NCBI GenBank assembly: GCA_016932615.1 | Contig: JAFGCN010000009.1 | Coordinates: 1 to 64,000 of the forward strand | DNA length: 64,000 nucleotides | Direction of reading: 5' to 3' | From: Candidatus Aenigmatarchaeota archaeon | GTDB taxonomy: Archaea; Aenigmatarchaeota; Aenigmatarchaeia; QMZS01 | Shown: positions 1 through 64,000 of the stretch, one piece after another | Position numbering within the stretch: the stretch's first letter is position 1 | How the letters are laid out: each line of letters begins with the position of its first letter | Notes under the pieces: model-generated | Databases searched by the model: none | Told to the model about the DNA's origin: nothing | The model's input: only the letters and a program-made list of their open reading frames with translations | Position numbers and translations under genes: made by a program

Positions 1-1
1 C

Positions 2-2056
2 CTTACGGACATAAACTGCACACTTAACTACACAGACAGCGAAGGGGACACAGGCACAATATACTTCGAGTGGTTCAAGAACGGAATTTCTTTGGCAACT
101 GGCAATGAAACCGCAGTTTCAAATGGGTCTTTGGCTTCAGATGCCCTGAACTCGACCTACTTTGTCAAAGGGGACAATATCACCTGCCAGGTTTATTCCA
201 TAGACGGCTACGAACAGGAATCGGCTTTGGAGAATTCCACAGAGAAAGCAATTCTGAACACCGCCCCGGTTATCAACACTACTCCAGTGAATATAACCGT
301 GAACGCCAATGGCAGTTACTGGGAGTATGATTATGATGCAATAGACCCCGACGTTTCAGATGGAATCGATGTGCTTTCCTGGACAGATAACACAACCCTT
401 TTCGACATAAACTCCTCAACCGGAGTAATTTCAGACAACCCTTCAGAGTTTGAGGCGGGGTATTATGCAGTTTTGATTACTGTTTCGGACGGGGAGGACA
501 ACAATACGTATATGCTCAATTATACCATAACGGATATCGGTGCGCCTTCAGTAATAATCAATTCCCCTGCGGTTAACCATTATGGTCTATCTAACATAAG
601 CATTTCCTTAAACATCAGCGACGGATTTGGCGTTGATTCTTGTTGGTATTCTCTGGACGACTGGGCTACAAACACAAGCTTTAACTGCAGCGTTATTTCT
701 TTAAACCTTTCTGAGGGCAACTACACCCTATTGGTTGGAGCAAATGATACTTCGGGGGGAATCAATTCCTCGGAAAGCTTATTATTCTGGATTGACCTGG
801 CTTCTCCAAGCATTTCCTTTTCCTGCAATTCTGACAGGGTTTATCTCAAAGAGACCCTTACCTGCACCTGCTTAGCCACGGACAATATTTCGCCTTCGGA
901 GAATATAACCCTGAGCTATGAGCCAAATCCTTCTACCGACACCTTGGGAGATAAGATTGCGTCCTGTACTGCCACTGATCTTGCAGGGAACACAAACAGC
1001 TCTACCTATGCTTATCGCGTCCTGTATAAGGTTACTGGTGGTGGAGGCGGAGGCGGGTCAGTTTCCGGAGCGAACAAGCAGATTGTGTGGCAATCGGCTG
1101 ACTCCCGTATATTTTTGGAAGTAAACCTGAACAAGTCTATTTCCGGTGCATCTATTATCTTTAATGAGTCCCAAGACCCCCCATATACTTCTTCCCCTGG
1201 CGTTGTTTATCAATACTTTTCTGTCAAAAAGGTGAAGTTTGAAAATGAGCAGATCGAAAATGCTACCCTGAGGTTCAGGGTTGAAAACCTGTGGCTGCGA
1301 AAAAACAATCTTTCCGGGGTTTACCTTGCACACTACTCTCAGGGCCAATGGGTGCCTCTGGAAACGGTAAAGGCCAATTCTTCACTGGAGTTTACTGAGT
1401 ATCTGGCTTATCTGGACTCTTTTTCGGATTTTGCAATAGTGGGAGAGAAGCTGCCTTTATGCATAGAGTCAGATAAGCGGTGCGTGCCTGAGGGTATTGA
1501 AGTATGTAGAAATAGCTATTGGTTTTTTTTGGAAAAATGCGAAAATGGCTGTGATGCCGAGGCCAAGTCCTGCATAGAGCTTTTTGGAGAGGTAGAGGAA
1601 GTCTGCTCTGAAGGCCAGGAGAAATGCCTGGAGGGATGGGTTTATTCTTGCCAGCAAAATGGCTGGTTCGAGTCAATGTACTGCCCGCTTGGGTGCGATG
1701 AGGCGGGTATTGGATGCCGCCAGCCGGAAGTTGAAGGTGTTGTAGCAGAAAGAGAATTGCACCCATATGCCTATCTGGGCATCTTGGTCATCCTTATCCT
1801 GACTGCAGCGCTTTTCCTGAGATCAAAGCTGGTTTCAAAGGGAACCGCTGCTTTAAAGCCCAAGCATCTGGAGTACCGGGGCGGAGTTGATGTCGAAACA
1901 TTGGTCAAGAATGAAGAGAATCTTTTTGATGAGGTTGAAGGCGAGATAAAATCCGTTGAAGGGGTTATCCAGGACGTGGAAAGCCAGATTTCAAAGCGGA
2001 AATCAAATACCAAGAAAAATCCCCGAGAACTGGAAAACAAGACTAGATATTTGTAG
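2..2056 (+). CDS. Large cell-surface protein, PGF-pre-PGF type (5' end outside window)
   Basis: The reading frame is already open at the left edge, so only the C-terminal 684 residues are seen. They hold Asn/Ser/Thr-rich beta-sandwich (cadherin/Ig-like) segments with many N-x-S/T sites, then a glycine linker encoded near 1036-1058, then a segment (about 1075-1440) resembling the PGF-pre-PGF domain of archaeal surface proteins. Two short Cys-rich knots follow (about 1455-1720). A hydrophobic helix encoded at 1762-1818 and a charged cytoplasmic tail end the protein. It is probably a membrane-anchored envelope glycoprotein facing outward. Ligand and function are unknown. Confidence 0.8.
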   Translation, partial: LTDINCTLNYTDSEGDTGTIYFEWFKNGISLATGNETAVSNGSLASDALNSTYFVKGDNITCQVYSIDGYEQESALENSTEKAILNTAPVINTTPVNITVNANGSYWEYDYDAIDPDVSDGIDVLSWTDNTTLFDINSSTGVISDNPSEFEAGYYAVLITVSDGEDNNTYMLNYTITDIGAPSVIINSPAVNHYGLSNISISLNISDGFGVDSCWYSLDDWATNTSFNCSVISLNLSEGNYTLLVGANDTSGGINSSESLLFWIDLASPSISFSCNSDRVYLKETLTCTCLATDNISPSENITLSYEPNPSTDTLGDKIASCTATDLAGNTNSSTYAYRVLYKVTGGGGGGGSVSGANKQIVWQSADSRIFLEVNLNKSISGASIIFNESQDPPYTSSPGVVYQYFSVKKVKFENEQIENATLRFRVENLWLRKNNLSGVYLAHYSQGQWVPLETVKANSSLEFTEYLAYLDSFSDFAIVGEKLPLCIESDKRCVPEGIEVCRNSYWFFLEKCENGCDAEAKSCIELFGEVEEVCSEGQEKCLEGWVYSCQQNGWFESMYCPLGCDEAGIGCRQPEVEGVVAERELHPYAYLGILVILILTAALFLRSKLVSKGTAALKPKHLEYRGGVDVETLVKNEENLFDEVEGEIKSVEGVIQDVESQISKRKSNTKKNPRELENKTRYL

Positions 2057-2134
2057 ATATATTCCAGAGAATAGTTTTCTGCAGGAGACAGGGTTTGCAA
2101 GGATTTCCTAAATAAAAATTTGCTTTAATGAGTT

Positions 2135-4588
2135 ATGGTTTCCTTAAGCAAGCTTACTGTCCATGGCTTCAAATCCTTTAAAAATAAGGTTTCACTTGAT
2201 ATTGGCCCGGGCATTACCTGTATAGCTGGCGCAAACGGCTCAGGAAAAAGCAATATTGTGGACGCTTTTTCATTTGTCCTGGGCAGAAGCTCTGCCAAGT
2301 TTATGCGGGCTGACAAGATGGAGGACGTAATATTCAAGAGCGACAGGGGCGCGGCAAGTTTTGCCAAGGTAGAGCTTGAATTTGACAATTCAGACCGGGT
2401 TATCAAGCTGGACTCCGATGTTGTCACGATTTTCCGCCAGATTAACTCCGATGGGCAGTCAACGTACCGGCTCAACGGGAAAATCGACACCCGGCAGAGG
2501 ATTTTGGACCTCCTTAGGGAGGCAAGAATCACTCCCGAAGGGCTCAATATTGTTGCCCAGGGCGACGTTACGCGCGTCATAGAGATGACTCCCGGTGAGA
2601 GGAGAAAAGTCATAGATGACCTGGCAGGTTTGGCCGAGTTTGACGAGAAGAAAAAGAAAAGCGAGTCAGAACTTGAAAAAGTCAGCAGCATTCTCACCCA
2701 GCAAAGCCTGCTTCTGGCCGAAAAAGAGCGGCTTTTCTCGAACATTTCTGAAGAGAAGCGAAAAGTAGAGACCTATGAGGAGCTTAACGGCAAGGTTAAG
2801 CGCATGAAGTTTACGATTTCAAAGAAAAAGCTGGACGATGGTGTGGAGAAGAAAGACCAGATTTCCGGGAAGTGCAGCGAAATCGAGTCAAAGCTTTCCG
2901 AAGCTCTCAAGGAAGTCCAGGAGTTTGATGCAAAAATGGAGGAGATAGATAGCAACCTGAAAAATATGGCCAAAAACGTGCTTGGCGGAAGCAAAGAAGT
3001 GGCGGTAATCGAAAAGCAGGAGAAGGTCAAAAGCCAGCTTATGACTAAAGAGGCCAGGATAAAAAATAACGAGCGGGAAATCACCCGGCTCCGGCAGTTC
3101 ATAGAGCGTCTGGATGAAGTGGACAAGCCAAAAGCCGTGAAGTTTTTGCTCGGAAAGCCCGGCGTGCTAGGCACTCCCGACCAGGTTATTGGATGCAGTC
3201 CTGAGAACCGCGAGGCGATAGATGCTGCACTGGGGGGCGCCAAGAACAATATAATTGTAGATTCAGTTTCTACTGCAGATTCCCTAATCCGCTATCTTAA
3301 GGAGAACAAGATAGGGACTGCCAAATTCCTGCCCCTGGACAAAATACGTGGAAATGTTGTATCCCGCCCCAGAGCAGAAGGGGTTGTGGATGTTGCGATA
3401 AACCTTGTCAAGTACGAGCCAAAATACAACAGCGTTGCAGAGTTCCTTTTGGGCTCAACCGTTGTAATGGGCAGTCTTGCAAGCGCAAAGGCGCTTATTA
3501 ACCAGTACCGGCTTGTCACTCAGGACGGCTCTTTAATCGAAAAAAGCGGGGCTATTCTTGGCGGTTATAAGGACTCGCCAATGGATTCTTCAAGGTACCT
3601 GAGGGAGATTTCCGCACTTGAGCAGGAGAATAAAACCCTCTCAGAGGAACTAGAACTGCTCCGGGCGGAGCTTGAAAAAACAACGAAATCAAGAGATGAG
3701 GTAAAGGGAGAATACAGCGGGCTGAGCCAGAGGATGGAAGAGGGGGAAGCGGCAAGAAAGGAGCTTAGCGAGAAGAGGCGAAAGGTTTACGAGAGAAAAC
3801 TGCGCCTTGAAAGCGACCTGTCAAGCGAGAGGGTAAAGCTTGCAAGAATTGAAACAGAGCTTAAGCTGTCTCAGGACGAACTTTCAGGGCTTGAACTTTT
3901 TGAGGAGCTTGAGAAGGGAAGCGTAAATGAACTAAAGGATAGAATAAGCCAGTACACGAGGGAGATGAGTGAGCTTGGGCCGCTCAACATGAAGTCAGTT
4001 GAGGACTTTGATACCTACAGGATGGAATACGAAAACTTAAAGGAGAAGGTGGAGAAGATTGTCGAGGAAAAGTACGCAATTGAAAAGGTAATCCTTGAGA
4101 TTGAAACTCACAGGAAAGACGCGTTTATGGCTCTTTTCAATGAAGTTGATGTGCATTTCAGGGAGATTTATACGAAGCTTTCCGAAGGAGAGGGCTACCT
4201 GTCTCTTGAAGAGGAGGGAAATGTTTATTCCGGGCTTTTGATAAAGGCAAAGCCGAAAGGAAAGCGGCTCCTTGGCATAGACTCGCTTTCCGGCGGAGAG
4301 AAAACTGTTACTGCAATCGCGTTTCTTCTTTCAATACAAAGGTGCAAGCCAAGCTGCTTTTGCCTTCTTGATGAAATCGATGCGGCTCTCGACAAGGAGA
4401 ATACCCGGAAGATTGTTGATTTGATACAGGAGTTTACCAGCGAGCAGCAATACCTCATAGTCACCCACAATGAAGTCACAATATCGAAGAGCAACCAGGT
4501 CTATGGGGTGATTTCCGAAGGAGGGGTTTCAACTGTTGTAGGAATAAAGCTTAACAGAAGAGAAGAGAATCTTACTGAGCATATATAA
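2135..4588 (+). CDS. smc: Chromosome segregation ATPase SMC, shortened arms
   Basis: SMC proteins fold at a hinge and join two half-ATPases to hold and compact DNA. Seen here: Walker A (residues 32-39, GANGSGKS), a Q-loop region near 140, a first coiled coil (about 165-330), a hinge-like domain (about 335-480), a second coiled coil (about 485-675), the signature LSGGE (718-722) and Walker B ending in DE near 746. The order is complete, so this is not a fragment. At 817 residues it is about 350 shorter than the usual archaeal or bacterial SMC, and the loss lies in the coiled-coil arms, each roughly half normal length. No scpA or scpB is adjacent; the next gene converges with a 9-nt gap. Confidence 0.93.
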   Translation: MVSLSKLTVHGFKSFKNKVSLDIGPGITCIAGANGSGKSNIVDAFSFVLGRSSAKFMRADKMEDVIFKSDRGAASFAKVELEFDNSDRVIKLDSDVVTIFRQINSDGQSTYRLNGKIDTRQRILDLLREARITPEGLNIVAQGDVTRVIEMTPGERRKVIDDLAGLAEFDEKKKKSESELEKVSSILTQQSLLLAEKERLFSNISEEKRKVETYEELNGKVKRMKFTISKKKLDDGVEKKDQISGKCSEIESKLSEALKEVQEFDAKMEEIDSNLKNMAKNVLGGSKEVAVIEKQEKVKSQLMTKEARIKNNEREITRLRQFIERLDEVDKPKAVKFLLGKPGVLGTPDQVIGCSPENREAIDAALGGAKNNIIVDSVSTADSLIRYLKENKIGTAKFLPLDKIRGNVVSRPRAEGVVDVAINLVKYEPKYNSVAEFLLGSTVVMGSLASAKALINQYRLVTQDGSLIEKSGAILGGYKDSPMDSSRYLREISALEQENKTLSEELELLRAELEKTTKSRDEVKGEYSGLSQRMEEGEAARKELSEKRRKVYERKLRLESDLSSERVKLARIETELKLSQDELSGLELFEELEKGSVNELKDRISQYTREMSELGPLNMKSVEDFDTYRMEYENLKEKVEKIVEEKYAIEKVILEIETHRKDAFMALFNEVDVHFREIYTKLSEGEGYLSLEEEGNVYSGLLIKAKPKGKRLLGIDSLSGGEKTVTAIAFLLSIQRCKPSCFCLLDEIDAALDKENTRKIVDLIQEFTSEQQYLIVTHNEVTISKSNQVYGVISEGGVSTVVGIKLNRREENLTEHI

Positions 4589-4597
4589 CTCCAGATG

Positions 4598-5458
4598 CTA
4601 TTTCGTGTGAATCTCTACAATATCGCCTTCCTTTAGCACGTACTTTAATCCGACCTTCCTGCCGCTGAATTTAGTCTTGTCAAAAATCCTTGCGAAAGCA
4701 AAGTTGCTGACAAAGTCTTTATGTATTTCCTTTGCAAAATGCTTTACCGTCGAGCCGCGCTTCAGGACCACGGGCACTTCTTCAACCTTGTTGTTTCTTT
4801 TTGTGTATGCGCGGATTAAGTTCAGGCTTTCCCAGAGTTCTGCTTTAAGGTCATCCAGCCCATAGCCAAGCTTTACGGAAATTTTCACCCTGCTTGGGGA
4901 ACTTGAAGTGTCAAGCTTTGTCGCGGCAAAGAGGGTTTTTGTGCGGATGTTTCTTTTTTTTAGGAATTCCTCAAGCTTTTGCTTTTCTTCCCGGCTGGTG
5001 TGGAGCGCAAGTATGAGGTCACAGCTATAGAGGATTGAGAGCTGAGTGCTATCAAAGGTCGATGGGATTTCCACAAGCTGTATGTTTGCGCCGCCCAGGT
5101 TCATCATTGCAACCTCCGGCTCAATAGTGGTAAACTCCTTGTCGCTTATTGCAACTTCTTTTCCGGTAAGGGCCTTAAGAAGCGAACTCTTGCCTGAGTT
5201 TGTGAAGCCGATTATGCAGACCTGCGCGTCCCCGGTTTTTTCAACTCCCCTCGATTTTCCTCCCTTTTTAGACCCTTGCGAGTCCGAGCGGAGTTTGGCG
5301 AGCTTTCTTTTTAGCTGCGCGAGGGCATTTTCAGTTCCCTTGTGCTTAGGCATCTCCCTAATCATCTCCTCAAGGCAGGCGATTTTTTCCTCAGGGCTTG
5401 TTGCTTTCAGAAACCTCTCTTCGGCGGCATAGTACTTTGGGCCTGCGTTTATTGGCAT
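4598..5458 (-). CDS. DRG/Obg-like GTPase with C-terminal TGS domain
   Basis: A P-loop GTPase with G1 at residues 84-92 (GFTNSGKSS) and G4 at 179-183 (ATKLD). A C-terminal TGS-like domain (about 222-286) ends in the G-x-x-x-VLKEGDIVEI pattern typical of DRG proteins, which associate with ribosomes. At 286 residues it is shorter than usual DRG (about 365). Where G3 should read DxPG, the sequence at about 129-133 is V-E-I-P-S, so the water-positioning motif is altered and hydrolysis may be slow or differently arranged. Its stop faces the smc stop. The family call is firm; the cellular role is not. Confidence 0.82.
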   Translation of the reverse strand: MPINAGPKYYAAEERFLKATSPEEKIACLEEMIREMPKHKGTENALAQLKRKLAKLRSDSQGSKKGGKSRGVEKTGDAQVCIIGFTNSGKSSLLKALTGKEVAISDKEFTTIEPEVAMMNLGGANIQLVEIPSTFDSTQLSILYSCDLILALHTSREEKQKLEEFLKKRNIRTKTLFAATKLDTSSSPSRVKISVKLGYGLDDLKAELWESLNLIRAYTKRNNKVEEVPVVLKRGSTVKHFAKEIHKDFVSNFAFARIFDKTKFSGRKVGLKYVLKEGDIVEIHTK

Positions 5459-5503
5459 GTTATCATAATTGAATCAATATTTGGAAAAATAGCCAATAAT
5501 TTT

Positions 5504-5832
5504 ATGAAAATCATTAACCGAAGCAAAATTAAGCCCCTGGAGAACGCCTGCGAGGTGTTGCAGGAGATGCACCCTTCAGCCAACCTGAGTATGTCTTATG
5601 CAACCATTACAAAAGGATCAAAGCCCCATAAGCACCTGCTGATGGAAGAGGTTTATTATATCGTTAAAGGCAAGGCGAAAATGAAAATTGGCTCTAAGAT
5701 TTTTGAGATAAAGGCGGAGATATAATTCCAATACCGAAAGGGAAATACCACAATATTGAATCTGTTGATTCTGCAATTGAGCTTGTGGTTGTGACTCACC
5801 CAAGGTTTGACCCAAAGGATTTGTTTTACTAG
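5504..5832 (+). pseudogene. Small cupin-domain gene with a single-base frameshift
   Basis: Frame 2 from the ATG at 5504 gives an N-terminal cupin half (HKHLLMEEVYYIVKGKAKM) and stops at 5723-5725. The +1 frame then continues the cupin from about 5714 as GDIIPIPKGKYHNIES and ends at the TAG at 5830-5832. Joining the frames gives one ordinary ~109-residue cupin, so one base (probably a G in the ggcgga tract near 5710-5715) is missing. The intact cupin at 34900-35262 has KGDLVEIPPGTEF at the same point. It is either a recent pseudogene or an assembly error. Confidence 0.75.
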
Positions 5833-5838
5833 AGAGGA

Positions 5839-6579
5839 TTATTTCTTCTCAAAAAATCTCTGGAGGTACGCTTCAGCCAGGCCCCGCCACTTTCCCCAAA
5901 GCCTCCAGCTTTCCTCTTCAAAGTCTTTATTAATCCCGTACCTTTGGCGCATGATTTTCTCGGTCAGGCAGTCGATATAGAATGCGGAATAGTTCCTTTT
6001 CTGGAATATCTCATAAAGCTGGACCGAGTAGGGCCCGATGCCTCTGATTGCCTGCAGGTCTTTTTTTCCAAAGTCTTTTGCAAGCGTAGCCAAGAACGGA
6101 ACTTTGTATCCCAGGCCCATTCCTTCAAGATTACTTTCGGTGAATTTTTTGGGGTCGAAGTTTAGCTTGAGGTAAACCTCCAGCATTTTCCTGCGGTAAT
6201 TCTTATATGAATTGTTCTGAGATATTATTGCGCCGACAAGCGCCTCAAAGTCAGAAAATGCCGAAAAAATCCGGGTGGTTTCTATCCTATCGATATAGTC
6301 CTTGAGCACAGGGTCGTCTCGGCATATCTCGTGAAATTCCTTAAGGTTTTCATCAAGCCCCAGGCAGAACCTTATCCTTTCAAGAAGTCCTTTTTCATTG
6401 CTTAGGTCTCTGCTGCTCTCAATTTCAAGGCATTTTTCGTTTTCTCTGAAGCTAAGCTCTGCGGTCTTTCTGTCAAAAAGAACTTTTCTTCGGGGAGTTT
6501 CTTCATAGAAGAAATAAAAGAGCCCCGATTTGAAGGTCTTCATGAAGTCAATCCTTTTTGCATTCAGCTTAACTATCAT
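5839..6579 (-). CDS. HhH-GPD DNA glycosylase, AlkA/OGG-like
   Basis: This enzyme family removes damaged bases in base-excision repair. Seen: a helix with AIISQNNS (about 117-124), a helix-hairpin-helix at 177-188 (AIRGIGPYSVQL) and the catalytic-type Asp at 203 in FYIDC. The lysine used by bifunctional OGG1/EndoIII enzymes is absent (Tyr/Ser at that place), which points to a monofunctional AlkA-like glycosylase. No Cys cluster for an iron-sulfur site is present. The N-terminal ~95 residues are probably the TBP-like domain common in AlkA and OGG1. Substrate is not predictable. Confidence 0.82.
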   Translation of the reverse strand: MIVKLNAKRIDFMKTFKSGLFYFFYEETPRRKVLFDRKTAELSFRENEKCLEIESSRDLSNEKGLLERIRFCLGLDENLKEFHEICRDDPVLKDYIDRIETTRIFSAFSDFEALVGAIISQNNSYKNYRRKMLEVYLKLNFDPKKFTESNLEGMGLGYKVPFLATLAKDFGKKDLQAIRGIGPYSVQLYEIFQKRNYSAFYIDCLTEKIMRQRYGINKDFEEESWRLWGKWRGLAEAYLQRFFEKK

Positions 6580-6605
6580 TATATTTGTCAGCGGGTAGAT
6601 ATATT

Positions 6606-7142
6606 ATGGCGGCAAAAGGCGTTGAGCTCCCCACCAATGCAATAATTGTATTGTCTTTGGGACTGATTGTCATGGTCCTGTTTGTGTTTTTCTCTGGCAA
6701 AAATGTCTCGAATGTGGATGCTATGCAGGCTAAAAATGCCTTTGAGCAGGGCTGCCAGCAGCTAAAAACATTATATCAGTGCGACTCGACCAAGCTGTCT
6801 CAGGTCAAGACCAGTTATACTGTGGATGGACAGCAAAAGAACCTTCTGGAGGTGTGCCACATAGCATTCAGTGACCCTTTTATGTCTGGCATAAAATGCA
6901 AGAATGCCTGCCTGGCATGCGGCAAGAAAGTTTATGATGGAAGCCCTTGTGAAGACGATTCTGATTGTCAGTCACCAACGACGCAGGGATGGAGTTGTGA
7001 TGGGGCTAAGAAGTGCATTCCGGCAAGCGTTTCTGGCAGCCGAGTTTCAGTTCCTGACTGCAGACAATCTGTAAATTGCCCTTCTTCCTGCACAAAGGGA
7101 TGCAAACTCGATGCTGCGAGAACTGGATGTGAATGCAACTAG
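6606..7142 (+). CDS. Exported Cys-rich protein with class III (pilin-like) signal
   Basis: The start chosen is the ATG at 6606, just after an A/T-rich stretch, giving a mature-looking N-terminus with KGVELP followed directly by a ~20-residue hydrophobic helix. That layout matches class III signal peptides cut by archaeal prepilin peptidase, and such an enzyme is encoded at 29116-29901. The remainder (~140 residues) carries many cysteines, including the C-x-x-C pair in ACLACG and a C-x4-DSDC segment, suggesting a disulfide-stabilised outer domain. It precedes another large Cys-rich exported protein. Function unknown. An upstream GTG-type start at 6585 is possible but less likely. Confidence 0.7.
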   Translation: MAAKGVELPTNAIIVLSLGLIVMVLFVFFSGKNVSNVDAMQAKNAFEQGCQQLKTLYQCDSTKLSQVKTSYTVDGQQKNLLEVCHIAFSDPFMSGIKCKNACLACGKKVYDGSPCEDDSDCQSPTTQGWSCDGAKKCIPASVSGSRVSVPDCRQSVNCPSSCTKGCKLDAARTGCECN

Positions 7143-7241
7143 GCCTGGTTGCTCGTTGTGTCATATCAACCCAGGTAGCTGTTAGCAGGTAATATCCGAA
7201 GCAGCACCAAGCTATATTAATAAGTCATCCTACAATACATT

Positions 7242-10200
7242 ATGAGCTTAAGGCATGTTCTTGCAATTGCCCTTGTAGTATTAATGCCTCTCTGTTTTGC
7301 TGGCGATTCTGCAGCCACTCAGGATGCGATTCAGTTTGATATAGCAAATGCCTATTCCGAGCCGCTTACGGGAACCATTAAGGTTTTTCTCCAGGGGCCC
7401 ATTTCCAAGACCACCATTACTTCTGAATGCCTTGCATTCAACGGGCTTTCTTCAGATACTCTGGTAGTTCCAAAAGGGGGCTATAAGATTCTTGTCCCCC
7501 TAGCTGAGCTCACCTTTGCTGAATCGGGAACGTACCAGGTATCATTTGAATACTCCTTTGTTGTCGGATCTGGAACTGAAACACGGAAAATTACTGGAGT
7601 GGTGCAGGTTGACCCCGAGTATGTTCAGTCAAAGATTTCAACCTGTGCAAGTCTGGGGGGTACTTGTCGGCTTGGTTGTGCCACCGGTGAGACCCCCCAT
7701 TCTGAAAAACTTGATTGTAGTTCAATAAATAAGTGCTGCATTCCTTCTGGAGAGGATTCTGGCGATGATGACTTTTTGGACCTAGGCACCCATGTGGGTG
7801 AGCAGTTGCCTCTTGACGTGACGAACCCCGAAGAACTGGCGCGGCTTTGGGGAATAAAGGTAATTGTTAAAAACGAGGGTGGCGTTCCAATATCGGGCCA
7901 CTTGGAGTGGTCAGTAAAGCCAAAGGGGCAGGATGCTTTCCAGGACGTGACCTCCAGGTGCTCTGTAACCAAAAGCGAGGGTGTGGTGGATATTGGTGAG
8001 TCTACTCTTGAAGACATTTCGGCAGCTGTTGATATTGCAAAAGGCGATTATGTGCAGCTTGGCTGTGGTTATCCGTTTATCCCAACCCCCCCACATACAG
8101 GTCCCCACACAGTCCGTGTCAAGTTTGTTGGCGAGCGTGCTGATGGCGTGAAATTGGAGAGCGAGGCAAAAATAATTGATTACGCTATTGACCGTATGGA
8201 TGTTTCCTACGGCGAGCGAAAAGACTGCTCTGGGGATTTCCAGGGCACTTGCAGGCCATTTTACTTTGGCTGTAATCTGGCAGAGGAGGTTAGAAAAGAA
8301 GGGTACTTCTCAGACTGCAACAGAGTTACGGAGTACTGCTGTGTTTCAAAAGAAAGCTACGTCCCGACAGAGGATGCACGAACCGTCGTTCTTGTTGTAG
8401 GCCTGAAGTGGGAGATTTGCACGGACGGAATTGATAATGATGATGATGATGACACTGATTGCGCGGACAGCGACTGCTGGGGGCTTAAAGGCCCTGGGGG
8501 GGCAACCTGCTGCTCGAAGCTTGTCCACTGCACGTTTGCTGATGACCCTTGCCGGATTGAGAGTTGCGATAGCCCTGAGGACTTGTATGGTGCTGAGCGG
8601 TACAATTTGGTTTCTGATGGGGGTGCTTTCCCCCCGGCACCTGAGCCGACCTACACCTGCCAGGTTGGGCGCCTTGAGCCGTGCGACCCGGGTGAATGTG
8701 GCGTTTCCCAGATTTGCTATGGTGAGGTTAGGGTTTGCAAGTCCGCTGATGAAGATGAAGGGGTTTGCATGAGTTGCCATGAGTGCAACCCTCACTGGGA
8801 CCCAATACATTACAATGGCGGGGCTGGGGACGGGTGCTGTGGGGACGATGCCTTCAATATAGATCCGGATGACGGGCTAATGCATCCCGAAAAAGACAAC
8901 TGGTGCAATATTGGAAACGGCGCTTGCCTTGAAGGCGTCTGGCACGCTGACCACTGCACCGATGGAATAAGGGACTGCGACGAAACCGGCGTCGATTGCG
9001 GTGGAACTGGCTGCAACACCTGCCCGGAGGTATGCACGGATGGAATTGACAATGATGGCAACGGCTTGACTGATTGCCTGGATGCAGTTTGCTGTGGGGC
9101 AGATGGGCCTGAAGGGGGACGATGCTGCAATGCGGGTTGCCCCTGTACATTTACTACGGAAGCTTCTTCTTCGGACTGCTACGACCTCTCATGCAGCTCT
9201 AATAATGAATGCTCCGGCAGCGCATTCGACAAATGCGAGAAGGGAAAATGCACAGGAGAACTCTTCTGCGATGGCTTGGGTGGATTTTGCAGGAGTGCGG
9301 ATGAAAGCAAAGCGGTTTGCGAGTGCGAAGGCGGCGTTTGGGATGAAAAGACTCAAGAGTGCTGCGGCGATGACGGGGCCGATGACAACTGGTGCCATAC
9401 CTATGGCGGCTCCTGCATTGAGGGCGTCTGGCATGACGACCACTGCACCGATGGAATCAAGAACTGCGATGAAACATTGGTTGACCTGAGGGGGGCAAAA
9501 TGCCCGAAGACCCGGTACGGCCTGCCCGAGAAATTGCTAGTGGTCTTTGCTATTGACTCTTCTGGATCCTTTGAAGATGAGCGGAAGTTACGTGTGGACC
9601 AGAGTATAATCCTGCCTCTTATAGCATTGCTAGAGGAGAATGGTGTGGTGGTTGACTATGAAACGAAGCTTCTGATAGAGCTTTGCAACAATGATGGGAC
9701 CTGCATGATCTGCGAAGAGAATTTTTGGGCTTGCATGGATCATTGCAGTTTTTCCAGCGGGTGCTATGGCCCTGCATATGAGAACTGGGGCATCGGAGTA
9801 TCTTACTGGTCAGAGAACTACCCGAAAAAAGGGGAGGGCAAGAAGATAATTATTTTCCTGTCCGATGAAGGGCCTTATGCAGGAGGCGATGAACCAGCGA
9901 CATACACAGGATATGTAAACTGCCGCGCAAATGAGGGTGATTCACCGGAATATTGCTCTTTCCTTTACTATGATGATGATGCTGACAAGGCCTCGGTAGC
10001 CCAGGCAGCCAGCATGGCGGTTTCAAAGGGCATAACCGTTTATGGCCTTTGGGGTGACGGCGTTGAGGAGGAAAAGCCGGGGCTAACTGATCTGTTCTAT
10101 GCTGCGACAAGGCCTACCGGGGGCGATGCATATGCATACATAGATTATGCCCAGATTATAGAGAGTCTGAAGAATATGGGGCCTGAGCTTGCAAGGTGCA

Positions 10201-10547
10201 ACCTTGGCGGCTCCTGCGAGGCAAACGAGTTCTGCTACCTGGCTGACAAGGGCGCAACCACCAGGACTGATGAGGAGATAATGCGGCTTGTTTCCGAGGA
10301 GCTTTCCACCTCGCGGCTCCAGGCCGCTCTTGAGGGAACCGTCAACTTTGAGTCACAGGACTTTTGGAACTCTGTGAGGAAAGGATGCCTTCCAAATTCC
10401 CTGAAGGAAACTTACGAGGGGATGAGGGAGGGTACTCTCACTGATGAAGAGTTGACTCAAAATGCGGAGAGTAAGGGTATTGTGGGAGACTTTGTTGATG
10501 CAGTCGTGCATTTTTTCAGGAATATTTTCTCCTGGCTGGGCTTTTAA
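7242..10547 (+). CDS. Giant secreted Cys-rich protein with VWA domain and Asp-rich repeats
   Basis: 1101 residues with an N-terminal signal peptide (residues 1 to about 20, ending C-F-A). The body holds at least four copies of a C-T-D-G-I-x-(N/D)-x-D motif (beginning near residues 392, 600, 573 and 745), some with Asp runs of the kind that bind calcium in MopE-like and thrombospondin-type-3 repeats. A von Willebrand factor A-like domain begins near residue 764; its metal site DSSGS is at 772-776. It ends in an aromatic hydrophobic tail that may anchor it. A TATA-like tattaataag lies just upstream. It probably works outside the cell in adhesion or envelope structure; that is inference. Confidence 0.75.
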   Translation: MSLRHVLAIALVVLMPLCFAGDSAATQDAIQFDIANAYSEPLTGTIKVFLQGPISKTTITSECLAFNGLSSDTLVVPKGGYKILVPLAELTFAESGTYQVSFEYSFVVGSGTETRKITGVVQVDPEYVQSKISTCASLGGTCRLGCATGETPHSEKLDCSSINKCCIPSGEDSGDDDFLDLGTHVGEQLPLDVTNPEELARLWGIKVIVKNEGGVPISGHLEWSVKPKGQDAFQDVTSRCSVTKSEGVVDIGESTLEDISAAVDIAKGDYVQLGCGYPFIPTPPHTGPHTVRVKFVGERADGVKLESEAKIIDYAIDRMDVSYGERKDCSGDFQGTCRPFYFGCNLAEEVRKEGYFSDCNRVTEYCCVSKESYVPTEDARTVVLVVGLKWEICTDGIDNDDDDDTDCADSDCWGLKGPGGATCCSKLVHCTFADDPCRIESCDSPEDLYGAERYNLVSDGGAFPPAPEPTYTCQVGRLEPCDPGECGVSQICYGEVRVCKSADEDEGVCMSCHECNPHWDPIHYNGGAGDGCCGDDAFNIDPDDGLMHPEKDNWCNIGNGACLEGVWHADHCTDGIRDCDETGVDCGGTGCNTCPEVCTDGIDNDGNGLTDCLDAVCCGADGPEGGRCCNAGCPCTFTTEASSSDCYDLSCSSNNECSGSAFDKCEKGKCTGELFCDGLGGFCRSADESKAVCECEGGVWDEKTQECCGDDGADDNWCHTYGGSCIEGVWHDDHCTDGIKNCDETLVDLRGAKCPKTRYGLPEKLLVVFAIDSSGSFEDERKLRVDQSIILPLIALLEENGVVVDYETKLLIELCNNDGTCMICEENFWACMDHCSFSSGCYGPAYENWGIGVSYWSENYPKKGEGKKIIIFLSDEGPYAGGDEPATYTGYVNCRANEGDSPEYCSFLYYDDDADKASVAQAASMAVSKGITVYGLWGDGVEEEKPGLTDLFYAATRPTGGDAYAYIDYAQIIESLKNMGPELARCNLGGSCEANEFCYLADKGATTRTDEEIMRLVSEELSTSRLQAALEGTVNFESQDFWNSVRKGCLPNSLKETYEGMREGTLTDEELTQNAESKGIVGDFVDAVVHFFRNIFSWLGF

Positions 10548-10651
10548 GGTTAATCCTGGCTGGGCTGCTTGGGGTAGACGCTCTCTTCAGTTCGATTTGA
10601 CCTGACCGGGCGGTAGTTTCTGAAATCTATAAAAATCTTTTCAGGTATGTT

Positions 10652-11587
10652 ATGGACGCAGGTGATAAACTTTATGTAATTGGGCACAAGAGCCCGGATA
10701 CGGATTCAGTTGCCTCAGCAATAGCTTATGCCGCCCTTAAAAAAGCATTGGGCGTAAATGCCATTCCTGCCACGGCAGGCGAGATAAACAATGAGACAGA
10801 GTTTATTCTGGAGCAGTTTGGCATTTTAGCCCCGGAAGTCCTTAAAAACGCCTGCGGCAAAAGTCTTATTTTGGTTGACCACAATGAAACAGGGCAGGCG
10901 GTAGACGGATTAGGGGAGGCAGATCTCGTTGAGGTTGTTGACCACCACAAAATTGGTGGGCTCCAGACAGGAAAGCCCATTTTTTTCCATAACGAGCCCG
11001 TTGGGGCAACAGGAACTATAATTGCCTCTCTTTACGAACAAACTGGAGTTGAAATTCCAAAAGAAATAGCCGGTCTTATGATGTCTGCGATTCTTTCAGA
11101 CACAGTTCTTTTCAAGTCACCGACCTGCACCCAAAAAGACAGGGACACAGTTGAAAAGCTTTCTAAAATCTGCTTGAAGGATCCGATGGCTTTTGGGCTG
11201 GAAATGCTCAAGGCAAAAAGTGACCTTGGAAGCAAATCTGCCAAGGACCTCCTCATGAACGACTTCAAGAAGTTTGATTTCAATGGGGTAAAGGCAGGGG
11301 TCGGACAGATAGAGGTGATGGATATAAAAGACCTTGAGCCAAAGCGTGAGGCGCTTCTTGCTGAGATGAACGCTTTGCTATCATCTGAAAACCTGGATAT
11401 GGTCGTTATGATGCTGACCGATGTCATGACGGAAGCAAGCGACCTTTTGTTTGCCGGAAATGAGCGGGCAAGATTGGGCTTTGAAGAGGCGTTTTGCGGA
11501 AAAATCGAGAATAACTCGATCTATCGGGAGAAGGTTTTGTCGAGGAAAAAGCAGGTAATTCCTCCACTTGAAGGGGCTTTCAAGTAG
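10652..11587 (+). CDS. ppaC: Manganese-dependent inorganic pyrophosphatase (DHH family)
   Basis: Hydrolyses pyrophosphate to two phosphates, pulling biosynthetic reactions forward. The metal-binding motifs of family II pyrophosphatase are present: GHKSPDTDS at 11-19 (His12, Asp16, Asp18), DHNE at 76-79 and DHH at 97-99. A C-terminal DHHA2 domain follows. At 311 residues it has normal length. A clear TATA box (ctataaaaat, 10627-10636) lies about 20 nt before the ATG, so it is transcribed on its own. The next gene starts 31 nt after the stop and may share the transcript. Confidence 0.94.
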   Translation: MDAGDKLYVIGHKSPDTDSVASAIAYAALKKALGVNAIPATAGEINNETEFILEQFGILAPEVLKNACGKSLILVDHNETGQAVDGLGEADLVEVVDHHKIGGLQTGKPIFFHNEPVGATGTIIASLYEQTGVEIPKEIAGLMMSAILSDTVLFKSPTCTQKDRDTVEKLSKICLKDPMAFGLEMLKAKSDLGSKSAKDLLMNDFKKFDFNGVKAGVGQIEVMDIKDLEPKREALLAEMNALLSSENLDMVVMMLTDVMTEASDLLFAGNERARLGFEEAFCGKIENNSIYREKVLSRKKQVIPPLEGAFK

Positions 11588-11618
11588 TAAGGCAATAAGA
11601 AGCCCTCTTTTGGTAATT

Positions 11619-12113
11619 ATGCCTAGTGCGCTTATTGTAATTGACGTGCAGGAGGCATTTATCAATAACGCGTCGAGACAGTTGCCTCCTAAAATAAAAG
11701 ACCACCTTGCGGCTCAAAGTTATGATTTTGTGGTTTTTTCAAAGTTCATCAACAGGAAGGATTCAAATTTCGTAAAAAAGCTTGGCTGGGCCAAGTGCAC
11801 TAAACCTCCCGAAACGGATATTGCTTTTGAGTTGAGAGATTTGGCTGAGAGCCATACTGTTTTTGAAAGGTCAACTTATTCGGTTTTTGGGTCTGAGGGC
11901 TTTCTGGAATTTCTTAAAGCCAAAAAGATAGACAAACTCCACTTTTGTGGCCTGTATCTGGAGGCGTGTGTTATGGCTTCAGTATTCGATGCTTTTGACC
12001 ACGGATTTGATTACGAAATTATGTTTGACTTGTCTGAATGTTTCAATAAGGCCCAACTAGATTCCTGTACCAAAAAGCTTTTTTGGTATAACTTTGGAGC
12101 CCGTGCTGATTAA
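11619..12113 (+). CDS. Isochorismatase-like cysteine hydrolase
   Basis: The start at 11619 places the typical beta-strand ALIVIDVQEAF at the N-terminus, with the catalytic-type Asp at residue 9. The nucleophile-type Cys is at about 117 (EACVM). The middle catalytic residue, normally Lys, appears as Arg in FERSTYSVF, so activity may be altered. The family includes nicotinamidases and related amidases, but no substrate-specific feature is visible. It follows ppaC closely. Confidence 0.8.
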   Translation: MPSALIVIDVQEAFINNASRQLPPKIKDHLAAQSYDFVVFSKFINRKDSNFVKKLGWAKCTKPPETDIAFELRDLAESHTVFERSTYSVFGSEGFLEFLKAKKIDKLHFCGLYLEACVMASVFDAFDHGFDYEIMFDLSECFNKAQLDSCTKKLFWYNFGARAD

Positions 12114-12180
12114 TTGATGGACCTGGTTAGAAGTTGACTGATTAAATGAATCTATTGGTTAAAAGGTTGAGGCACTATTC

Positions 12181-12774
12181 CTATTTCCCTTTCTTCGCGG
12201 CTTTTGTTTCCTTTCCTTCGGCTTCGCCCTTTTCTGCCTTCTTTTTGGCCTTTTCCTTGCTTAGCCACTTTAGAAGCCCAAGCCCGTCTGCTCGCATAGT
12301 GAGGTTTACCCTCATCCTGTCCTTTGAGATGGAGGCGTTTGCAACACATGCAATGGCCATGTCACCGGCCTGGATTACGAGCTTGTTGTCCTTGCTTGCA
12401 ATCACATCCTGCTGGGGGTTGTAAGTCATCTTCTCGGCGGTTATCTGTGAGATGTGGGCAAGTGCGTCAATAGGGCCTATTCTCACGAACGGGCCGAATT
12501 CCGCAACATCAACAACAGTTCCATAGAGGATCTCTCCAGGAACTGGCTGGAAGAATAGTGCTGTATATTCAACATTGAAGTATATCTCCGGCTTTTCGGG
12601 GAGAATATCTCCGCTTTCACCAACCTTTTTTATTTCTGTAACCCCCAAAAATATCCCGTTTTCCTCGCGGGTGTGGGTTGCTTCTAAGCTCTCTTCTATG
12701 CTTTCTCTGATATTTTCCTTAATTTTCTGGGCTTCGACGCCCACCTTTTCTTTCACATCTATGAGGTAGAACAT
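12181..12774 (-). CDS. rpo7: RNA polymerase subunit Rpo7 (E')
   Basis: Rpo7 forms the stalk of archaeal RNA polymerase with Rpo4, helping promoter melting and binding nascent RNA. The N-terminal RNP-like domain (MFYLIDVKEKV) is followed by an S1/OB domain in the second half (GEILYGTVVDVAEFGPFVRI). A Lys/Ala/Glu-rich tail of ~35 residues is an addition. A TATA-like box is at about 12798-12808, roughly 25-30 nt before the start. The spt4 gene that often follows rpo7 in archaea is not adjacent here. Confidence 0.95.
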   Translation of the reverse strand: MFYLIDVKEKVGVEAQKIKENIRESIEESLEATHTREENGIFLGVTEIKKVGESGDILPEKPEIYFNVEYTALFFQPVPGEILYGTVVDVAEFGPFVRIGPIDALAHISQITAEKMTYNPQQDVIASKDNKLVIQAGDMAIACVANASISKDRMRVNLTMRADGLGLLKWLSKEKAKKKAEKGEAEGKETKAAKKGK

Positions 12775-12849
12775 GGTTTATATGCGTCTAAATGCGCATA
12801 AATATAGTTAGGGAAATAATATATTTTCGATTTTTTTGCCCTTTTTGGT

Positions 12850-13251
12850 TTACCTTACATAAACTTCGTCGCCGGTATTGCAGTCCCCGGAAATCTTCAT
12901 CCTGCTTCCTACGGGAGGCGCCACGCTAAGAACCACGAGAATCCGGTCTCCGGGCTTGAGGGTGCCTTCCGGAACTATGGCCTCCAGGGGGGCATTATCG
13001 AGATAAACTGATATATGGGAGGCGTTTAGGTTGGTAGAGCCAAGGTTTTTGAGGGTAAGGTTCCTTTCGGAAATTTCCTCAATTACAAGGTTTGAGTTCC
13101 TTATGCATGCCAGGTCATCTCCCTGCTCCTCGGCGTTTTCCATTGCCTGCTTTGATGAAGAGTCATAGAATACATAGAACATTGACATCAGGCCGACGCT
13201 TATCGTTACCAGCATTATTTCTGCCAGTATGACGGATATTCCCTTATTCAT
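12850..13251 (-). CDS. Archaeal pilin/archaellin-like protein
   Basis: The N-terminus (MNKGISVILAEIMLVTISVG) is a short basic stretch followed by a long hydrophobic helix, as in archaeal type IV pilins processed by prepilin peptidase. The rest is a small beta-rich outer domain with two widely spaced cysteines. The start overlaps the end of the uL10 gene by 4 nt (ATGA), so it is probably co-transcribed with uL1-uL10, an unusual partnership. Function as a pilus subunit or pseudopilin is inferred from the N-terminus alone. Confidence 0.75.
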   Translation of the reverse strand: MNKGISVILAEIMLVTISVGLMSMFYVFYDSSSKQAMENAEEQGDDLACIRNSNLVIEEISERNLTLKNLGSTNLNASHISVYLDNAPLEAIVPEGTLKPGDRILVVLSVAPPVGSRMKISGDCNTGDEVYVR

Positions 13252-14063
13252 TTTTCAAGCTTTTTAGCTCCAAGGTGGGCAGCTCTTACGAGGTCTTCCA
13301 TGAGTTCCTTTGAAGGAATTCCAGCCCTTATCCCGATCTGCCTCGCCCCTCTCCAGCCCTTTACGAGAAGAAGCTCGGCATTCTGCTTTGTCGGGTAGCC
13401 GATTTTGTAAGTGACTTTTGTAATGTTGCCTGAAGCAGCCAGGACCTGGTTTCTGACAAACTCCGGGTCGATGTCGAATACCTCCCTAGTGTAGAACATG
13501 TTTTCGCTGTAGCCCACTTGAGGGGCGATAGACATCTCGATGGGGGTGACTCCAAGCATATTCAGAAGAGAAACAAGCTCAAAGGGGACTTTGTCCCCTT
13601 TCTTGCAGACGGTTTTGGGGTCCTTAATTGAGATTTTTCCGTCTTTAATCATAGTCTGTATCTGGAACGTCTTGAAGATGCTTATTGCAGGCCCTGCCTG
13701 TGCCGGAGTTGGCCCTGCAGGAAGAGTAATGTCTGCAGGCACTTCTTCGCCGGCCTTTGCTTTTCTGTTGGTTTTAACCTCCTTAAGCGCCTTTGTAACC
13801 TCGAAAATCCCTTTGTTTGAATACACAATTGCCGGCTGCTTTGCTTCATCAAGATTCAGGCTTATTCTGGCCTCTTCAATGGCCCTTTGAAGGACTCTCT
13901 TTTTGCCCACGACCGTGTAAATCTCCTTTGCCTTGAGAGCATTTCTCAGCTTGTGGAGCTGGCCTGAAGGAAGGTTTGCCAGGTCGAAAAGAATCACGGA
14001 TTTGTGGCTCTTAAGGAGCTTTGCAATGTTTTCCCTGGACTTTATCTTCTTTGTGGCCACCAT
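13248..14063 (-). CDS. rpl10: Ribosomal protein uL10 (P0)
   Basis: uL10 anchors the L12 stalk to the large subunit and helps recruit translation GTPases. The archaeal features are present: N-terminal rRNA-binding domain (LLKSHKSVILFDLANLPSGQ), the inserted domain with the ADITLPAGPTPAQAGP segment, and C-terminal helices that bind L12 dimers. The charged P0 terminal tail is missing or very short: it stops at KKLEK (271 residues against over 300 in many archaea). It starts 1 nt after the uL1 stop. Its stalk partner L12 is 30 kb away at 44010-44324. Confidence 0.96.
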   Translation of the reverse strand: MVATKKIKSRENIAKLLKSHKSVILFDLANLPSGQLHKLRNALKAKEIYTVVGKKRVLQRAIEEARISLNLDEAKQPAIVYSNKGIFEVTKALKEVKTNRKAKAGEEVPADITLPAGPTPAQAGPAISIFKTFQIQTMIKDGKISIKDPKTVCKKGDKVPFELVSLLNMLGVTPIEMSIAPQVGYSENMFYTREVFDIDPEFVRNQVLAASGNITKVTYKIGYPTKQNAELLLVKGWRGARQIGIRAGIPSKELMEDLVRAAHLGAKKLEK

Positions 14064-14064
14064 A

Positions 14065-14682
14065 CTACATCACCTTCATGGGCTTTCCCATTGTAGTCTT
14101 GAGGTAAGCCGACTTGATCTGCCCTTTTTTCGATTCAAGCCGGGATTTTATCTTTTCAATAACGTAATTGTAATTTTCAAGGATTTGCTCTTCCTTGAGG
14201 TCAAGCTTTCCTATGGCAAGCTGTGCTGTGGGGCTTTTTGTGATATTGAGCTGGACTGTGTGGTTTAGGCCGTCAATGAAGCCCTTAAGGTCCTTGAGCC
14301 CTGGAGGAAGCGGCATCATCTGCTTGTTTCTTGGACCCAAGTATCGCCCAAGCGCTTTTGCTGCAGGAGCCATAAGTGGGGCTTCTATTGCGAAAATATC
14401 ATGGTCCCGGGCAAGCTTTTTGGCTTCCCTGGGCTTAAGCTCAAACTCATTCTTGGAAAGGACAGTGTGCTTGGTTTTCTTTGCCTCACCATAGAGGGCT
14501 TCTACAATAAAGCAGATTTTCATGTCCTTTACCTTGTTAGGGAGCTTTATCGCTTCTCTTATCCTGTTTTCCGGCTTTTTGATATCAAGCCCAACGACAC
14601 TTACTGCAAGGTCTACCGTTTCAGTAAACCCTCTCTTGCCTTCCTTTAATTTTTTTACGTCCTGCACTGTCAATTCCGCCAT
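14065..14682 (-). CDS. rpl1: Ribosomal protein uL1
   Basis: uL1 binds 23S rRNA at the mobile L1 stalk and aids release of E-site tRNA. The conserved segments APLMAPAAKALGRYLGPRNK and the C-terminal TTMGKPMKV are visible, and the length (205) is normal. First gene of the operon uL1-uL10-pilin-like. In many archaea uL11 precedes and L12 follows; neither is here. In methanogens uL1 represses its own mRNA, but no matching leader structure was identified here. Confidence 0.96.
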   Translation of the reverse strand: MAELTVQDVKKLKEGKRGFTETVDLAVSVVGLDIKKPENRIREAIKLPNKVKDMKICFIVEALYGEAKKTKHTVLSKNEFELKPREAKKLARDHDIFAIEAPLMAPAAKALGRYLGPRNKQMMPLPPGLKDLKGFIDGLNHTVQLNITKSPTAQLAIGKLDLKEEQILENYNYVIEKIKSRLESKKGQIKSAYLKTTMGKPMKVM

Positions 14683-14764
14683 TATTTAATTGATTAAAAT
14701 TTAAGAAACCCTTATTGCCCATTGCTACTATAGATATATAGTTTATAAGGAATTAGGATAAATT

Positions 14765-15562
14765 ATGGCTAAGAAGAGGTCTGGAAAGGCGGCAAAACGG
14801 TCAAAAAAGCAGGCAAAGAGGGAAACAAGCGCGAGCAAGAAGCAGTTTAAGGAAATGTTTCCTGCTGAAGCCAAGCAGAAAAAAGCACCCGCAAAGCAGA
14901 AAGAAGAAAAGGCGGCTGAAGAGCCCGTAAAAGACGAAGAGGAGCAGAAACCTGAGGAAAAGCCCTGCACATCCTGCAATTATGGGCTGTACCTTGCCCT
15001 TGGCGCGGTTGCTGTAGTGGTAATTCTTGCAATTTATTCAACGATTAATGGCGGAATCGGTGGCAAGGGCTATGTCTTCCCGCAGCTTTCAGAGAATGTC
15101 CGAGTCTGCGAGGATAATTATCTGTGCTTTATGGATAACGGGACCTGGTACCGGCCGCAGTATAATGCGGGGACAAACCTCTCTTACGCAGTTAACTTTC
15201 CCACCTCAAATGGCACTGAAATCGCACGGTTCTTTGAAAATGACAGGATAAACCTTGTCTTTGGGGCCTCTGAAGAGACAGGGCCTGAAAATTCCGAGCT
15301 TATACTTTCAGTAACACCGTTTTCATATTACTTAAGCCACTATTACGCGGCTTATGAGGGCAAGAATAAGGGCTTTGACCCGTATTTCCTGAAGGACTAC
15401 ACGCTTGACGAACCGGCAATAATAATACTTGGCCCTGGAATGGGGGCAAACGAGACATCCCTAAGCTATGACGGCAAGAATGTTGTCGTGCAGGGGGAAA
15501 CCTTTGAGGACCTGCGGCTTGTCCTCGGAAAGCTTTTGATAATCGCAATTAGAGGGGAGTAG
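14765..15562 (+). CDS. Membrane-anchored protein of unknown function
   Basis: The first ~70 residues are Lys/Arg/Ala/Glu-rich and probably cytoplasmic. One membrane helix follows (about 75-97), then a ~165-residue outer domain with a Cys pair near its start (VRVCEDNYLCF) and several N-x-S/T sites. The type II topology and basic tail resemble proteins that touch nucleic acid or ribosomes on the inside, but that is inference. TATA-like sequence atatatagtttataa lies 20-30 nt upstream. The next gene, ksgA, begins 18 nt downstream. No family recognised. Confidence 0.65.
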   Translation: MAKKRSGKAAKRSKKQAKRETSASKKQFKEMFPAEAKQKKAPAKQKEEKAAEEPVKDEEEQKPEEKPCTSCNYGLYLALGAVAVVVILAIYSTINGGIGGKGYVFPQLSENVRVCEDNYLCFMDNGTWYRPQYNAGTNLSYAVNFPTSNGTEIARFFENDRINLVFGASEETGPENSELILSVTPFSYYLSHYYAAYEGKNKGFDPYFLKDYTLDEPAIIILGPGMGANETSLSYDGKNVVVQGETFEDLRLVLGKLLIIAIRGE

Positions 15563-15580
15563 TTTTGGGGTATCTTTAAA

Positions 15581-16333
15581 ATGAAGTTAGACCAGCATTT
15601 TTTGGTTGATGAAGACGTTCTTATAAGGTCGCTTGAGCTTGCAGACCTTAAGGGTACTGAAACCGTGCTTGAAATTGGGGCCGGACAGGGAAACCTGACA
15701 GAAATGCTTGCAAAAAGCGCCAAAAAAGTCATCTCGATCGAATTGGACGAGTCTATGAGAAAGCCCTTAGGCATCATTTCAAGGGAAAACCCGAACCTGA
15801 AGGTTATTTTCGGCAATGCTCTCTCCCTGGAATGGCCTGAATTCGACAAAATGGTCTCAAACCTGCCCTATTCCATCTCTGAGCCGCTTTTGCAAAAGCT
15901 GGTCTTCTGCCGCTTCGAGAGGGCAGTTCTTCTGGTTTCCGGGCACTTTTCAAACCTTCTCCTTGGGGGAGAGAAGACAAAGCTTGGGCTTATTGCAGGC
16001 ACATTTTTCCGGCTGGAGCCGGATATTGAGGTTTACCCCGACAGCTTTGACCCCCCTCCCCGGGTGAGCTCACGGCTTCTGGTACTCTGCCCAAAGGAGC
16101 CAAAAGCCGTAGCAGAGCGCATCTTCTGGGAGTTTTTGCGCCAGAAGGACAAAATCGCCAAAAACGCCCTGAGAGAGGCAATCGTAAGGGGCTTTGAAGT
16201 GGAAGGAAAAATTGTTTCCAAGAGGGAAGCAAGGGCAGATATCGGGGGGCTGGACCTTGAAAAGAGGGTTTCATGCCTTGGTTTGGATGAGCTTCTTAAG
16301 GTAAGGCAATCTATTCAAAAGCTCACCCATTAG
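15581..16333 (+). CDS. rsmA: 16S rRNA adenine dimethyltransferase KsgA/Dim1
   Basis: Dimethylates two adjacent adenines in the 3' hairpin of 16S rRNA using S-adenosylmethionine, late in small-subunit assembly. Visible: an N-terminal DQHFLVD motif, the SAM-binding loop EIGAGQGNLT (about 31-40) and the catalytic NLPYSIS motif (about 94-100). The length of 250 is slightly short but includes a C-terminal helical domain. It is translated right after the membrane protein upstream and followed by uL30. Confidence 0.93.
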   Translation: MKLDQHFLVDEDVLIRSLELADLKGTETVLEIGAGQGNLTEMLAKSAKKVISIELDESMRKPLGIISRENPNLKVIFGNALSLEWPEFDKMVSNLPYSISEPLLQKLVFCRFERAVLLVSGHFSNLLLGGEKTKLGLIAGTFFRLEPDIEVYPDSFDPPPRVSSRLLVLCPKEPKAVAERIFWEFLRQKDKIAKNALREAIVRGFEVEGKIVSKREARADIGGLDLEKRVSCLGLDELLKVRQSIQKLTH

Positions 16334-16364
16334 CCCGACTATTAAAATTTTCCTAGTGTCATTT

Positions 16365-16736
16365 ATGGCGAAAATAGCGGCACTCCGGATAAAGGGGCGG
16401 TTCACGCTTAGAGAGGATGTTCGGGATACCCTGAATATGCTGGGGCTTTCCAGGAAGAACCGGTGCGTGATTATAGAAGGAACCCCAAACAACCTGGGTA
16501 TGATAAAGAAGGTAAAGGACTTTGTAACCTATGGAGAGGTAAGCGACAAGGTTGTTTCCGAGCTTAAGAAGAAAAAGCAGCCGGTTTCAGAGTCTAAGGC
16601 AAAAGTTGTTTTTGCCCTGCCTAACCCAAAAGATGGATTTAACGCCATAAAGAGGGGATTTAACGAAGGCGGTGACTTGGGCTACCGGGGAGAGAAGATT
16701 AACGAGCTTTTGGAAAGAGTAATACAGAATATTTAG
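16365..16736 (+). CDS. rpl30: Ribosomal protein uL30
   Basis: The ATG at 16365 is preferred over a GTG at 16356 because it gives the usual beginning MAKIAALRIKGR. The archaeal-type sequence includes RFTLREDVRDTLNMLGL and a C-terminal GFNEGGDLGYRGEKINEL segment. The archaeal/eukaryal form is longer than bacterial L30, and 123 residues fits, although somewhat shorter than many archaeal forms. It sits away from the S10-spc ribosomal cluster where it is often found. Confidence 0.88.
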   Translation: MAKIAALRIKGRFTLREDVRDTLNMLGLSRKNRCVIIEGTPNNLGMIKKVKDFVTYGEVSDKVVSELKKKKQPVSESKAKVVFALPNPKDGFNAIKRGFNEGGDLGYRGEKINELLERVIQNI

Positions 16737-16827
16737 TATTTCCTGGCACTGCAGGGTTTAACTGCTTCATTTGGGCTTTCGGTATGTATGGGAGAGGCAC
16801 ACCCGTCATTTTGAATCGCGTGTTATT

Positions 16828-17307
16828 ATGAGGTATCTTGAAGGGGAAGAGAGAAAAGAGGCAGAAAGAATGCTTCATGAGGCCGAAAAGCTTGCTCTTC
16901 TGTCGACTTGCCTTCGCTCGAGGTGCGGCTCAGTTATTGTCCGGGACGGAAAAATAATCGGCTCTGGCTACAATTCTCCGCCGCTTGACAGAAAGCTGGA
17001 GTTTTGCATCAAGGACAAACTTCCAAAAGACTTCAAGTCAGACAAGACCTGCTGCATTCATGCTGAGCAGAGGGCGATAATGGATGCTCTCAGGAGGAAC
17101 TCCGAAAAGCTTTCCGGCTCCCGGCTGTATTTTATCCGGCTGGACGAAAAAGGCAAAGGGGCGTTTGCGGGAAAGCCATATTGCACAATCTGCAGCAAGA
17201 TGGCGCTTGATGCGGGAATTTCAGAGTTCGTCCTGTGGCACAAGGAGGGGATTTGCGTTTACGAAACAGAGGAATATAATAAGCTGTCATTTGAGTACAG
17301 GGAGTAA
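16828..17307 (+). CDS. Cytidine/deoxycytidylate deaminase family protein
   Basis: A zinc-dependent deaminase fold is shown by C-I-HAEQRA (zinc His and proton-shuttle Glu) and the pair in PYCTICSKMA. The 16828 ATG is chosen; an upstream in-frame ATG at 16771 adds 19 residues with no family likeness. The long insertion between the strands and the cysteine just before HAE resemble dCMP deaminase-type enzymes, but specificity cannot be fixed. A second deaminase of a different subfamily is at 62855-63319. Confidence 0.78.
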   Translation: MRYLEGEERKEAERMLHEAEKLALLSTCLRSRCGSVIVRDGKIIGSGYNSPPLDRKLEFCIKDKLPKDFKSDKTCCIHAEQRAIMDALRRNSEKLSGSRLYFIRLDEKGKGAFAGKPYCTICSKMALDAGISEFVLWHKEGICVYETEEYNKLSFEYRE

Positions 17308-17359
17308 GGCAGATTGCGGAAGATTATGTAGTTTATTATATATTTTAGCAGATTCCATT

Positions 17360-17644
17360 ATGGAAAAGAAGCACTTTAATGAAAAAGAGGCAAAGGCGAT
17401 TGGAGAGCAGCTTGGAATAACCTGGGACAAGTTCGATGTAGACCAGTTCAGGCGCGGAATGGATGTTGAGCTTGAGCATGGCACGCGTGACCCTCACACG
17501 AATGTAACCGGTGACGACGCGCTTTTGACTGGAAAAATTGCCCTCGCGCACCTTAATGAATTCCCGGACTACTACGACCGGCTCGATAAAATGGAAAAAG
17601 AGGCCGAGGAATACTGGGAAAAAGAGGGCGAAGACGAGGAATAG
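17360..17644 (+). CDS. Small DUF5661-like protein
   Basis: A 94-residue acidic protein with the pattern RRGMDVELEHG, T-N-V-T-x-DD, TGKIALAHLNEFPDYYDRL, which I recognise from the DUF5661 family common in small-genome prokaryotes and phages. Function unknown. The start at 17360 is 13 nt after a TATA-like tttattatatatttta (17332-17347). Confidence 0.8.
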   Translation: MEKKHFNEKEAKAIGEQLGITWDKFDVDQFRRGMDVELEHGTRDPHTNVTGDDALLTGKIALAHLNEFPDYYDRLDKMEKEAEEYWEKEGEDEE

Positions 17645-17705
17645 TTTTTTGTTTTTCAAGATACTTTACTGGAAACCAGGTTATTAGCTATAGTATGCTA
17701 TAATT

Positions 17706-19961
17706 ATGGCATATAGCAGAAACAGACCATTGGACACAGACGCAAGCAAGATAATACTCGTGGCAATAGCGATAATTTCGGTGCTAATCCTTTCATACTT
17801 CCTGCTGACAGACCAGTTCCAGGACGAACTTCCTGGCCAGGACACAAACGGCGAGAAAACCGGCATTACTGCCGAAGGAAATGCTTCGCAGGAGCTGATG
17901 AAGTTTGAAAGCGTTCAGGAACTCAGGGAATTCTTGTCTCAGAGGGTTTCAGAAAGCAATGGCTACCGCTCGTACTCTACAGCGGAAATTCAGGATATGG
18001 CAGAGTCTGACTCTGCCATGAAGTCAACCTCTTCCCCCAGTGCAGGCGCAGCGGCTGCAAATGGCGCATCAGATTATTCCCAAACCAACGTTCAGGTGGA
18101 AGGTGTTGACGAGGCGGACTTCGTGAAAAACGATAACCGATACATCTACCTGATTGCCGACAACCAGCTCGTTATAGTGGACGCTTATGATGCAGAAAAT
18201 GCAGAGATTGTCTCAAAGACGCGGCTGGAGGGCGCCCAGAGTAAGGAATCATACTATGACTACCCAAGAGCGCAGGAAATGTTTGTCCTTGGCGACCGGC
18301 TCGCACTGTTTGTCACAAAATACGAGAAGGCATACTACTTTGAAAGGTACGATGTGATGCCTCGCGAGACATACAAGCAGAGAACACAGGTCTACATCTA
18401 TGACATTTCGGACAGGTCTAAGCCAAAAGTCATCAACACCTACAGCGTTTCAGGAAGCTATTACCAGTCCAGAATGAATGGTGGGGTAGTTTACCTTGTT
18501 ACTCTCGACCCGGCAAATTACCAGTACCTGGATACGCCTATTGTCAGGGACCTCAAGGGCACGACCGTGACTCCCGAAGTCTACTACTTTGACAACCCGG
18601 ATGAAAACTACCAGTTCAACACAATAACTTCCATAGACCTTCAGGCAGATGAGGTTGTTGACAGCAAGTCATTCCTTTTGGGGTACACAAACACGATGAT
18701 GGTTTCCGAAAACAATATCTACATCGCCTACCAGAGGCACGCCAACTGGTGCTGGGGGTGGTGGAGGTGCTACGGCAGCCAGGGAAGGTACGACAGCGAA
18801 AGGTTTTACAAGGTGGTAGTCCCTCTTCTTGAGGGTGACCTGAAGACAGACATAAACAAGATAATCAGCGAGGACATAAGCGAGGAGGAAAAGTGGACAA
18901 AGATTTCACAGGCACTATCCGATTTCTTCGTGGCTGCCCAGAAAGACGAAAAGCTCCAGGACAAGTACGAGGACATGTTTTTAGATATACAGAAGGCACT
19001 GGCGGAGTATGACACGAAAAAAGCGCTTGAAGAGTCAAGAACAGTCATCCACAAGATTGGAATCGATAACGGGAAAATAGAGTACCTAAGCGAAGGCGAA
19101 GTTGACGGAAGTTTGCTAAACCAGTTCTCGCTTGATGAATTCGAGGGAAACCTTCGCGTTGCAACAACCGTGACGGTATGGCTTGACAAGAGAATACAGT
19201 ACAATAATGTCTATGTTCTCGACGAGGGCATGAATACGATAGGAAAGCTTGAGGAGCTCGCGGAGGACGAGAGAATTTATTCTACAAGGTTCCTTGGAGA
19301 CAAGCTGTATATGGTGACCTTCAGGCAGGTAGACCCTTTCTTTGTAATCGACCTGTCAGACCCAAAAAGGCCGGAAATGCTTGGTTACCTCAAGATTCCG
19401 GGCTACAGCGACTACCTTCACCCGTATGACGAAACGCACATAATCGGCGTAGGAAAGGAGACTAAGGAGAACGAATATGGAGGCGTTTCCCTGCAGGGCA
19501 TAAAGATTGCCTTGTTTGACGTTTCCGACTTTGAGAACCCTAAGGAGGTGGACAGGGTTGTGATTGGCGAATCAGGCTCTGACAGCGCCGCCCTTCACGA
19601 CCACAAGGCATTCCTTTTCAGCAAGACAAAGAACCTTCTTGTCCTTCCTGTAACCGAAGTGGTGTCAAGAGACAAGACCGGAATGTACGAGTACAACTAC
19701 CGCATCTGGAACGGGGCATACGTGTTCAGCGTGAGCGAAGACGGCTTTGAAGAGGTAGGAAAAGTCAGGCATTCTTCGTCAGACTCGAGGTACTTTAACT
19801 GGTGGAATCAGGCAACTGTCCAGAGAGGAATTTACATGGACGACAACCTCTACACCATTTCAAGCAGGTACATAAAGATAAATGACCTTGCCGGAGACCT
19901 TGACGAGCTTAACACGATAGACCTTCCTTACACGGACGACCGAAGCATCTACTACGAGTAA
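17706..19961 (+). CDS. Exported protein with C-terminal beta-propeller domain
   Basis: 751 residues. An N-terminal signal anchor (about residues 15-37) is followed by a Ser/Gln-rich linker and then the characteristic opening NVQVEGVDEADFVKNDNRYI of the secreted beta-propeller family (Beta_propel, COG4880). Repeated blades with I-Y-I-x-D, D-L-S-D-P-K-R-P-E and similar strands follow. An acidic helical insertion lies about 380-430. It should face the outside on the membrane. Members of this family are widespread in archaea without a settled function. Confidence 0.83.
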   Translation: MAYSRNRPLDTDASKIILVAIAIISVLILSYFLLTDQFQDELPGQDTNGEKTGITAEGNASQELMKFESVQELREFLSQRVSESNGYRSYSTAEIQDMAESDSAMKSTSSPSAGAAAANGASDYSQTNVQVEGVDEADFVKNDNRYIYLIADNQLVIVDAYDAENAEIVSKTRLEGAQSKESYYDYPRAQEMFVLGDRLALFVTKYEKAYYFERYDVMPRETYKQRTQVYIYDISDRSKPKVINTYSVSGSYYQSRMNGGVVYLVTLDPANYQYLDTPIVRDLKGTTVTPEVYYFDNPDENYQFNTITSIDLQADEVVDSKSFLLGYTNTMMVSENNIYIAYQRHANWCWGWWRCYGSQGRYDSERFYKVVVPLLEGDLKTDINKIISEDISEEEKWTKISQALSDFFVAAQKDEKLQDKYEDMFLDIQKALAEYDTKKALEESRTVIHKIGIDNGKIEYLSEGEVDGSLLNQFSLDEFEGNLRVATTVTVWLDKRIQYNNVYVLDEGMNTIGKLEELAEDERIYSTRFLGDKLYMVTFRQVDPFFVIDLSDPKRPEMLGYLKIPGYSDYLHPYDETHIIGVGKETKENEYGGVSLQGIKIALFDVSDFENPKEVDRVVIGESGSDSAALHDHKAFLFSKTKNLLVLPVTEVVSRDKTGMYEYNYRIWNGAYVFSVSEDGFEEVGKVRHSSSDSRYFNWWNQATVQRGIYMDDNLYTISSRYIKINDLAGDLDELNTIDLPYTDDRSIYYE

Positions 19962-20043
19962 TTGTTTTTCATTTGTTTTTAAAATTAAGCTTTGCTTGTG
20001 TAGATTATCTATTCTTTTTTGGCCTATTTGGTAATGTTAATGT

Positions 20044-21237
20044 ATGGCCAGCCAATGCCTTCTCTGCAAGGGGTCGAGGAAGCTCTGCGGGAGAGAAACC
20101 TGTCCTGTCTTAAAGAAACTTTATTTTCGCTCTGAGGTTCCTAAGGTGGGTGATTCTCTTTTTGGCCCATCTCCATCTTCCATATTTGTGGGCCACGAGG
20201 GATACCCAAGTGTTTTTGTCGGGCCCATGGTTTCGGTAACAAGGGAGAACCTAGGCGCTTCTGACACGCCCGAAAAAATGTACGGGCTTAGCGCGCCTGA
20301 AATAATCCGCCTGCGGTATTCGCTTGTCAGGACAAAGCTTCACAAAGACATCCTCTCAAGAGACCGGTATGTCCGGGACCTTCAGGATTTGACTTTGTCA
20401 AAAAAACCGACAGACCTTGAGGTGAATTTCATGAAGCGCCCGCGCTTTTCCTCTGAGTTTTCGCCGCTGCTCCAGCCGATGGGGCTTGCCGGAGAGATTA
20501 AAGCGGTGCGGCTTACAGAGAACCCCTCTATTGGAAGGCCGATATACTCTCTTGTCGAGGGCGGGCTTAAGGCAACTGACGCTGCGATTGGGCTTTACAA
20601 TCAGAATCTGGACATGTCACAGATTTCGAAGATATTGAGCTCAGGTGTCTTGGGGCTTGAGAAAAACAAGAAACTTGTTCCCACGAGGTGGAGCATAACC
20701 GCAGTGGATGACCTTCTTGGAAAGCACATTATCTCCGAAATATCGGGCTTTATGCAGGTGAATTTTTTTGAACTTTATGAGAACACTTACCTTGACAATC
20801 ACTTTCACATTCTTCTGATGCCTGGATTCTGGGAGTTTGAGCAGATAGAGTCCTGGTTTCCGCAGACCGTCTGGAACAATCGCGAAGGGGCTTTGCCCGA
20901 AGTTTCAGTCGAGGGCGAAAAATCCTGGGGAAGAAAAACCTATGCGGCGACACAAAGCGGGGGCTACTATGCTGCAAGGTTTGCGGTTGCTGAGGGCTTG
21001 AGGAATATGGGCCGACAGGCAAGAGCTTTGGTGATAAGGGAAGTTCATGAGGGGTACGATGTGCCTGTCGGCGTCTGGGAGGTCAGGGAGAATGTGAGAA
21101 ACGCGCTTAGAAACCCGCCCCAGAGGTTTTCAAGCTTTCAGGAAATGATGAAAAACGTGAAGACACGCATGGATGTGGCGTTCTACCGCCAGAAAAGCAA
21201 TCTCCTGAGGCAGAATCGGCTTACTGATTTTTTGTAA
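20044..21237 (+). CDS. nreA: Archaeal DNA repair protein Nre
   Basis: Nre proteins act with PCNA in archaeal repair of mitomycin-type damage. The N-terminus has a zinc-type cluster (CLLCKG with two further Cys by residue 19), followed by the conserved GHEGYP and VGPM strands, and a C-terminal domain with the QSGGYYAARFAVAE segment. The last eight residues, QNRLTDFL, fit a PCNA-interacting peptide (Q-x-x-L-x-x-F-hydrophobic). Length 397 is normal for the family. It converges with the NIF3-like gene. Confidence 0.92.
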   Translation: MASQCLLCKGSRKLCGRETCPVLKKLYFRSEVPKVGDSLFGPSPSSIFVGHEGYPSVFVGPMVSVTRENLGASDTPEKMYGLSAPEIIRLRYSLVRTKLHKDILSRDRYVRDLQDLTLSKKPTDLEVNFMKRPRFSSEFSPLLQPMGLAGEIKAVRLTENPSIGRPIYSLVEGGLKATDAAIGLYNQNLDMSQISKILSSGVLGLEKNKKLVPTRWSITAVDDLLGKHIISEISGFMQVNFFELYENTYLDNHFHILLMPGFWEFEQIESWFPQTVWNNREGALPEVSVEGEKSWGRKTYAATQSGGYYAARFAVAEGLRNMGRQARALVIREVHEGYDVPVGVWEVRENVRNALRNPPQRFSSFQEMMKNVKTRMDVAFYRQKSNLLRQNRLTDFL

Positions 21238-21243
21238 CTTGGA

Positions 21244-22014
21244 TTAGAGGTCTTCCAGCATAGGATTATCTTCGACAAATTCACAAGCAAGCCTCTGTTT
21301 TTTGAAATATTCTTTGAGTGCGATACACGCAAACTTTTCTGTAGAGTAGTGAGTTCCTCCCAAAAGACTTATCTTTTTTTGCTGAGCAAATTCATGAGCC
21401 GCCCTTGAAATTTCATTCTTAACAGTTATGCCAGTTAGCATAGTATTTACGTTTTCACTCAATAATTCTTCAAGAACCTCCACCATATTTCCGCCACCTG
21501 CAACAACAGCAACTTTTTTGTTTTTGATTTCTTCATCTCCATATTTGTAGAGGCTGACCTTATGCCCAACAGCTTTTTCGAATTTTTCTCTGAGGCCCTG
21601 AATCGAGGATTCCTCTGCCTTTCCAAACACCCCGCACAAAGCCCCGAAATATTTTCCAAAAGGCTTTTCTGGCTTTATTCCAAGAGCATTTGCAAAAGCC
21701 ACGCTTGTGGAAAATTCCCCATAATTGTCCAGCGGCACATGCAGATTATAAATAGAGATATTCTGGTCCTTGAATTTCTGCAGCAGGGTTTTATCCATTT
21801 GGTAGAATGCCCCGGGTTTTGTTATGTCCCAGGCAGATGGATGGTGGACAAAAAGCATGGAATTTTGCGATTTTTTGCTCAAAACTTTTTGCATCACTTC
21901 TTTTGTTGGGAAAACTGCAGTGTAAACTTTATCGATTTTTTCGGTGAAATCGCAGACCAGCCCCATAGACCGCGTCTTGAATTCATCAGTTAAAAATTCT
22001 TCAATAGACACCAT
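21244..22014 (-). CDS. NIF3-like dinuclear metal-binding protein
   Basis: The metal-ligand motifs of the NIF3/YbgI family are present: FVHHPSAWD (two His near residues 55-60), LHVPLDNY (about 94-101) and GGTHYSTEKFA (about 213-223) near the C-terminus. Members form toroidal hexamers with two metals per subunit and are sometimes annotated as GTP cyclohydrolase I type 2, although that activity is not general. No insert domain is seen (256 residues, core form). Confidence 0.85.
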   Translation of the reverse strand: MVSIEEFLTDEFKTRSMGLVCDFTEKIDKVYTAVFPTKEVMQKVLSKKSQNSMLFVHHPSAWDITKPGAFYQMDKTLLQKFKDQNISIYNLHVPLDNYGEFSTSVAFANALGIKPEKPFGKYFGALCGVFGKAEESSIQGLREKFEKAVGHKVSLYKYGDEEIKNKKVAVVAGGGNMVEVLEELLSENVNTMLTGITVKNEISRAAHEFAQQKKISLLGGTHYSTEKFACIALKEYFKKQRLACEFVEDNPMLEDL

Positions 22015-22111
22015 ATGCCGCGCCCAGTCATCGCTTAGCCCTGGCTTTATGAAATCCTTTTCGAGTTTTTTTGTATAATAAGTCTGCTCTCATAATTTTC
22101 TAAGGTTATTT

Positions 22112-22669
22112 ATGATAATAGGTCTCACCGGCACAAAAGCTTCTGGAAAAGGAATGGTTGCAAAGTATCTTGTTTCAATGGGATTTAACTATATTTCACT
22201 TTCAGACATTGTAAGGGAAGAGGCAAGGAAAAATTATGAAGAAGAGCCGGATGCCGAAGCCCTTTCAAAAACCGGAGACTGCTTGAGGGAAAAAGAGGGC
22301 TGGGGGGTCCTGGCAAAAATGGCTTCAGAAAGGATTGGGAGAGGGGACTATGCGGTGGATGGCATAAGACACCCTGCCGAAGTTGAAGCATTGAGGAAGC
22401 TTCCGGGTTTTTTTCTCATCTCAATTGATGCTGACAGGAAACTCAGATATGATAGGATAGCCAAGAGGGGAAGGCCGGACGACCCGAAAACATTTGAGGA
22501 CTTCCTTGCTCTTGACGAGGAGGACAAGGGCGTAAACGAGCCGCCTGGAGGTCACAAGGTGCTTGACACGATGGCTCTTTCGGATTTTAAGATCGACAAC
22601 AATTTTGGGCTTGACAAGCTTCATAAGCGGATCGATGAGATTCTTTCAAAAGTGAGCTCTGCTAAATAA
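22112..22669 (+). CDS. P-loop nucleotide kinase, dephospho-CoA kinase-like
   Basis: Walker A is GTKASGKGM at residues 6-14, followed by the ISLSDIVREEAR lid-type region and the DGIRHPAEVEALR strand-helix seen in dephospho-CoA kinase-like and deoxynucleotide kinase-like P-loop proteins. The archaeal CoA pathway uses a different dephospho-CoA kinase, so a nucleotide kinase role is as likely. Its 3' end overlaps the convergent gene by 8 nt. Confidence 0.7.
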   Translation: MIIGLTGTKASGKGMVAKYLVSMGFNYISLSDIVREEARKNYEEEPDAEALSKTGDCLREKEGWGVLAKMASERIGRGDYAVDGIRHPAEVEALRKLPGFFLISIDADRKLRYDRIAKRGRPDDPKTFEDFLALDEEDKGVNEPPGGHKVLDTMALSDFKIDNNFGLDKLHKRIDEILSKVSSAK

Positions 22670-23609
22670 TTCTGAATTTTTCCATGTCCGTGCGTTCGGG
22701 CTTTTCGACAGAGATCTTGTTTTCGTAATTTTTTCCATATTTCACAGCAGCGCTTTCTTCGTCCGAATACATCAAAGTAAGCTTTGCGGCCATTTCTATT
22801 GCTTCCTTCGTTTTTGGCCCGCTGAGAATCGAGATGGGGCTTATGCCTTCGGCTTCGAAGAGAAAGTCTTCGGGGGCCTTCATTTTTTCAAGCTCGTGGT
22901 TTTCCTGTTCGTTTCGCCCGACGATAATTTTGTTTTTCCCAAACTGGAAGTGGCGCCCTTTTTTCAGGAGCTTCAGTTCTCCTACGCTTAGATTCTCCTT
23001 GTGCTCAAGGAGGTCTTTAAGCTTGTGCGAATACTCTTTTTCCGTGAGGAGGCACCCTCCAGCGGGAGTAAGATACTCAACAGCAAATTTTCTTGCGAGC
23101 CGGAACTGAATGTTTCTCTGCCTGCCGCTTATTCCATAAAGCCGGCTCCGGTCTACAATGCCCTCCTTTTCGGCTTCAGTTTCCGGGAGGAGCTTTGCCG
23201 AGAGGGGGCGAAGGATTTTTCCTTCCAGGCCAAGCTCCTTTTCGATAAGCTCGAAGTCCCCTGATTTTTGCGAGATTGGCCTTTGGCCAAGAACTTCCCC
23301 GGTGACTATAAAGCCGCCTTTAGCCATCTTGCTTAGCTCCTGCAGCATAATGATGTGGCAGTCTAGGCAAGGGTTCATGCATGAGCCATAGCCGTGTTTA
23401 GGAGACCTCAGCATTCTTATGTACTCCTCTCCCAGGTCGCGAACTTCCAGCTCGAACCCCTCCTCAAAGGCAACTTTTTTGCAAAACTCAGACCTGTCGA
23501 AGAAAGGGGTTGTGAAATGGACGGCCTTTAAAGGAATCTTTTGCTGCTGCATCAGCTTTATTGCAAGAATGGAGTCAAGCCCCCCGGAATAAAGAACATA
23601 CGCCTTCAT
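22662..23609 (-). CDS. PP-loop tRNA thiolation-type enzyme with NFACT-R-like C-terminus
   Basis: The PP-loop SGGLDS is at residues 8-13, so ATP adenylates a target, most likely a tRNA uridine to be thiolated, as in MnmA/ThiI relatives. A conserved GSCMNPCLDC region supplies cysteines for sulfur transfer or a metal site. Near residue 225 the segment GRHFQFGKNKIIVGRNEQEN matches the NFACT-R (DUF814) style. The ATG at 23609 is preferred to one 39 nt upstream because it follows a T/A-rich box (ttttaattaaaa) and begins with the PP-loop strand. Confidence 0.75.
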   Translation of the reverse strand: MKAYVLYSGGLDSILAIKLMQQQKIPLKAVHFTTPFFDRSEFCKKVAFEEGFELEVRDLGEEYIRMLRSPKHGYGSCMNPCLDCHIIMLQELSKMAKGGFIVTGEVLGQRPISQKSGDFELIEKELGLEGKILRPLSAKLLPETEAEKEGIVDRSRLYGISGRQRNIQFRLARKFAVEYLTPAGGCLLTEKEYSHKLKDLLEHKENLSVGELKLLKKGRHFQFGKNKIIVGRNEQENHELEKMKAPEDFLFEAEGISPISILSGPKTKEAIEMAAKLTLMYSDEESAAVKYGKNYENKISVEKPERTDMEKFRII

Positions 23610-23757
23610 AAACCCTCTTTTAATTAAAAGTATTTCCCCCAACCGCAAAATGTTTCAGGCTCGCTGCAGAAGCAGCATCCTGTGCAGTGTCGATGAGGGG
23701 TACGCCTTTTTCAGCCATTTTTGCGTTTCGGTTATTAATCGCTTTTGCTACTTTATT

Positions 23758-24444
23758 ATGGACTCTTCCGAGAAAGCAGCCCTGGAACACTTCCTGGAGA
23801 TACTTGGAGTTGATTTAAAGAAGCTTACTGTTGGTGGCGGAAAGCTTATGCTTATCTCCGGCGGCTCATGTTCGGGCAAGTCCTCAATGGCGAGGCGCCT
23901 TGCAGATTATGCTCCCCAATTCAGGATGCTGAACACCGGGGATTTTTTCAGGGAGGAGGCAGGCAAAATGGGGCTTAGCGTCGGCGAGCTTACGAAAATC
24001 AAGAGCAAAGATTTGATGAATCTTGACATTGCCGTTGACAGGAGGGTGATAAAGCACCTTATTGAAACCGAAGAGTGCCTGGTTTTGACTTCTCGGTTTG
24101 TCTCTATCTGGCATCTAATGCTCGACGGAGTGGGTAAGCCAAACCTCAGCATAGCGCTTAGAGTCGAGCCGGAGGAAAAGATGAGGCGAATGGCCTTTAG
24201 GGAATTTGAAAAGCCCGTTTCAGACCTTTCAAGGGAAGAGCTTCTGAAGCTTAACGAGGAGTTGAGAAGAGACGACCGGGATACTGAGAGATATCTTGGG
24301 CTCTATGGGCTTGACCCAAGGTCATTTAGCAAGTACTCCAATACAATAGATACCACAAACATTGGTGAAGAGGAAGTGTGGGGCATGGTAAAGCGCCTTG
24401 CAGATAAATTCCTTTACGAAGGAATGAAATACGGCCCTGCTTGA
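23758..24444 (+). CDS. Cytidylate kinase-like P-loop protein
   Basis: The start at 23758 gives a helical N-terminal ~30 residues before the P-loop GGSCSGKSS. LNTGDFFREEA, a D-x-x-VDRRVI segment and the strand LVLTSRF resemble the archaeal cytidylate kinase layout, in which G-D-(I/F)-FRE and D-R-x-x-E occur in that order. Length 228 fits. Substrate specificity is not proven. The longer frame upstream of 23758 has no family likeness. Confidence 0.68.
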   Translation: MDSSEKAALEHFLEILGVDLKKLTVGGGKLMLISGGSCSGKSSMARRLADYAPQFRMLNTGDFFREEAGKMGLSVGELTKIKSKDLMNLDIAVDRRVIKHLIETEECLVLTSRFVSIWHLMLDGVGKPNLSIALRVEPEEKMRRMAFREFEKPVSDLSREELLKLNEELRRDDRDTERYLGLYGLDPRSFSKYSNTIDTTNIGEEEVWGMVKRLADKFLYEGMKYGPA

Positions 24445-24496
24445 AAGTCCAAAACTCTAAGCCAATTCTTTTTTAGAATAAAACCTTAAAGCGGCC

Positions 24497-24607
24497 TTAC
24501 CTGCTCTTTCTCTTGACCCAGGAACCTTCCGACTTTTCGCTAGGCGGAGCGCCATACACCCTTCTAAGAAGTTCCTTAATATCTGGCTCGGGTTTTCTTT
24601 CGCCCAT
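24497..24607 (-). CDS. Very small basic protein, 36 aa, unknown
   Basis: Reading the minus strand from the ATG at 24607 gives a 36-residue protein: an acidic-basic helix (PDIKELLRRVYG), a short loop, and a basic end (WVKRKSR). Upstream lies a TATA-like attaatttatag at the usual leaderless distance. It sits between the end of the structured RNA and the cytidylate-kinase-like gene. The promoter and balanced composition support it, but length limits confidence. Confidence 0.5.
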   Translation of the reverse strand: MGERKPEPDIKELLRRVYGAPPSEKSEGSWVKRKSR

Positions 24608-24636
24608 TAATAACTTCTATAAATTAATAAGATTTG

Positions 24637-24894
24637 ATGGGTTCGCCGAGATTTTCAATCCCTTCGGAATATGCTTCCTTGGGGGTTATCAGGCCTTTCT
24701 TTTCAGGAAAGGTATGATTTTGAACTCGGGTCTGAGGCTATTTCTGACGCCCTCGCCGCAAGCGGCGATAAGCTAACACCCACTAGGCTAGGCTACGCAC
24801 CCGTTAGGCAATCACCCTAAGCCCCGATGCTAGACCATTGTAGACCTTTTTCCGCATTTCTTGTGGTAAGAGGTTAGCTACACCACGAACCCAT
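24637..24894 (-). ncRNA. Probable structured RNA of ~258 nt, family not identified
   Basis: The ends pair perfectly: ATGGGTTCG at 24637-24645 is the reverse complement of 24886-24894 (9 bp). Inside, perfect hairpins occur at 24694-24699/24707-24712 (6 bp), 24754-24758/24763-24767 (5 bp, 4-nt loop) and 24804-24808/24816-24820 (5 bp), plus tggt/acca near 24864-24885. No frame is open through it. A TATA-like A/T box upstream on the minus strand (24903-24916) sets the likely strand. A closing helix with internal hairpins is the layout of RNase P or SRP RNA, but I do not see their signature sequences. Confidence 0.5.
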
Positions 24895-24915
24895 AATTTG
24901 ATAATAAATTTTAAA

Positions 24916-25086
24916 CTAGTTTGCCTGCTTTCTGAAAACCACTATTGGCAGAACTCCCTTGTCAAGCTCTGCTTCAGCCATTTCCATTGGGCTTGCCTTG
25001 GATTTTACAAGTGCAGGGGCGCCATATGAGAGCTGGAGAGCTCTTGCACCTATTATTCTTGCCCTTTCGAATCTTGTGAGTTCCAT
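24916..25086 (-). CDS. rpo6: RNA polymerase subunit Rpo6 (RpoK)
   Basis: A 56-residue protein in the minus strand. The sequence [18 protein letters not shown] followed by YGAPALV and, near the end, GVLPIVVFR is the conserved core of RpoK/Rpo6/omega, which latches the largest RNA polymerase subunit during assembly. The length is normal for a minimal archaeal RpoK. It lies upstream of the structured RNA and downstream of the PAC2 gene on the same strand. Confidence 0.95.
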
Positions 25087-25116
25087 AATTAGGATTGGTA
25101 AAGCTTTTAACCTCCT

Positions 25117-25887
25117 TTAGCCAATGTAATCGGCATATTCCCTGGCGGTTTTCTGTGGGTGGCCTGTCAGGTGCTTTGTCTTGTCCTCAAGCTCCTTAAG
25201 GAAGCCCTCGAGCTGCTTTACGCTTTTGTCCATCGCCTTGAGGTCAACTTTTACCTTCAATAGGCTCATAAGGACCTTTACGACCTCTTCAGCCGCTTTA
25301 GGGTCGGTAAGTATAGGGTAGCCGATTGTTTCGCCCAAAAGCGCGCACCCTTCTATTCCTTCGTTTTTGGAAATGCCAAGCAAAAGGCCGGAAATTCCAT
25401 ATATTGAGCCGATTTTGCTCTTTTCCTCAAAAATAATGCCGTGCGGCTCGTACTTTTTGACAAGCTTCTTGTCTGTAACTGCCCCAAGGACACGCGGCTT
25501 TTCCATTTCTATCCCTGTGCCAAATCCGCCAACGGTGATGATTTCCTTTACCTTGTACTCCTTGCACATTTCAAGAATCTTCTCGCAAATCTGGAAATAC
25601 CCATTGTTTTCAACTGGCTGGGAGTCGCCGTAGACGAAAATTATGTCCCTGCCGGCGGCTTTGTAGTAGAAGAATTCAAGCTTTAATGGGGTTATTTCGT
25701 GATCCTGGCTTATGAGGACAAGCGGGAAGAAATAGGAAGAGGTTATCTCGGCGAATTTCTTTGCCTTCAGCTTTTCGACAATGTAGCATAGAGCAATTCT
25801 TCCGACTCCGCCAACGCCGGGCAGGCCTTCGACAAGAACGGGATTTTTAAGTTTTGGCTTTTCTAAGAAGGTTAGCTTAACATCCAT
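25117..25887 (-). CDS. PAC2-family proteasome assembly chaperone-like protein
   Basis: The start at 25887 gives MDVKLTF; a longer in-frame ATG at 25917 adds ten residues. PVLVEGLPGVGGVGRIA near the N-terminus, IITVGGFGTG and a GLLLGISK-type loop are hallmarks of the archaeal PAC2 (PbaA-like) family, whose members resemble 20S proteasome assembly factors. The C-terminal ~50 residues are a charged helix. No proteasome subunit gene is nearby. It is followed at 30 nt by rpo6 on the same strand. Confidence 0.85.
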   Translation of the reverse strand: MDVKLTFLEKPKLKNPVLVEGLPGVGGVGRIALCYIVEKLKAKKFAEITSSYFFPLVLISQDHEITPLKLEFFYYKAAGRDIIFVYGDSQPVENNGYFQICEKILEMCKEYKVKEIITVGGFGTGIEMEKPRVLGAVTDKKLVKKYEPHGIIFEEKSKIGSIYGISGLLLGISKNEGIEGCALLGETIGYPILTDPKAAEEVVKVLMSLLKVKVDLKAMDKSVKQLEGFLKELEDKTKHLTGHPQKTAREYADYIG

Positions 25888-25943
25888 AATTGACTTAGAT
25901 AAGTTTAAATTATACAAACAAAATTTTCAAATAAAATGCCCTT

Positions 25944-26315
25944 TTAGACCCGTTTAAGCTCACTTTGGAGCCGCTCGACATCTGCCTTTATCGCCTCTAA
26001 GTGCGCGTCAAGGCGCTTTTTTTCCTCTTCGATTATGTCCACAGCGTCAAATCTTCTTGTTATTCTCCAGATATCTTCAGCTGCCACATAGGCCCGGTCC
26101 GATTTTGCGATTTCTTCAGCAACCTTTTCGGCCATTTTGCCAAGCCATAGGTTGAGCTCTATTGCCGCCCTTTTCTTGATAAATACTCCTTCCTTTTGCT
26201 TGCTTTTAAGCAAGTCCTTTACCCTTGAATGGGGAAAAGGAAGCCCTGCTAATTCTGAATCTACCTGCTCTGCTGCTGGCTCATTTTGCTCGTTTTTTTG
26301 GTTTTCTTCGTCCAT
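25944..26315 (-). CDS. Histone-fold protein with acidic N-tail and coiled-coil C-tail
   Basis: Residues about 24-90 fit an archaeal histone fold: LPFPHSRVKDLLK (helix 1), IKKRAAIELNLWLGKMAEKV with following residues (long helix 2), a short RAYVAAEDI strand-loop and WRITRRF (helix 3). Unlike the usual ~67-residue archaeal histone, it has a 20-residue acidic/Gln N-terminal tail and a C-terminal heptad-like helix (IIEEEKKRLDAHLEAIKADV and on), giving 123 residues. DNA-binding Arg/Lys are only partly kept, so it may bind DNA differently or bind proteins. The homology is inferred from pattern. Confidence 0.65.
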   Translation of the reverse strand: MDEENQKNEQNEPAAEQVDSELAGLPFPHSRVKDLLKSKQKEGVFIKKRAAIELNLWLGKMAEKVAEEIAKSDRAYVAAEDIWRITRRFDAVDIIEEEKKRLDAHLEAIKADVERLQSELKRV

Positions 26316-26465
26316 AACTATAGTAACTGAGATATAATTAAGGTTTTAGGGGCTGTTTTTGCCCTTTAGGGCCATTTTTGGCAATTACCCTCTGATTTTG
26401 CCGCCGGGAAGCTCTGAAATGTTTGCAAGTGCGGATCTCAATGGGCCATGATCTAAAAAGATCCC

Positions 26466-27038
26466 TTAAACATACCGGTCTCGTTTAGGCGGAATATTCA
26501 GTTTGAAAATTTGCTCTCTAACTTCGCTTAAATCCTTTATAGCCCCACCCACATATCCTTTTAGGTCCATTCCCTTTGGAGGAACGCCTCCAGGAGTTAA
26601 AGGCAACTCTAGGAAGATCATTGGGGTTTTTTCGTCAATCCTGATCGCATTTCTTTTTGCCCCATTATGCCGGGTGATTATGCCATCAAACAGGTCTCTT
26701 TCCTTTTTTCGGCTTTGCCCTGGCTGGGAAAGAGTCCAGGCTCTAAGCTGGTCCCTGTAATCTGGATTATAATCGGGGAGCCAGGGATATTGAGATCCGG
26801 TAGGCCTTTCAGCTGGAGTTGGAACCGAAGGATATTGCTCTCTTGGATAGGTAAGCCCAATTATTATTGAGCTTTCGCCTTGGGAAACGGTAAGTTTACT
26901 TCCGTATTTCTTTAGCAAGTAATCTGCTTTTTTTCCTATTAATTCGTCTAATTTTCTGGACTCTGACCCTGTGCCATATACCGGGTCATACCTATGGATT
27001 TTTGACTTGTCACTCGGGGGAGTTGGTTTTCGGCTCAT
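26466..27038 (-). CDS. Hypothetical protein, 190 aa, Pro-rich middle
   Basis: No family recognised. The first third is basic with a helix (DELIGKKADYLLKKYG), the middle is rich in Pro/Tyr (residues about 68-95), and the last third looks globular, ending PPKRDRYV. No signal peptide or membrane helix. Codon use looks normal. A short in-frame open stretch follows the stop. Confidence 0.55.
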   Translation of the reverse strand: MSRKPTPPSDKSKIHRYDPVYGTGSESRKLDELIGKKADYLLKKYGSKLTVSQGESSIIIGLTYPREQYPSVPTPAERPTGSQYPWLPDYNPDYRDQLRAWTLSQPGQSRKKERDLFDGIITRHNGAKRNAIRIDEKTPMIFLELPLTPGGVPPKGMDLKGYVGGAIKDLSEVREQIFKLNIPPKRDRYV

Positions 27039-27082
27039 AATTGTATGAAAATTATTTAAAAGTAATGATTATTTGCTTAAAT

Positions 27083-27334
27083 CTAGGCAAGTTCTGCCCT
27101 TACAATCCCGTCTTTCCGGGTGGCTTTCACCTTGACCCTGGAAGGAATTGTGTGGATTCCCCTCTCCCAGACGGACTCGTTTATGTTGTTTTCAATCTTT
27201 ACCTCTGTTGCCTTCATGTGCCTCATCAGGTATTCTCTGATTATCCGTACTGCTGCGTTGGCCCTCTTTATTCTGGGCTTTATCTTTGCCCTCCTAAGGG
27301 GTATTGTGTACACCCGTGTTAACTCTTCTGCCAT
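27083..27334 (-). CDS. rpl31e: Ribosomal protein eL31
   Basis: An archaeal/eukaryal large-subunit protein near the exit tunnel. The TRVYTIPLRRAKIKP start, the RIKRANAAVRIIREYLMRHM helix and the IHTIPSRVKVKATRKD segment are typical, and the length (83) is normal. Only 29 bp separate its start from that of the divergent uS2 gene, so the two promoters must overlap or lie within each other's leader. Confidence 0.95.
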   Translation of the reverse strand: MAEELTRVYTIPLRRAKIKPRIKRANAAVRIIREYLMRHMKATEVKIENNINESVWERGIHTIPSRVKVKATRKDGIVRAELA

Positions 27335-27363
27335 AGTAGAATTTATCTTTTAAGTTTTAAATT

Positions 27364-27933
27364 ATGGAGTTGCTCATACCAAGCGAGGATTACAAGAAGT
27401 TCAGGATGAACAAGGGAGAGTTATCGCGAAACAAGAAGCTTGACCGCTTTATGTCCTGGGAGACCCCTTCAGGCAGGAATATGTTCAGCATTCCTTCCAT
27501 TGATGAGAGAATAAGGGTTGCGGCAAAGTTCCTTGCCCCAAAAAGGGAAATCGCTATTGTCTGCTCTGACCTGGACTATGAATCAGCAAAGGAATTTGCG
27601 GAGGCAACAGGCGCCAAACTGGTAGATAATTACAGGCAAAGCCTGTTTTCAAACCCAAAGAACGCAAGGTTTACGGAACCGGAAGTCGTCCTGGTCACAA
27701 ATGCGGACGAAAGAAGGAACGTTGTCGCAGAGGCAAACCTTAACAGCATTCCTCTTGTCGCTTTCTGCAACACAAACTCTGACACGAGCGGAATAGACCT
27801 GATAGTTCCCCTAAATGTCACTAACAGGAAGTCCCTGGGGGTTGCCTTGTGGCTTTTGGCAAATGAAATCAGGAAGCTTAGAGGAGAAACCGAAATCCCT
27901 CTGGACAAGTTCAGCAGCGGGGACGAGGAATAA
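27364..27933 (+). CDS. rps2: Ribosomal protein uS2
   Basis: Archaeal uS2, needed for late small-subunit assembly and translation initiation. MFSIPSIDERIRVAAKFL, EPEVVLVTNADERRNVV and NTNSDTSGIDLIVPLNVTNR are conserved. Length 189 fits. It is monocistronic here, away from the uL13-uS9-rpo cluster where archaeal rps2 often lies. Confidence 0.95.
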   Translation: MELLIPSEDYKKFRMNKGELSRNKKLDRFMSWETPSGRNMFSIPSIDERIRVAAKFLAPKREIAIVCSDLDYESAKEFAEATGAKLVDNYRQSLFSNPKNARFTEPEVVLVTNADERRNVVAEANLNSIPLVAFCNTNSDTSGIDLIVPLNVTNRKSLGVALWLLANEIRKLRGETEIPLDKFSSGDEE

Positions 27934-27960
27934 ATTGAGTTTATGGGTTGTTTTGAATGC

Positions 27961-28347
27961 TTAAGGAATTATATCGTTAATCACTAGTTTCCCTCCATAA
28001 AACTCCTTGTAAGGGTACCTTAATCGCCGATTAATAAAATCAAGGTTGGTTTCTAGGGTAGGGTCTGAAGGGATAAGAGTCGCCTTTTGGTTTCTTAGGC
28101 ACATTCTGTCGATAGTAGAGGGAAGAGCAGGCATACCACAGGGCTCAAAGTCCGAGCAGCCAATACGCCCCTCCATCACGTCTTTTTGTCCAGTTTCGGC
28201 GGATACCTCTATTTTTCTGGGCAGACCATCTTCAGTTCTATGATGCATGCAATAGAAGTTTGTTGGAGAACTACCTCGAGGAAATCCCAACTCACTACAA
28301 TATCCACATATTTCATAACCATCCCAGAAAGATCTTCTGATAAGCAT
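27961..28347 (-). CDS. Hypothetical Cys-rich protein, possible zinc binder
   Basis: A 128-residue protein not recognised. Near the N-terminus C-G-Y-C and, ~17 residues later, C-M-H-H could form a zinc site; two more Cys lie in CSDFEPCG. No signal peptide. Base composition is slightly more A/T-rich than its neighbours. It lies between convergent uS2 and the uppS gene on the same strand. Confidence 0.5.
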   Translation of the reverse strand: MLIRRSFWDGYEICGYCSELGFPRGSSPTNFYCMHHRTEDGLPRKIEVSAETGQKDVMEGRIGCSDFEPCGMPALPSTIDRMCLRNQKATLIPSDPTLETNLDFINRRLRYPYKEFYGGKLVINDIIP

Positions 28348-28427
28348 ACTTTATCTGGAAGTTTTGGTTTTTATAGCAACAGTATCTGCAATCACAATTG
28401 TCTTTTTTTCGTGCGGTTTTCAATTAC

Positions 28428-29099
28428 CTATTTCCCAAATCGCCTCTGCCTTTTGTTGTAGTCCTTTATTGCCGCCAGAAAATCTTTTTTTCCAAAGTCA
28501 GGAAAGTGCTTTTTGGAGAAGTGGAGTTCTGAATAAACCGATTGGAATGGCAGAAGGCCGCTTGTCCTCTGCTCACCTGAGGTCCTGATAATGAGGTCCG
28601 GCTCGTTGTCAAGCCACAGGTATTTTTTGAAGTCCTCTGCGGTGACGCTTTTTTTCTTTTCGGAAAGAAGTTTATTTACTGCCGTTATGATTTCTTCCCT
28701 TCCCCCGTAATTTATCAGTAGATTCAGCTTCAGGGCTTTATTCTTTTTTGTCTTTTCCTCGATTTGCCTCGAAAACTTCTGAAACCGTGCGGGGAACTTG
28801 GAAAGGTTTCCGGCGATATGCACCTGGACGCCTTCCTTTTCGAGAAGCTTTTCCTTAAGCGCCTGCTCCATTTTTCCATCAAAAAGCTCCTGAAGCGTGC
28901 CAATCTCGGCTTCGGACCTCTTCCAGTTTTCGCTTGAAAATCCCCAGATTGTCAGGATTTCAATTTTTTGCTCCTTGCACCAGGATACTAATTCCGGAAG
29001 CTTGTCGATGGATTTTTGGTAGGAGTCCTTCAGGGAAATTTTTTTCTTCTCGGCGTAGCGGCGGTTTCCGTCGGGGATAATCGCGACGTGCTTTAACAT
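28428..29099 (-). CDS. uppS: Undecaprenyl-diphosphate-synthase family cis-prenyltransferase
   Basis: Builds long cis-polyprenyl diphosphates from IPP, giving the lipid carrier (dolichol type in archaea) for glycan assembly. IPDGNRRYA (residues 8-16, with the catalytic Asp), WGFSSENWKR, the LLINYGGREEI segment and the IRTSGEQRTSGLLPFQ motif are all present. At 223 residues it is near the short end of the family. The start lies 16 bp from the divergent prepilin peptidase. Confidence 0.94.
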   Translation of the reverse strand: MLKHVAIIPDGNRRYAEKKKISLKDSYQKSIDKLPELVSWCKEQKIEILTIWGFSSENWKRSEAEIGTLQELFDGKMEQALKEKLLEKEGVQVHIAGNLSKFPARFQKFSRQIEEKTKKNKALKLNLLINYGGREEIITAVNKLLSEKKKSVTAEDFKKYLWLDNEPDLIIRTSGEQRTSGLLPFQSVYSELHFSKKHFPDFGKKDFLAAIKDYNKRQRRFGK

Positions 29100-29115
29100 A
29101 ATTATTCTTTACATT

Positions 29116-29901
29116 ATGCTACTTACTTTCGTTTTTGCCCTTATACTCGCTGTTTTTGCGGGGCTTTACGACCTCAAGACATCAAATGTCCATGAGGAGG
29201 TTCCGGCGGTTCTTATTTCGGGCGGGCTTTTCTACTGGCTGGTTTACTCACTTGTGAATTCTGACCTGTCTTTTGCTGTCAGTTCCCTTCTGACGGGCAT
29301 TGTTTTTCTCCTGTCCGGACTTTTGCTTTACCGGGCAAGGGTCTGGGGGGATGGAGACGCCTGGATTCTTGGCGGGCTTGGATTTTGCCTTCCGGCCATT
29401 TCAGCGGGATTTCTTTCACCTTTCACTGAAGTCCTGCCATATGCAGCTTATTTCATGTTCACCCTGTTTCTGGTGGGCGGGGTTTACTCGGTCTTTTACA
29501 TCGTGCTTTACGGGATTTTGAACCGAAGCATTCTTTCCCGATACTGGGTTGAGCTTGGGCGGCGCAGGGCGATATATATCGGGGCCCTTTTTGCGGGAAT
29601 CGCCACCTCCGTTTTTGTGCCTTACTTTTTTGTGATGGGCCTTTTGCCCTGGCTTTACACTTACGCAAAGGTTGTCGAGGCGGGGATGAAGAGGAAAATT
29701 CCCGTAAGCCAGCTCAAGGAAGATGATGTGCTGGCTGGAGGTGACATACGGGGGCTTAAAAGAGAGGAATTCGAGGAGTTAAGGCGCACAAGAAGCTTCG
29801 TGGATATACAGGAAGGGGTCAGGTTTACGATGGTATTTTCCCTGACTCTTGTTTTCCTTTATTTTGGGGGAGTTATGGGGCTTGCAGGAGTGATTTTTTA
29901 G
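29116..29901 (+). CDS. Archaeal prepilin/preflagellin peptidase
   Basis: An aspartic membrane protease of family A24 that removes class III signal peptides from pilin-like proteins. The first catalytic Asp is in LYDLKTSNVHEEVP (about 18-31) and the second in the GxGD-type motif WGDGDAWILGG (about 75-85). About six membrane helices are visible, with a hydrophilic loop (residues about 195-235) before the last helix. Likely substrates in the window are the proteins at 6606-7142 and 12850-13251. Confidence 0.9.
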   Translation: MLLTFVFALILAVFAGLYDLKTSNVHEEVPAVLISGGLFYWLVYSLVNSDLSFAVSSLLTGIVFLLSGLLLYRARVWGDGDAWILGGLGFCLPAISAGFLSPFTEVLPYAAYFMFTLFLVGGVYSVFYIVLYGILNRSILSRYWVELGRRRAIYIGALFAGIATSVFVPYFFVMGLLPWLYTYAKVVEAGMKRKIPVSQLKEDDVLAGGDIRGLKREEFEELRRTRSFVDIQEGVRFTMVFSLTLVFLYFGGVMGLAGVIF

Positions 29902-29925
29902 TACTTTTAGATACCAATTTATATT

Positions 29926-30861
29926 ATGTTTGGAGCAGATTCAGAAGTCAGAAAGCAGGAACTAGAAAAGCAGTTACCCGAACTTGTTCAGAGCGAGTAT
30001 TTTGGACGACTGGCTAAATCGGGGTTATTTCCCGCCGAGCCAAGGCCTGAAATTGGATTTATCGTGGAAAGCCCTCTGCCAAGCTCAAAAGGGAGCTCTG
30101 AAGAGCCCTATGGGTTTTTCAGGGATGTTAGCCCCCGGAGAGGCCGGGCTAAAAATACTCCTGAAATTGAGGTGGTTATGGTTCCCCCAGAAGGCAGAAA
30201 AAATGGCCGCTGGAGGAATTTCCCGGTAGATTCCATTCTTGTTTGCGGCACTTCACCCCTTGATGAAGGAGAAGGGAAGATACCTTATCTAAAAGAATTT
30301 TACCTTCAGCAGCTTAAGGGCAGCAATCTTGGTCTTTGGAGGGGCAGTTATGATGATTTTGAAGGCACTACTTCATTGGGGCATGACTTCCCTTGCAGGA
30401 GTCTGAAGATTTCTGACTACAATAGAGGGGGTTCCGGGTACTGGCCATCTGATTTTTTGCTGGACTCCGCGAAAGCAGTCGCCGATGTCGCTTCTTTTGG
30501 AAGAAGTTTGGCTCGGGTTCAGGAATTTGGCAAAATTGACCTGGAACTTTTAAAATTCAATGACCCGCTATACCTGGAGGTTGAAGCTGAGCGGGATTAT
30601 CACAAGGGTGCCATTCGTGGCCTGTTGGATAGAGGGCATCGGGCGGTTGATGATGCGGTTTCTGCTAGGATTACTGGAGGTTCAAATGAGGCGCTTAGAG
30701 CGCTCAGGAACTATCGGCCTGTAGGATTGGAGGAGGGAGTTTTTGCAGATAGTGCCTACCACCAGGAAATTTTAAAGGCGCTGGAGGGGCAATTGAAGCG
30801 CTTGGAGCAGCCGCTCGCCTTCAGGGCCTACGAAAACCTGTTTAATCATCCCGTCCGGTAG
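29926..30861 (+). CDS. Hypothetical protein, 311 aa
   Basis: No family recognised. No signal peptide or membrane helix. The first half is Pro/Gly/Arg-rich with beta-like stretches (EIEVVMVPPEG, FPVDSILVCGTSPL), and the second half is helical, with VADVASFGRSLARVQEF and repeated acidic-basic helices. It begins 24 nt after the prepilin peptidase stop and may share its transcript. Confidence 0.55.
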   Translation: MFGADSEVRKQELEKQLPELVQSEYFGRLAKSGLFPAEPRPEIGFIVESPLPSSKGSSEEPYGFFRDVSPRRGRAKNTPEIEVVMVPPEGRKNGRWRNFPVDSILVCGTSPLDEGEGKIPYLKEFYLQQLKGSNLGLWRGSYDDFEGTTSLGHDFPCRSLKISDYNRGGSGYWPSDFLLDSAKAVADVASFGRSLARVQEFGKIDLELLKFNDPLYLEVEAERDYHKGAIRGLLDRGHRAVDDAVSARITGGSNEALRALRNYRPVGLEEGVFADSAYHQEILKALEGQLKRLEQPLAFRAYENLFNHPVR

Positions 30862-30946
30862 AAAAATTTGCTTATTTTGCCACCATTTGCCGATTTAAGC
30901 CAAAATAGGCCAAAACCCCTTTTAAAAGTTTAATCCAAGACTCTTT

Positions 30947-32470
30947 ATGGCTGAGTATAAGGAAATTGCCATTTCCGAGTTTTTCGAGAAAAACAAGCAC
31001 CTGCTGGGCTTTGACAATCCCACAAAAGCGCTTGTAACAATGATTAAGGAGGCAGTAGACAACAGTCTCGATGCCTGTGAGGAGGCAGGAATACACCCGG
31101 ACATATTTGTTTCAATCGAGAACGTCGATGGCTCCAATTTCCGGGTTTCCGTCGAGGATAACGGGCCGGGAATTGCCCCAGAGCATGCCCCAAGAGTTCT
31201 TGGAAAGCTTCTTTGCGGCTCGAAATTCAAGTCGCTTGGCGAAGCCGGAATCCAGTCGAGGGGACAGCAGGGGATCGGTATTTCCGCCTGCGTGCTTTAC
31301 GCCCAGCTTACGACTGGAAAGCCGACACACATAGAGACAAAGACCGAGGACAGCCGGATGTACTCTTTTGACATGGGGCTTGACACCTCCAGGAATACCC
31401 CGATCATCACAAACGAGAAGAATTCCGATGTGCCAAAGCCGCATGGGCTAAAAGTGGTTTTGGAGATGAAGGGAGTTTACCGTAAAGTCAAGGGTGTTGA
31501 GGATTTCCTGAAATACACTTCGATTGCAAACCCGCACGCAAGGATTGTGTTTGTTGACCCGGAAGGGACAAAGAAGATTTTTGAGAAGGTAACAAAAGAG
31601 CTTCCGAAAAAGCCCAAGCCAGTCCAGGCGCACCCTTATGGAGTCGAGCTTGGAACGCTTATGAAGATGCTTGCAAGAACCAACTCGAGGACGCTTTTTT
31701 CCTTCCTCATGAATGATTTTTCGAAAGTAGGCGGTCAGTCCGCAAAAGAAATTTGCCAGAAGGCAGGAATTGACGTTCAGGTGAGGCCGAATGCCATAAG
31801 CCGGGACCAGGCGGAAAAGCTCCTCGCTGCAATGCAGGCAGTAAAGCTGCAGAGGCCTTCCATTGACTGTTTATCCCCGATTGGGGAGGAGGAGCTTATG
31901 CGTGGGCTTAAAAGCGAGTACCCGGCAGAGTTTGTTGCGGCATGCACAAGGCCGGTTGCGGTTTACAGGGCCATTCCATTTCAGGTTGAAGTGGGTCTTG
32001 CATATCTAAAGGATGCTCCCCAGGATACCTCCTCAGAGCTTATAAGGTTTACCAATAAGGTCCCTCTTTTTTATCAGCAGTCCGAGTGCGCAATATTCAA
32101 GGCAGTCGTAAAGACCCCCTGGAAGAGGTATGGCGTCCCGCAGCCGAGCGGAAGCCTTCCAAGCGCACCACTTGTAATTGTTGTTCACATGGCCTCTGTC
32201 TGGGTTCCTTTTATTTCAGAAGGAAAGCAGGCGATTGCGTCTTACCCCGAAATCATAAAGGAAATAAAGCTTGCAGTAGGAGAGGTCGGGCGAAAGCTCC
32301 AGAGGCACATCTCTGCCGAGAAGAGAAAGTATGCGAGGGAAACACGCCTCAAAGTGTTTTCAAAATACGGCGAAGAAGTTGCAATTGCCCTGTCAAACCT
32401 CACTGACCGGAACCGTGAGGAAATTCTTGCGCTCATCAACAAGGAAATAGAAAAGAGAAGGGAACCCTAA
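30947..32470 (+). CDS. top6B: DNA topoisomerase VI subunit B
   Basis: The ATPase half of the type IIB topoisomerase that passes one duplex through another. The GHKL fold shows the N-box EAVDNSLDACEEAG, the DNGPGI motif and a GIG(I)S lid motif (RGQQGIGISA). A transducer domain follows. Length 507 is typical of compact archaeal forms. The subunit A gene starts 3 nt after its stop, so the two are translated together. Confidence 0.97.
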   Translation: MAEYKEIAISEFFEKNKHLLGFDNPTKALVTMIKEAVDNSLDACEEAGIHPDIFVSIENVDGSNFRVSVEDNGPGIAPEHAPRVLGKLLCGSKFKSLGEAGIQSRGQQGIGISACVLYAQLTTGKPTHIETKTEDSRMYSFDMGLDTSRNTPIITNEKNSDVPKPHGLKVVLEMKGVYRKVKGVEDFLKYTSIANPHARIVFVDPEGTKKIFEKVTKELPKKPKPVQAHPYGVELGTLMKMLARTNSRTLFSFLMNDFSKVGGQSAKEICQKAGIDVQVRPNAISRDQAEKLLAAMQAVKLQRPSIDCLSPIGEEELMRGLKSEYPAEFVAACTRPVAVYRAIPFQVEVGLAYLKDAPQDTSSELIRFTNKVPLFYQQSECAIFKAVVKTPWKRYGVPQPSGSLPSAPLVIVVHMASVWVPFISEGKQAIASYPEIIKEIKLAVGEVGRKLQRHISAEKRKYARETRLKVFSKYGEEVAIALSNLTDRNREEILALINKEIEKRREP

Positions 32471-32472
32471 TT

Positions 32473-33591
32473 ATGGAAAAGAAAATGAATAGGTCGGAGG
32501 AAGAAGCCCAGCTCGTAATCGAGAGGATAAGGCAGAAATTTGGAGAGGATGTGCTAAAGATGCTTCAGGAGGGAAAAGACCCCGCAATAGAAATTGCAGT
32601 AAGGACGCTTAGCAACGTGTTTTTCGATGAGGAGAAAAACATGGTTCTTTTGGGAGACAAGACACAGAAGAGGACATTTTTTGACCTTAAGGACGCAAGG
32701 AAATTCATGCAGACTCTCATTGTCGCAAATGCCTGCAAGGACCTTATCAAGTCAGGCAAGACCACGTCCATCAGGGACCTTTATTACAATACGAAACACA
32801 CTATCGGCGGCACTAAGGAGAACACTTTCGATGATCAGATTGAGTCTGATCCGATTATTGAGGATATCGAGGTCAGCGCAAACGCGCTTCGTGAAGAGCT
32901 TCACCTGAGAGCACAGAGCAAGGGCAACATGGTCGGAAACCTTACGCTTGAGGACTTTGGAGACACGATAGACCTTCGAAAAATGGGCTCCGGCGGCTGG
33001 GGCGTTCCTTCTATCGTCGAGCCGGACATAATAAAATTCAGGCAGTGCGAGGCAAAGTATGTTTTGTTCATAGAAAAGGAGGCAGTCTGGTCCAGGTTCA
33101 ACGAGGACAAGTTCTGGAAAAAGCACAACTGCATAATTCTTCATGGAGGAGGTCAGCCGCCAAGGGGTGTAAGGCGGCTTTTGAGGCGGCTTCACGACGA
33201 GCTTAAGCTTCCGGTTTTTGTCCTTGTGGACAACGACCCCTGGGGATTTTACATTTACTCTGTCGTCAGGCAGGGCTCTATAAACCTTGCGTACGAGTCC
33301 GTCAGGATGGCTGTTCCGCAGGCAAGGTTTCTGGGGCTTAGCTCTTTTGACCACGAAAAGTACAAGATTCCCGATGGGGTTGCAATTAAGCTTGACGATG
33401 GCGACAAGAAGAGAATCAGGGAAGTGATGAATTACCAGTGGTTCCAGAAGAAGGAGTGGAGGTCTGAGATGGAGCATATGCTAAAGAAAGGCCTCAAGTT
33501 CGAGCTTGAAGCCCTTAGCGCCAAGAAGTTTACCTTCATAACTGAGGATTATCTCCCAAGCAAGATGGAGAACAAGGACTGGCTGAGCTGA
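32473..33591 (+). CDS. top6A: DNA topoisomerase VI subunit A (Spo11-type)
   Basis: The DNA-cleaving half. The catalytic tyrosine is most likely Tyr105 in RDLYYNTKH (residues 101-109), within the winged-helix (CAP-like) domain. The Toprim domain shows FIEKEAVW (acidic residue) and the LVDNDPWGFYIYS segment. Length 372 is normal. Directly coupled to top6B. Confidence 0.97.
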   Translation: MEKKMNRSEEEAQLVIERIRQKFGEDVLKMLQEGKDPAIEIAVRTLSNVFFDEEKNMVLLGDKTQKRTFFDLKDARKFMQTLIVANACKDLIKSGKTTSIRDLYYNTKHTIGGTKENTFDDQIESDPIIEDIEVSANALREELHLRAQSKGNMVGNLTLEDFGDTIDLRKMGSGGWGVPSIVEPDIIKFRQCEAKYVLFIEKEAVWSRFNEDKFWKKHNCIILHGGGQPPRGVRRLLRRLHDELKLPVFVLVDNDPWGFYIYSVVRQGSINLAYESVRMAVPQARFLGLSSFDHEKYKIPDGVAIKLDDGDKKRIREVMNYQWFQKKEWRSEMEHMLKKGLKFELEALSAKKFTFITEDYLPSKMENKDWLS

Positions 33592-33619
33592 TACTAATCC
33601 ATTTTTAGCGAAGTCTATT

Positions 33620-34231
33620 ATGCCAGAGGAAACCGTGGTTGGGAGAACAAAAGAGAAATATGGCCTTGGGGCATCGGTTATCCGGGCAGGAGAAAGATAC
33701 CTGAGCAACCTTGCAGACCATGTAAAATACCACAGCAAGGCAGCAAGTGACAGCGTGCTCGATAATGAAACTCTTTCTGTTGGAGTCAACCAGACTTTTG
33801 CCAATGGAATTGGGTACGGGGCGGCTTTTGCAGTTGGCTCCGCGGCGGCTCTTGCCGCTTACATTGCAAGCGGAGGCGAGCTTGGAAGCTTTACCGATGA
33901 CCTTAGCAGCTTTTTCAGTCTTGGCACGGTTGATATGGTAAGGGAAGGGGTTTTCGGCGAGGCGGAAAAGAAAATTTCGCATTCCATAATTGCAGGCGCA
34001 GTTGCAGGGTCGATTGCAAATGTTTACGCAAATGGAAAGGCGTCTCTTGCACTTGCCAAGATGGGCGTCGGATACAAAAAGCTCAAGGAGGCAGGAATTT
34101 ACGAGAAGATTGCCCAGGAAAGTCCCTTGCGCGTCTCGAAGGAAGTTTACGAGAGCATTGCTTCTGTGAGCGAGGACGACAAAAAGAGAATCGACGAGAT
34201 GATCCTGCGGGGGGTAATCAAGGTAAAATAG
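33620..34231 (+). CDS. Small Ala/Gly-rich membrane-associated protein, unknown
   Basis: A 203-residue protein with two Ala/Gly-rich hydrophobic stretches (about 65-85, GYGAAFAVGSAAALAAYI, and about 125-140) between helical soluble segments. No family recognised. It begins 28 nt after top6A on the same strand and could be cotranscribed. Confidence 0.55.
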   Translation: MPEETVVGRTKEKYGLGASVIRAGERYLSNLADHVKYHSKAASDSVLDNETLSVGVNQTFANGIGYGAAFAVGSAAALAAYIASGGELGSFTDDLSSFFSLGTVDMVREGVFGEAEKKISHSIIAGAVAGSIANVYANGKASLALAKMGVGYKKLKEAGIYEKIAQESPLRVSKEVYESIASVSEDDKKRIDEMILRGVIKVK

Positions 34232-34304
34232 ATTTCGCGACTTGCCCAATAATATGGGCTTCTCTGGATACAGCAAAAAATAACTTTCTAAAAATCAAAT
34301 GGTC

Positions 34305-34853
34305 TTATTCGCACTCCGCACAAACCCACATTCCGTTCGAGAACTTCAGGTCTTTTGTGAATTTGCCGCAGACTTCGCAGATTCCCTTTACTTTCTTTGA
34401 CTTTTTCTCGCTTCCAGGCCTTATCCTAAGCCACTCGATTTTGTCAAGAAGGAAGTTTGGCATTGCCCTCATTATGTCCTTTACGGTTATAATTCCGACA
34501 AGCTCCTTTCGTTTCATGTCCATTACAGGGAATCTTTTGATGTTGTCCATGAGCATCTTATCTACAACATGAAGCACCTGCTCCTCTTCTGAGACGAACT
34601 TTACGGGGGCGGTCATTATCTCCTTTACCTTTGTTTTAGGGGCCTTGCCTTCGGCCAAGCCCTTCTTGATTATATCTGTTGAAGTGATTATTCCCTTAAG
34701 GACTCCATTCTCGACTACGAGAAGGTTGTCTATCCTGTTTTCGCTCATCCTTTTTCCTGCTTCGATAAGGGTATCGTTTGGCTCTACAGTTATGATCCCT
34801 GTGGACATTACATCTCTTACCAGCAAACGCTTTTTGAAGAACGTTCCTATCAT
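34305..34853 (-). CDS. CBS-domain pair with C-terminal zinc ribbon
   Basis: Two tandem CBS domains (residues about 10-130) recognisable by VRDVMSTGIITVEPNDTL, GIITSTDII and, in the second, KEIMTAPVKFVSEEE with GIITVKDIM. Such pairs usually bind adenine nucleotides. The C-terminus has C-x-x-C and C-x-x-C pairs (CEVCG and CAEC), a zinc ribbon. This CBS plus zinc-ribbon form is common in archaea and its targets are unknown. Confidence 0.85.
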   Translation of the reverse strand: MIGTFFKKRLLVRDVMSTGIITVEPNDTLIEAGKRMSENRIDNLLVVENGVLKGIITSTDIIKKGLAEGKAPKTKVKEIMTAPVKFVSEEEQVLHVVDKMLMDNIKRFPVMDMKRKELVGIITVKDIMRAMPNFLLDKIEWLRIRPGSEKKSKKVKGICEVCGKFTKDLKFSNGMWVCAECE

Positions 34854-34899
34854 AACTTAAAACCTTTGTTTTTATATGCTTTACGGGCCTTATTTTATA

Positions 34900-35262
34900 A
34901 TGCCTTTGGATTGCCCCGTAAAGGCGTTTCCAAAAGCCCCGACTTTTTCTCAAAAAGGTCTTGAGGGGTTCAGGTTTGGCCTTCAGGATAGGGAGCTTGA
35001 GATATATGTTGTGGACTCTAAAACAGGGCATGATAATTTTGTCTTAAACCGGAGAAGCGCCCACTTTTATTTTGTCCTTGAGGGAAGTGGCAAGTTCATA
35101 GTGGGCTTTAGAGATTATCTTGTCTCGAAAGGCGATTTGGTCGAGATACCACCCGGTACAGAATTTTCATATTCTGGCCGGATGAAGCTTTTGATGCTAA
35201 TGAAGCCACCCTTTTCTGCAGAGGACGAGGAGGCAATACGCAAGAATCCCGAAGTTTCCTGA
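34900..35262 (+). CDS. Small cupin-domain protein
   Basis: Start chosen at 34900 (MPLDCPVKAF), about 15-25 nt after a tttatatgct box. The cupin core AHFYFVLEGSGKFIVGF and the later KGDLVEIPPGTEF are visible. The classic metal-binding His pair of motif 1 is partly missing, so metal binding is uncertain. Length 120. It resembles the frameshifted cupin at 5504-5832. It lies just upstream of leuS. Confidence 0.75.
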   Translation: MPLDCPVKAFPKAPTFSQKGLEGFRFGLQDRELEIYVVDSKTGHDNFVLNRRSAHFYFVLEGSGKFIVGFRDYLVSKGDLVEIPPGTEFSYSGRMKLLMLMKPPFSAEDEEAIRKNPEVS

Positions 35263-35294
35263 AAAAAAGCCTATTTTTTAGTTTTTCTTAAGTT

Positions 35295-38108
35295 ATGGAT
35301 TTAAAGGAAATTGAGGTCAAGTGGCAGAAGAAGTGGCAGGAGGCAGGTATTTTTGAGCCAAAGCCGGATGGCAGGGAAAAATTCATGGTCTGCTGCCCAT
35401 ACCCTTACGTCAATGGGATTGGACACATGGGCCATATGCTCACTTCCATGAGGGTTGAGGCGACGGCGCGCTTCAGGCGGATGCAGGGCTTTAATGTGCT
35501 TTACGCACAGGGATTTCACGCGACGGGCCAGCCGATAGTGGCTGCTGCAAAGCGGGTTGCTGAAGGGGAAAAGAAGCAGATTGAGATTTTAAAGAGCATG
35601 GGCGTTTCGGATGTTGGGCCTTTTTCCGACCCTGAGCACTGGATTGCTTTTTTCCCGGAGTTGTGGAAAGATGACTTTCAAAAGTTAGGTTACTCCATAG
35701 ACTGGAGGAGAAGCTTTATCACGACCTCCCTGAACAAGCCCTACGACTCTTTTGTACGCTGGCAATTTCTGAAGCTCAAGGAAAAGGGGCTTGTCGAGAA
35801 GGGAACTCACCCCGTAATATTTTGCCCGAAGTGCGGCTTTCCGATAGGAGACCATGACAGGGCCGAAGGCGAAGGTGTAAACCCCGAAGAGGTCGTGCTT
35901 TTGAAGTTCGAGCTTGACGGCGCAAAGCTTCCTGCGATGACTTACCGGCCTGAAACGATGTATGGCGTTACAAACCTCTGGATAAACCCCGCCGGAAAAT
36001 ATGCCCGCGCCATGGTGAATGGGGAGCAGTGGATAGTTTCGGAAGAGATGGTTTCTGACCTGGAAGGCCAGGGCTTTGGCGTGCAGGTCGAGAAGAACTT
36101 GAGCGGAAAAGAGCTTATAGGAAAGTTTGTGGTGAATCCCTCAAACGGTGCAAGGGCAATAATTCTCCCTGCCGAATTTGTCGACACTTCCGTTGGAAGC
36201 GGCATTGTCATGAGCGTTCCGGCGCATGCTCCTTTCGACTATATTGCGGTAAGGGACCTGAGGCAAAACAAGGGCGTCTTGAAGGAGTATGGAATCAGGG
36301 AAGATGAAGTGGAGTTTGATTTTGTTTCAGTCATAAAGCTAGAGGGTTACGGGGAATTTCCTGCCGCAGAGATTGTTGAGCGCGAGAAAATCAGGTCGCA
36401 AAAGGATACCGAAAAGCTTGACAAGGCAACGGACGAGATTTACAAAAAAGAGTTCCATTCCGGAGTCCTGAAGATTTCAGGGCATGAGGGAAAGAAAGTT
36501 TTCGAGGCAAAGGAGGAGATTATTTCTTTTTTTGAAGGAAAAGGGATTGCATTAAGGTACTATATAATTCCGCAAAAAGTTGTCTGCCGGTGCCTTACAA
36601 CCGCCACGATAAAACTCGTAAAGGACCAGTGGTTTTTGAGGTACAAGGACAAAACTTGGAAGAAGATTGCGCACGAGTGCGTGGACGAAATGAAGGCGTA
36701 CCCTGATGACCTGAAGAAAAATTTCCATTACACGATTGACTGGCTTAACGACTGGGCATGCACTCGGGACAGGAGGACGTCACTAGGCACCACTCTTCCG
36801 TTTGACGAAACGCAGGTAATAGAGAGCCTGTCCGACAGCACGATTTACATGGCCTACTACACGATTTCACATATCCTGCAGGAAGGAAAGCTTCGCGCCG
36901 ATAAGCCGTACACAGAAAGCTTCTTTGACCATGTTTTCTACGGCAGGGGGGATGCAGAAAAAATTGCTGCTGAAAACAAAGTTGACCCAAAGCTGGTTGA
37001 GGGCCTTAGAAAAGAGTTTTCCTACTGGTACAAAAACGGTTTCCAGCTTCGAAGCTCAGGAAAAGACCTTGTGCAAAATCACCTGACTTTTTGCATATTT
37101 AACCACACGGCAGTTTTCCCGAAAAGCAACTGGCCTGAAGGAATCGCAGTCAATGGATATGTAATGCTTAATGGCGAGAAAATGAGCAAGAGCAAGGGCA
37201 ACACCGTTTACATGAAAGACGCAGTCAGGGATTACCCGGCAGACGTCCTGCGGTTTTTGGCTTCATACGCCGGTGACACGGGAATGGAAGACGCAAACAT
37301 AGAACTTCGGGAAGCAAAGGCAATAGAGCTTAAGCTTTGGGGGTGGTATAACTTTGCCATTGAAAATTACGGAAAAGGCAATTCAAAAAGGTCGGCCATT
37401 GATGACTGGTTTGAAATGGAGATAGACAACTGTGCCCGGCTTGCTGAAAAGCATTATTCTGCCGGGAACACCAAGTCTGCTCTTCAGGCGGGGTTTTTTA
37501 ATTTAGGAAACCTGTTCAAGTGGTACCGGAAACGTTCGGTTGAACTTAACAAGGAGGCAGTTGACAGGTACATAGAAACTCAGACAAAACTTCTTGCGCC
37601 TATCACCCCCCACATATGCGAGGAGATATGGTCTCTTATAGGCAAGCCGGGCTTTGTAACAAACGCTTCCTGGCCGGCAGCAAAGATTTCTTACAGCACA
37701 GAGCTTGAAAAATCCGAGAAGATTCTTTCCGGGCTTTTGGACGACATAAGGGCAGTGCTTGAGCTTAGCAGGCTCGAAAAGCCACAGAAGATTAAGATAG
37801 TTGTTCCTGAGGGCTGGAAGTACGGGCTTTCGGAAATGGTTTCGGAAAAATTGAAAGAGACAAGAAACCTTGGCGACCTTATAAAGGCCTCCATGGAAAT
37901 CGAGGAGTCAAAAAGAAACGCAAAGTCTGTCCAGAAATACCTTCAGAGGGTTTTCAAGTCCGGCATGAACGATTTCCTTTTGGGCGAGAAAGAATATGTC
38001 CGGGAGTCAGGCCCGTTCCTTGAAAAGGAATTCGGCTGCCCTGTGGAGTTTACAGACGAGCAGATAAAGGACTCCTGGCCCGGAAAGTTTGGGATTGTTG
38101 TTGAGTGA
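35295..38108 (+). CDS. leuS: Leucyl-tRNA synthetase, archaeal type
   Basis: Charges tRNA-Leu. The class I signature HIGH appears as HMGH at residues 44-47 and KMSKS is at 629-633. A zinc-type CPKCGF segment and a CP1 editing domain (TYRPETMYGVTNLW) lie between. At 937 residues it has archaeal/eukaryal length. MFS transporter 13 nt downstream on the same strand. Confidence 0.97.
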   Translation: MDLKEIEVKWQKKWQEAGIFEPKPDGREKFMVCCPYPYVNGIGHMGHMLTSMRVEATARFRRMQGFNVLYAQGFHATGQPIVAAAKRVAEGEKKQIEILKSMGVSDVGPFSDPEHWIAFFPELWKDDFQKLGYSIDWRRSFITTSLNKPYDSFVRWQFLKLKEKGLVEKGTHPVIFCPKCGFPIGDHDRAEGEGVNPEEVVLLKFELDGAKLPAMTYRPETMYGVTNLWINPAGKYARAMVNGEQWIVSEEMVSDLEGQGFGVQVEKNLSGKELIGKFVVNPSNGARAIILPAEFVDTSVGSGIVMSVPAHAPFDYIAVRDLRQNKGVLKEYGIREDEVEFDFVSVIKLEGYGEFPAAEIVEREKIRSQKDTEKLDKATDEIYKKEFHSGVLKISGHEGKKVFEAKEEIISFFEGKGIALRYYIIPQKVVCRCLTTATIKLVKDQWFLRYKDKTWKKIAHECVDEMKAYPDDLKKNFHYTIDWLNDWACTRDRRTSLGTTLPFDETQVIESLSDSTIYMAYYTISHILQEGKLRADKPYTESFFDHVFYGRGDAEKIAAENKVDPKLVEGLRKEFSYWYKNGFQLRSSGKDLVQNHLTFCIFNHTAVFPKSNWPEGIAVNGYVMLNGEKMSKSKGNTVYMKDAVRDYPADVLRFLASYAGDTGMEDANIELREAKAIELKLWGWYNFAIENYGKGNSKRSAIDDWFEMEIDNCARLAEKHYSAGNTKSALQAGFFNLGNLFKWYRKRSVELNKEAVDRYIETQTKLLAPITPHICEEIWSLIGKPGFVTNASWPAAKISYSTELEKSEKILSGLLDDIRAVLELSRLEKPQKIKIVVPEGWKYGLSEMVSEKLKETRNLGDLIKASMEIEESKRNAKSVQKYLQRVFKSGMNDFLLGEKEYVRESGPFLEKEFGCPVEFTDEQIKDSWPGKFGIVVE

Positions 38109-38121
38109 GGCATTGTGATTA

Positions 38122-39354
38122 ATGAAAAGAGGCCTGTCGATTGGGTCGGAGTTTAAGATGCTCTGGTTTTTCTATATTTTCGAGTTTCTTATCGGAATGT
38201 CCTGCTTTGTGGCGCCCTACTGGACGCTTTACTTTCTTGACGTTGGCATCAGCTATTCGCAGATTGGCCTGATAATTTCCCTGTCTGCTTTGGCAGGTCT
38301 TCTTTTTGAGGTTCCGACCGGAGCGATAGCGGATATTTTTGGAAGGAAGATTTCCGTGTTTCTTGCTTTTTTGATTGGCGCAATAACCGTTTTTCTTGTC
38401 CCGTTTAGCGATAACTGGGTTTGGATTGGGGCTTTGTTTTTTGCAATGTCCGCTGGCGCGACTTTTGCGTCCGGCGCTTACGAGGCCTGGCTTGTGGACT
38501 TTCTTAAGAAAAGTGGAAAGCAAAAATATGTGCATTCCGCCCTCTCAAGGACAACCAGCATCAACTACGCGGGGCAGGTTTTTGCTTATCTTGTTTCGGG
38601 TATAATTGTTGCTAAGCTTTCTATGGCTTGGCTGTGGTATCTTCAGGGGTGCTTGATGTTTCTTGGCGCGATTTTTATTGCATTTTTTGGCAGAGACCAC
38701 TTTCCAAAAAAGCGGTTTAGTGGTTTTGGAAGAGCGCTTTCCGATACGCGTAAAATTTCTATGCGGTCTATGCGGGTTGTCTGGAGAAATTCCACCCTGA
38801 GGATTTTGATTCTGGCCGCGTTTTTGACTTCACTTGCGAGCATGACGGCAGTTGTCCTTCAGCCGTTTATGCTTGACATAGGCATTTCCCTTTATATGAT
38901 TGGGCTGGTATTTGCAATCATCGGTGTTCTTGGTGCGGTCTTTTCGAATTTTAGCACGAACTTTCTTTCCTGCTTTGAAAACGAAAGGCGGGCGCTTGTG
39001 CTTTCAGAAATTCTTGTCTTCCTCCTGGTTTCCCTTATTGCATTTGTCGAATCTCCCGCCTTGTTTTTGGTCTTATGGATGGCTTTTTACACAGTGATGT
39101 TTTTGCGCTTTCCCATAAGAAGCGCGCTTTTTCAGAAAAGGGTTTCTTCAGGAGTTCGGGCTACGGCTGGCTCAGTAAAAGAAATGGTGGCCTCTATCGG
39201 GACGCTTATTGCTCCGTTGGCCGCAGGCCTGATTGCGGATGCTTATGGGGTGCGTGCAGTGCTGATTGCTTCTGCGCTTGTTTCACTTCCGATAATTTTT
39301 CTCTACAATTCCCTTGAAGATAAAGGCAAGCCCGGGAAAAAGGATGCGCCTTAG
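38122..39354 (+). CDS. Major facilitator superfamily transporter
   Basis: About twelve membrane helices. The MFS cytoplasmic loop between helices 2 and 3 is seen as FEVPTGAIADIFGRK, matching the G-x-x-x-D-x-x-G-R-(R/K) pattern. Other helices carry GLIFA/VFAIIG-type sequence. Length 410 is typical. Substrate unknown; members with the F-E-x-P-T-G-A-x-AD signature are often annotated as multidrug-type exporters. Cotranscription with leuS is likely from the 13-nt spacing. Confidence 0.88.
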   Translation: MKRGLSIGSEFKMLWFFYIFEFLIGMSCFVAPYWTLYFLDVGISYSQIGLIISLSALAGLLFEVPTGAIADIFGRKISVFLAFLIGAITVFLVPFSDNWVWIGALFFAMSAGATFASGAYEAWLVDFLKKSGKQKYVHSALSRTTSINYAGQVFAYLVSGIIVAKLSMAWLWYLQGCLMFLGAIFIAFFGRDHFPKKRFSGFGRALSDTRKISMRSMRVVWRNSTLRILILAAFLTSLASMTAVVLQPFMLDIGISLYMIGLVFAIIGVLGAVFSNFSTNFLSCFENERRALVLSEILVFLLVSLIAFVESPALFLVLWMAFYTVMFLRFPIRSALFQKRVSSGVRATAGSVKEMVASIGTLIAPLAAGLIADAYGVRAVLIASALVSLPIIFLYNSLEDKGKPGKKDAP

Positions 39355-39360
39355 CTTTTG

Positions 39361-39388
39361 GAATATATATAGCGTGGCTGCTAATTAG
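39361..39388 (+). promoter_or_regulatory. Promoter box shared with the paralogous gene downstream
   Basis: The sequence gaatatatatagcgtggct followed by gctaattag lies 11-38 nt before the ATG at 39399. A closely similar block, aatatatataaagcgcggct followed by aattt, occurs at 40667-40691 before the next gene. The atatata part is a TATA box; the shared gcg(t/c)ggct(aatt) part could be an operator or conserved transcript start. Confidence 0.55.
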
Positions 39389-39398
39389 ATTATAGGGA

Positions 39399-40622
39399 AT
39401 GGCCGGGGAAGAGGACTTTGGGAGAAAGGAAGATGTTTTTGGCAGGAAAGAAGAGGATATTTTTGGCGGAAAGTCTGCCTATAAAGACGATTTCGTAAAG
39501 CTGATAGTCGATGAGGGACAGCCAAAGCTTCTGTACCAAAACGGGGACTTTGCTGAGGGTGTTTTATACCAGGAAGGGCAAGACATAAAGCTGAGGCAGC
39601 TTTCCGAGGAAGGAAAGATTGTAACTTACCAGCTTAAGCCGGTTGGAATGGGAGACTACAAGCTAATAGAGGAAGCGCGAAATACTCCCGAGGAGCTTGG
39701 CATGACGTACCAGACAATGGAGCCTGCCCAGCAATACGGGAGTCTTCCACCTCAGGCAAAACGGCAGGATACTGCCCCTGAGGGTTTTTCTCAAGCCCCT
39801 TCCGAAAGGGCGAGGAGGCCCGCTCCGGAGGTTGAGGCGGAAATGGCGGCCCGAAGGTCTGCCGAAGCAGCACCCGAAAACCTAAGGATAGACATCACCA
39901 GCCAGAATGAAACCAAATCCGGGGATGTCGTGACTTATGAAGTAAAAACCTCAAGAGGGACTTTCGTAAAGAAGGAAAAAGTGAAAGAGGGCGCTGACGG
40001 AAAATTATATGCAAATCTCGAAGGGCCTCAATACGTTCGGCTCAGCAAGGATGATGACGGAAGCTACCAGCCGGAGGATATGGTGGTGGTCCCAGACGAG
40101 AAGTTTTTTTCAAAGCCAAAAGAAAAGAAGCCGGAAGTTTATGCTTCTGCCCCCGCCGCCCCAGTAGCTCCGCCTGAGCCAGCAGTGGAATGGAAGCCGC
40201 CGGAAAAGCCGGCGGAAAAGGAAAAGGCAGAGAAGCGGCCCGACATAACCCATGTTCGGATTTATCTGGAAAGGAGCGGGCCTTATGCCAAGTTCCAGGA
40301 GGTGGAAAAGAAAGGCAAAAATACAAAATATGTTACCCGCCCGGTTGAAGTGACCTATGACGGCGAAATTTTCGTGAAAAACGAAACCGACCCGCTGGAC
40401 TCTACATACACCGAGCTTAAGGCAAGGCGTTGCCCTGACGGCCGGCTCAAGTTTTTTGCAGGAAAAAGGGACGTTGAAATAGATGACCCGTTTGGAGTGT
40501 TTTTCTCGCCCGAAGAAGCAAACAAAATCATAAAGGGCGGAAGCCCCAGCAAGGTTGTAGAAAGGGTTGGGAAAGACTACCGGAGGCGCGGAGGCAAAAG
40601 CCGCGTGATGTGGTCGTCCTGA
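39399..40622 (+). CDS. Hypothetical beta-repeat protein (paralogue A)
   Basis: 407 residues, no signal peptide or membrane helix. An N-terminal DFGRKEDVFGRKEEDIFGGK segment repeats a short (D/E)-x-FGRKE motif. Three loosely similar ~65-residue units follow, each with a strand VTY(Q/E)-(V/L), a K/G turn, a D-G-(K/E)-(L/I)-(Y/F)-(A/V) segment and a charged end. They are joined by Ala/Pro/Glu-rich linkers (about 105-155 and 245-280). The same unit occurs in the next gene. Cytoplasmic scaffold or envelope function is possible; nothing is known. Confidence 0.6.
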   Translation: MAGEEDFGRKEDVFGRKEEDIFGGKSAYKDDFVKLIVDEGQPKLLYQNGDFAEGVLYQEGQDIKLRQLSEEGKIVTYQLKPVGMGDYKLIEEARNTPEELGMTYQTMEPAQQYGSLPPQAKRQDTAPEGFSQAPSERARRPAPEVEAEMAARRSAEAAPENLRIDITSQNETKSGDVVTYEVKTSRGTFVKKEKVKEGADGKLYANLEGPQYVRLSKDDDGSYQPEDMVVVPDEKFFSKPKEKKPEVYASAPAAPVAPPEPAVEWKPPEKPAEKEKAEKRPDITHVRIYLERSGPYAKFQEVEKKGKNTKYVTRPVEVTYDGEIFVKNETDPLDSTYTELKARRCPDGRLKFFAGKRDVEIDDPFGVFFSPEEANKIIKGGSPSKVVERVGKDYRRRGGKSRVMWSS

Positions 40623-40666
40623 TTTTAATTTGTTGCCTTAATTAGCTTATCCAAGCCATCCAGCCC

Positions 40667-40691
40667 AATATATATAAAGCGCGGCTAATTT
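40667..40691 (+). promoter_or_regulatory. Promoter box similar to that at 39361-39388
   Basis: aatatatataaagcgcggct plus aattt, 18-42 nt before the ATG at 40709. Similarity to the box upstream of the preceding paralogue suggests that the two genes are turned on together. A gaggac stretch 4-9 nt before the ATG could act as a ribosome binding site. Confidence 0.55.
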
Positions 40692-40708
40692 AATTATTGT
40701 GAGGACTT

Positions 40709-42586
40709 ATGGCTGAGGAAGAGAAGAAGGCCGATCCGTGGAGGCAAGCATACTTGCTTTTTAGTGGTGGCGACCAATTTAGAGAATTGACTCCTACCAG
40801 AGATGGTTATGCTCTTGGAGACACCTATAGGGTAGATAGAGAGATTGCTCAAAAGTATAGCGATGCTTCTCCTATGAAGGATAAGGCCCGGTACGGATAT
40901 GTAGTTAAAGATTCGGTTAATCCTAATTATCAGGAGGTTTATGAGATTGTCCAGGATCCAGTAAACGATTCCGTGTTTAGTATGAGGCGTGTAGGTATAG
41001 AGGAGAAGGGGGAATCTTCGGAATCTTCTGAAGGTCCACCTGGTGGCGCACCCGGGGCAGTGCCTCTAGGAGGAAGTATAGTAGAGAATACTTATAGTAC
41101 TATGGGTGGCGGTGTTAGCTATGGCTCCCGGGGAACCGTTTCCGGGTCGGCAGGCAATTATACTGTAACCAAGGGTGAAGGAGGAAGAGTGGTTGTCGAG
41201 GACCCCAATAATCTATTTGAGTCGGAGGTGGTCAGGGGCAAGGATGGAAATAATTATGTCCGGGTGCAGGACAGGAATGGAAGGGAAACTGACACTTATC
41301 TTCGCGTAGAAAAGCATGGCGACTTATATGATGTCAAGGGCATGAAGAATGTCAAGAATCCTTCTTTCTTCACAGGAACCGGCACGGGCCGCAGAGGCGG
41401 CGGTAGTGGCGGCGGATGGGTTGGAGAATCAGCAAACGAATACAAAAATATCAAGGTTTCCGAGGATGGCACTCAGGTTACCTACGACTTTATATCCGGC
41501 GGTGGACGGAGAAAAAGAGGCACCAGCCAGCTTCTTCAGGATGCAGATGGCGAAAAGTATATCCAGCTTGACGGGGATGTTCACCTTCAGTTAAATGAGC
41601 GCGAAAACAAAGATGGAGACAAGATTTATTCTGCAAAGTCTCTGGTGGAGCTTATGTCCGGCTCGTTTGACCCTGTTTCTCCCGAGGATTCCGGCGGCTC
41701 GAAAAAAGGAAAGGTCGGCTATGACCTGAAAAAAGATATTCAGGAAATTGCTGCTTTTACAAATGGGTCAGCCCGCTATGTGGTGAGGGACAAGAAGGGG
41801 GTGGAAAATATTATCGATGGTGAGATACGCACAATGAATGGCGGCAAGGATTTTTATCTTCAGCTTTCTGATAAAGACGGCGAGCCAATAGAAGGAACTT
41901 ATGCAAAGCTTAATTTTAACAAAGATAAGAGAAGATTTGAAGTCAAGGGCGAAACCAGAATCAGCGATGAAGGTATGTTTGATTCCTATAAAACCACCTC
42001 CAAGGAACTTCGCTCGCTCAATTCAAAAAGCTATAGCTCTTGGATGGGCTCAATCGTTTCTAAGGCGGCCGGGCGCGACAAAGTGGAGGAAGTTACAGGC
42101 GGCAATTATGGAGGTGAAGGCCCCGGAGGTGGCGGTGGTGGTAGAGTGGGAGCCAAAGTAGGAGAGACCACCATCTACCTTGGCGGTCCCAAGGCCGAAA
42201 AGCTCATGGGTTATGTTAAGAAAGCAGCTCCTGCTGCGGCAGTAGTTGGGGCTGGAGCATTGGCATTGGGTACAGTGGGAGTAGGAGCAGGAATTGCCAG
42301 TTTTACCCTCACTCCAGCAGCATCTGCCGCGGCACATACTTTGGCGAGTTACGCAGCAGGTCATTCGACGGCAGTTGCCGGTCTTGGCGGTTTGGCGGCA
42401 CTTAAGATGATGGGCGGAGCCATAAAAAGTGCTTATCGGGGTACGGAGAGAAGGGTTTCTGGTTTTACCGGTAGACATATAATGGAAGAAGCTCCTCAGC
42501 AGGTTGGCGGCGCAGGAGGCGAATCTCCGGGCGCTGGCTCTGATCGAGATGCCTGGCTTCGTCAGGAATTTGGCGGTGGACAATAA
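40709..42586 (+). CDS. Hypothetical beta-repeat protein with C-terminal membrane region (paralogue B)
   Basis: 625 residues. The first 480 hold at least three repeats of a beta unit whose clearest form is QVTYDFISGGGRRKRGTSQ leading to DADGEKYIQLDGDVHLQL, matching VTYEVKTSRG and GADGKLYANLEGPQYVRL in paralogue A. Gly-rich linkers separate units (near residues 225-235 and 470-485). From about 505 to 575 two hydrophobic Ala/Gly-rich stretches may cross the membrane, leaving a short tail rich in Gly. The 5' part is more A/T-rich than the rest. No family recognised. Confidence 0.6.
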   Translation: MAEEEKKADPWRQAYLLFSGGDQFRELTPTRDGYALGDTYRVDREIAQKYSDASPMKDKARYGYVVKDSVNPNYQEVYEIVQDPVNDSVFSMRRVGIEEKGESSESSEGPPGGAPGAVPLGGSIVENTYSTMGGGVSYGSRGTVSGSAGNYTVTKGEGGRVVVEDPNNLFESEVVRGKDGNNYVRVQDRNGRETDTYLRVEKHGDLYDVKGMKNVKNPSFFTGTGTGRRGGGSGGGWVGESANEYKNIKVSEDGTQVTYDFISGGGRRKRGTSQLLQDADGEKYIQLDGDVHLQLNERENKDGDKIYSAKSLVELMSGSFDPVSPEDSGGSKKGKVGYDLKKDIQEIAAFTNGSARYVVRDKKGVENIIDGEIRTMNGGKDFYLQLSDKDGEPIEGTYAKLNFNKDKRRFEVKGETRISDEGMFDSYKTTSKELRSLNSKSYSSWMGSIVSKAAGRDKVEEVTGGNYGGEGPGGGGGGRVGAKVGETTIYLGGPKAEKLMGYVKKAAPAAAVVGAGALALGTVGVGAGIASFTLTPAASAAAHTLASYAAGHSTAVAGLGGLAALKMMGGAIKSAYRGTERRVSGFTGRHIMEEAPQQVGGAGGESPGAGSDRDAWLRQEFGGGQ

Positions 42587-42588
42587 AT

Positions 42589-43113
42589 ATGAAAAAAGCA
42601 AAAAAAGTTTCGGCAAAAGCGGTTAAAAAATCTGTGAAGAGGCAAGCAAAGACAGTTAAAACCTTCAGGGCAAAAGCTAAGCCAATTCAAAAGCCAAAAG
42701 CTCCCGCAAAAGGTAAAAACCTGAAGGTCAAAAAAATCTCAAAAGTGTCAGTAAAGACGCTCCGGCTCAAAAAGGGCGCACAGCAGGGTCCGACCTTTCT
42801 GGACTACTTCACGGAAGTCCAGACAAAATACAATGAAGAGGTAAAAGTCCTTTTGAGGGGAATCGACAAGGCAGAAGCTGAAGGAAACCTGCAGATGCTT
42901 GCAACCGCAAAGGTCGCTTCCGACGGCTATGGGAAGTTTTTCTTTGACCTTAAAGCTGACCTGAAAAAGGAAAAGCCGGCAGACCCGAAGGGAGCAAAGG
43001 TAGTAAATGAATACCTCGACGAGCAGATTGCGTTTTTTGCTTCCCTTTCAAGGGAAATCGAAAACCGGCTAAAGCAAAACCGCCTCTCAGACCTCAGAAA
43101 GGCCCTTGAGTAA
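42589..43113 (+). CDS. Protein with basic histone-like N-tail and helical domain, unknown
   Basis: Starts 2 nt after paralogue B's stop, so it is translationally linked. The first ~65 residues are almost only Lys, Ala, Pro, Val and Thr, like the disordered tails of nucleic-acid-binding proteins. The rest (FLDYFTEVQTKYNEEVKVLL and on) forms amphipathic helices. No family recognised. Its stop abuts that of the convergent gene. Confidence 0.6.
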   Translation: MKKAKKVSAKAVKKSVKRQAKTVKTFRAKAKPIQKPKAPAKGKNLKVKKISKVSVKTLRLKKGAQQGPTFLDYFTEVQTKYNEEVKVLLRGIDKAEAEGNLQMLATAKVASDGYGKFFFDLKADLKKEKPADPKGAKVVNEYLDEQIAFFASLSREIENRLKQNRLSDLRKALE

Positions 43114-43812
43114 TCATTCCTTTTTTTCTTTAGAGTTTTCTGTGTCCTTTAGCTCCACAATCTCAATCGACTCTTCTTTTCCCTCGCAGGGCTTGTCCCA
43201 TTCCTCGCCAGGAATATACGCCTTGCTGGGCGTTTCCTCGGCTTTTACTGCCTTTCCTTCTGGAGCGGCGGTTTCCTGTTTTGCAGGGGCCGCGCAGACC
43301 CTTGGAGGAGGGCATTCCTTAGGAACTTCAATAATCTCAACTATCTCCTGCGGCTTTTCGGCTTCTTTTTTTTCCATCTCCTTTGGCTTGCCGTTTGAGC
43401 CGTTTTCAAAGAAATTCTCCTTTATGTCTTTCCACAGGCTCTTTTCAGATACTTGTGGCCTTACAACCGGCGCAGGTTTTACTATCTGCCCGGCAGTTTC
43501 CGACTTTATGCCCAAGGTTTGCCGGATTTCGGACAGAATCTTCAGCTTTTCCTCGTTGTTTTTGGAATTGACGTACATATTCCAGAGCTCCTGCTTCATA
43601 AGCTCTGCTTCCTGGCGCACTTCCCGGACAACCTGGGCTTCCGACTTGAGGTTCTCTTCAAGTGCGGCGATTCCCATGCTTCGAAGGTCCTTTCGGACGT
43701 TTTTGGCAGGCAGGGCAAGCTTCTCCGATATTTTTTCGGGCACGTTTCCCATGAGGTAGAGCGCAACCACACTTCTTTTTCTTTCAAGCGCATCTTCTTT
43801 TCCGTTTGGCAT
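43114..43812 (-). CDS. Helical protein with N-terminal HTH-like segment and long acidic tail
   Basis: Start chosen at 43812 (MPNGKED) rather than 43821. Residues about 10-55 look like a helix-turn-helix (RSVVALYLMGNVPEKISEKL, then LPAKNVRKDLRSMGI), a coiled-coil segment follows (about 55-110), and the last half is Pro/Glu/Lys-rich and disordered. It may be a DNA-binding or adaptor protein; no family recognised. Confidence 0.55.
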   Translation of the reverse strand: MPNGKEDALERKRSVVALYLMGNVPEKISEKLALPAKNVRKDLRSMGIAALEENLKSEAQVVREVRQEAELMKQELWNMYVNSKNNEEKLKILSEIRQTLGIKSETAGQIVKPAPVVRPQVSEKSLWKDIKENFFENGSNGKPKEMEKKEAEKPQEIVEIIEVPKECPPPRVCAAPAKQETAAPEGKAVKAEETPSKAYIPGEEWDKPCEGKEESIEIVELKDTENSKEKKE

Positions 43813-44009
43813 ATTTATCACCTAAATATAATTACTATTTATCTATAAATATCTTTATCTGCCTTTAAAGAGGGCAGTTTTTGCTTTTTTTAGAGAATTA
43901 ACCCCCAAAAGGCCAAAATTACGAAAAACTAAAACCAGACTTCTTTTCGTTGCCTGCTTTGCTGGAATTGAATCTAGATAAACTTCTGAATTTTTATTTA
44001 GAGAAGTAT

Positions 44010-44324
44010 TTATCCGAAAAGGCTGCTGAGACCTGCTGCTGCTTCTTCTTTCTTCTTTTCCTCGTCTTCTGGTTTCTTCTCTTCCTTGGTTTCTGCTCCA
44101 GCTGCCCCTGCGGTAGGTGCTGCCGCCACTGCTACAGGCGCTGCCATTGCAGTGTTCAGTACTTCTTCAATGTTTATGTCCTTGAGGTTTTCGACCGTTG
44201 CTTTTACCATCGCCTCATTTGCTTCAATTCCTGCCGCCTTGACAATTCCGGAAATTTCTTTCTCAGAGATTTCTTTCTTTGCCTCGTGCAACAATAATGC
44301 CGCGTAAATGTATTCCAGTCCCAT
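44010..44324 (-). CDS. rpl12: Ribosomal stalk protein L12/P1
   Basis: MGLEYIYAALLLHEAKKEI begins the helical dimerisation domain, an Ala/Pro hinge follows, then the Glu/Lys tail. The conserved tip ends in L-S-S-L-F-G, the archaeal form of the factor-binding end. 104 residues, normal. A TATA-like tattttaaag lies about 22-30 nt upstream. It is 30 kb from uL1-uL10. Confidence 0.96.
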   Translation of the reverse strand: MGLEYIYAALLLHEAKKEISEKEISGIVKAAGIEANEAMVKATVENLKDINIEEVLNTAMAAPVAVAAAPTAGAAGAETKEEKKPEDEEKKKEEAAAGLSSLFG

Positions 44325-44570
44325 ATCTATCTATGCACGAAAACTTTAAAATAGTACTTAGGCAGGGGTTATTATTTGAGAGGCGGGCTCTTTGGGGCAT
44401 AAGGGGGTTGTTTGCAAAGCCCTCTCCTGCGGTCTGGTCTTGCCTTTGAGGCACACACTGAATGGCTTTTCTAAAAACCGCCCCGAAGTGCTTCTAGGTT
44501 GAAGTATAGGCCCCAAGCCAATGGATTGGGCTATAGGAGTTAATAGAATTCACTCTTTTGGCCTAATTGC
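44325..44570. other. Non-coding stretch between eL19 and L12, G/C-rich, no gene proven
   Basis: Contains the L12 promoter at its left end. The part 44380-44500 is visibly richer in G+C than its surroundings and holds complementary arms (ggcgg near 44382 with ccgcc near 44480, and a tgcctttgaggca hairpin). This may be a small RNA, but I could not match a family. Confidence 0.3.
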
Positions 44571-44993
44571 CTAATTTGCAGCGCTTTTCAAAAGCTCCTG
44601 CCTTTCAAGGTAGTTCTTGAGGTGGCTCTTGTCCCTGAAAAAGCCGCCCTTTGCCTTCCTGTAAAGGTCGTTATAAACCAGCTTTTCGATGAGACCTTCC
44701 TCCTTAAGGTACTTGAGCTCTGCCCGAAGGCCCCTTATCTTAATAATCCATTTCCTTTTTGAGGTTATCCTGGAGTGCTTTGCCCCTTTTCTCCTTCCCT
44801 GCTCTTTACGCTTGTTTTTGTTGATGGAGATGGTCTTTTTCTCTGGAAGCTTCTTGACAACGCCTTTTCGGACCAGCATCCTGATGTCCTGGGCGGTAAT
44901 TGCTTCAGAAACCTCTTTTTTGTTTTCCGGGTTAAGCCACACTCTTGATTTCCCGATTTTGAGTATCCTCGAGGCAAGTCTTTTCTTGTCCAT
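44571..44993 (-). CDS. rpl19e: Ribosomal protein eL19
   Basis: An archaeal/eukaryal protein that bridges the subunits. RLASRILKIGKSRVWLNPEN at the start, then GRRKGAKHSR and the basic middle helix are all conserved. Length 140. It stands alone here, outside the spc-type operon where rpl19e often sits. Confidence 0.96.
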   Translation of the reverse strand: MDKKRLASRILKIGKSRVWLNPENKKEVSEAITAQDIRMLVRKGVVKKLPEKKTISINKNKRKEQGRRKGAKHSRITSKRKWIIKIRGLRAELKYLKEEGLIEKLVYNDLYRKAKGGFFRDKSHLKNYLERQELLKSAAN

Positions 44994-45163
44994 TAAATCA
45001 AATCTTTTAAAAAAATAAACGCTTGATGCTCCAATGGGGTTTTTTAGGTTTGGCCCGGAGATATATTTTGGAATATATTCTTTTTAGGCGGGCATGGATT
45101 AGAGGTATGCCTAACGAGCCAAAAAATAAAAACCTTAAAATCCAAACAAAACAAAAGCTGTTT

Positions 45164-46309
45164 CTAGCAGCTGCCGGTGCTTCCTGCTCCGTCGTAACCG
45201 TCTGAGTACATCGTGGCTGCCCTTGTCTTTGCAAGCTCAGTTGAGCAGAAAGCGGGCTTCGTGTTGAATCCGCAGCACAGAAGGTTCTTTGCTGCCTCAG
45301 CGCTTCTTCCGTCAGCTCCGTCTACAGCGAAATCAAACTCGCTTACCCTTTCCTGGTTCATTATCAGGGTTGGAGAGCCGGTAACCTGGTACTTGTCTGA
45401 AAGCTCGAAATCTTCCTTTGCATACTCTACGCCTTTGCTTGCGTCGCTCATGCACTCTTCAAGCTTGGCCTTGTCAACCTTTGCGCTTGTCAGGCAGTCC
45501 TCGCTCTTTCCTTCCTGCATGTAGCAGCCAACGTAGCCCCAGTATTTGTCACTCTGCTCTTCTCTGATGCATATCTGCCTGAGGTTTTCCTGGGCTTCGG
45601 CGTCTCCGTGCATGGAGGTAACCTTGCCGTTTGAAACTTCACCCATGTACCTGACTGTCAGGTATTGGGCAGCTTCAGGAGTGTTCTGGACGATTGCGTA
45701 CATTATCCTCTGCATCTGAAGGCCGAATGGGCAGTTTGAGACCACGTATGCTTCCAAGACTGGCTTTTCGGCCTTTGCAAGCTGCGCGCAGACCTCTTCA
45801 GGGTCTTTTTGCTCTTCCTGCTGCTGCTCTTGCTCCTGTTCCTGCATCATTGCTTCGAATTCTGCGGTCAGGATTCCGGAAGGGCACAAAAGCTCCACAT
45901 CCTTGGTTGCATATGAGTCGATTATCTGCGAGTACGGCCCGCTGGTGTAGTTCACCTTCACCTGGTAAATGCCCGTGTTTTCCACAGGGCTTACGTTAAG
46001 AAGGACTATGGTGTCTCCTTCACTTATAAGGTTTGCGGTGATGAAGTCAACTGCCTTGCTTCCAACAGCGTTTAGCTGAGCGGGGTCTGCTGTCGTGTTG
46101 GCCTCCTTTGAGCCCATTGCCGAGAACATAAGCCCTCCAATCGCCAAACCCACGATAAGCCCTGCTATAAACAGGGCTACGGTGTCAAAGGATTTTCCAC
46201 ATCCCTGCTTTGGTTCCGGGCTGCTTCTTTCCTCGTGCTTCTTTGATTCTTCACTGTGCTTTACTGGTGTTTCTTCTCTTTTAACAATGTTTTTGACTTT
46301 TTTTGCCAT
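45164..46309 (-). CDS. Membrane-anchored thioredoxin-fold protein, DsbA/GILT-like
   Basis: Start at 46309 (MAKKVKNIVK); the longer open frame upstream has no family likeness. A basic tail, then one membrane helix (about 48-68), a beta domain, a Gln/Glu-rich helix, and a thioredoxin-fold domain from about 195. The redox motif position reads SNCPFGLQ, with one Cys instead of C-x-x-C; the cis-proline region is VTGSPTLIM. Many other cysteines are present (CIREEQ, GCYMQ, CCGF). It is exported and may hold disulfides or act as a reductase with a single active Cys. Confidence 0.75.
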   Translation of the reverse strand: MAKKVKNIVKREETPVKHSEESKKHEERSSPEPKQGCGKSFDTVALFIAGLIVGLAIGGLMFSAMGSKEANTTADPAQLNAVGSKAVDFITANLISEGDTIVLLNVSPVENTGIYQVKVNYTSGPYSQIIDSYATKDVELLCPSGILTAEFEAMMQEQEQEQQQEEQKDPEEVCAQLAKAEKPVLEAYVVSNCPFGLQMQRIMYAIVQNTPEAAQYLTVRYMGEVSNGKVTSMHGDAEAQENLRQICIREEQSDKYWGYVGCYMQEGKSEDCLTSAKVDKAKLEECMSDASKGVEYAKEDFELSDKYQVTGSPTLIMNQERVSEFDFAVDGADGRSAEAAKNLLCCGFNTKPAFCSTELAKTRAATMYSDGYDGAGSTGSC

Positions 46310-46385
46310 AATCTGATACGAAAATAAGCTTTTCTTTTTAATTTGCAGCCCTTTGGGGTGTCTTAATTTAAATTTTTCATATCTT

Positions 46386-46550
46386 ATGGCAAAGGTCAAG
46401 TGCAGCGGATGCAATATCGGTCTTGTTGGAGAGAGTTTCGTCACTTTCGAGTGCCCCAACTGCTCAAAAACCCAGATTGTCCGGTGTGACACCTGCAGGA
46501 AAAATGGCAGAGCGTACACCTGCCCTGAATGCGGTTTTGTCGGGCCTTAA
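46386..46550 (+). CDS. Small zinc-ribbon RNA-binding protein (COG2888-like)
   Basis: A 54-residue protein with four C-x-x-C pairs (CSGC, CPNC, CDTC and CPEC), enough for two zinc sites. The end GRAYTCPECGFVGP is typical of the archaeal family related to HVO_2753, thought to act with RNA or in translation. The ATG at 46386 is preferred to an upstream one at 46353. Confidence 0.9.
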   Translation: MAKVKCSGCNIGLVGESFVTFECPNCSKTQIVRCDTCRKNGRAYTCPECGFVGP

Positions 46551-46718
46551 TCCTGTATTAAGGGCTTGTTCTGGCTTTCTGTTTTGTGGCCTTAGGGCTT
46601 CTTGCGGTATTTTTGCGCTTTTTTTGCATTCGTTAACCCGCGTTTTTCCGGCTGGATGTATGGGTTTTTGATGGGCAAGGGTGGGTGTGATCTTTCAAAA
46701 AAACGGATACACGGGCTA

Positions 46719-46903
46719 TTCACATATCGGGATTTGTAGTGACCCCCTTGTTTCACGTGGAAACCCAAATATATGCTTTATTCACGCGCCACAAAAGAGG
46801 TTTCCTGCCAATTATGGCTTATTTTGGGCTGTTCACGGCGGTTATCTGGGGAGGGTTGTTCATGCATCTTCAAATGTGAACCTTTCGTGAACGTGCGCGT
46901 GAA
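46719..46903 (+). promoter_or_regulatory. Cluster of seven TTCAC/GTGAA motifs before the ABC exporter operon
   Basis: TTCAC occurs at 46719, 46752, 46781 and 46832; its complement GTGAA at 46876, 46887 and 46899. Five of the seven extend to TTCACG/CGTGAA. The order is four forward sites followed by three reverse. The site at 46752 is part of a near-palindrome TTTCACGTGGAAA. By chance, 185 nt would give well under one such 5-mer on both strands together. The 388-nt gap 46551-46938 holds no convincing gene. Confidence 0.55.
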
Positions 46904-46938
46904 TCAAATGTTTTTTCTATTGGAAAAGAAGTAATTAT

Positions 46939-47742
46939 ATGGGAGCTATAGTTGATTTGAAAAACGTTTCCAAGATTTATGACGTGGGCGACAGCAAGGT
47001 CTATGCTCTCGACGACGTTTCCCTGAAGATAGATGAAGGGGATTTCCTGATGATACTAGGCACAAGCGGCTCCGGCAAGTCCACGATGATGCACATGGTC
47101 GGCTGCCTTGACCTTCCGACAAAGGGAAAAATCCTGCTCGAGGGAAAGGATATCTCAGGAATGTCTGAAAGCCGGCTTGCAAACATCCGGGGAAAAAGCA
47201 TCGGATTTGTATTCCAGACATTTAACCTCATCCAGACGATGACTGTTCTTGAAAATATACAATTGCCTCTTCTTTTCCAGGGAGTGCCACCGGAGGAGCG
47301 CGAGAAGAGGGCGCGTGAAATAGCAGAGGTTGTCGGGCTTAGCCACCGGCTGAACCACCGCCCGAACTCAATCAGCGGGGGTGAAAGGCAGAGGGTGGCT
47401 GTTGCAAGGGCCCTTGTTTCAGACCCTAAAATTATTATTGCGGATGAGCCAACGGGAAACCTTGACACCAAGACGGGCCGCAAAATCATGGATAAGCTCA
47501 GGGAGATAAACCAGCTTGGAAAAACCGTCATTGTGGTTACGCACGACGTTGACCTTACCTGCTACGCGACAAGGGTCATTTTCCTCCGGGATGGGAAAAT
47601 CGTAAGCGAAGGCGGGCCCTGCTCGAACCCGCTTCTCACCGAGAAAAACTACCTGAAGGCGGCAAAATCTCCGGCCAGGGCTGAGAAAAAGCCAGTTAGT
47701 AAGCTGAAGGCCACAAGTTCGGGAAGGGCGAAGCGCAGATAG
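46939..47742 (+). CDS. ABC transporter ATP-binding protein, MacB/LolD type
   Basis: Powers the exporter with the permease at 48972. Walker A is GTSGSGKST (41-49), the signature is ISGGERQRVAVARAL and Walker B is IIIADEPTGNLD, followed by the H-loop VVTHD. The SMMHMVGCLD-like region matches the LolD/MacB subgroup. A Lys/Arg/Ser-rich tail of ~30 residues is extra. The start follows the TTCAC/GTGAA cluster. Confidence 0.93.
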   Translation: MGAIVDLKNVSKIYDVGDSKVYALDDVSLKIDEGDFLMILGTSGSGKSTMMHMVGCLDLPTKGKILLEGKDISGMSESRLANIRGKSIGFVFQTFNLIQTMTVLENIQLPLLFQGVPPEEREKRAREIAEVVGLSHRLNHRPNSISGGERQRVAVARALVSDPKIIIADEPTGNLDTKTGRKIMDKLREINQLGKTVIVVTHDVDLTCYATRVIFLRDGKIVSEGGPCSNPLLTEKNYLKAAKSPARAEKKPVSKLKATSSGRAKRR

Positions 47743-47769
47743 GGTATATTTATCCTGCGTAAGTAATTT

Positions 47770-48975
47770 ATGAGGGTTAAAGGAATATTCTGGCTATTTA
47801 TGGCAGTGTTTCTGGCCGGGGCTGTGTGCCCTGCTTTTGCATATGAGCCAGACTTTCCTGCAATTTCCATGACAGTTCTCCGGTACGAGCCGTTTCCGGC
47901 CCAGCCGGGCTCTTATGTGAAGCTTTGGATAAGGATTGAGAATTTTGGAATGAAGCCCGCCGAAAACTTTATGGTTGTTCTTGACCCGGAATACCCATTT
48001 TACCTCGACCCGAGCGAAAACGACACGAGGCATATAAGGTACCTGGAGGGCTTTGAGAACATACTGATAGACTACAAGCTCAGGGTTGCTCCCGATGCAG
48101 TACAGGGGGATAACGAGCTTAAGATAAGGTACTCTACGGGCGACAGGGACATCTGGGTCCAGAAGACTCTCAAGGTAAATGTGCAAACGCTGGACAAGAA
48201 CATTGATATTGTCTCTGTCAGCAGCAGGAATGTAGCCCCCGGCGGCACTGTTCCCCTTGAGGTAATGCTCCTTAATAACGGGGACGCTTCCCTTCGGGAC
48301 ATTTCCCTAAAACTTGACTTATCAAGCCTTCCATTTTACCCAATAAACTCCACTTCGGAGAAGAAGATTTACCTGATGGAAAAAGGCAAGAGCACTTCAG
48401 TCAGCTTCGAGCTTATGGCTTCCCCGACAGCGGACTGCCAGCCATACAAGGTTCCGGTAACTCTTTCCTACAAGTCTCTTGACGGCACACAATATTCGAG
48501 AAGCGATTACCTGACCATTGTCGTCTGCTCGATGCCTGACCTTGTAATGGGGCTTGAATCGTCAGAGATACTTTATTCGGGCACGAGCGGTACGGTGACG
48601 GTAAACATTGTAAACAAGGGGCTTTCTGACGTGAAGCTTCTTACCCTGGAGCTTCTTGGCGGCGATTACGAGATTATCTCCCCAGCAAGCGTCTATGTCG
48701 GAAACCTGGAGTCAGATGATTTTGACACGGTGGATTATGACCTTTACATTAACGAAAGCGGGGAAATCCCTCTTCAGTTTCTTGCCGCCTACAGGGACGC
48801 AAACAATGGAGAGCACAAGGCAGAGTTTACCGTGCCTCTGAAAATTTACACTAAAGAGGAGCTTAGCAGGTACCAGCTGGTTCCTGCACAGGACAACACA
48901 GGACTGTTCATCCTGCTGCTTTTGGCTGCAGTTGTCGCTTACTGGTATTACAGGAGAAAAAAGAAGAAAAAATGA
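47770..48975 (+). CDS. Exported CARDB/NEW3-like protein of the ABC operon
   Basis: 401 residues with an N-terminal signal peptide (about 1-22, ending C-P-A-F-A), two or more beta-sandwich domains with the V-x-x-x-N-x-G-x-x-x-A-x-N/D pattern (for instance IENFGMKPAENFMV and LLNNGDASLRDISL), and a C-terminal membrane helix with a short Lys-rich end. The COG1361-like fold is found in archaeal envelope proteins. Placed between the ATPase and permease, it probably acts outside as a periplasmic-type adaptor. It overlaps the permease start by 4 nt. Confidence 0.82.
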   Translation: MRVKGIFWLFMAVFLAGAVCPAFAYEPDFPAISMTVLRYEPFPAQPGSYVKLWIRIENFGMKPAENFMVVLDPEYPFYLDPSENDTRHIRYLEGFENILIDYKLRVAPDAVQGDNELKIRYSTGDRDIWVQKTLKVNVQTLDKNIDIVSVSSRNVAPGGTVPLEVMLLNNGDASLRDISLKLDLSSLPFYPINSTSEKKIYLMEKGKSTSVSFELMASPTADCQPYKVPVTLSYKSLDGTQYSRSDYLTIVVCSMPDLVMGLESSEILYSGTSGTVTVNIVNKGLSDVKLLTLELLGGDYEIISPASVYVGNLESDDFDTVDYDLYINESGEIPLQFLAAYRDANNGEHKAEFTVPLKIYTKEELSRYQLVPAQDNTGLFILLLLAAVVAYWYYRRKKKKK

Positions 48976-50192
48976 TTGTTGACTTGTTCCGGCTTGCCGT
49001 GACTAATCTGGTTCACCGCTCACTCAGGAGCGGCCTTACGATAATAGGGATTTTCATAGGAATTGCCGCCGTGGTTTCGCTTATTTCGGTTGGGCAGGGC
49101 CTGCAGGACTCCATAAGCGAGCAGTTTGAGTCACTCGGCGCAAATGTCCTGACCATTTCTCCCGGGGCGGGGCTTTTATCAGGCCCGCCAGGAAGCTCCC
49201 TTTCCGCAGCAAAGCTTACCGACGATGATGTGCGTGTTATCGAGTCTGTCCGGGGAGTTGAAACTGCAGCCGGCTTTCAGTTCAAGCTTGGAAAAGTCAG
49301 GTTCCGGGACGAGCTGAAATACACCTATGTCCTTGGAATGCCTTCTGGAAAAGTTGCCGAGGACCTGATGGAGTCTCAGGGAATAGAGCTCCTCGAAGGC
49401 AGGGAGCTTAAGGAAGGCGACAGGTATTCAGCGGTTGTCGGCTACTCTTTTGGGCGTGACAATTTTTTCGAGAAAAACCTGAAAATAAGGGATCGGCTTG
49501 AAATCGAGGGGCAGGAGTTCAAGATAATAGGGGTTTATGATTCAGTAGGAAATCCTTCGGATGATTCTCAGGTTTACATTCCTCTTGACACCTTCAGGGA
49601 GGTCTTTAACGAGTCGGACAGCTTTGCGCTTGTCTATGTTCAGGTTCAGGAGGGCTTTGACCCCGAGGACGTTGCCGAAGACGTAAAGAAGGCGCTGAGA
49701 AAGTCAAGAGGCGTCAAGGAAGGGGAGGAGGACTTTACGATATCAACACCCCAGCAGCTTGCCGAGGTGTTTGCAAGCGTTTTCGGGGTAGTTCAGGGGT
49801 TTTTAATTGGAATTGCCGCGATATCACTTCTTGTCGGGGGCGTCGGGATAATGAACTCGATGTACACGTCAGTTCTTGAGAGGACAAAAGATATCGGAAT
49901 AATGAAGGCGATAGGTGCAAGAAACGAGCACATACTGATTTTGTTTCTTTTTGAGTCCGGCCTTCTTGGGGTGGTCGGAGGGCTGTTTGGAATTGCCTTT
50001 GGCGTGATTCTTGCCAAGGCCGTTGAGTTTTTTGCGGCGTCTGCGGGGTACGGATTTTTGACCGCTTCCGTAACGCCGGAATTGATATTTGGCGCGCTCA
50101 TGTTTTCCTTTGTGGTCGGCGCTATTTCAGGCGCGCTTCCCGCAAGGAGGGCTTCTCAGATGAACCCTGTTGACGCGCTAAGGCACGAGTAG
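48972..50192 (+). CDS. ABC exporter permease, MacB/FtsX type
   Basis: An N-terminal helix (LRSGLTIIGIFIGIAAVVSL), a large extracytoplasmic domain, and three C-terminal helices (from about 275) with the S-L-L-V-G-G-V-G-I-M-N and RTKDIGIMKAIGA motifs and the end P-A-R-R-A-S-x-M-N-P-V-x-A-L-R-x-E that define the FtsX/MacB family. Length 406 is typical. Such transporters export peptides, lipoproteins or small toxins; the substrate is not indicated. Confidence 0.93.
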   Translation: MIVDLFRLAVTNLVHRSLRSGLTIIGIFIGIAAVVSLISVGQGLQDSISEQFESLGANVLTISPGAGLLSGPPGSSLSAAKLTDDDVRVIESVRGVETAAGFQFKLGKVRFRDELKYTYVLGMPSGKVAEDLMESQGIELLEGRELKEGDRYSAVVGYSFGRDNFFEKNLKIRDRLEIEGQEFKIIGVYDSVGNPSDDSQVYIPLDTFREVFNESDSFALVYVQVQEGFDPEDVAEDVKKALRKSRGVKEGEEDFTISTPQQLAEVFASVFGVVQGFLIGIAAISLLVGGVGIMNSMYTSVLERTKDIGIMKAIGARNEHILILFLFESGLLGVVGGLFGIAFGVILAKAVEFFAASAGYGFLTASVTPELIFGALMFSFVVGAISGALPARRASQMNPVDALRHE

Positions 50193-50194
50193 AA

Positions 50195-51442
50195 TTAAAT
50201 CTGCTTTCTTGCTTTTTCTTCAGTTTCTTCCAGAAAACTGCCGTTTTGGGCAATCTGCGCCAGGAGCAGGTTTTCCAGATTTATGTTTGCCTGCCCGCTT
50301 TTCCCGTTTATCTTGAATGCTTTCGTGTAGAGGCCTTCTGAGTAGAGCGTTTCGATTACTGTAAGCCAGCCCTTGTTGTAAGGGAGGTAGGCGTCAAACC
50401 TCATGGCGTTGCCCCTCACCTTCCTGGAGATAACCCTGTAGCTGAGGCCGAACATGTCCATAAGCTCGAAAAGAAGCTTAGTGATCTGCTCCACTCTTGG
50501 GGCGTAGCCGGCGGGAGTCTCGAAAAAGGTGAGCAGGATTTTGCGGTTTTTTTCCGCGTAGAGGTAGTGCGGGCTTATGACTTTTCGCTTTTCAAGGGCC
50601 TTGTACAGGTTGAATGGAATTTCGTCGAAGACTACTCCCTTCTGGGTGGCTGAGAGGGACTTTACGTACCCGGTTATGAAGTACGCCTCGAAGAATTTCG
50701 GGTCGTCCTCGGTTTCGCAGAAAGTGTTGTTGAACGATTCCGGCGGCACAAGCTCGATTAATTCGGGGTTTTCAAGGAGGCCGAAAGAAGCGTGGCTTAT
50801 GGGGTAAAACTCTTCCAGCCGGAAGCTTTCGGAGAGCTTGTTTAGGACTTTATGCTTTATCTCGGTGATTTTTTCGGCGCCTTTGGGGAGGTAAAAGTAT
50901 TCCCCTTTTGCAAGCCCCCGTCTGGCAAGGTTATGCGTTTCCAGAATCTCGAAAGGGTTTTGTTTTGATGTGGTTGTAACGTCCTTTTTGCTGACAACTT
51001 TCCAGGCCTTTTCGGTTGCCTTGTCCTTAATCAGGTCTATGATTTTTTGCACGCCCCCGCTTCTTAAAAGGTCCTTTTCAAGGTCTTTGAAGACGACCTT
51101 GCACGTTTTGCCGTTGCATATGACAGTCTCCGTGAAGGGGATTTTGAGCTTTCCGACGTGCTCCAGGCCGAAGCTTATCTCATAGTAAGGAACGTAATAA
51201 TCCCGGACGCCAATCCTGTACTCCTTTCCCCATTCGGAGATTCTCTTTACAAGCGAGAGCATGAAGCGCGTGAGCTCCTCGGTTCCCTCCAGGGAGAGGA
51301 AAAGCCGGTTTGTGTTGCAGATTCCCCTCGTGTAGCGCTCTTTCGAGTACCTCTTTATCTTCTCCAGAAACCTCTTAGAAGCCACCTGTCCCAATTCCTC
51401 TGACAGCGCAACCGTAAGCTCCGCCTGCGAACTAAGGGGCAT
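50195..51442 (-). CDS. Unknown protein with possible degenerate class II aaRS-like fold
   Basis: 415 residues, no signal peptide. Two stretches recall class II synthetases: GEYFYLPKGAEKITEIKHKV (compare the F-W-L-P-K-G-A entry to motif 1) and LSYRVISRKVRG followed by MRFDAYLPYNKGW (compare the L-P-Y-R-V-V and Y-D-x-E-x-W-L-P region of SerRS). The catalytic arginine of motif 2 is not evident (LLTFFETP), so it is probably not an active synthetase. The link is inference from short motifs. Confidence 0.5.
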   Translation of the reverse strand: MPLSSQAELTVALSEELGQVASKRFLEKIKRYSKERYTRGICNTNRLFLSLEGTEELTRFMLSLVKRISEWGKEYRIGVRDYYVPYYEISFGLEHVGKLKIPFTETVICNGKTCKVVFKDLEKDLLRSGGVQKIIDLIKDKATEKAWKVVSKKDVTTTSKQNPFEILETHNLARRGLAKGEYFYLPKGAEKITEIKHKVLNKLSESFRLEEFYPISHASFGLLENPELIELVPPESFNNTFCETEDDPKFFEAYFITGYVKSLSATQKGVVFDEIPFNLYKALEKRKVISPHYLYAEKNRKILLTFFETPAGYAPRVEQITKLLFELMDMFGLSYRVISRKVRGNAMRFDAYLPYNKGWLTVIETLYSEGLYTKAFKINGKSGQANINLENLLLAQIAQNGSFLEETEEKARKQI

Positions 51443-51463
51443 AAAAGGGTTTGGGCTAATTTC

Positions 51464-51474
51464 TAATATAATTA
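51464..51474 (+). promoter_or_regulatory. TATA box of the tRNA-Gly gene
   Basis: taatataatta, centred 28 nt upstream of the tRNA acceptor start at 51497, the normal distance for an archaeal TATA box. Confidence 0.6.
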
Positions 51475-51496
51475 ATTACTTGGGCTCTATGATTAT

Positions 51497-51714
51497 GCGC
51501 TGGTCGTCTAGATGACCTGTATTTGCAAAAATACAGTTCTCAGGACATTGGCTATGATACCGGCTTGCCAAGCCGGCGACCCGGGTCAGACTTTCTTTCT
51601 TTCGCAAAAGAAAGAACTTCCGACACCCCAAAGAAAGAAAACGCGGTTAAAGCGGCTAGCTTACGACTGCGTTTATCTCCGGGGTGAAAGGGTTTTCGAA
51701 TCCCGGCCAGCGCA
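51497..51714 (+). tRNA. tRNA-Gly(GCC) with two introns (D-loop and T-loop)
   Basis: Exons at 51497-51511, 51549-51586 and 51696-51714 join into a complete 72-nt tRNA: acceptor gcgctgg/ccagcgc (7 bp perfect), D-arm gtctag + tggctatgat, anticodon arm ccggc-ttgccaa-gccgg (anticodon GCC, Gly), T-arm ccggg-ttcgaat-cccgg (perfect). Intron 1 (37 nt, 51512-51548) sits in the D-loop and folds as an 8-bp hairpin with a GCAA loop. Intron 2 (109 nt, 51587-51695) sits in the T-loop, with internal pairs such as cacccc/ggggtg. Boundaries are uncertain by 1-2 nt. The anticodon loop is uninterrupted. No CCA is encoded. Confidence 0.9.
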
Positions 51715-51792
51715 AATTTTCGTATTTTCTGTGCACCCTCCTTTTGAACTATCCTGAGGGATTAGTTCAGAGAGGAATATGGCTATTGACCT

Positions 51793-52404
51793 TCATAACA
51801 TTTTTCTAAGGAAATCAGTAGCAGTTAGCAAAATGATTGACCCCAGCATTATTGAAAACACTACAAGCAAAGAGTTAACGCTCAGTCCGTAGAATAGGGA
51901 TGCATTGCAGAATTTATTTTCGGTGAGAATTATTCCTAAGACAGAAATTAGTATGAGACCCACTATCCAAACAAATAGTTTTTGGACGGTATCTTTCAGT
52001 TCACTTTCCGTAGTCTTTAGATAAGAATGTAGGTCTATCCAGCCTTTGAGAAATCTCTTTATTTCGGGATCATTTTTCTGCTTTGACATTTTAGCCAGAA
52101 TCTTCAATAGATCTACTTTTTTGTTTTGCGGTCTGTAAGATTGGGTGATTTTGACTACATCAACCCACCAGGATTTCTGACGTTCTTTTATTTCTGAGAT
52201 CTTGAATATGAAAAACGTGCCAAATAAAGCTAAAAACGTGATAAATCCCTCTATAAATGATCCGTATAGCCAATAGGCTGCTTCAGGCCCTATAGTTAAA
52301 ATTTCTGAGGATATAAGGTAAGTAAAAGTAAGAGCAAGCAAGACTGATAGGAACACCTCTGGAGACCCTAGTTTTTTCGTTAAGTTTTTTGTGAATTTTA
52401 TCAT
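51793..52404 (-). CDS. Four-helix membrane protein of the accessory block, unknown
   Basis: 203 residues with two N-terminal hydrophobic helices (about 15-35 and 44-68), a long charged cytoplasmic middle (about 70-140) and two C-terminal helices (about 143-160 and 173-195). No family recognised. Codons favour A/T in the third position, unlike neighbouring chromosomal genes. It is divergent from the Trypco2-like gene. Confidence 0.6.
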   Translation of the reverse strand: MIKFTKNLTKKLGSPEVFLSVLLALTFTYLISSEILTIGPEAAYWLYGSFIEGFITFLALFGTFFIFKISEIKERQKSWWVDVVKITQSYRPQNKKVDLLKILAKMSKQKNDPEIKRFLKGWIDLHSYLKTTESELKDTVQKLFVWIVGLILISVLGIILTENKFCNASLFYGLSVNSLLVVFSIMLGSIILLTATDFLRKML

Positions 52405-52576
52405 AACTATACTGAGCCATATCTACTCTTTAAAGAGTTTGGCTTGAGAGTGTATGGTAAGGGTTTTGTAGTACATATGCCCCGCTAGTGCTGAAAAACT
52501 CCTTTTTTAACAGTTATGTTTATGGACCAAGAAGTCATGCTCGAAGAGATTTGGATAGGCAACAGGGTGTTTAGTT

Positions 52577-52930
52577 ATGAATGATGTAGAGAAGTTCGTA
52601 TCAGAAACTATAAATCAAATCAAGGCCGCTCTGCCAGAAGGATATATCCTAAATGGCAACTTAGATTTTGAGGTATCGGTTGCAACTACACAGGGAAAAG
52701 GCGGTAAAATTGACTTGAAGTTGGTTGGATTAGGTGATAGTTCAGATACCCAAAAAGTTCAAAAGATTAAGTTTTCTATAGTTGATGAAAGGGCTCAAAA
52801 GAAAAACCTGGCTCAGGTTTCTCTATTTATGAAAAGGATCATGGAGGATCTCGCCAAGGTAGATTCTTTGCAGAATACACCCTCATTGGATTACAAGGAG
52901 AAGGCCAAACCTGCCAATAGGAAGGGCTGA
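52577..52930 (+). CDS. Small Trypco2-like protein
   Basis: 117 residues. FVSETINQIKAALPEGYILN, then an F-E-V-S-V strand, a Gly/Lys turn, a D-L-K-L-V strand and KVQKIKFSIV are similar in order to the trypsin-co-occurring domain 2 family, small adaptors found beside effector genes in conflict systems. The match is by pattern only. A/T-rich like its neighbours, and 62 nt before the nuclease-like gene. Confidence 0.55.
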   Translation: MNDVEKFVSETINQIKAALPEGYILNGNLDFEVSVATTQGKGGKIDLKLVGLGDSSDTQKVQKIKFSIVDERAQKKNLAQVSLFMKRIMEDLAKVDSLQNTPSLDYKEKAKPANRKG

Positions 52931-52992
52931 CTAGCTAACTTCTACAGCGTCTTAAGTGAGTGTCTAGCTATATTCTGTAAATTCATAATACT

Positions 52993-54885
52993 ATGAAGGA
53001 TGACATAACCTCAAAGTATGAGCATAAAGCAGATGATCTTTTTGGGACATTAGAGATACTTAGAATAATTTTGGATTTAGATAAATTCCAGGCCTGGTTT
53101 AGCAAATCATACCAGAAGGATACTAGCGTATTGCTTGAAGGGTACAAATTATTCCTGGAAACCGCACTTCGGACTTTCTTTTACGAAATAGACTCTGACT
53201 GGTCTTTGGGATTGAAGGAAGACGCTATATTCTATCGAGCAGGTCATAGGGGAATTAATCTGGACAAAATCCCCAACACTTGTGAAAAAGTAATTCTGAT
53301 TAAAAATCTGGATAGTATGCGTAGAGATATTAGAAACTCAAGAAATTTTGATGAACTCTATCCATTAACCCAGAAGGTTAGGACTGAGTTGTTAGCCAGG
53401 TTTGTGCCAATCTATGATATGTTTGTTGAGGATAATCTGGGTTTCGGAAAGGATAATGCACTCAGGTATGCTGCGATGTTTCAAGCGCTAATCTTCTTCT
53501 CGGATACTTCTAAGAAGATACCCAAGGGTTATTATTTATTCTCACAAGTTGAGAGTCTTACGCGAAAGCAGTACAATGCTAGCTTTGAGGGATACAAATA
53601 CACCCTTCAATTCTTGTGGGAATCATTATTAGAGAAAGAATCCAAGCCTGAGTTCATTTCCGAAATGATAACTGCAAAAGATTGGTCTATAGATTTAGAC
53701 GTAGATTTCGAGAAGTTAGACGAATCTTTAGAAGCGCTAAAGGAGTCTCCTGGAGAAAGAGAAGACCTCGATAGTTATTTTGGGAGAATAAATGAAGGCC
53801 TCATTAAACCCTTGGAGAAAAGATTAAAATTTAAGTTCATTTCTCAGACGTTACTTTCCATTAAAACGAAGCCCCCCAAAGAGATATTTGGCTCTTTGCT
53901 AAATGTGCCTAAAATGGTGGAGCTAAGTGAGCAAGAGAAACTGAACTGCTTTCTTCTTTGGTATCCTATAGATTATCGTGATTCCTCTAAAGGGGGAGTC
54001 TTTAATGGTTCTTTAATGCTTATGTCCTTGATTGCAGGCTTTTCTGAAATAAAGGTCATGGACAACGTAGACTCTAAGGTTCAGGTCTGTAAATTCATAC
54101 ATCCCGTTGGATGGGCAAAGGATAAAAATGATTATAGCTATGGCATTTTGATTGAATCTTATGGCACATTTGGTTCAGATTTTTCTGGGTGGATTATGTT
54201 CTATGATTGCTGTGGAGATTATTCTGGATTTTCTGGAACCGAACATATGCAAATAGAAGCTATAATCGATTCCTATAAAAAACAAGGCTTAGTAGAGCTT
54301 AGGCAGATGACTATCGGCAAGAGTAGGCTTAGGAAGTATATTGCTAAATCAGTTGTAGGTGAGATATCTACTAAGATAGAGAACGAACTTGAGAAAACTT
54401 CTACGAAGAATAAAGAGCTATCGATAGTAAAGGATGCAAGAGGTTTGGTTAATGAATTATTCTCTTATTATATCCTCTCAAAACGCGATGGCTATGATGT
54501 GGATTGGAATGTTCATGCATCAGGCAAGCAGATAGATATTCGTTTAGAAAACGATGCTGAGGTTCTTTTGATTGAGTGCAAGGTTGACCCAAATAACCTG
54601 GACTTGGGTGATGAGCTACAACATCTTAAAGAGAGATTATCTCGGACTGATACTGAGAAGAAGAAACGAGGTATCTTTTGGTTTTGGGCTAAGCCTAGCG
54701 ATATAACTATTGATCGGATTGAAAAAGAAGGGTTTACCTGTGAGATTATTAAGAATCTCATTCAGAAAGATAGGCATATTAGTAAAAAGAAGCTGGATAC
54801 TTTAAGATATGTTCTCAATTACAAGGGAACTGCTGATAGGGAGGATTCCTTTGATAGTGATATGGGGATTCCTAGATCGATGTAG
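52993..54885 (+). CDS. 630-aa protein with C-terminal PD-(D/E)XK nuclease-like domain
   Basis: The last ~150 residues look like a restriction-endonuclease fold: a helix with Glu488 (VNELFSYYILSKRDGYDVDW), then Asp515 in GKQIDIRL, then Glu528-Cys-Lys530 in VLLIECKV, and Gln542 in the helix ELQHLKERL. This is the E...D-x12-ExK-(Q) order of Mrr-type nucleases. The first 460 residues are helical and then mixed, with no recognised domain. No membrane helix. The frame is A/T-rich with A/T third positions, differing from the chromosome around it. The context (tRNA gene, AbiE pair) suggests mobile defence. Confidence 0.68.
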   Translation: MKDDITSKYEHKADDLFGTLEILRIILDLDKFQAWFSKSYQKDTSVLLEGYKLFLETALRTFFYEIDSDWSLGLKEDAIFYRAGHRGINLDKIPNTCEKVILIKNLDSMRRDIRNSRNFDELYPLTQKVRTELLARFVPIYDMFVEDNLGFGKDNALRYAAMFQALIFFSDTSKKIPKGYYLFSQVESLTRKQYNASFEGYKYTLQFLWESLLEKESKPEFISEMITAKDWSIDLDVDFEKLDESLEALKESPGEREDLDSYFGRINEGLIKPLEKRLKFKFISQTLLSIKTKPPKEIFGSLLNVPKMVELSEQEKLNCFLLWYPIDYRDSSKGGVFNGSLMLMSLIAGFSEIKVMDNVDSKVQVCKFIHPVGWAKDKNDYSYGILIESYGTFGSDFSGWIMFYDCCGDYSGFSGTEHMQIEAIIDSYKKQGLVELRQMTIGKSRLRKYIAKSVVGEISTKIENELEKTSTKNKELSIVKDARGLVNELFSYYILSKRDGYDVDWNVHASGKQIDIRLENDAEVLLIECKVDPNNLDLGDELQHLKERLSRTDTEKKKRGIFWFWAKPSDITIDRIEKEGFTCEIIKNLIQKDRHISKKKLDTLRYVLNYKGTADREDSFDSDMGIPRSM

Positions 54886-55064
54886 CTTTCTCTATTGATA
54901 GCTATGCTAATTGCCCCCGTTATTGGCTAATCACCACCGTTGCCCATCAATTGAAAAAGCGGTTACAACCTCACTACATTTTGCTTGCTATCGTTTCCAA
55001 AACTCTGCTAATTCTTTGTAGGGTGGGTCTTCTCCCACTTAGATTTGTTGCTTTGTCTTATCAC

Positions 55065-55112
55065 AGCTCCCCCTTAAAACCACTTTCCTTTTCTTTCCTC
55101 CTCACCGTCTCA
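55065..55112. repeat. Left copy of a 48-bp direct repeat flanking the AbiE cassette
   Basis: Aligned base by base with 56735-56782, 45 of 48 positions match; a 32-bp core (55076-55107 with 56746-56777) is identical. On the minus strand it would encode the same VRRKEKESGF end as the chromosomal gene, followed by a stop, but without the upstream part of that gene. Confidence 0.85.
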
Positions 55113-55231
55113 CTCCCTTAAACAATCCTTCGGGTGCATGAGGAAATCAAAGCTTTGGATCTCAAGGGATTTGCAGCAGACCTTGGGGATTTTCCGGGGC
55201 AAATGGCTGGCTTTTCTTAAAATCGTACACC

Positions 55232-55255
55232 AAAATTATCAAAAATGATAATTTT
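55232..55255. promoter_or_regulatory. Perfect inverted repeat operator at the abiEi promoter
   Basis: AAAATTATCA-AAAA-TGATAATTTT, a perfect 10-bp inverted repeat with a 4-nt centre, ending 21 nt before the abiEi ATG. It overlaps a TATA-like ttttaaata (55252-55260). AbiEi antitoxins in bacteria repress their own operon by binding inverted repeats at the promoter, so this is the likely autoregulatory site. Confidence 0.65.
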
Positions 55256-55276
55256 AAATACCTGAAATAAGATATT

Positions 55277-55963
55277 ATGGATACCGTGACAATTTTGAGA
55301 AAGCTGGAGTCCAGGCCGGTTTTCAGGGTTCAGGACATAGAGCGGCTCTGCAACTGCGACAGATTATATGCAAGGCAGGTTCTCCACCGGCTTAAGGAGA
55401 AGGGGCATATAAGAAGGGTGACCGAGAACGCCTATACGACAAGCGATGACATTTACGCGATAGCAAGCAACATAGTAAGCCCAAGCTACATCTCTTTTTT
55501 CTCGGCTTCCTATTACCTTGGATATACCGAGCAGATAGTCATTTCAGTGCAGGTTGCAACGACCGTGAGGAAAAAGGAAATCCGCTTTGAGCATTACAAA
55601 ATAGAGTTTGTGCCGATGAAGCACTTTTTTGGCTACAGGAAGGTCAGCACGCCGAAAGGAGATACCTTCGTAGCAGAGGACGAAAAGCTTCTTATCGACT
55701 TGTTCTTGAAGCCGCAAAAGGCGGGAAACTTCGATGAAATAGAAAAGGTTTTCGAGGAGTCAAAAATCGATCCCGCAAAGCTCACTCAATACCTCAAGAG
55801 GGTTGGCAGCCAGTCGGTTACAAAGAGGGTGGGCTGCCTGCTGGAAAAGCTTAAAGGAATCGACCTGTCTAAGGAATTTTCCCTTGACAACAACTATGTA
55901 TTCCTCAACCCATATTCAAAAAAAGGAAAAACCCCCATAAGCAAGTGGAGGGTAAAAGTATGA
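55277..55963 (+). CDS. abiEi: AbiEi-family antitoxin
   Basis: 228 residues. An N-terminal winged helix (VFRVQDIERLCNCDRLYARQ) is followed by the antitoxin domain with SPSYISFFSASYYLGYTEQI, typical of AbiEi. Type IV antitoxins do not bind the toxin but oppose its effect, and they repress the operon. Its stop overlaps the AbiEii start by 4 nt (ATGA). Confidence 0.9.
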   Translation: MDTVTILRKLESRPVFRVQDIERLCNCDRLYARQVLHRLKEKGHIRRVTENAYTTSDDIYAIASNIVSPSYISFFSASYYLGYTEQIVISVQVATTVRKKEIRFEHYKIEFVPMKHFFGYRKVSTPKGDTFVAEDEKLLIDLFLKPQKAGNFDEIEKVFEESKIDPAKLTQYLKRVGSQSVTKRVGCLLEKLKGIDLSKEFSLDNNYVFLNPYSKKGKTPISKWRVKV

Positions 55964-56715
55964 TATCGAGAGAGGATTTGAGGGACTACGCAAGGATAAA
56001 AGGGCTTAACCTTGGGCAGGCGGAAAAAGACTATTTTCAAAACATTATACTTTTCATACTCTTTCAGGAGTATGGCAAAACACTTGTTTTTAAGGGAGGA
56101 ACTGCCCTAAGCAAGTGCTACGGCTCTTCAAGGTTTTCGGAAGACCTTGATTTTACCTGTGGGGAAGATTTCAGGCAGGATATTCTGGAAAGGGGGCTTA
56201 GGAGATTTGGGCTGGAATATTCAGTGAAGTTGAGAGCTTATGCGGTTGGGAAAAAGCTGACCTTGAGGATAAAGGGCCCTTTGTATATAGGCACTCTTCC
56301 AAGCCAGTGCACGCTTATTCTGGACATAAGCTTCAGGGAAAATATTGTACTTACCCCGGAGATAATTCCCCTTGGCAGTCTCTTGAAAGAGATCCCCGGG
56401 TTTAGCGTTTATGTGATGGACGAAAATGAAATCTTTGCCGAAAAAGTGAGGGTGATAATGACAAGAGACAAAGCTCGGGACGTCTATGACCTTTGGTTTC
56501 TGCTGGGCAAGGGCATCAAGTTCGACTTTGGGCTAATAGAGAAGAAGCTCGAATACTACAAAGACTCTTGGAGCAAGGGAAAATTCATAAAGGCGGTGCA
56601 GGACAAGGAAAAAATCTGGAAAACCGAAATGAAGCCGCTTATCGAGAATGTCCCCGAGTTTAAGGAAGTTAAATCCCTTATAGCAAAATCTCTTGAAAAT
56701 GGGCCTGCCGGGTAG
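55960..56715 (+). CDS. abiEii: AbiEii-family nucleotidyltransferase toxin
   Basis: 251 residues from the ATG at 55960. The nucleotidyltransferase motif GGTALSKCY (46-54) and, six residues on, the metal pair in SEDLDF (60-65) are intact, as is the later KVRVIMTRDKARDVYDLWF block. Characterised relatives transfer nucleotides to tRNA acceptor ends and block growth during phage infection. Codon use is closer to the chromosome than that of the A/T-rich block to the left. Confidence 0.92.
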   Translation: MISREDLRDYARIKGLNLGQAEKDYFQNIILFILFQEYGKTLVFKGGTALSKCYGSSRFSEDLDFTCGEDFRQDILERGLRRFGLEYSVKLRAYAVGKKLTLRIKGPLYIGTLPSQCTLILDISFRENIVLTPEIIPLGSLLKEIPGFSVYVMDENEIFAEKVRVIMTRDKARDVYDLWFLLGKGIKFDFGLIEKKLEYYKDSWSKGKFIKAVQDKEKIWKTEMKPLIENVPEFKEVKSLIAKSLENGPAG

Positions 56716-56724
56716 AATTTGAAT

Positions 56725-57033
56725 TTAATCGCATAGCTTCCCCTCAAAACCACTTTCCTTTTCTTTCCTCCTCACCGGCTCAATCTCATGCATGTAAACC
56801 ATGCTTCGGGGATTGAAGGCGTCCCAGTTTCTTAGCTTCATTTCATAGTCGAGGACGACCGGGGCGGACAGGGCGAGGACAGCTATAACAATTGTCGAAA
56901 ACAAAAAGGCCATGAAGAAGCTGTTGAGCATAGATGGCGCAAAGTACGGTGCGCCTTCAGTCAGGCCCCACAGGAGAAACAGGTAACTTCCCATAAAGAA
57001 AATTCCCGCCGGAAGAGCAACCCAAAGCCGCAT
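56725..57033 (-). CDS. Small two-helix membrane protein; 3' end is a repeat/insertion site
   Basis: 102 residues: two membrane helices (about 4-24 and 38-62) and a cytoplasmic tail ending VRRKEKESGFEGKLCD. Family not recognised. The last 48 bp recur at 55065-55112, on the far side of the AbiE genes, so a cassette seems to have entered at this gene's 3' end while leaving the reading frame whole. Confidence 0.65.
   Translation of the reverse strand: MRLWVALPAGIFFMGSYLFLLWGLTEGAPYFAPSMLNSFFMAFLFSTIVIAVLALSAPVVLDYEMKLRNWDAFNPRSMVYMHEIEPVRRKEKESGFEGKLCD
56735..56782. repeat. Right copy of the 48-bp direct repeat, in the 3' end of a gene
   Basis: 45 of 48 bases match 55065-55112. This copy is in its original place, encoding the C-terminus of the minus-strand membrane protein. 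Confidence 0.85.
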
Positions 57034-57129
57034 TAATAGATGGAAGAAGCGATTAATAAACGCCGCGTGGGTTTGGCTATATAAGCTTATGGCTTTTGGG
57101 AGGTACTATCCTGTGCGGCCTCATATATT

Positions 57130-57960
57130 ATGCCGCCCAAAGCCACCGCGCGCCTTTCAGGATTTTCTTGGCCTGAATATGCGCTTTTTCTTCTGCTTGT
57201 CCCCGCAGTGCTAGCCCTGGTTTACCTCCTGCCGGATGCAGCCAGGAGCTTTTTCATCCTTGACCTTCAAAGCCCCACACTTTCGACGATTTTTCTTTCA
57301 AGTTACACGCACTCCTCCTTAAGCCACCTTCTCGGAAACCTTTCCTGGTACCTGGCAATCATTTTTCTTGCCATGCGCCTCGAGCCGGACAGGAGGCGGT
57401 TTCTTCGCTTTTCGCTTCTTGCGTTTTTTGCCCTCCCCTTCATAAGCCACTATCTGGTTTCCATTATCCTGCCCTCGCTAAAGGGAACGTCCCAGGGCTT
57501 TTCCGCAATAGTTTCGGCGTACCTTGGATACCTCCTGTACGTGATTTACGATTACCTCAAAATAAACTATTTTCCAAAAATGCAGTTTTCGTTTCTGTAC
57601 TTTCTCCTGTCCATAAATTTTGTAATCTGGTCGGCGGTTTACGGTATGTGGACCATTTTTTTCCTGATGGTGTTTTTTTCGCTTGCGCTCGCCTATGTAA
57701 ACATTGAGGCAATATTGGAAGTATCGCGTAAGCTCCTCAGACAAAACGCAAAACTTGAAAGGACAAACATACGCAAGCGGCTTTTTGCTTCATTTGCAGC
57801 AGTCCTGCCGTTTTGCTTTTTCATGCTCGCGCCGCTCGACATAGTAAGCGGGGGAGTTTTGATAAACATTCTTGCGCACTACCTGGGGTACGTTTTCGGC
57901 GTCGCGTCAGGCGCAGCTTTAAGCTGGTTTTGCCCGGCCAATCGAAAAGCGCACTCTTGA
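57130..57960 (+). CDS. Rhomboid-like intramembrane serine protease
   Basis: 276 residues, seven or so membrane helices. The rhomboid pattern is visible: SSYTHSSLSHLLGNLSWYL (H-x-x-x-x-x-HLxxN in helix 2), the Ser helix GTSQGFSAIVSAYLG (nucleophile in the G-x-S-x-G-x region), and the His helix AHYLGYVFG. The GxSG is loosened (GTSQGFSA), so the exact nucleophile is uncertain. Strand and spacing suggest its own promoter (tatataagc at about 57078). Confidence 0.7.
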   Translation: MPPKATARLSGFSWPEYALFLLLVPAVLALVYLLPDAARSFFILDLQSPTLSTIFLSSYTHSSLSHLLGNLSWYLAIIFLAMRLEPDRRRFLRFSLLAFFALPFISHYLVSIILPSLKGTSQGFSAIVSAYLGYLLYVIYDYLKINYFPKMQFSFLYFLLSINFVIWSAVYGMWTIFFLMVFFSLALAYVNIEAILEVSRKLLRQNAKLERTNIRKRLFASFAAVLPFCFFMLAPLDIVSGGVLINILAHYLGYVFGVASGAALSWFCPANRKAHS

Positions 57961-58135
57961 AATTTTTCGCTTCGCCAGAATAGACACCGCACAGGATACA
58001 TCTCATTGTAAATTTTTCCCGATACAGGGTTTCGTTTTTGTGCTGACTTGAAAGTATTGAACGAAAATAATATGCAGTATTACTTTTTGATTTTGTTTAA
58101 ATACCGCCCAAAACTATTCTAAATGTGCTGAAAAA

Positions 58136-58345
58136 ATGGTAGGTGAAGAAATACTCAGGTCAAGCTGCACTTCGGTAATCCTCGAGTGCAGGGAAAACAG
58201 CAGAATCGGGCTTGGCGACCTAAAGGCGGGCGCTCTCAAAAGCTTTGAGCAGATAGAGTCCATTGGCGCAGGCATTTCGGAAAAGCTTTCAAAGCTTAAG
58301 GTTGGAGACAGGGTTATTTTGACTTTCCTTACCGCTCCAGAGTAG
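58136..58345 (+). CDS. Small hypothetical protein, 69 aa
   Basis: No family recognised. Mixed sequence with a SFEQIESIGAGISEKLSKL helix and a final strand VGDRVILTFL. TATA-like tgtttaaata at about 58094-58103 lies 33-42 nt upstream, with a natural-looking start. Confidence limited by length. Confidence 0.45.
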   Translation: MVGEEILRSSCTSVILECRENSRIGLGDLKAGALKSFEQIESIGAGISEKLSKLKVGDRVILTFLTAPE

Positions 58346-58390
58346 TGGCTGCTGAAAATATTTTTTCTTTTTTGGAATTTTAATAGGGTG

Positions 58391-59650
58391 CTAAAACTCC
58401 GCAGATACCCGGCTTTTGCTTTCGACCGCTTTTCTGTAGAGGTAAAGCGTGTCTGAGGAAACCTTGTCTATATTGAAGATGTCTTCGGCGCGCTTTCGCC
58501 CAAACTCGCCCATAAGGGCGGCTTTCCGGTTGTCTTTTAAAATTTCATTTATCCCCCAGGCGATGTCTGAAGGGTTCCTCCCGTCGATGTGGATTCCTGT
58601 CTGCTCGTCGCCGTAATTTACGACCTGCTCCCTGAAGCCGGAGATTCCTGAGGCCCCTACTACGAGGGGCCGGGCAAGGCACATGGCTTCAAGAGACACT
58701 ATGCCGAACGGCTCTGAAGTGCTAGGAAAAACACATAGGTCAGCCATAGCATAGTGGGCAATCCTTTCGTCTTCAGGCACGAACTCTGACCTTATCTTTA
58801 CACGGTCCTCGATTCTCATCTTCTTTACAAGCCCGACAAGCTCTTCGTACTGCTCGCCCTTCCCAAGTATAACCAGCTTTGCTTTCGGGTGCTCCTTTAA
58901 GACTTCAGGAAAGCCAAGGACAAGGTTTCTTACGCCTTTTACTTCCGTGAGCCGCCCGACAAAGAGCACGACTTTTTCGTCTTCCTCTATGAAGTACCTT
59001 TCCTTTAGCGCTTTTACCAGCCCCCAGTTCACGTTGTCCGTGCTGTAATAGTCGGGGTTGCAGCCGTTCCAGACCACATTTATTTTCTTTTCCGGGTAGC
59101 CAAGGGAGATAAGGTGGTCTTTCATAGAATATGAAACCGTAATTATCATGTCGGATTTTTCAGCCATGTCGCGCTCGATGTTTTTTATTGTCTGGCTTCC
59201 ATTTCCCACTCTTTGCTGCTCGGTCGAGTGCACGTGGAACACCACCGGGATGTCTGTTGTCTGCTTAATCATGATGCCTGCGGGGGCTGAGAGCCAGTCG
59301 TTTATGACGACAAGGTCATACACGCGCTTTTTTAGCATTTCGTTTACCAATTTTGTCGCGGAGAGGTAATTGTATGCAAAAATTTTGTTGAAAAACGTCA
59401 GGTGCTCGCCCCAGGCCTTTAAGTCCTCGTTCAAGACAAGCTTGAGGAAGTTTGTGCCTTCGAGAATCAGGGGCCTGTGGATGCCAATGTCGCTTACGCG
59501 CTCGTTTGTCCTGAGCGTTCCGTCATTGAGCGTGAAAACATCAATCTCATTTCCGGCGGCCTCAAGCTTTGGCACCATTTCCGCAGCATAAGTGCCAAGC
59601 CCGCCTACAAGCAGGGGAGGATATTCCCATACGAAGTAAGCAATCCTCAT
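58391..59650 (-). CDS. GT4-family glycosyltransferase (glycogen-synthase/phosphatidylinositol mannosyltransferase-like)
   Basis: A retaining GT-B enzyme. The N-terminal motif VWEYPPLLVGGLGTYAAEM and the C-terminal FVGRLTEVKGV and STSEPFGIVSLEA (E-x7-E donor site) are present, and the length (419) is normal. The opening P-P-x-x-x-GGLG(T/V)-y resembles starch/glycogen synthase relatives. Acceptor unknown; a cell-envelope glycan role is plausible beside a polyprenyl phosphate maker elsewhere in the window. Confidence 0.88.
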   Translation of the reverse strand: MRIAYFVWEYPPLLVGGLGTYAAEMVPKLEAAGNEIDVFTLNDGTLRTNERVSDIGIHRPLILEGTNFLKLVLNEDLKAWGEHLTFFNKIFAYNYLSATKLVNEMLKKRVYDLVVINDWLSAPAGIMIKQTTDIPVVFHVHSTEQQRVGNGSQTIKNIERDMAEKSDMIITVSYSMKDHLISLGYPEKKINVVWNGCNPDYYSTDNVNWGLVKALKERYFIEEDEKVVLFVGRLTEVKGVRNLVLGFPEVLKEHPKAKLVILGKGEQYEELVGLVKKMRIEDRVKIRSEFVPEDERIAHYAMADLCVFPSTSEPFGIVSLEAMCLARPLVVGASGISGFREQVVNYGDEQTGIHIDGRNPSDIAWGINEILKDNRKAALMGEFGRKRAEDIFNIDKVSSDTLYLYRKAVESKSRVSAEF

Positions 59651-59723
59651 AACATTACTACCGAATATATAAAAGGGTGTAATCCGGAATCTATATTTAA
59701 CTAAAGCTTAGTACTCCTCTTTG

Positions 59724-60167
59724 CTATGCCTTCTTGGATTTTTCGATTACCCTTACGATGCTTGTCGAGATGGTAAGGGGAATAGGCACAACTGCTTCCA
59801 GAAGCTCGATTGTAAGCTCCTTTTTGGCTTCGTTAAGCCGGACAATCCTTCCCTTTTCGCCCTTGAACGGGCCGCTGAGGATTTCGATTATGTCGCCAGC
59901 GTCAAGCTCTATGGATGGCTTTTCCTTTTCAAGGTATTTCTTGATGTCTGCAATCGTAACCGGCTTTTTAATTATGCCTTTGACGTGGGGGGCTCCGTAA
60001 ATTGCCCGGTTTATGTCTTCCTGGTCTCCATCCAGGAACAAGTACCCTTTAAGCTCGTCAAGAAATATTATTGCGCTTATGTCGAGGTTTCGGATTCTTA
60101 TCTCATCCTCGATATATTTAAGGGCAATTCTCTCCCTTCCAATGACTACTCTAATAGGTACTATCAT
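59724..60167 (-). CDS. spt5: Transcription elongation factor Spt5
   Basis: 147 residues: an NGN domain (IAIIFLDELKGYLFLDGDQ region), then a KOW domain (LDAGDIIEILSGPFKGEKGR). Spt5 binds the RNA polymerase clamp with Spt4 and stabilises elongation. secE and rpl11, often neighbours in archaea, are not adjacent. Confidence 0.94.
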   Translation of the reverse strand: MIVPIRVVIGRERIALKYIEDEIRIRNLDISAIIFLDELKGYLFLDGDQEDINRAIYGAPHVKGIIKKPVTIADIKKYLEKEKPSIELDAGDIIEILSGPFKGEKGRIVRLNEAKKELTIELLEAVVPIPLTISTSIVRVIEKSKKA

Positions 60168-60273
60168 AATAGTTTTCTGAATTTTATAAATAGGTGGTCT
60201 GGGGTGCTTTTGCCGGGCATTCTGGCGTTTTTTGGTCAGTGCGCCAAGGTTTACTTTAAAAAGGGCTATTTTT

Positions 60274-61848
60274 ATGGACTACAAAAGCTACGTGCTAGCG
60301 TGCTTTTTGGTGGCGTTTTCTATGACGATTCTGGCAGTGGCAGAAGCTGCTGTATGCGATAGCGAGGGATGTACAGCGCAACCGTACTCACTAGCTGCTT
60401 CCAAATGCGAGCAAAATGGAGAGGCCTGCTGTTCTGCAAATGGGTGCCTGACGGCAAAGCTTGAATGCGCTTCCGGGAAAGTGCCTGTTTTCAGGGGCTG
60501 CAGCTCCAACTGCTACCCTGTGTGGGCATGTGTCCCATCTGACAGGAACTGCACTTCGGACAGGAACTGCACGGCCTTTGCTTCAACAACCGAGTGGGCT
60601 TTCTGCCAATTCCCTGAAGGAACTTGCGGCGGCGAAGGGGTATGCGTGACTGTAAGTAAGCAGTCGGGTTGCTCTCAGGATTACGAGCCGGTGTGCGGGT
60701 GCAATGGCAAGAGCTACTCGAACAACTGCACACTGATGCAGGCAAGAGTTTCACTGAACTACACTGGCGTCTGCAACAATTCACGGCTTTGCGCCAAGGA
60801 AGGCCAGCTTACAAGCGGCACAGTAAACAGCAACTATTTTTACGGATGCTGCGCCTCGCTTGAAGGCTTTGACATAAACGCGTCAGTAGGAAAACTGCTC
60901 TGCTACAATAAGAGCCTGGGCACTCCAGAGTGCAGGAATAACGGAACCCGCTCAGAGGGCTGGTACTACAGCACTGCGGGAACCCTTTTGAGGTACGACA
61001 ACTGCGCGAAAGTGCAGGTGCCGCACTGCAAATCCGATTCCGACTGCAAAAATAATCCAGGGGATCACCCGAATTGCAATGGAGAGTGGGCCTGCATTGC
61101 GGGCCAGTGCATCTGGAGGTGCAAGTACAACCCAAAAAACTGCACCTCCTGCCTTGACGGAACCGCCTGCGGCCAGAACAACTCGAAGGGTCTGCAGTGC
61201 GTGTGCAAAGACGCAAACAGCGACGGCTCTAATGAGCAGTGCTCTCTCCAGTTCCCAAAAAGGACCTGCTCTGCCTGCTCTGACGGAACTGCCTGCGGAA
61301 GCAAAAACAGCAAGAACCGAACATGTATCTGCAGGGACACTGACAAGGATGGCCTGAATGAAATATGCGTCCTTGAGGCGCAAAAGTATACCTGCTCTGC
61401 CTGCTCTGACGGAACTGCCTGCGGCCAGACTAATTCAAAGGGCCTGCAGTGCACTTGCAGGGACGTCGACAATGACGGCTCAAGCGAGTTTTGCGCGCTT
61501 TTCAGGGTTCCAACCCCTTGCGAAAACTGCTCTGACGGGACAAAGTGCGGTGAAACAAACAGCAAGGGCCAGGTTTGCAGATGCTCAGAAAAGAAAAATG
61601 ACGCCTACTACTCCTGCCGGCTTGTATACAGCCCCGGAAAGGCGCAGGATAGGCACTGCACTGCCTGCTCTGACGGGACCGCCTGCGGCCAGAAAAATAG
61701 CGCCGGCAATACCTGCATATGCGTAGATATCAACAGGGATAAAGGAAATGAGCTTTGCCGCACGGTTAAGGGCGATGTAGGCACTGCGAAGTCCTCATAC
61801 ACTCTGACTGAATTCCTGGACCTTTTGATGTCTTTGATTGGCAGGTAA
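60274..61848 (+). CDS. Secreted Cys-rich protein: Kazal domain plus five Ca-type repeats
   Basis: Start at 60274 (MDYKSYVL), signal peptide about 1-27. Residues about 133-167 fit a Kazal protease-inhibitor domain: C-S-Q-D-YEPVCGCNGKSYSNNC followed by a Cys 14-15 residues later. Five tandem 42-46-residue repeats then run about 290-495: C-x-x-C-(S/L)-DGT-x-CG...NS-(K/A)-G...C-x-C...D-x-(N/D)-x-DG...C. The D-x-D-x-DG loops in several repeats look like calcium sites. A hydrophobic end may anchor it. Probable outer-surface role; inhibitor target unknown. Confidence 0.8.
   Translation: MDYKSYVLACFLVAFSMTILAVAEAAVCDSEGCTAQPYSLAASKCEQNGEACCSANGCLTAKLECASGKVPVFRGCSSNCYPVWACVPSDRNCTSDRNCTAFASTTEWAFCQFPEGTCGGEGVCVTVSKQSGCSQDYEPVCGCNGKSYSNNCTLMQARVSLNYTGVCNNSRLCAKEGQLTSGTVNSNYFYGCCASLEGFDINASVGKLLCYNKSLGTPECRNNGTRSEGWYYSTAGTLLRYDNCAKVQVPHCKSDSDCKNNPGDHPNCNGEWACIAGQCIWRCKYNPKNCTSCLDGTACGQNNSKGLQCVCKDANSDGSNEQCSLQFPKRTCSACSDGTACGSKNSKNRTCICRDTDKDGLNEICVLEAQKYTCSACSDGTACGQTNSKGLQCTCRDVDNDGSSEFCALFRVPTPCENCSDGTKCGETNSKGQVCRCSEKKNDAYYSCRLVYSPGKAQDRHCTACSDGTACGQKNSAGNTCICVDINRDKGNELCRTVKGDVGTAKSSYTLTEFLDLLMSLIGR
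61141..61758 (+). repeat. Five in-frame tandem Cys repeats within the secreted protein
   Basis: Repeats of about 126 nt (the last spacing is 138 nt) encode C-x-x-C-S-DGTACG units beginning near 61141, 61267, 61393, 61519 and 61657. Repeats 1, 2, 3 and 5 are closest; repeat 4 lacks the Ca-type loop. Confidence 0.8.
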
Positions 61849-61882
61849 TTTTATTTTTGAATCTTTTTTTATCTTTATAGGT

Positions 61883-62848
61883 ATGAGGGCACTAGGCATA
61901 GAGTCAACTGCGCACACGTTTGGAATCGGGGTTGCAGATGGTGAAACAAAGGAAATATTGGCCGATGAAAGAGTTTCTTACAGGCCTGAGTCGGGGATAA
62001 TACCTGCCGAGTGCGCGAGATTTCTTAAGGAAAATTCTTCAGCGGTTCTTGAGAATCTTGAGAAAAGAGCGAACCTTTCTGAAATTGATATTGTGGCGGT
62101 TTCCGTTGGGCCGGGCCTGCCACCCAGCCTGTCTTTTGGGCTTGATTTTGCAAGGGGCTTGGCAAAAACTTTGGGTAAACCCCTCTACGGCGTAAACCAC
62201 TGCCGTGCCCACATAGATGTGGGGGTATTTCTTACTGGCTGCACCGACCCGGTTGTCCTTTATGTTTCCGGAGGGAACACACAGGTAATCTATTACAATG
62301 ATGGCTACCGGGTTTTGGGGGAGACCCAGGACATTGGAATAGGAAACGCAATTGACAAGCTTGGAAGAATCATGGGGCTTAAGTTTCCGGCAGGGCCTAA
62401 AATTGAGCAAATGGCAAAGAGCGGAAAATTCATTCAGCTTCCCTATTCTGTAAAGGGCATGGACCTCAACTTTTCGGGCATACTGTCGGACTGTGTTAGG
62501 AGACTTGGCTCACTGGATAAGGATTCTCTTGAGCAGGGATATGCTGACCTCAGCTACTCCTTTCAGGAGGTGTGCTTTTCCATGCTTACCGAGGTGACCG
62601 AAAGGGCGATGGCGGCGATGAACAAGCGCGAGCTTCTTCTGGTCGGTGGGGTTGCCCAGAACAGGCGGCTCCAGGAGATGCTTGAGCTGATGTGCGCTGA
62701 GAGGGGCGCCCGGCTGTTTGCAGTGCCAAAGGAGTATGCAGGCGACAATGGGCCCATGATTGCGGTTTCAGCTCTTTTAAGCCATAGGAAAAAGGAGTAC
62801 GAAAACCCGGCTGACATAAGGCCCAACTGGCGGCTTGACCGGCCTTAA
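61883..62848 (+). CDS. kae1: Kae1, catalytic subunit of the KEOPS tRNA t6A complex
   Basis: Transfers threonylcarbamoyl to A37 of ANN-decoding tRNAs. Start at 61883 (MRALGIESTAHTFG); the upstream ATG at 61838 overlaps the previous gene. VSVGPGLPPSL, the metal motif NHCRAHID, YVSGGNTQVI and the final DNGPMIA are all conserved. Length 321 is the stand-alone form; the Bud32 kinase fusion common in archaea is absent. Confidence 0.96.
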   Translation: MRALGIESTAHTFGIGVADGETKEILADERVSYRPESGIIPAECARFLKENSSAVLENLEKRANLSEIDIVAVSVGPGLPPSLSFGLDFARGLAKTLGKPLYGVNHCRAHIDVGVFLTGCTDPVVLYVSGGNTQVIYYNDGYRVLGETQDIGIGNAIDKLGRIMGLKFPAGPKIEQMAKSGKFIQLPYSVKGMDLNFSGILSDCVRRLGSLDKDSLEQGYADLSYSFQEVCFSMLTEVTERAMAAMNKRELLLVGGVAQNRRLQEMLELMCAERGARLFAVPKEYAGDNGPMIAVSALLSHRKKEYENPADIRPNWRLDRP

Positions 62849-62854
62849 GGGCAG

Positions 62855-63319
62855 TTACTTGGGCTTAGAGGATTTTTCAAGGAATTGTTTTAGCAGTTTT
62901 GAAGACTTTTCTTTCTGGACGCCAGATAAAATCTCCAGGTCTTTTCCAATTCCATTTTTCCTGAGGATATCGAAGGTTTTCCTAGTCCCGTATTCTTTAT
63001 GTTCTGTGCCGTATACTACCTTTTTGGCTCCCGAATATACAATTGCTTTAGCGCACATGAGGCAGGGCTCGATATTTGAGTAGATGGTGCAGCTTTCAAG
63101 AAATCTGGATTTCAATTTTCTGCAGGATTTGCTGATTGCAATAAGCTCTGCATGTGCAGTTGAATCATTTTTTGTTATCCCAAGGCTTCCCGATTTGGCA
63201 ATGACTCTTCCCTGCTTTACCACAACGCACCCTGCGGGATAATCCCCCCTGGATAGGGCTTTTTGCCCCTCAAGATTTGCAAGGTTCATGAAGTAAAAGT
63301 CATCTTTCCGATCTTCCAT
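62855..63319 (-). CDS. Nucleoside deaminase (guanine/tRNA-adenosine deaminase-like)
   Basis: Zinc deaminase motifs HAELIA and E-PCLMCAKAIVYS are present, in the spacing of the TadA/guanine deaminase subgroup. Length 154 is typical. The family removes ammonia from purines or pyrimidines; exact substrate unknown. It converges with kae1, 6 nt apart. Confidence 0.85.
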   Translation of the reverse strand: MEDRKDDFYFMNLANLEGQKALSRGDYPAGCVVVKQGRVIAKSGSLGITKNDSTAHAELIAISKSCRKLKSRFLESCTIYSNIEPCLMCAKAIVYSGAKKVVYGTEHKEYGTRKTFDILRKNGIGKDLEILSGVQKEKSSKLLKQFLEKSSKPK

Positions 63320-63395
63320 AATATTCTTGAGGCAGCTTAGTTTTGCTTGGCATAAGCTTTCTTAAGTAAATATAACTCAAACAAGCCATTAAGTT

Positions 63396-63683
63396 ATGGA
63401 AACGACAGTCAAGCGGATTGACACTGCAAGCTTTGCGTTTTCAATGGCAGTACTTCACGCAGTGCTTGGGCTTTTCCTTGGAATCCTGCTGGCGGCCTTT
63501 ATGGCTGTGTATCTTCCAAGGGGCGCAGTATTTTACGTATTTCTGGTATTGCTCTACCCAATCCTGGGCTTCATTGGCGGATTTATAAACGGCGCAATAT
63601 TTTCCTGGATATACAATTTCCTCTCAGCCAGGTATGAAGGGGTGAGGTTTCGAATAGAAGCGCCCAGGCGCCGCTTAGAGTGA
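63396..63683 (+). CDS. Small two-helix membrane protein, unknown
   Basis: 95 residues with two hydrophobic segments (about 12-40 and 46-75) and a basic end (RIEAPRRRLE). The layout recalls the small DUF3566-like or YIP-type proteins, but no family is claimed. It starts on the strand of aIF5A, 44 nt before it. Confidence 0.55.
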   Translation: METTVKRIDTASFAFSMAVLHAVLGLFLGILLAAFMAVYLPRGAVFYVFLVLLYPILGFIGGFINGAIFSWIYNFLSARYEGVRFRIEAPRRRLE

Positions 63684-63727
63684 TTTTGCTTCTTTTTCTT
63701 ATAAATTCTTAAAAAACAGTCTAGATT

Positions 63728-64000
63728 ATGCCAGAAATGAGGGACCTTAAGGAGGGAGGATATGTATTGGTCGATGGAGAACCCTGCAAAGTGCTTAGCT
63801 TGGTAAAGTCAAAGCCGGGAAAGCACGGAGAAGCAAAGGCGAGAATTGAGGTTATCGGGATTTTTGACGGCAAGAAAAGAAGTGTTGTCAAGCCGGTTAC
63901 AGGCAGCATTCAGATTCCCATGATTCTTAAGAAAAAGGCGCAGGTTGTAAGCGTACAGGGCGATTCTGTGCAGCTTATGGACCTTGAGACCTATGAGATG
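63728..64000 (+). CDS. eif5A: Translation factor aIF5A, N-terminal 91 residues (cut by window end)
   Basis: Binds the ribosome E site to relieve stalling at polyproline. The modification site is Lys32 in SKPGKHGEAKARIEV, which carries hypusine or deoxyhypusine. The N-terminal SH3-like fold and the entry of the OB fold (VVSVQGDSVQLMD) are visible; the end lies past 64000. ATG at 63728 follows an A/T-rich run (cttataaattctt, about 63699-63711). Confidence 0.94.
   Translation, partial: MPEMRDLKEGGYVLVDGEPCKVLSLVKSKPGKHGEAKARIEVIGIFDGKKRSVVKPVTGSIQIPMILKKKAQVVSVQGDSVQLMDLETYEM

Follow-up and report, generated by a model that had tools for sequence, protein, structure and literature searches.

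The tRNA-Gly(GCC) gene at 51497–51714 of the window (the whole 64,000-nt stretch of DNA that was analysed) raises the question of whether a tRNA gene cut in both the D loop and the T loop can be functional, and where such introns come from. Direct reading of the sequence gives three exons and two introns (Table 1), and joining the exons, GCGCTGGTCGTCTAG|TGGCTATGATACCGGCTTGCCAAGCCGGCGACCCGGG|TTCGAATCCCGGCCAGCGCA, yields a 72-nt tRNA. The original prediction of a 37-nt and a 109-nt interruption at non-canonical positions, with an intact anticodon loop between them, is borne out. The cloverleaf, which had been called perfect, is restored on removal of both introns but is good rather than perfect, with a T·T mismatch at 13–22 and a G·T pair at 10–25 in the D stem. 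ARAGORN reports no tRNAs in the window; it calls tRNA-Gly(GCC) on the hand-spliced form, one D-loop nucleotide differing from the exon join. A purpose-written C program (the scanner), which joins acceptor, D, anticodon, variable and T parts and allows introns scored for bulge-helix-bulge (BHB) motifs between or inside them, ranks the 37-nt and 109-nt intron pair first for this gene with 58.9 bits.

Table 1. Features of the tRNA-Gly(GCC) locus, in window coordinates, and loci of the reversed intron repeat.
Feature	Position	Strand	Basis or remark
Candidate TATA box, AT-rich TAATATAATTAATTA, centre ~26 nt upstream of the gene	51464–51478	+	Sequence only, putative
Exon 1, tRNA positions 1–15	51497–51511	+	Scanner; 7-bp acceptor stem with exon 3
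Intron 1, D loop, 37 nt; follows A14 G15 (second D-loop nucleotide)	51512–51548	+	Scanner; absent from G009 L135
Intron 1 BHB: central helix 51506–51509 (GTCT)/51543–51546 (GGAC), bulges AG|A and AT|T	51501–51554	+	4/4 central pairs
Intron 1 BHB, outer helix (five pairs)	51501–51505/51550–51554	+	Sequence read
Intron 1 BHB, inner helix (TGA/TCA)	51513–51515/51540–51542	+	Sequence read
Intron 1 hairpin, 8 bp, loop GCAA	51517–51536	+	Minimum-free-energy fold
Exon 2: remaining D arm, uninterrupted anticodon arm (GCC), variable loop and 5′ T-stem half	51549–51585	+	Scanner
Intron 2 (53/54), 109 nt	51586–51694	+	Scanner; position shared with other tRNAs and G009 Gly(GCC)
Intron 2 relaxed BHB: 51580–51582 (CCC)/51690–51692 (GGG), then G51583·A51689 mismatch; bulges GG|T and TT|T	51577–51698	+	
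Intron 2 BHB, outer helix (CGA/TCG)	51577–51579/51696–51698	+	Sequence
Repeat-model (R1) match in intron 2	51594–51640	+	23.2 bits, E 8.5e-5; only one in window
Pyrimidine arm Y TTCTTTCTTT of the intron 2 repeat hairpin	51593–51602	+	
Purine arm P1 AAAGAAAGAA	51607–51616	+	Pairs with Y over CGCA loop
Third strand P2 AAGAAAGAAA, parallel complement of Y	51631–51640	+	Antiparallel fits equally in this copy; rule set on other copies
Second hairpin of intron 2, closed by CACCCC 51624–51629/GGGGTG 51681–51686	51624–51686	+	Fold
Exon 3: position 54 onwards of the T loop, 3′ sides of the T and acceptor stems, A73; CCA not encoded	51695–51714	+	Scanner
Reversed repeat at start codons	L181, L184, L191, L194, L197, L173 (G011); L163 (G003); L060 (own genome, C11:42445)		

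A decaying pseudogene or an assembly error is hardly credible at this locus. The genome (G000) is a 29-contig draft and the D stem does hold the T·T mismatch, but every pair forms in the acceptor, anticodon and T stems, and the anticodon, T loop and GG18–19 are intact. The finding named beforehand as speaking against a working gene, a separate intact tRNA-Gly(GCC), is not detectable in the genome, which holds a single full-length copy of the exons. Moreover, in the relative G009, a genome from the same family, tRNA-Gly(GCC) (L135 1474–1631) has the same mature pattern: its D stem is the identical GTCT/TGAT, its D loop (GTCTAGTTGGTTATGATA) is unbroken, and its 53/54 intron measures 85 nt. Because this ortholog shows the D arm unbroken, the mature D arm of the window gene is taken to be real. 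Intron 2 probably predates the split of the window genus and the G009 genus, since both genes are interrupted at 53/54, whereas intron 1, having no counterpart in G009, would be either a gain on the window lineage or a loss in G009.

The BHB search that had been suggested as a check finds a motif at both junctions, strict in the D loop and relaxed at 53/54. The predicted D-loop site is a textbook BHB, with a 4-bp central helix and two 3-nt bulges; the unconstrained fold of the precursor includes the central helix, and forcing the BHB register costs 2.4 kcal/mol. Cuts at intron 1 would fall behind the second nucleotide of each bulge, the arrangement seen in the ARMAN-2 enzyme-RNA structure (PMC12397907). 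The GCAA-capped hairpin, previously placed at the end of intron 1, is located mid-intron. At 53/54 three of the four central pairs form, and the minimum-free-energy fold of the full precursor does not contain this BHB, which comes at a cost of 5.9 kcal/mol when imposed; the same relaxed site (CCCG GG| with AGGG) is common to four tRNA genes of this genome, Gly(GCC), Asp(GTC), Glu(CTC) and Glu(TTC). Two other boundaries for intron 2 were rejected: 3-nt bulges GGG/TTT on an ACCC/GGGT helix leave the T arm two nucleotides short, and use of CCGGG 51679–51683 as exon would require an 11-nt second intron. No Rfam family exceeds its curated threshold in the window, and at these thresholds the introns have no match to a group I or II catalytic core.

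Interruption extends to the whole recovered tRNA set of this 1.26 Mb, 97% complete genome, of which 1,263,243 of 1,263,699 bases were analysed. With acceptance at 45 bits or more the scanner identifies 38 tRNA genes; the reversed genome gives 38 matches of at least 36 bits under looser settings (the best at 41.8), and under the first settings neither the reversed nor the complemented genome has any match of 40 bits or more. Tracking the intron repeat described below added two genes, one for Ser(TGA) and one for an initiator-like tRNA-Met(CAT). All of the ~40 recovered genes are interrupted, and tRNA-Gly(GCC) is not a special case because interruption is the rule for every tRNA found. Standard searches recover far fewer (eight tRNAs with the Rfam tRNA model, and eight with ARAGORN allowing anticodon-loop introns). 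A SPLITS-like route (strict BHBs, splicing, then ARAGORN) was dropped: with multiple introns so common among the genes, it gave just 13 region bins, several of them duplicates or doubtful. The recovered set is incomplete, since the scanner missed the Lys and Pro tRNAs despite the 97% completeness; longer introns, or a split or permuted arrangement of these genes, may account for the gap. Among open-licence papers, none was found that describes a fully interrupted tRNA set in Aenigmatarchaeota.

The 38 scored genes contain 68 introns: one in 16 genes, two in 15, three in six and four in one, such that 22 genes have two or more. The four-intron gene is Tyr, for which three is more likely, the last two pieces being one intron. 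Position 37/38 is used 21 times, 59/60 14 times, the D loop 12 times, 53/54 11 times and 54/55 four times, and the others are single. A four-pair central helix is present at 58 of the 68 sites, a count best read as a maximum since BHBs raise the scanner's score, and the remaining 10 are relaxed with three of four pairs.

Several members of the set have unusual features. A tentative tRNA at C17:42105–42231 (+) has a long variable arm, anticodon GTC and an apparent 42-nt intron at 3/4; its membership is doubtful, and it could represent a pseudogene or a tRNA of unusual type. Unless its intron boundary differs, the initiator-like tRNA-Met (C4:16862–17053, +) seemingly has C rather than T at position 33 (loop CCCATAA). 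A tRNA-Leu (C10:42073–41841) and its counterpart L148 in G004 are read with anticodon AAG, and A34 in a tRNA-Leu is unusual for archaea. The window itself contains a TadA-like deaminase gene (62858–63319, −) beside TsaD (61838–62845, +), whose product matches NCBIfam TadA with E 1.3e-28, under the equivalog cut-off, and has HAE and PCLMC motifs. Conversion of A34 to inosine-34 in tRNA-Leu is suggested by these sequences, and its link to the deaminase is weak, since searches of other family members did not recover the protein.

The genome encodes the two enzymes that would process these precursors, each by a single gene: EndA (L001, ~287 aa) and RtcB (L217). At the catalytic positions of the alignment EndA carries tyrosine, histidine and lysine; it also has an acidic and lysine-rich N-terminal extension of ~110 residues, and it aligns best with the alpha4 EndA of M. 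jannaschii and the alpha subunit of N. equitans EndA. Its seven nearest records, 71–77% identical over the aligned part, are all named Ca. Aenigmatarchaeota or Aenigmarchaeota, a group that falls within the kingdom Nanobdellati (DPANN). Searches recovered no beta subunit: G000 and each of nine matching family members have one PF01974 gene, and beta queries from families f6 and f14 retrieve the alpha gene alone. An (alpha-beta)2 enzyme takes genes for both subunits, which are adjacent in class families f6, f11 and f14, and no such pair was found in G000. EndA is thus apparently a lone alpha-type subunit, from which we infer an alpha4-type homotetramer. It does not contain the ASL segment of ARMAN-2, and an ASL-like loop is not seen in the 4fz2 alignment. 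The single-domain alpha subunit of N. equitans (PDB 3iey chain A) is of the same type and shares a basic insertion before the catalytic histidine (KKGKRS, KRGPKS here) that is absent from M. jannaschii; however, the N. equitans enzyme is (alpha-beta)2 (PMC6379350), whereas no beta gene was found in G000. Efficient cutting of relaxed BHBs is restricted to (alpha-beta)2 and epsilon2 enzymes, alpha4-type EndA having a narrow specificity for the canonical BHB (PMC6379350, a review), and alpha4 and alpha2 lineages have few introns, at the canonical position (PMC4090602, a review). Either the lone alpha EndA would be broader in specificity than expected, or a partner may have diverged too far to be detected.

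Intron 2 had been described as long and structured, which agrees with its strongly structured fold and with its membership of a structured repeat family. Alignment of the introns shows that most tRNA introns of the genome, intron 2 included, carry one 5′ module regardless of tRNA or position. It consists of a pyrimidine arm (Y), a short loop, a purine arm (P1), a linker and a second purine strand (P2); a hairpin capped by UUCG often comes next. Stems are mostly 6–10 nt, the first loop is mostly 3–4 nt and the second is ~5–15 nt (14 in the window copy). The Y:P1 hairpin is U/C-rich, and P2 mirrors the 3′ arm P1, which makes it the parallel complement of Y (e.g. T5CT2 with A5GA2, T2CT4 with A2GA4, and T4CTC with A4GAG); the window copy is compatible with parallel and antiparallel readings because its tract is nearly symmetric.

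The mirror rule is evident in the run lengths. Among 43 introns of this genome the first runs are equal in 37 (r 0.90, against −0.21 for the antiparallel reading), and the 32 asymmetric introns include 29 parallel and no antiparallel-only cases. Over this and other genomes, 126 of 152 distinct copies have equal first runs compared with 63.7 in within-genome shuffles, a test that overstates independence because copies of one repeat are related; asymmetric copies are 81 parallel to 7 antiparallel. The rule recurs in other families (T2CT5/A2GA5 in G015 and T5CT2/A5GA2 in G030), run lengths vary within each linker type, and P2 as a direct, antiparallel copy of P1 is rejected for the family by the run-length tests. 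It is unlikely that the mirroring is a by-product of low-complexity purine tracts within a single repeat and structurally meaningless, the introns being ordinary BHB introns. The copies are indeed all A/G and T/C tracts of few distinct patterns, related by descent, and some break the rule (the seven antiparallel-only copies, and others in G005 and G010); nonetheless, run lengths co-vary within several linker types and families, the asymmetric and shuffle counts both favour mirroring, and the other pyrimidine hairpins of the genome rarely have a third strand of either kind.

The model of the module (R1) is of sequence only because RNAalifold on a MAFFT alignment of the modules gave no consensus pairs, probably through misalignment of the tracts. 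Rfam has no match for the repeat; four intron or repeat loci give sub-threshold matches at E up to 1, none of them to group I or II, and no description of the repeat was found in the open-licence literature. R1 has 57 matches in G000 at E up to 0.01, matches 22 of the 31 genomes in the relatives set (a count that includes G000), and matches 59 of 145 class genomes at E up to 0.001. In other genomes the repeat is present in 59/60 introns of several tRNAs and in the anticodon-loop intron of a tRNA-Met-like gene.

Copies are also located outside introns. In G000 and G008 the repeat directly follows tRNA-Cys, and beside the tRNA-Gln, Val and Arg genes of G000 (C17:41693, C11:13367 and C18:33927) it is flanked by 8–9 nt repeats of tRNA 3′ ends. 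At tRNA-Ser(GCT) (C7:138478) the 11-nt 3′ end recurs 98 nt downstream. These four sets of tRNA-end repeats look like insertion footprints. Other copies are positioned at stop codons (G030, G027, G021, G061, G133 and G033), and reversed copies lie 3–6 nt before start codons, in G011/G003 at genes for uS3 (in two families), eL19, an L7Ae/L30e-type protein, uS12, Rpp14/Pop5, an aminotransferase and a DUF460 protein, and in G000 at an RFC-like gene. The reversed copies in G011 have a near-fixed GGGATTTGTTATG junction. The reversed repeat is a candidate mRNA leader motif, in whose transcript the purine arm of the hairpin would run parallel to a pyrimidine strand on the 5′ side, the classical U·A-U arrangement. 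Occurrence in many tRNAs, at gene borders and between tRNA-end repeats points to mobility at the DNA level.

Placement of the introns as protection from integration, i.e. D-loop and T-loop introns sited to deny integrases their tRNA target, is very improbable. T-loop introns do split the usual 3′ attachment region, and the flanking repeats at three other tRNAs suggest past insertion at tRNA ends. However, T-loop introns are the norm here, many tRNAs have introns at 37/38 and in the D loop, and the Gln, Val and Arg genes show flanking repeats although they carry T-loop introns. In addition, the genome has no second copy of the tRNA-Gly(GCC) exons or ends, including the 3′ end, that could serve as an attachment site, and the downstream proteins tested have no match to integrase families.

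The gene neighbourhood includes AbiEi/AbiEii, a rhomboid-like gene and a glycosyltransferase gene, and Pfam gives no match for four ORFs (51796–52404, 52993–54882, 59721–60359 and 60232–61845). The AbiEi/AbiEii type IV toxin-antitoxin pair is downstream of the tRNA (55277–55960 and 55945–56712, +). The divergent neighbour (50198–51442, −) encodes a 415-aa protein that has a tRNA-binding domain (PF18490) and weakly resembles a seryl-tRNA synthetase family; it is conserved in nine of ten family members searched, and a genome-contig search with this protein recovered no relatives.

The locus is thus very probably a single working tRNA-Gly(GCC) gene, interrupted twice and spliced, with a repeat-derived intron 2 and belonging to a genome-wide set of interrupted tRNAs. 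It would be transcribed as one precursor, cut by EndA at the D-loop BHB and the relaxed 53/54 BHB, and joined by RtcB to give a mature tRNA without either intron. Intron 2 would hold a structured element that is widespread in the class and may have spread by transposition, its 3′ end fitted to pair with the exon such that EndA can remove it. The Y:P1 hairpin and P2 could form a three-stranded fold in DNA or RNA, the likeliest reason for conservation because P2 keeps the parallel complement of Y. A more tentative proposal, for which the odds are somewhat below even, is that a class-wide mobile three-stranded element is the source of most of the tRNA introns: it would insert at tRNA genes and gene borders, copies in tRNAs would become harmless as a BHB evolves with the exon, and reversed copies would be reused as start-codon leaders of ribosomal-protein and other genes with a U·A-U/C·G-C RNA triple helix.

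If correct, these interpretations describe an archaeon outside the Thermoproteales in which no uninterrupted tRNA gene was found, with genes hidden from standard annotation and an apparently alpha-only EndA, and would loosen the accepted tie of non-canonical introns to (alpha-beta)2 or epsilon2 EndA. The repeat is a concrete candidate for the origin and spread of tRNA introns, with some outside copies flanked by tRNA-end repeats, and the parallel third strand is a clean sequence rule that is testable with short oligonucleotides.

The closest structural parallel is BoxC/TMECO of E. coli, a dispersed repeat and class II intrastrand triplex with the same Y, R, R(H) single-strand order, in which the second purine strand mirrors the first as in the intron repeat (PMC4666352). 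The class II order, with the third strand antiparallel to the purine arm, is found in the intron family, the window copy being ambiguous in orientation. The ITxF search definition has stems of 6–15 nt and loops of 1–6 nt (PMC4666352), and the intron repeat, with a linker of ~5–15 nt, falls outside it; it is also A/T-rich where BoxC/TMECO is G/C-rich, and has copies inside tRNA introns. A DNA-level role, or an antisense or mRNA-leader form, is likelier than a triplex in the intron RNA because purine-motif triplexes cannot form in RNA (PMC4666352).

The tRNA introns of Thermoproteales (Pyrobaculum, Thermofilum) likewise have BHB-type sites in the D loop and at 37/38, 53/54 and 59/60, with up to three per tRNA and similar introns across different tRNAs (PMC3218864, PMC4033280, PMC4090602); they are interpreted as transposed (PMC4033280), and the quoted record is more than 70 introns, in P. 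calidifontis (PMC3218864). In contrast, G000 belongs to the DPANN (Ca. Aenigmatarchaeota), has no EndA beta gene that was found and has an intron in every recovered tRNA gene, and its introns share one structured repeat that is present outside tRNA genes too.

Follow-up and report, generated by a model that had tools for sequence, protein, structure and literature searches.

A putative antiviral nuclease of an Aenigmatarchaeota genome belongs to a mostly archaeal family with a constant N-terminal domain and exchangeable C-termini

The locus described here lies in a 64,000-nucleotide stretch of DNA from Candidatus Aenigmatarchaeota archaeon (contig JAFGCN010000009.1, positions 1 to 64,000), referred to below as the window. 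Three open reading frames, all intact, occupy positions 51793-54885, where the first-pass annotation had placed them, between a tRNA gene and an AbiE system:

51497-51714, + strand: tRNA-Gly(GCC) gene, apparently with two non-canonical insertions; left flank of the island
51793-52404, - strand: 203-aa putative membrane protein with four hydrophobic segments, divergently oriented, of no recognised family
52577-52930, + strand: 117-aa small protein, Trypco2-like at a score below the cut-off, ending 62 bp before the 630-aa gene
52993-54885, + strand: 630-aa two-domain protein, with an N-domain (residues ~1-455) and a C-terminal PD-(D/E)XK domain
52993-54357, + strand: N-terminal domain of the 630-aa protein (residues 1-455), family-defining (alignment A3)
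54418-54762, + strand: PD-(D/E)XK core (residues ~476-590), with E488 in a helix, D515 in a strand and E528-C-K530 in a strand, followed by a helix and a strand
55277-55963, + strand: AbiEi antitoxin of a neighbouring, separate system (PADLOC, 6.6e-45)
55945-56715, + strand: AbiEii toxin (nucleotidyltransferase) of the same neighbouring system (PADLOC, 1.2e-70)

The three genes differ in composition from their surroundings. Of the 58 ORFs in the window that reach 100 aa, they have the three lowest GC contents (35.5, 39.5 and 37.6 %, against a mean of 47.2 %, sd 2.8, for the remaining 55), in keeping with the A/T-rich, foreign-looking character first ascribed to them. The AbiE pair, in which AbiEi is followed by an overlapping AbiEii and which qualifies as AbiE, has a GC content normal for the window (46 and 44 %). 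Since the AbiE composition is normal and theirs the lowest, the three low-GC genes probably represent a recent acquisition that arrived separately from AbiE. On the left flank, positions 51497-51714 hold the acceptor, anticodon and T-arm sequences of a tRNA-Gly(GCC) that appears to be intron-split, with one insertion in the D-loop and the other in the T-arm region (positions approximate). At native length neither ARAGORN nor Rfam called a tRNA here; artificially shortened by removal of the insertions, the sequence is called tRNA-Gly by ARAGORN. AbiE aside, none of the nearby genes on either side was recognised as a defence gene, and no methylase or helicase was recognised among the nearest genes (scan of 50.2-58.0 kb). 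Beyond the tRNA gene lies a 415-aa protein (50195-51442, - strand) in which the seryl-tRNA synthetase-type N-terminal tRNA-binding part alone is recognised; it is found in 10 of the 11 genomes of the window's family, often with a thermosome-like gene adjoining. Gene order around the anchor gene in the nearest genomes is too little conserved for an empty site to be read.

Do the three genes form one module, as first proposed? The 117-aa protein matches Trypco2 (PF19631) over 41 of 78 positions at 18.2 bits, below the curated cut-off of 24.2, and BLAST shows no direct similarity between it and an archaeal Trypco2. Its Trypco2 identity is thus plausible as a weak profile match, short of the resemblance first claimed, and PF13365 (Trypsin_2) has no match in the window's genome, in a search whose control was positive in 13 of 14 genomes. 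Class-wide matches to the 117-aa protein were set aside as chance SepF-like or eIF5A-like similarities, judged from their sequences. The 203-aa protein does carry the four hydrophobic segments noted earlier; searches of Pfam, NCBIfam and PADLOC gave nothing significant for it, and a single uncharacterised PHROG matches it weakly (E 0.007). Homologues of the 117-aa or the 203-aa protein were detected neither in the fetched neighbourhoods of the 630-aa relatives nor in the plasmid searches, and the idea of one conserved three-gene module was therefore rejected: the 630-aa protein alone recurs. The membrane protein is left out of the system proposed below, being a candidate member at most.

The C-terminus of the 630-aa protein is a PD-(D/E)XK domain by its catalytic motif and predicted core fold, with nuclease activity predicted. 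E488, D515 and E528 are present in 13 of 13 PD-(D/E)XK members and K530 in 12, the exception being locus L004, where it is replaced by T. These four residues stand where they were first placed; the fifth that had been proposed, Q542, does not, since residue 542 is L and the Q at 543 is without conservation. The window protein shares 24-37 % identity with its relatives, and the conservation of the motif in 13 of 13 mostly far-diverged sequences rules out a chance occurrence. Folded apart, together with three relatives, the C-domain is modelled by AF2 in the order alpha-beta-beta-beta-alpha-beta, with a mean pLDDT of 65 and 70-90 in the core. The best Foldseek matches of this model in the PDB are MspJI (prob 0.98, E 4e-3), AF1548 (prob 0.96), Cdn1 (prob 0.99), Can2 and Nt.BspD6I; the E-values of 4e-3 to 3e-2 and TM of about 0.4 are modest, and metallo-beta-lactamase-fold proteins are also listed, so the fold call rests jointly on motif, topology and matches. 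Family members further match several PD-(D/E)XK Pfam families weakly (NERD, Card1, HindIII, Mrr_cat and PDDEXK_9). Taken together, the restriction-endonuclease-type C-terminus of the first-pass annotation is upheld, with an MspJI-like predicted core.

The ~460 unrecognised residues reported ahead of the nuclease remain so: in the Pfam, NCBIfam and PADLOC versions used, no profile recognises residues 1-455. Across 13 members, 18 N-domain residues are invariant (W35, G50, D77, A83, P177, G200, Y201, K296, W323, G349, H370, S382, Y383, G399, W400, F403, D409 and I425). The first 280 residues are predicted helical, the first half of the domain being mostly helical and the second half alpha/beta. 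Residues 10-225 are modelled as helical with pLDDT mostly of 75-94, with dips, and the remainder is poorly modelled. The full-length model, built from a five-row alignment, has a mean pLDDT of 55.6 and gives no meaningful match in the PDB. No member gave a P-loop NTPase match.

In alignment A3 the N-terminal ~455 residues are conserved in all members, while the C-terminus varies between three types: PD-(D/E)XK, Schlafen/AlbA_2 and a helical domain. The Schlafen/AlbA_2 type is represented by one A3 member, L037 by its sequence (SLFN_AlbA_2, E 1.8e-19), and the helical C-terminus is common to L036 and L050. Over 206 aa, the L036 C-terminus shares 31 % identity with the C-terminal end of a HEAT-repeat protein whose gene directly adjoins the L031 family gene. 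When a domain is fused in one genome and encoded by an adjacent gene in another, this classically points to a functional link. The HEAT-repeat protein itself (L031:10595-14044, - strand) is 1149 aa long, and this third kind of family effector is a homologue of its C-terminal domain. At L005:2480-2496 the reading frame breaks at an A run exactly between N-domain and nuclease, which could mean that the assembly is wrong here, that slippage occurs, or that two genes overlap.

Relatives of the 630-aa protein were first found in the Aenigmatarchaeota MAG AUK066 (L002/L004, 37 %), ANME-1 GoMg2 (L006) and plasmid pNG500 of Haloarcula marismortui (L003, WP_011222360.1), with a further one in a Kiruna 'Bacteroidetes' bin (L005), a putative bin placement. 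The family thus recurs in Aenigmatarchaeota, ANME-1, Halobacteriota and one 'Bacteroidetes' bin and is mostly archaeal. Its presence is sporadic. The ANME-1 phylum carries it in 13 of 394 genomes, two of the 13 as relics, and one methanogen-like family, overlapping that set, in 6 of 112. The full-length protein occurs in 2 of the 156 genomes of the window's phylum (G000 and G066); within the window's own family, the 10 further genomes lack it. Short Mrr/ATP-cone-type proteins in three genomes of the phylum (L009-L011) share the nuclease domain alone and were not counted as members. Truncated relics lie at L041:9353-9565 and L042:8964-9248, the former among methyltransferase-type genes in the place that holds a full copy in L032. 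Three scans of viral contigs yielded no relative, and the matches in a phage collection were chance polymerase matches; a viral origin was set aside. In the N-domain tree the window, Haloarcula and L005 proteins cluster together (100/98), separately from the members linked to R-M, the place of the Haloarcula sequence being unsure given its very long branch and odd composition. Since it belongs to the same N-domain clade, the Avs/trypsin-linked L005 is a better guide to the window copy than the R-M-linked members, and the Trypco2-like gene beside the window copy fits this kinship.

Genes of known immune systems recur beside the relatives. For R-M, this holds at 4 of ~14 distinct loci, always in the same orientation. 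A type IIG Eco57I/TaqI_C enzyme precedes the family gene in L004, with a 4-base overlap, and in L006, at about 80 bp; in L034 the family gene follows an Eco57I type IIG methylase with an AAA gene between; and in L050 it stands at the head of a type I operon, hsdM-hsdS-GmrSD-hsdR (the hsdR assignment coming from the start of the sequence alone), and has an OLD-like gene on its opposite flank. The probability that 4 of 13 loci adjoin an R-M gene by chance is 1e-8 to 1e-4, at an assumed background of 0.2-2 %. These four relatives weaken the methylation-independence once proposed for the window genes, which had been drawn from the lack of a methylase or helicase nearby; the lack itself stands for the nearest genes. 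In L005 a trypsin-fronted Avs2-type gene starts 17 bp downstream (E 5e-109 against the first 250 positions of the PADLOC Avs2 model), and the contig ends inside that gene. A NACHT NTPase lies 1.9 kb upstream of the family gene in L033, and a HEPN-annotated gene and a Mrr-like gene lie nearby in L003. L049 has a PDC-S01 candidate nearby, of the common AAA/DUF4143 type and therefore weak evidence. At about six loci (L032, L035-L040) no neighbour is clearly a defence gene, a HerA/VirB4-like ATPase in L035 aside, and no CRISPR genes were noticed at the loci read.

The 630-aa protein probably serves in antiviral defence as a component so far unrecognised. More specifically, we lean, by a small measure, towards a nuclease that responds to infection and belongs to a sensor-plus-effector defence family, mostly archaeal and hitherto undescribed. 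The constant N-domain would sense an infection cue or bind a partner and keep the C-terminal effector in check; once released, the PD-(D/E)XK effector of the window copy would cut DNA and thereby restrict phage or arrest the cell. A sensing role for the N-domain is a guess, because its fold is poorly modelled and without a meaningful PDB match. On this proposal the N-domain would define the system and the effector would be exchangeable, with other members carrying Schlafen/AlbA_2 or a helical domain of the recruitment type in its place. Relatives would act alone or alongside type IIG or type I R-M, trypsin-Avs or NACHT systems, and the 117-aa Trypco2-like protein could serve as an adaptor at the window locus. 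For this reading we weighed the conserved catalytic residues, the C-domain model, the C-terminal swap, the defence contexts, the sporadic presence and the foreign GC; against it, the roughly six loci without a defence neighbour, the poor N-domain model, the K530T replacement in L004 and the lack of 117- or 203-aa homologues near relatives. Of the undescribed defence module first suggested, the undescribed family and its defence contexts survive, the three-gene unit does not.

Alternatively, the family could supply an accessory R-M subunit, a second or backup nuclease firing when a type IIG or type I system is inhibited or escaped, the window copy being an orphan. The four R-M-adjacent loci speak for this role; loci without R-M genes are at least as many, the type IIG neighbours appear, from a reading of their sequences, to have an N-terminal nuclease of their own, and the window protein clades away from the R-M-linked ones. 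We regard it as unlikely. Somewhat less probable still is a nuclease switched by a protease, in which a trypsin-like or other peptidase, coupled through Trypco2, would cleave or displace the N-domain and free the nuclease. By analogy, the L005 gene occupies, upstream of its trypsin-fronted neighbour, the slot of the pro-nuclease described in PMC12799240, and the window copy falls in the L005 clade with a Trypco2-like gene 62 bp upstream; however, the window's genome has no Trypsin_2 match, the Trypco2 match is below cut-off, and the protease stands beside one relative only, on a contig that ends inside its gene. We give least credence to a maintenance gene of a plasmid or integrated element whose nuclease would process element DNA and not serve host defence. 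The plasmid-borne Haloarcula copy, the HerA/VirB4-like ATPase of L035 and the tRNA genes flanking the L038 and window copies speak for it; against it stand the lack of relatives among the viral contigs and phages searched, the recurrence of R-M, Avs and NACHT neighbours, and an effector swap to Schlafen/AlbA_2 that is a habit of conflict systems.

How does an infection-responsive nuclease of this kind compare with known systems? The CRISPR ancillary nucleases Card1, Can2 and Cdn1 place a C-terminal PD-(D/E)XK domain behind a regulatory N-domain, the role proposed here for the constant domain, and the last two rank high among the Foldseek hits of the C-domain. However, no CARF profile matched the N-domains of the 13 members, whose model is poor for fold comparison; the first 280 residues are predicted helical, and no CRISPR gene was noticed. 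MspJI and the Mrr-like enzymes (AF1548, Mrr_cat) share the core and the E..D..ExK order, MspJI and AF1548 being the top structural matches, and the family profile also picks up Mrr-type proteins. The family differs from them in its N-domain, in which no modified-base-reading domain is recognised, and in scoring below the Pfam cut-offs. Nuclease-protease pairs are known from Avs, Hachiman, Lamassu and DRT, with metallo-beta-lactamase pro-nucleases that are paired with trypsin and switched proteolytically in Avs and Hachiman (PMC12799240). In L005, similarly, the nuclease gene immediately precedes a trypsin-fronted gene of Avs type. Differently to the HamM/Avs1a type, the family fold is PD-(D/E)XK and the window locus lacks a protease; the Avs/Hachiman switch can serve as a concrete model for L005-type members, with a different nuclease fold in the slot.

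The PD-(D/E)XK superfamily and the sensor-nuclease-fusion layout are thus known, and the constant N-domain is new to the libraries searched, of which PADLOC is the 2023 version, so that a later description is possible. No paper describing the family was found in accessible full text, subscription papers and preprints being mostly beyond reach. More tentatively, at clearly less than even confidence, the ~455-residue N-domain might represent a new archaea-centred class of immune sensor with interchangeable effectors that plugs into R-M, Avs and NACHT systems; it may do so by guarding R-M integrity or through release by proteolysis. In a 2026 survey of 7747 archaeal genomes, nothing besides CRISPR-Cas and R-M was detected in nearly one third, with the suggestion that homology-based detection may miss some archaeal strategies (PMC12988326). 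None of the Pfam, NCBIfam and PADLOC versions consulted here contains the present family, although it is spread over several archaeal lineages and lies beside known immune genes; its member in a cultured Haloarcula makes it bench-testable. If the N-domain is a sensor, it would offer a starting point in the search for more archaeal systems, since the effectors are exchanged.

Conflict systems, those with Trypco2 among them, typically combine a constant component with swapped effectors (PMC7159879), and the family likewise has a constant domain, exchangeable effectors and, in the window, a Trypco2-like neighbour. It differs in that no STAND, MoxR, vWA or GTPase component was found beside the window gene and that its constant domain lies outside the library families. 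Elsewhere (L058:1213-3184), an archaeal Trypco2 adjoins a protein that, by its sequence, looks like a peptidase of the subtilisin type with TPR repeats and not like a trypsin.
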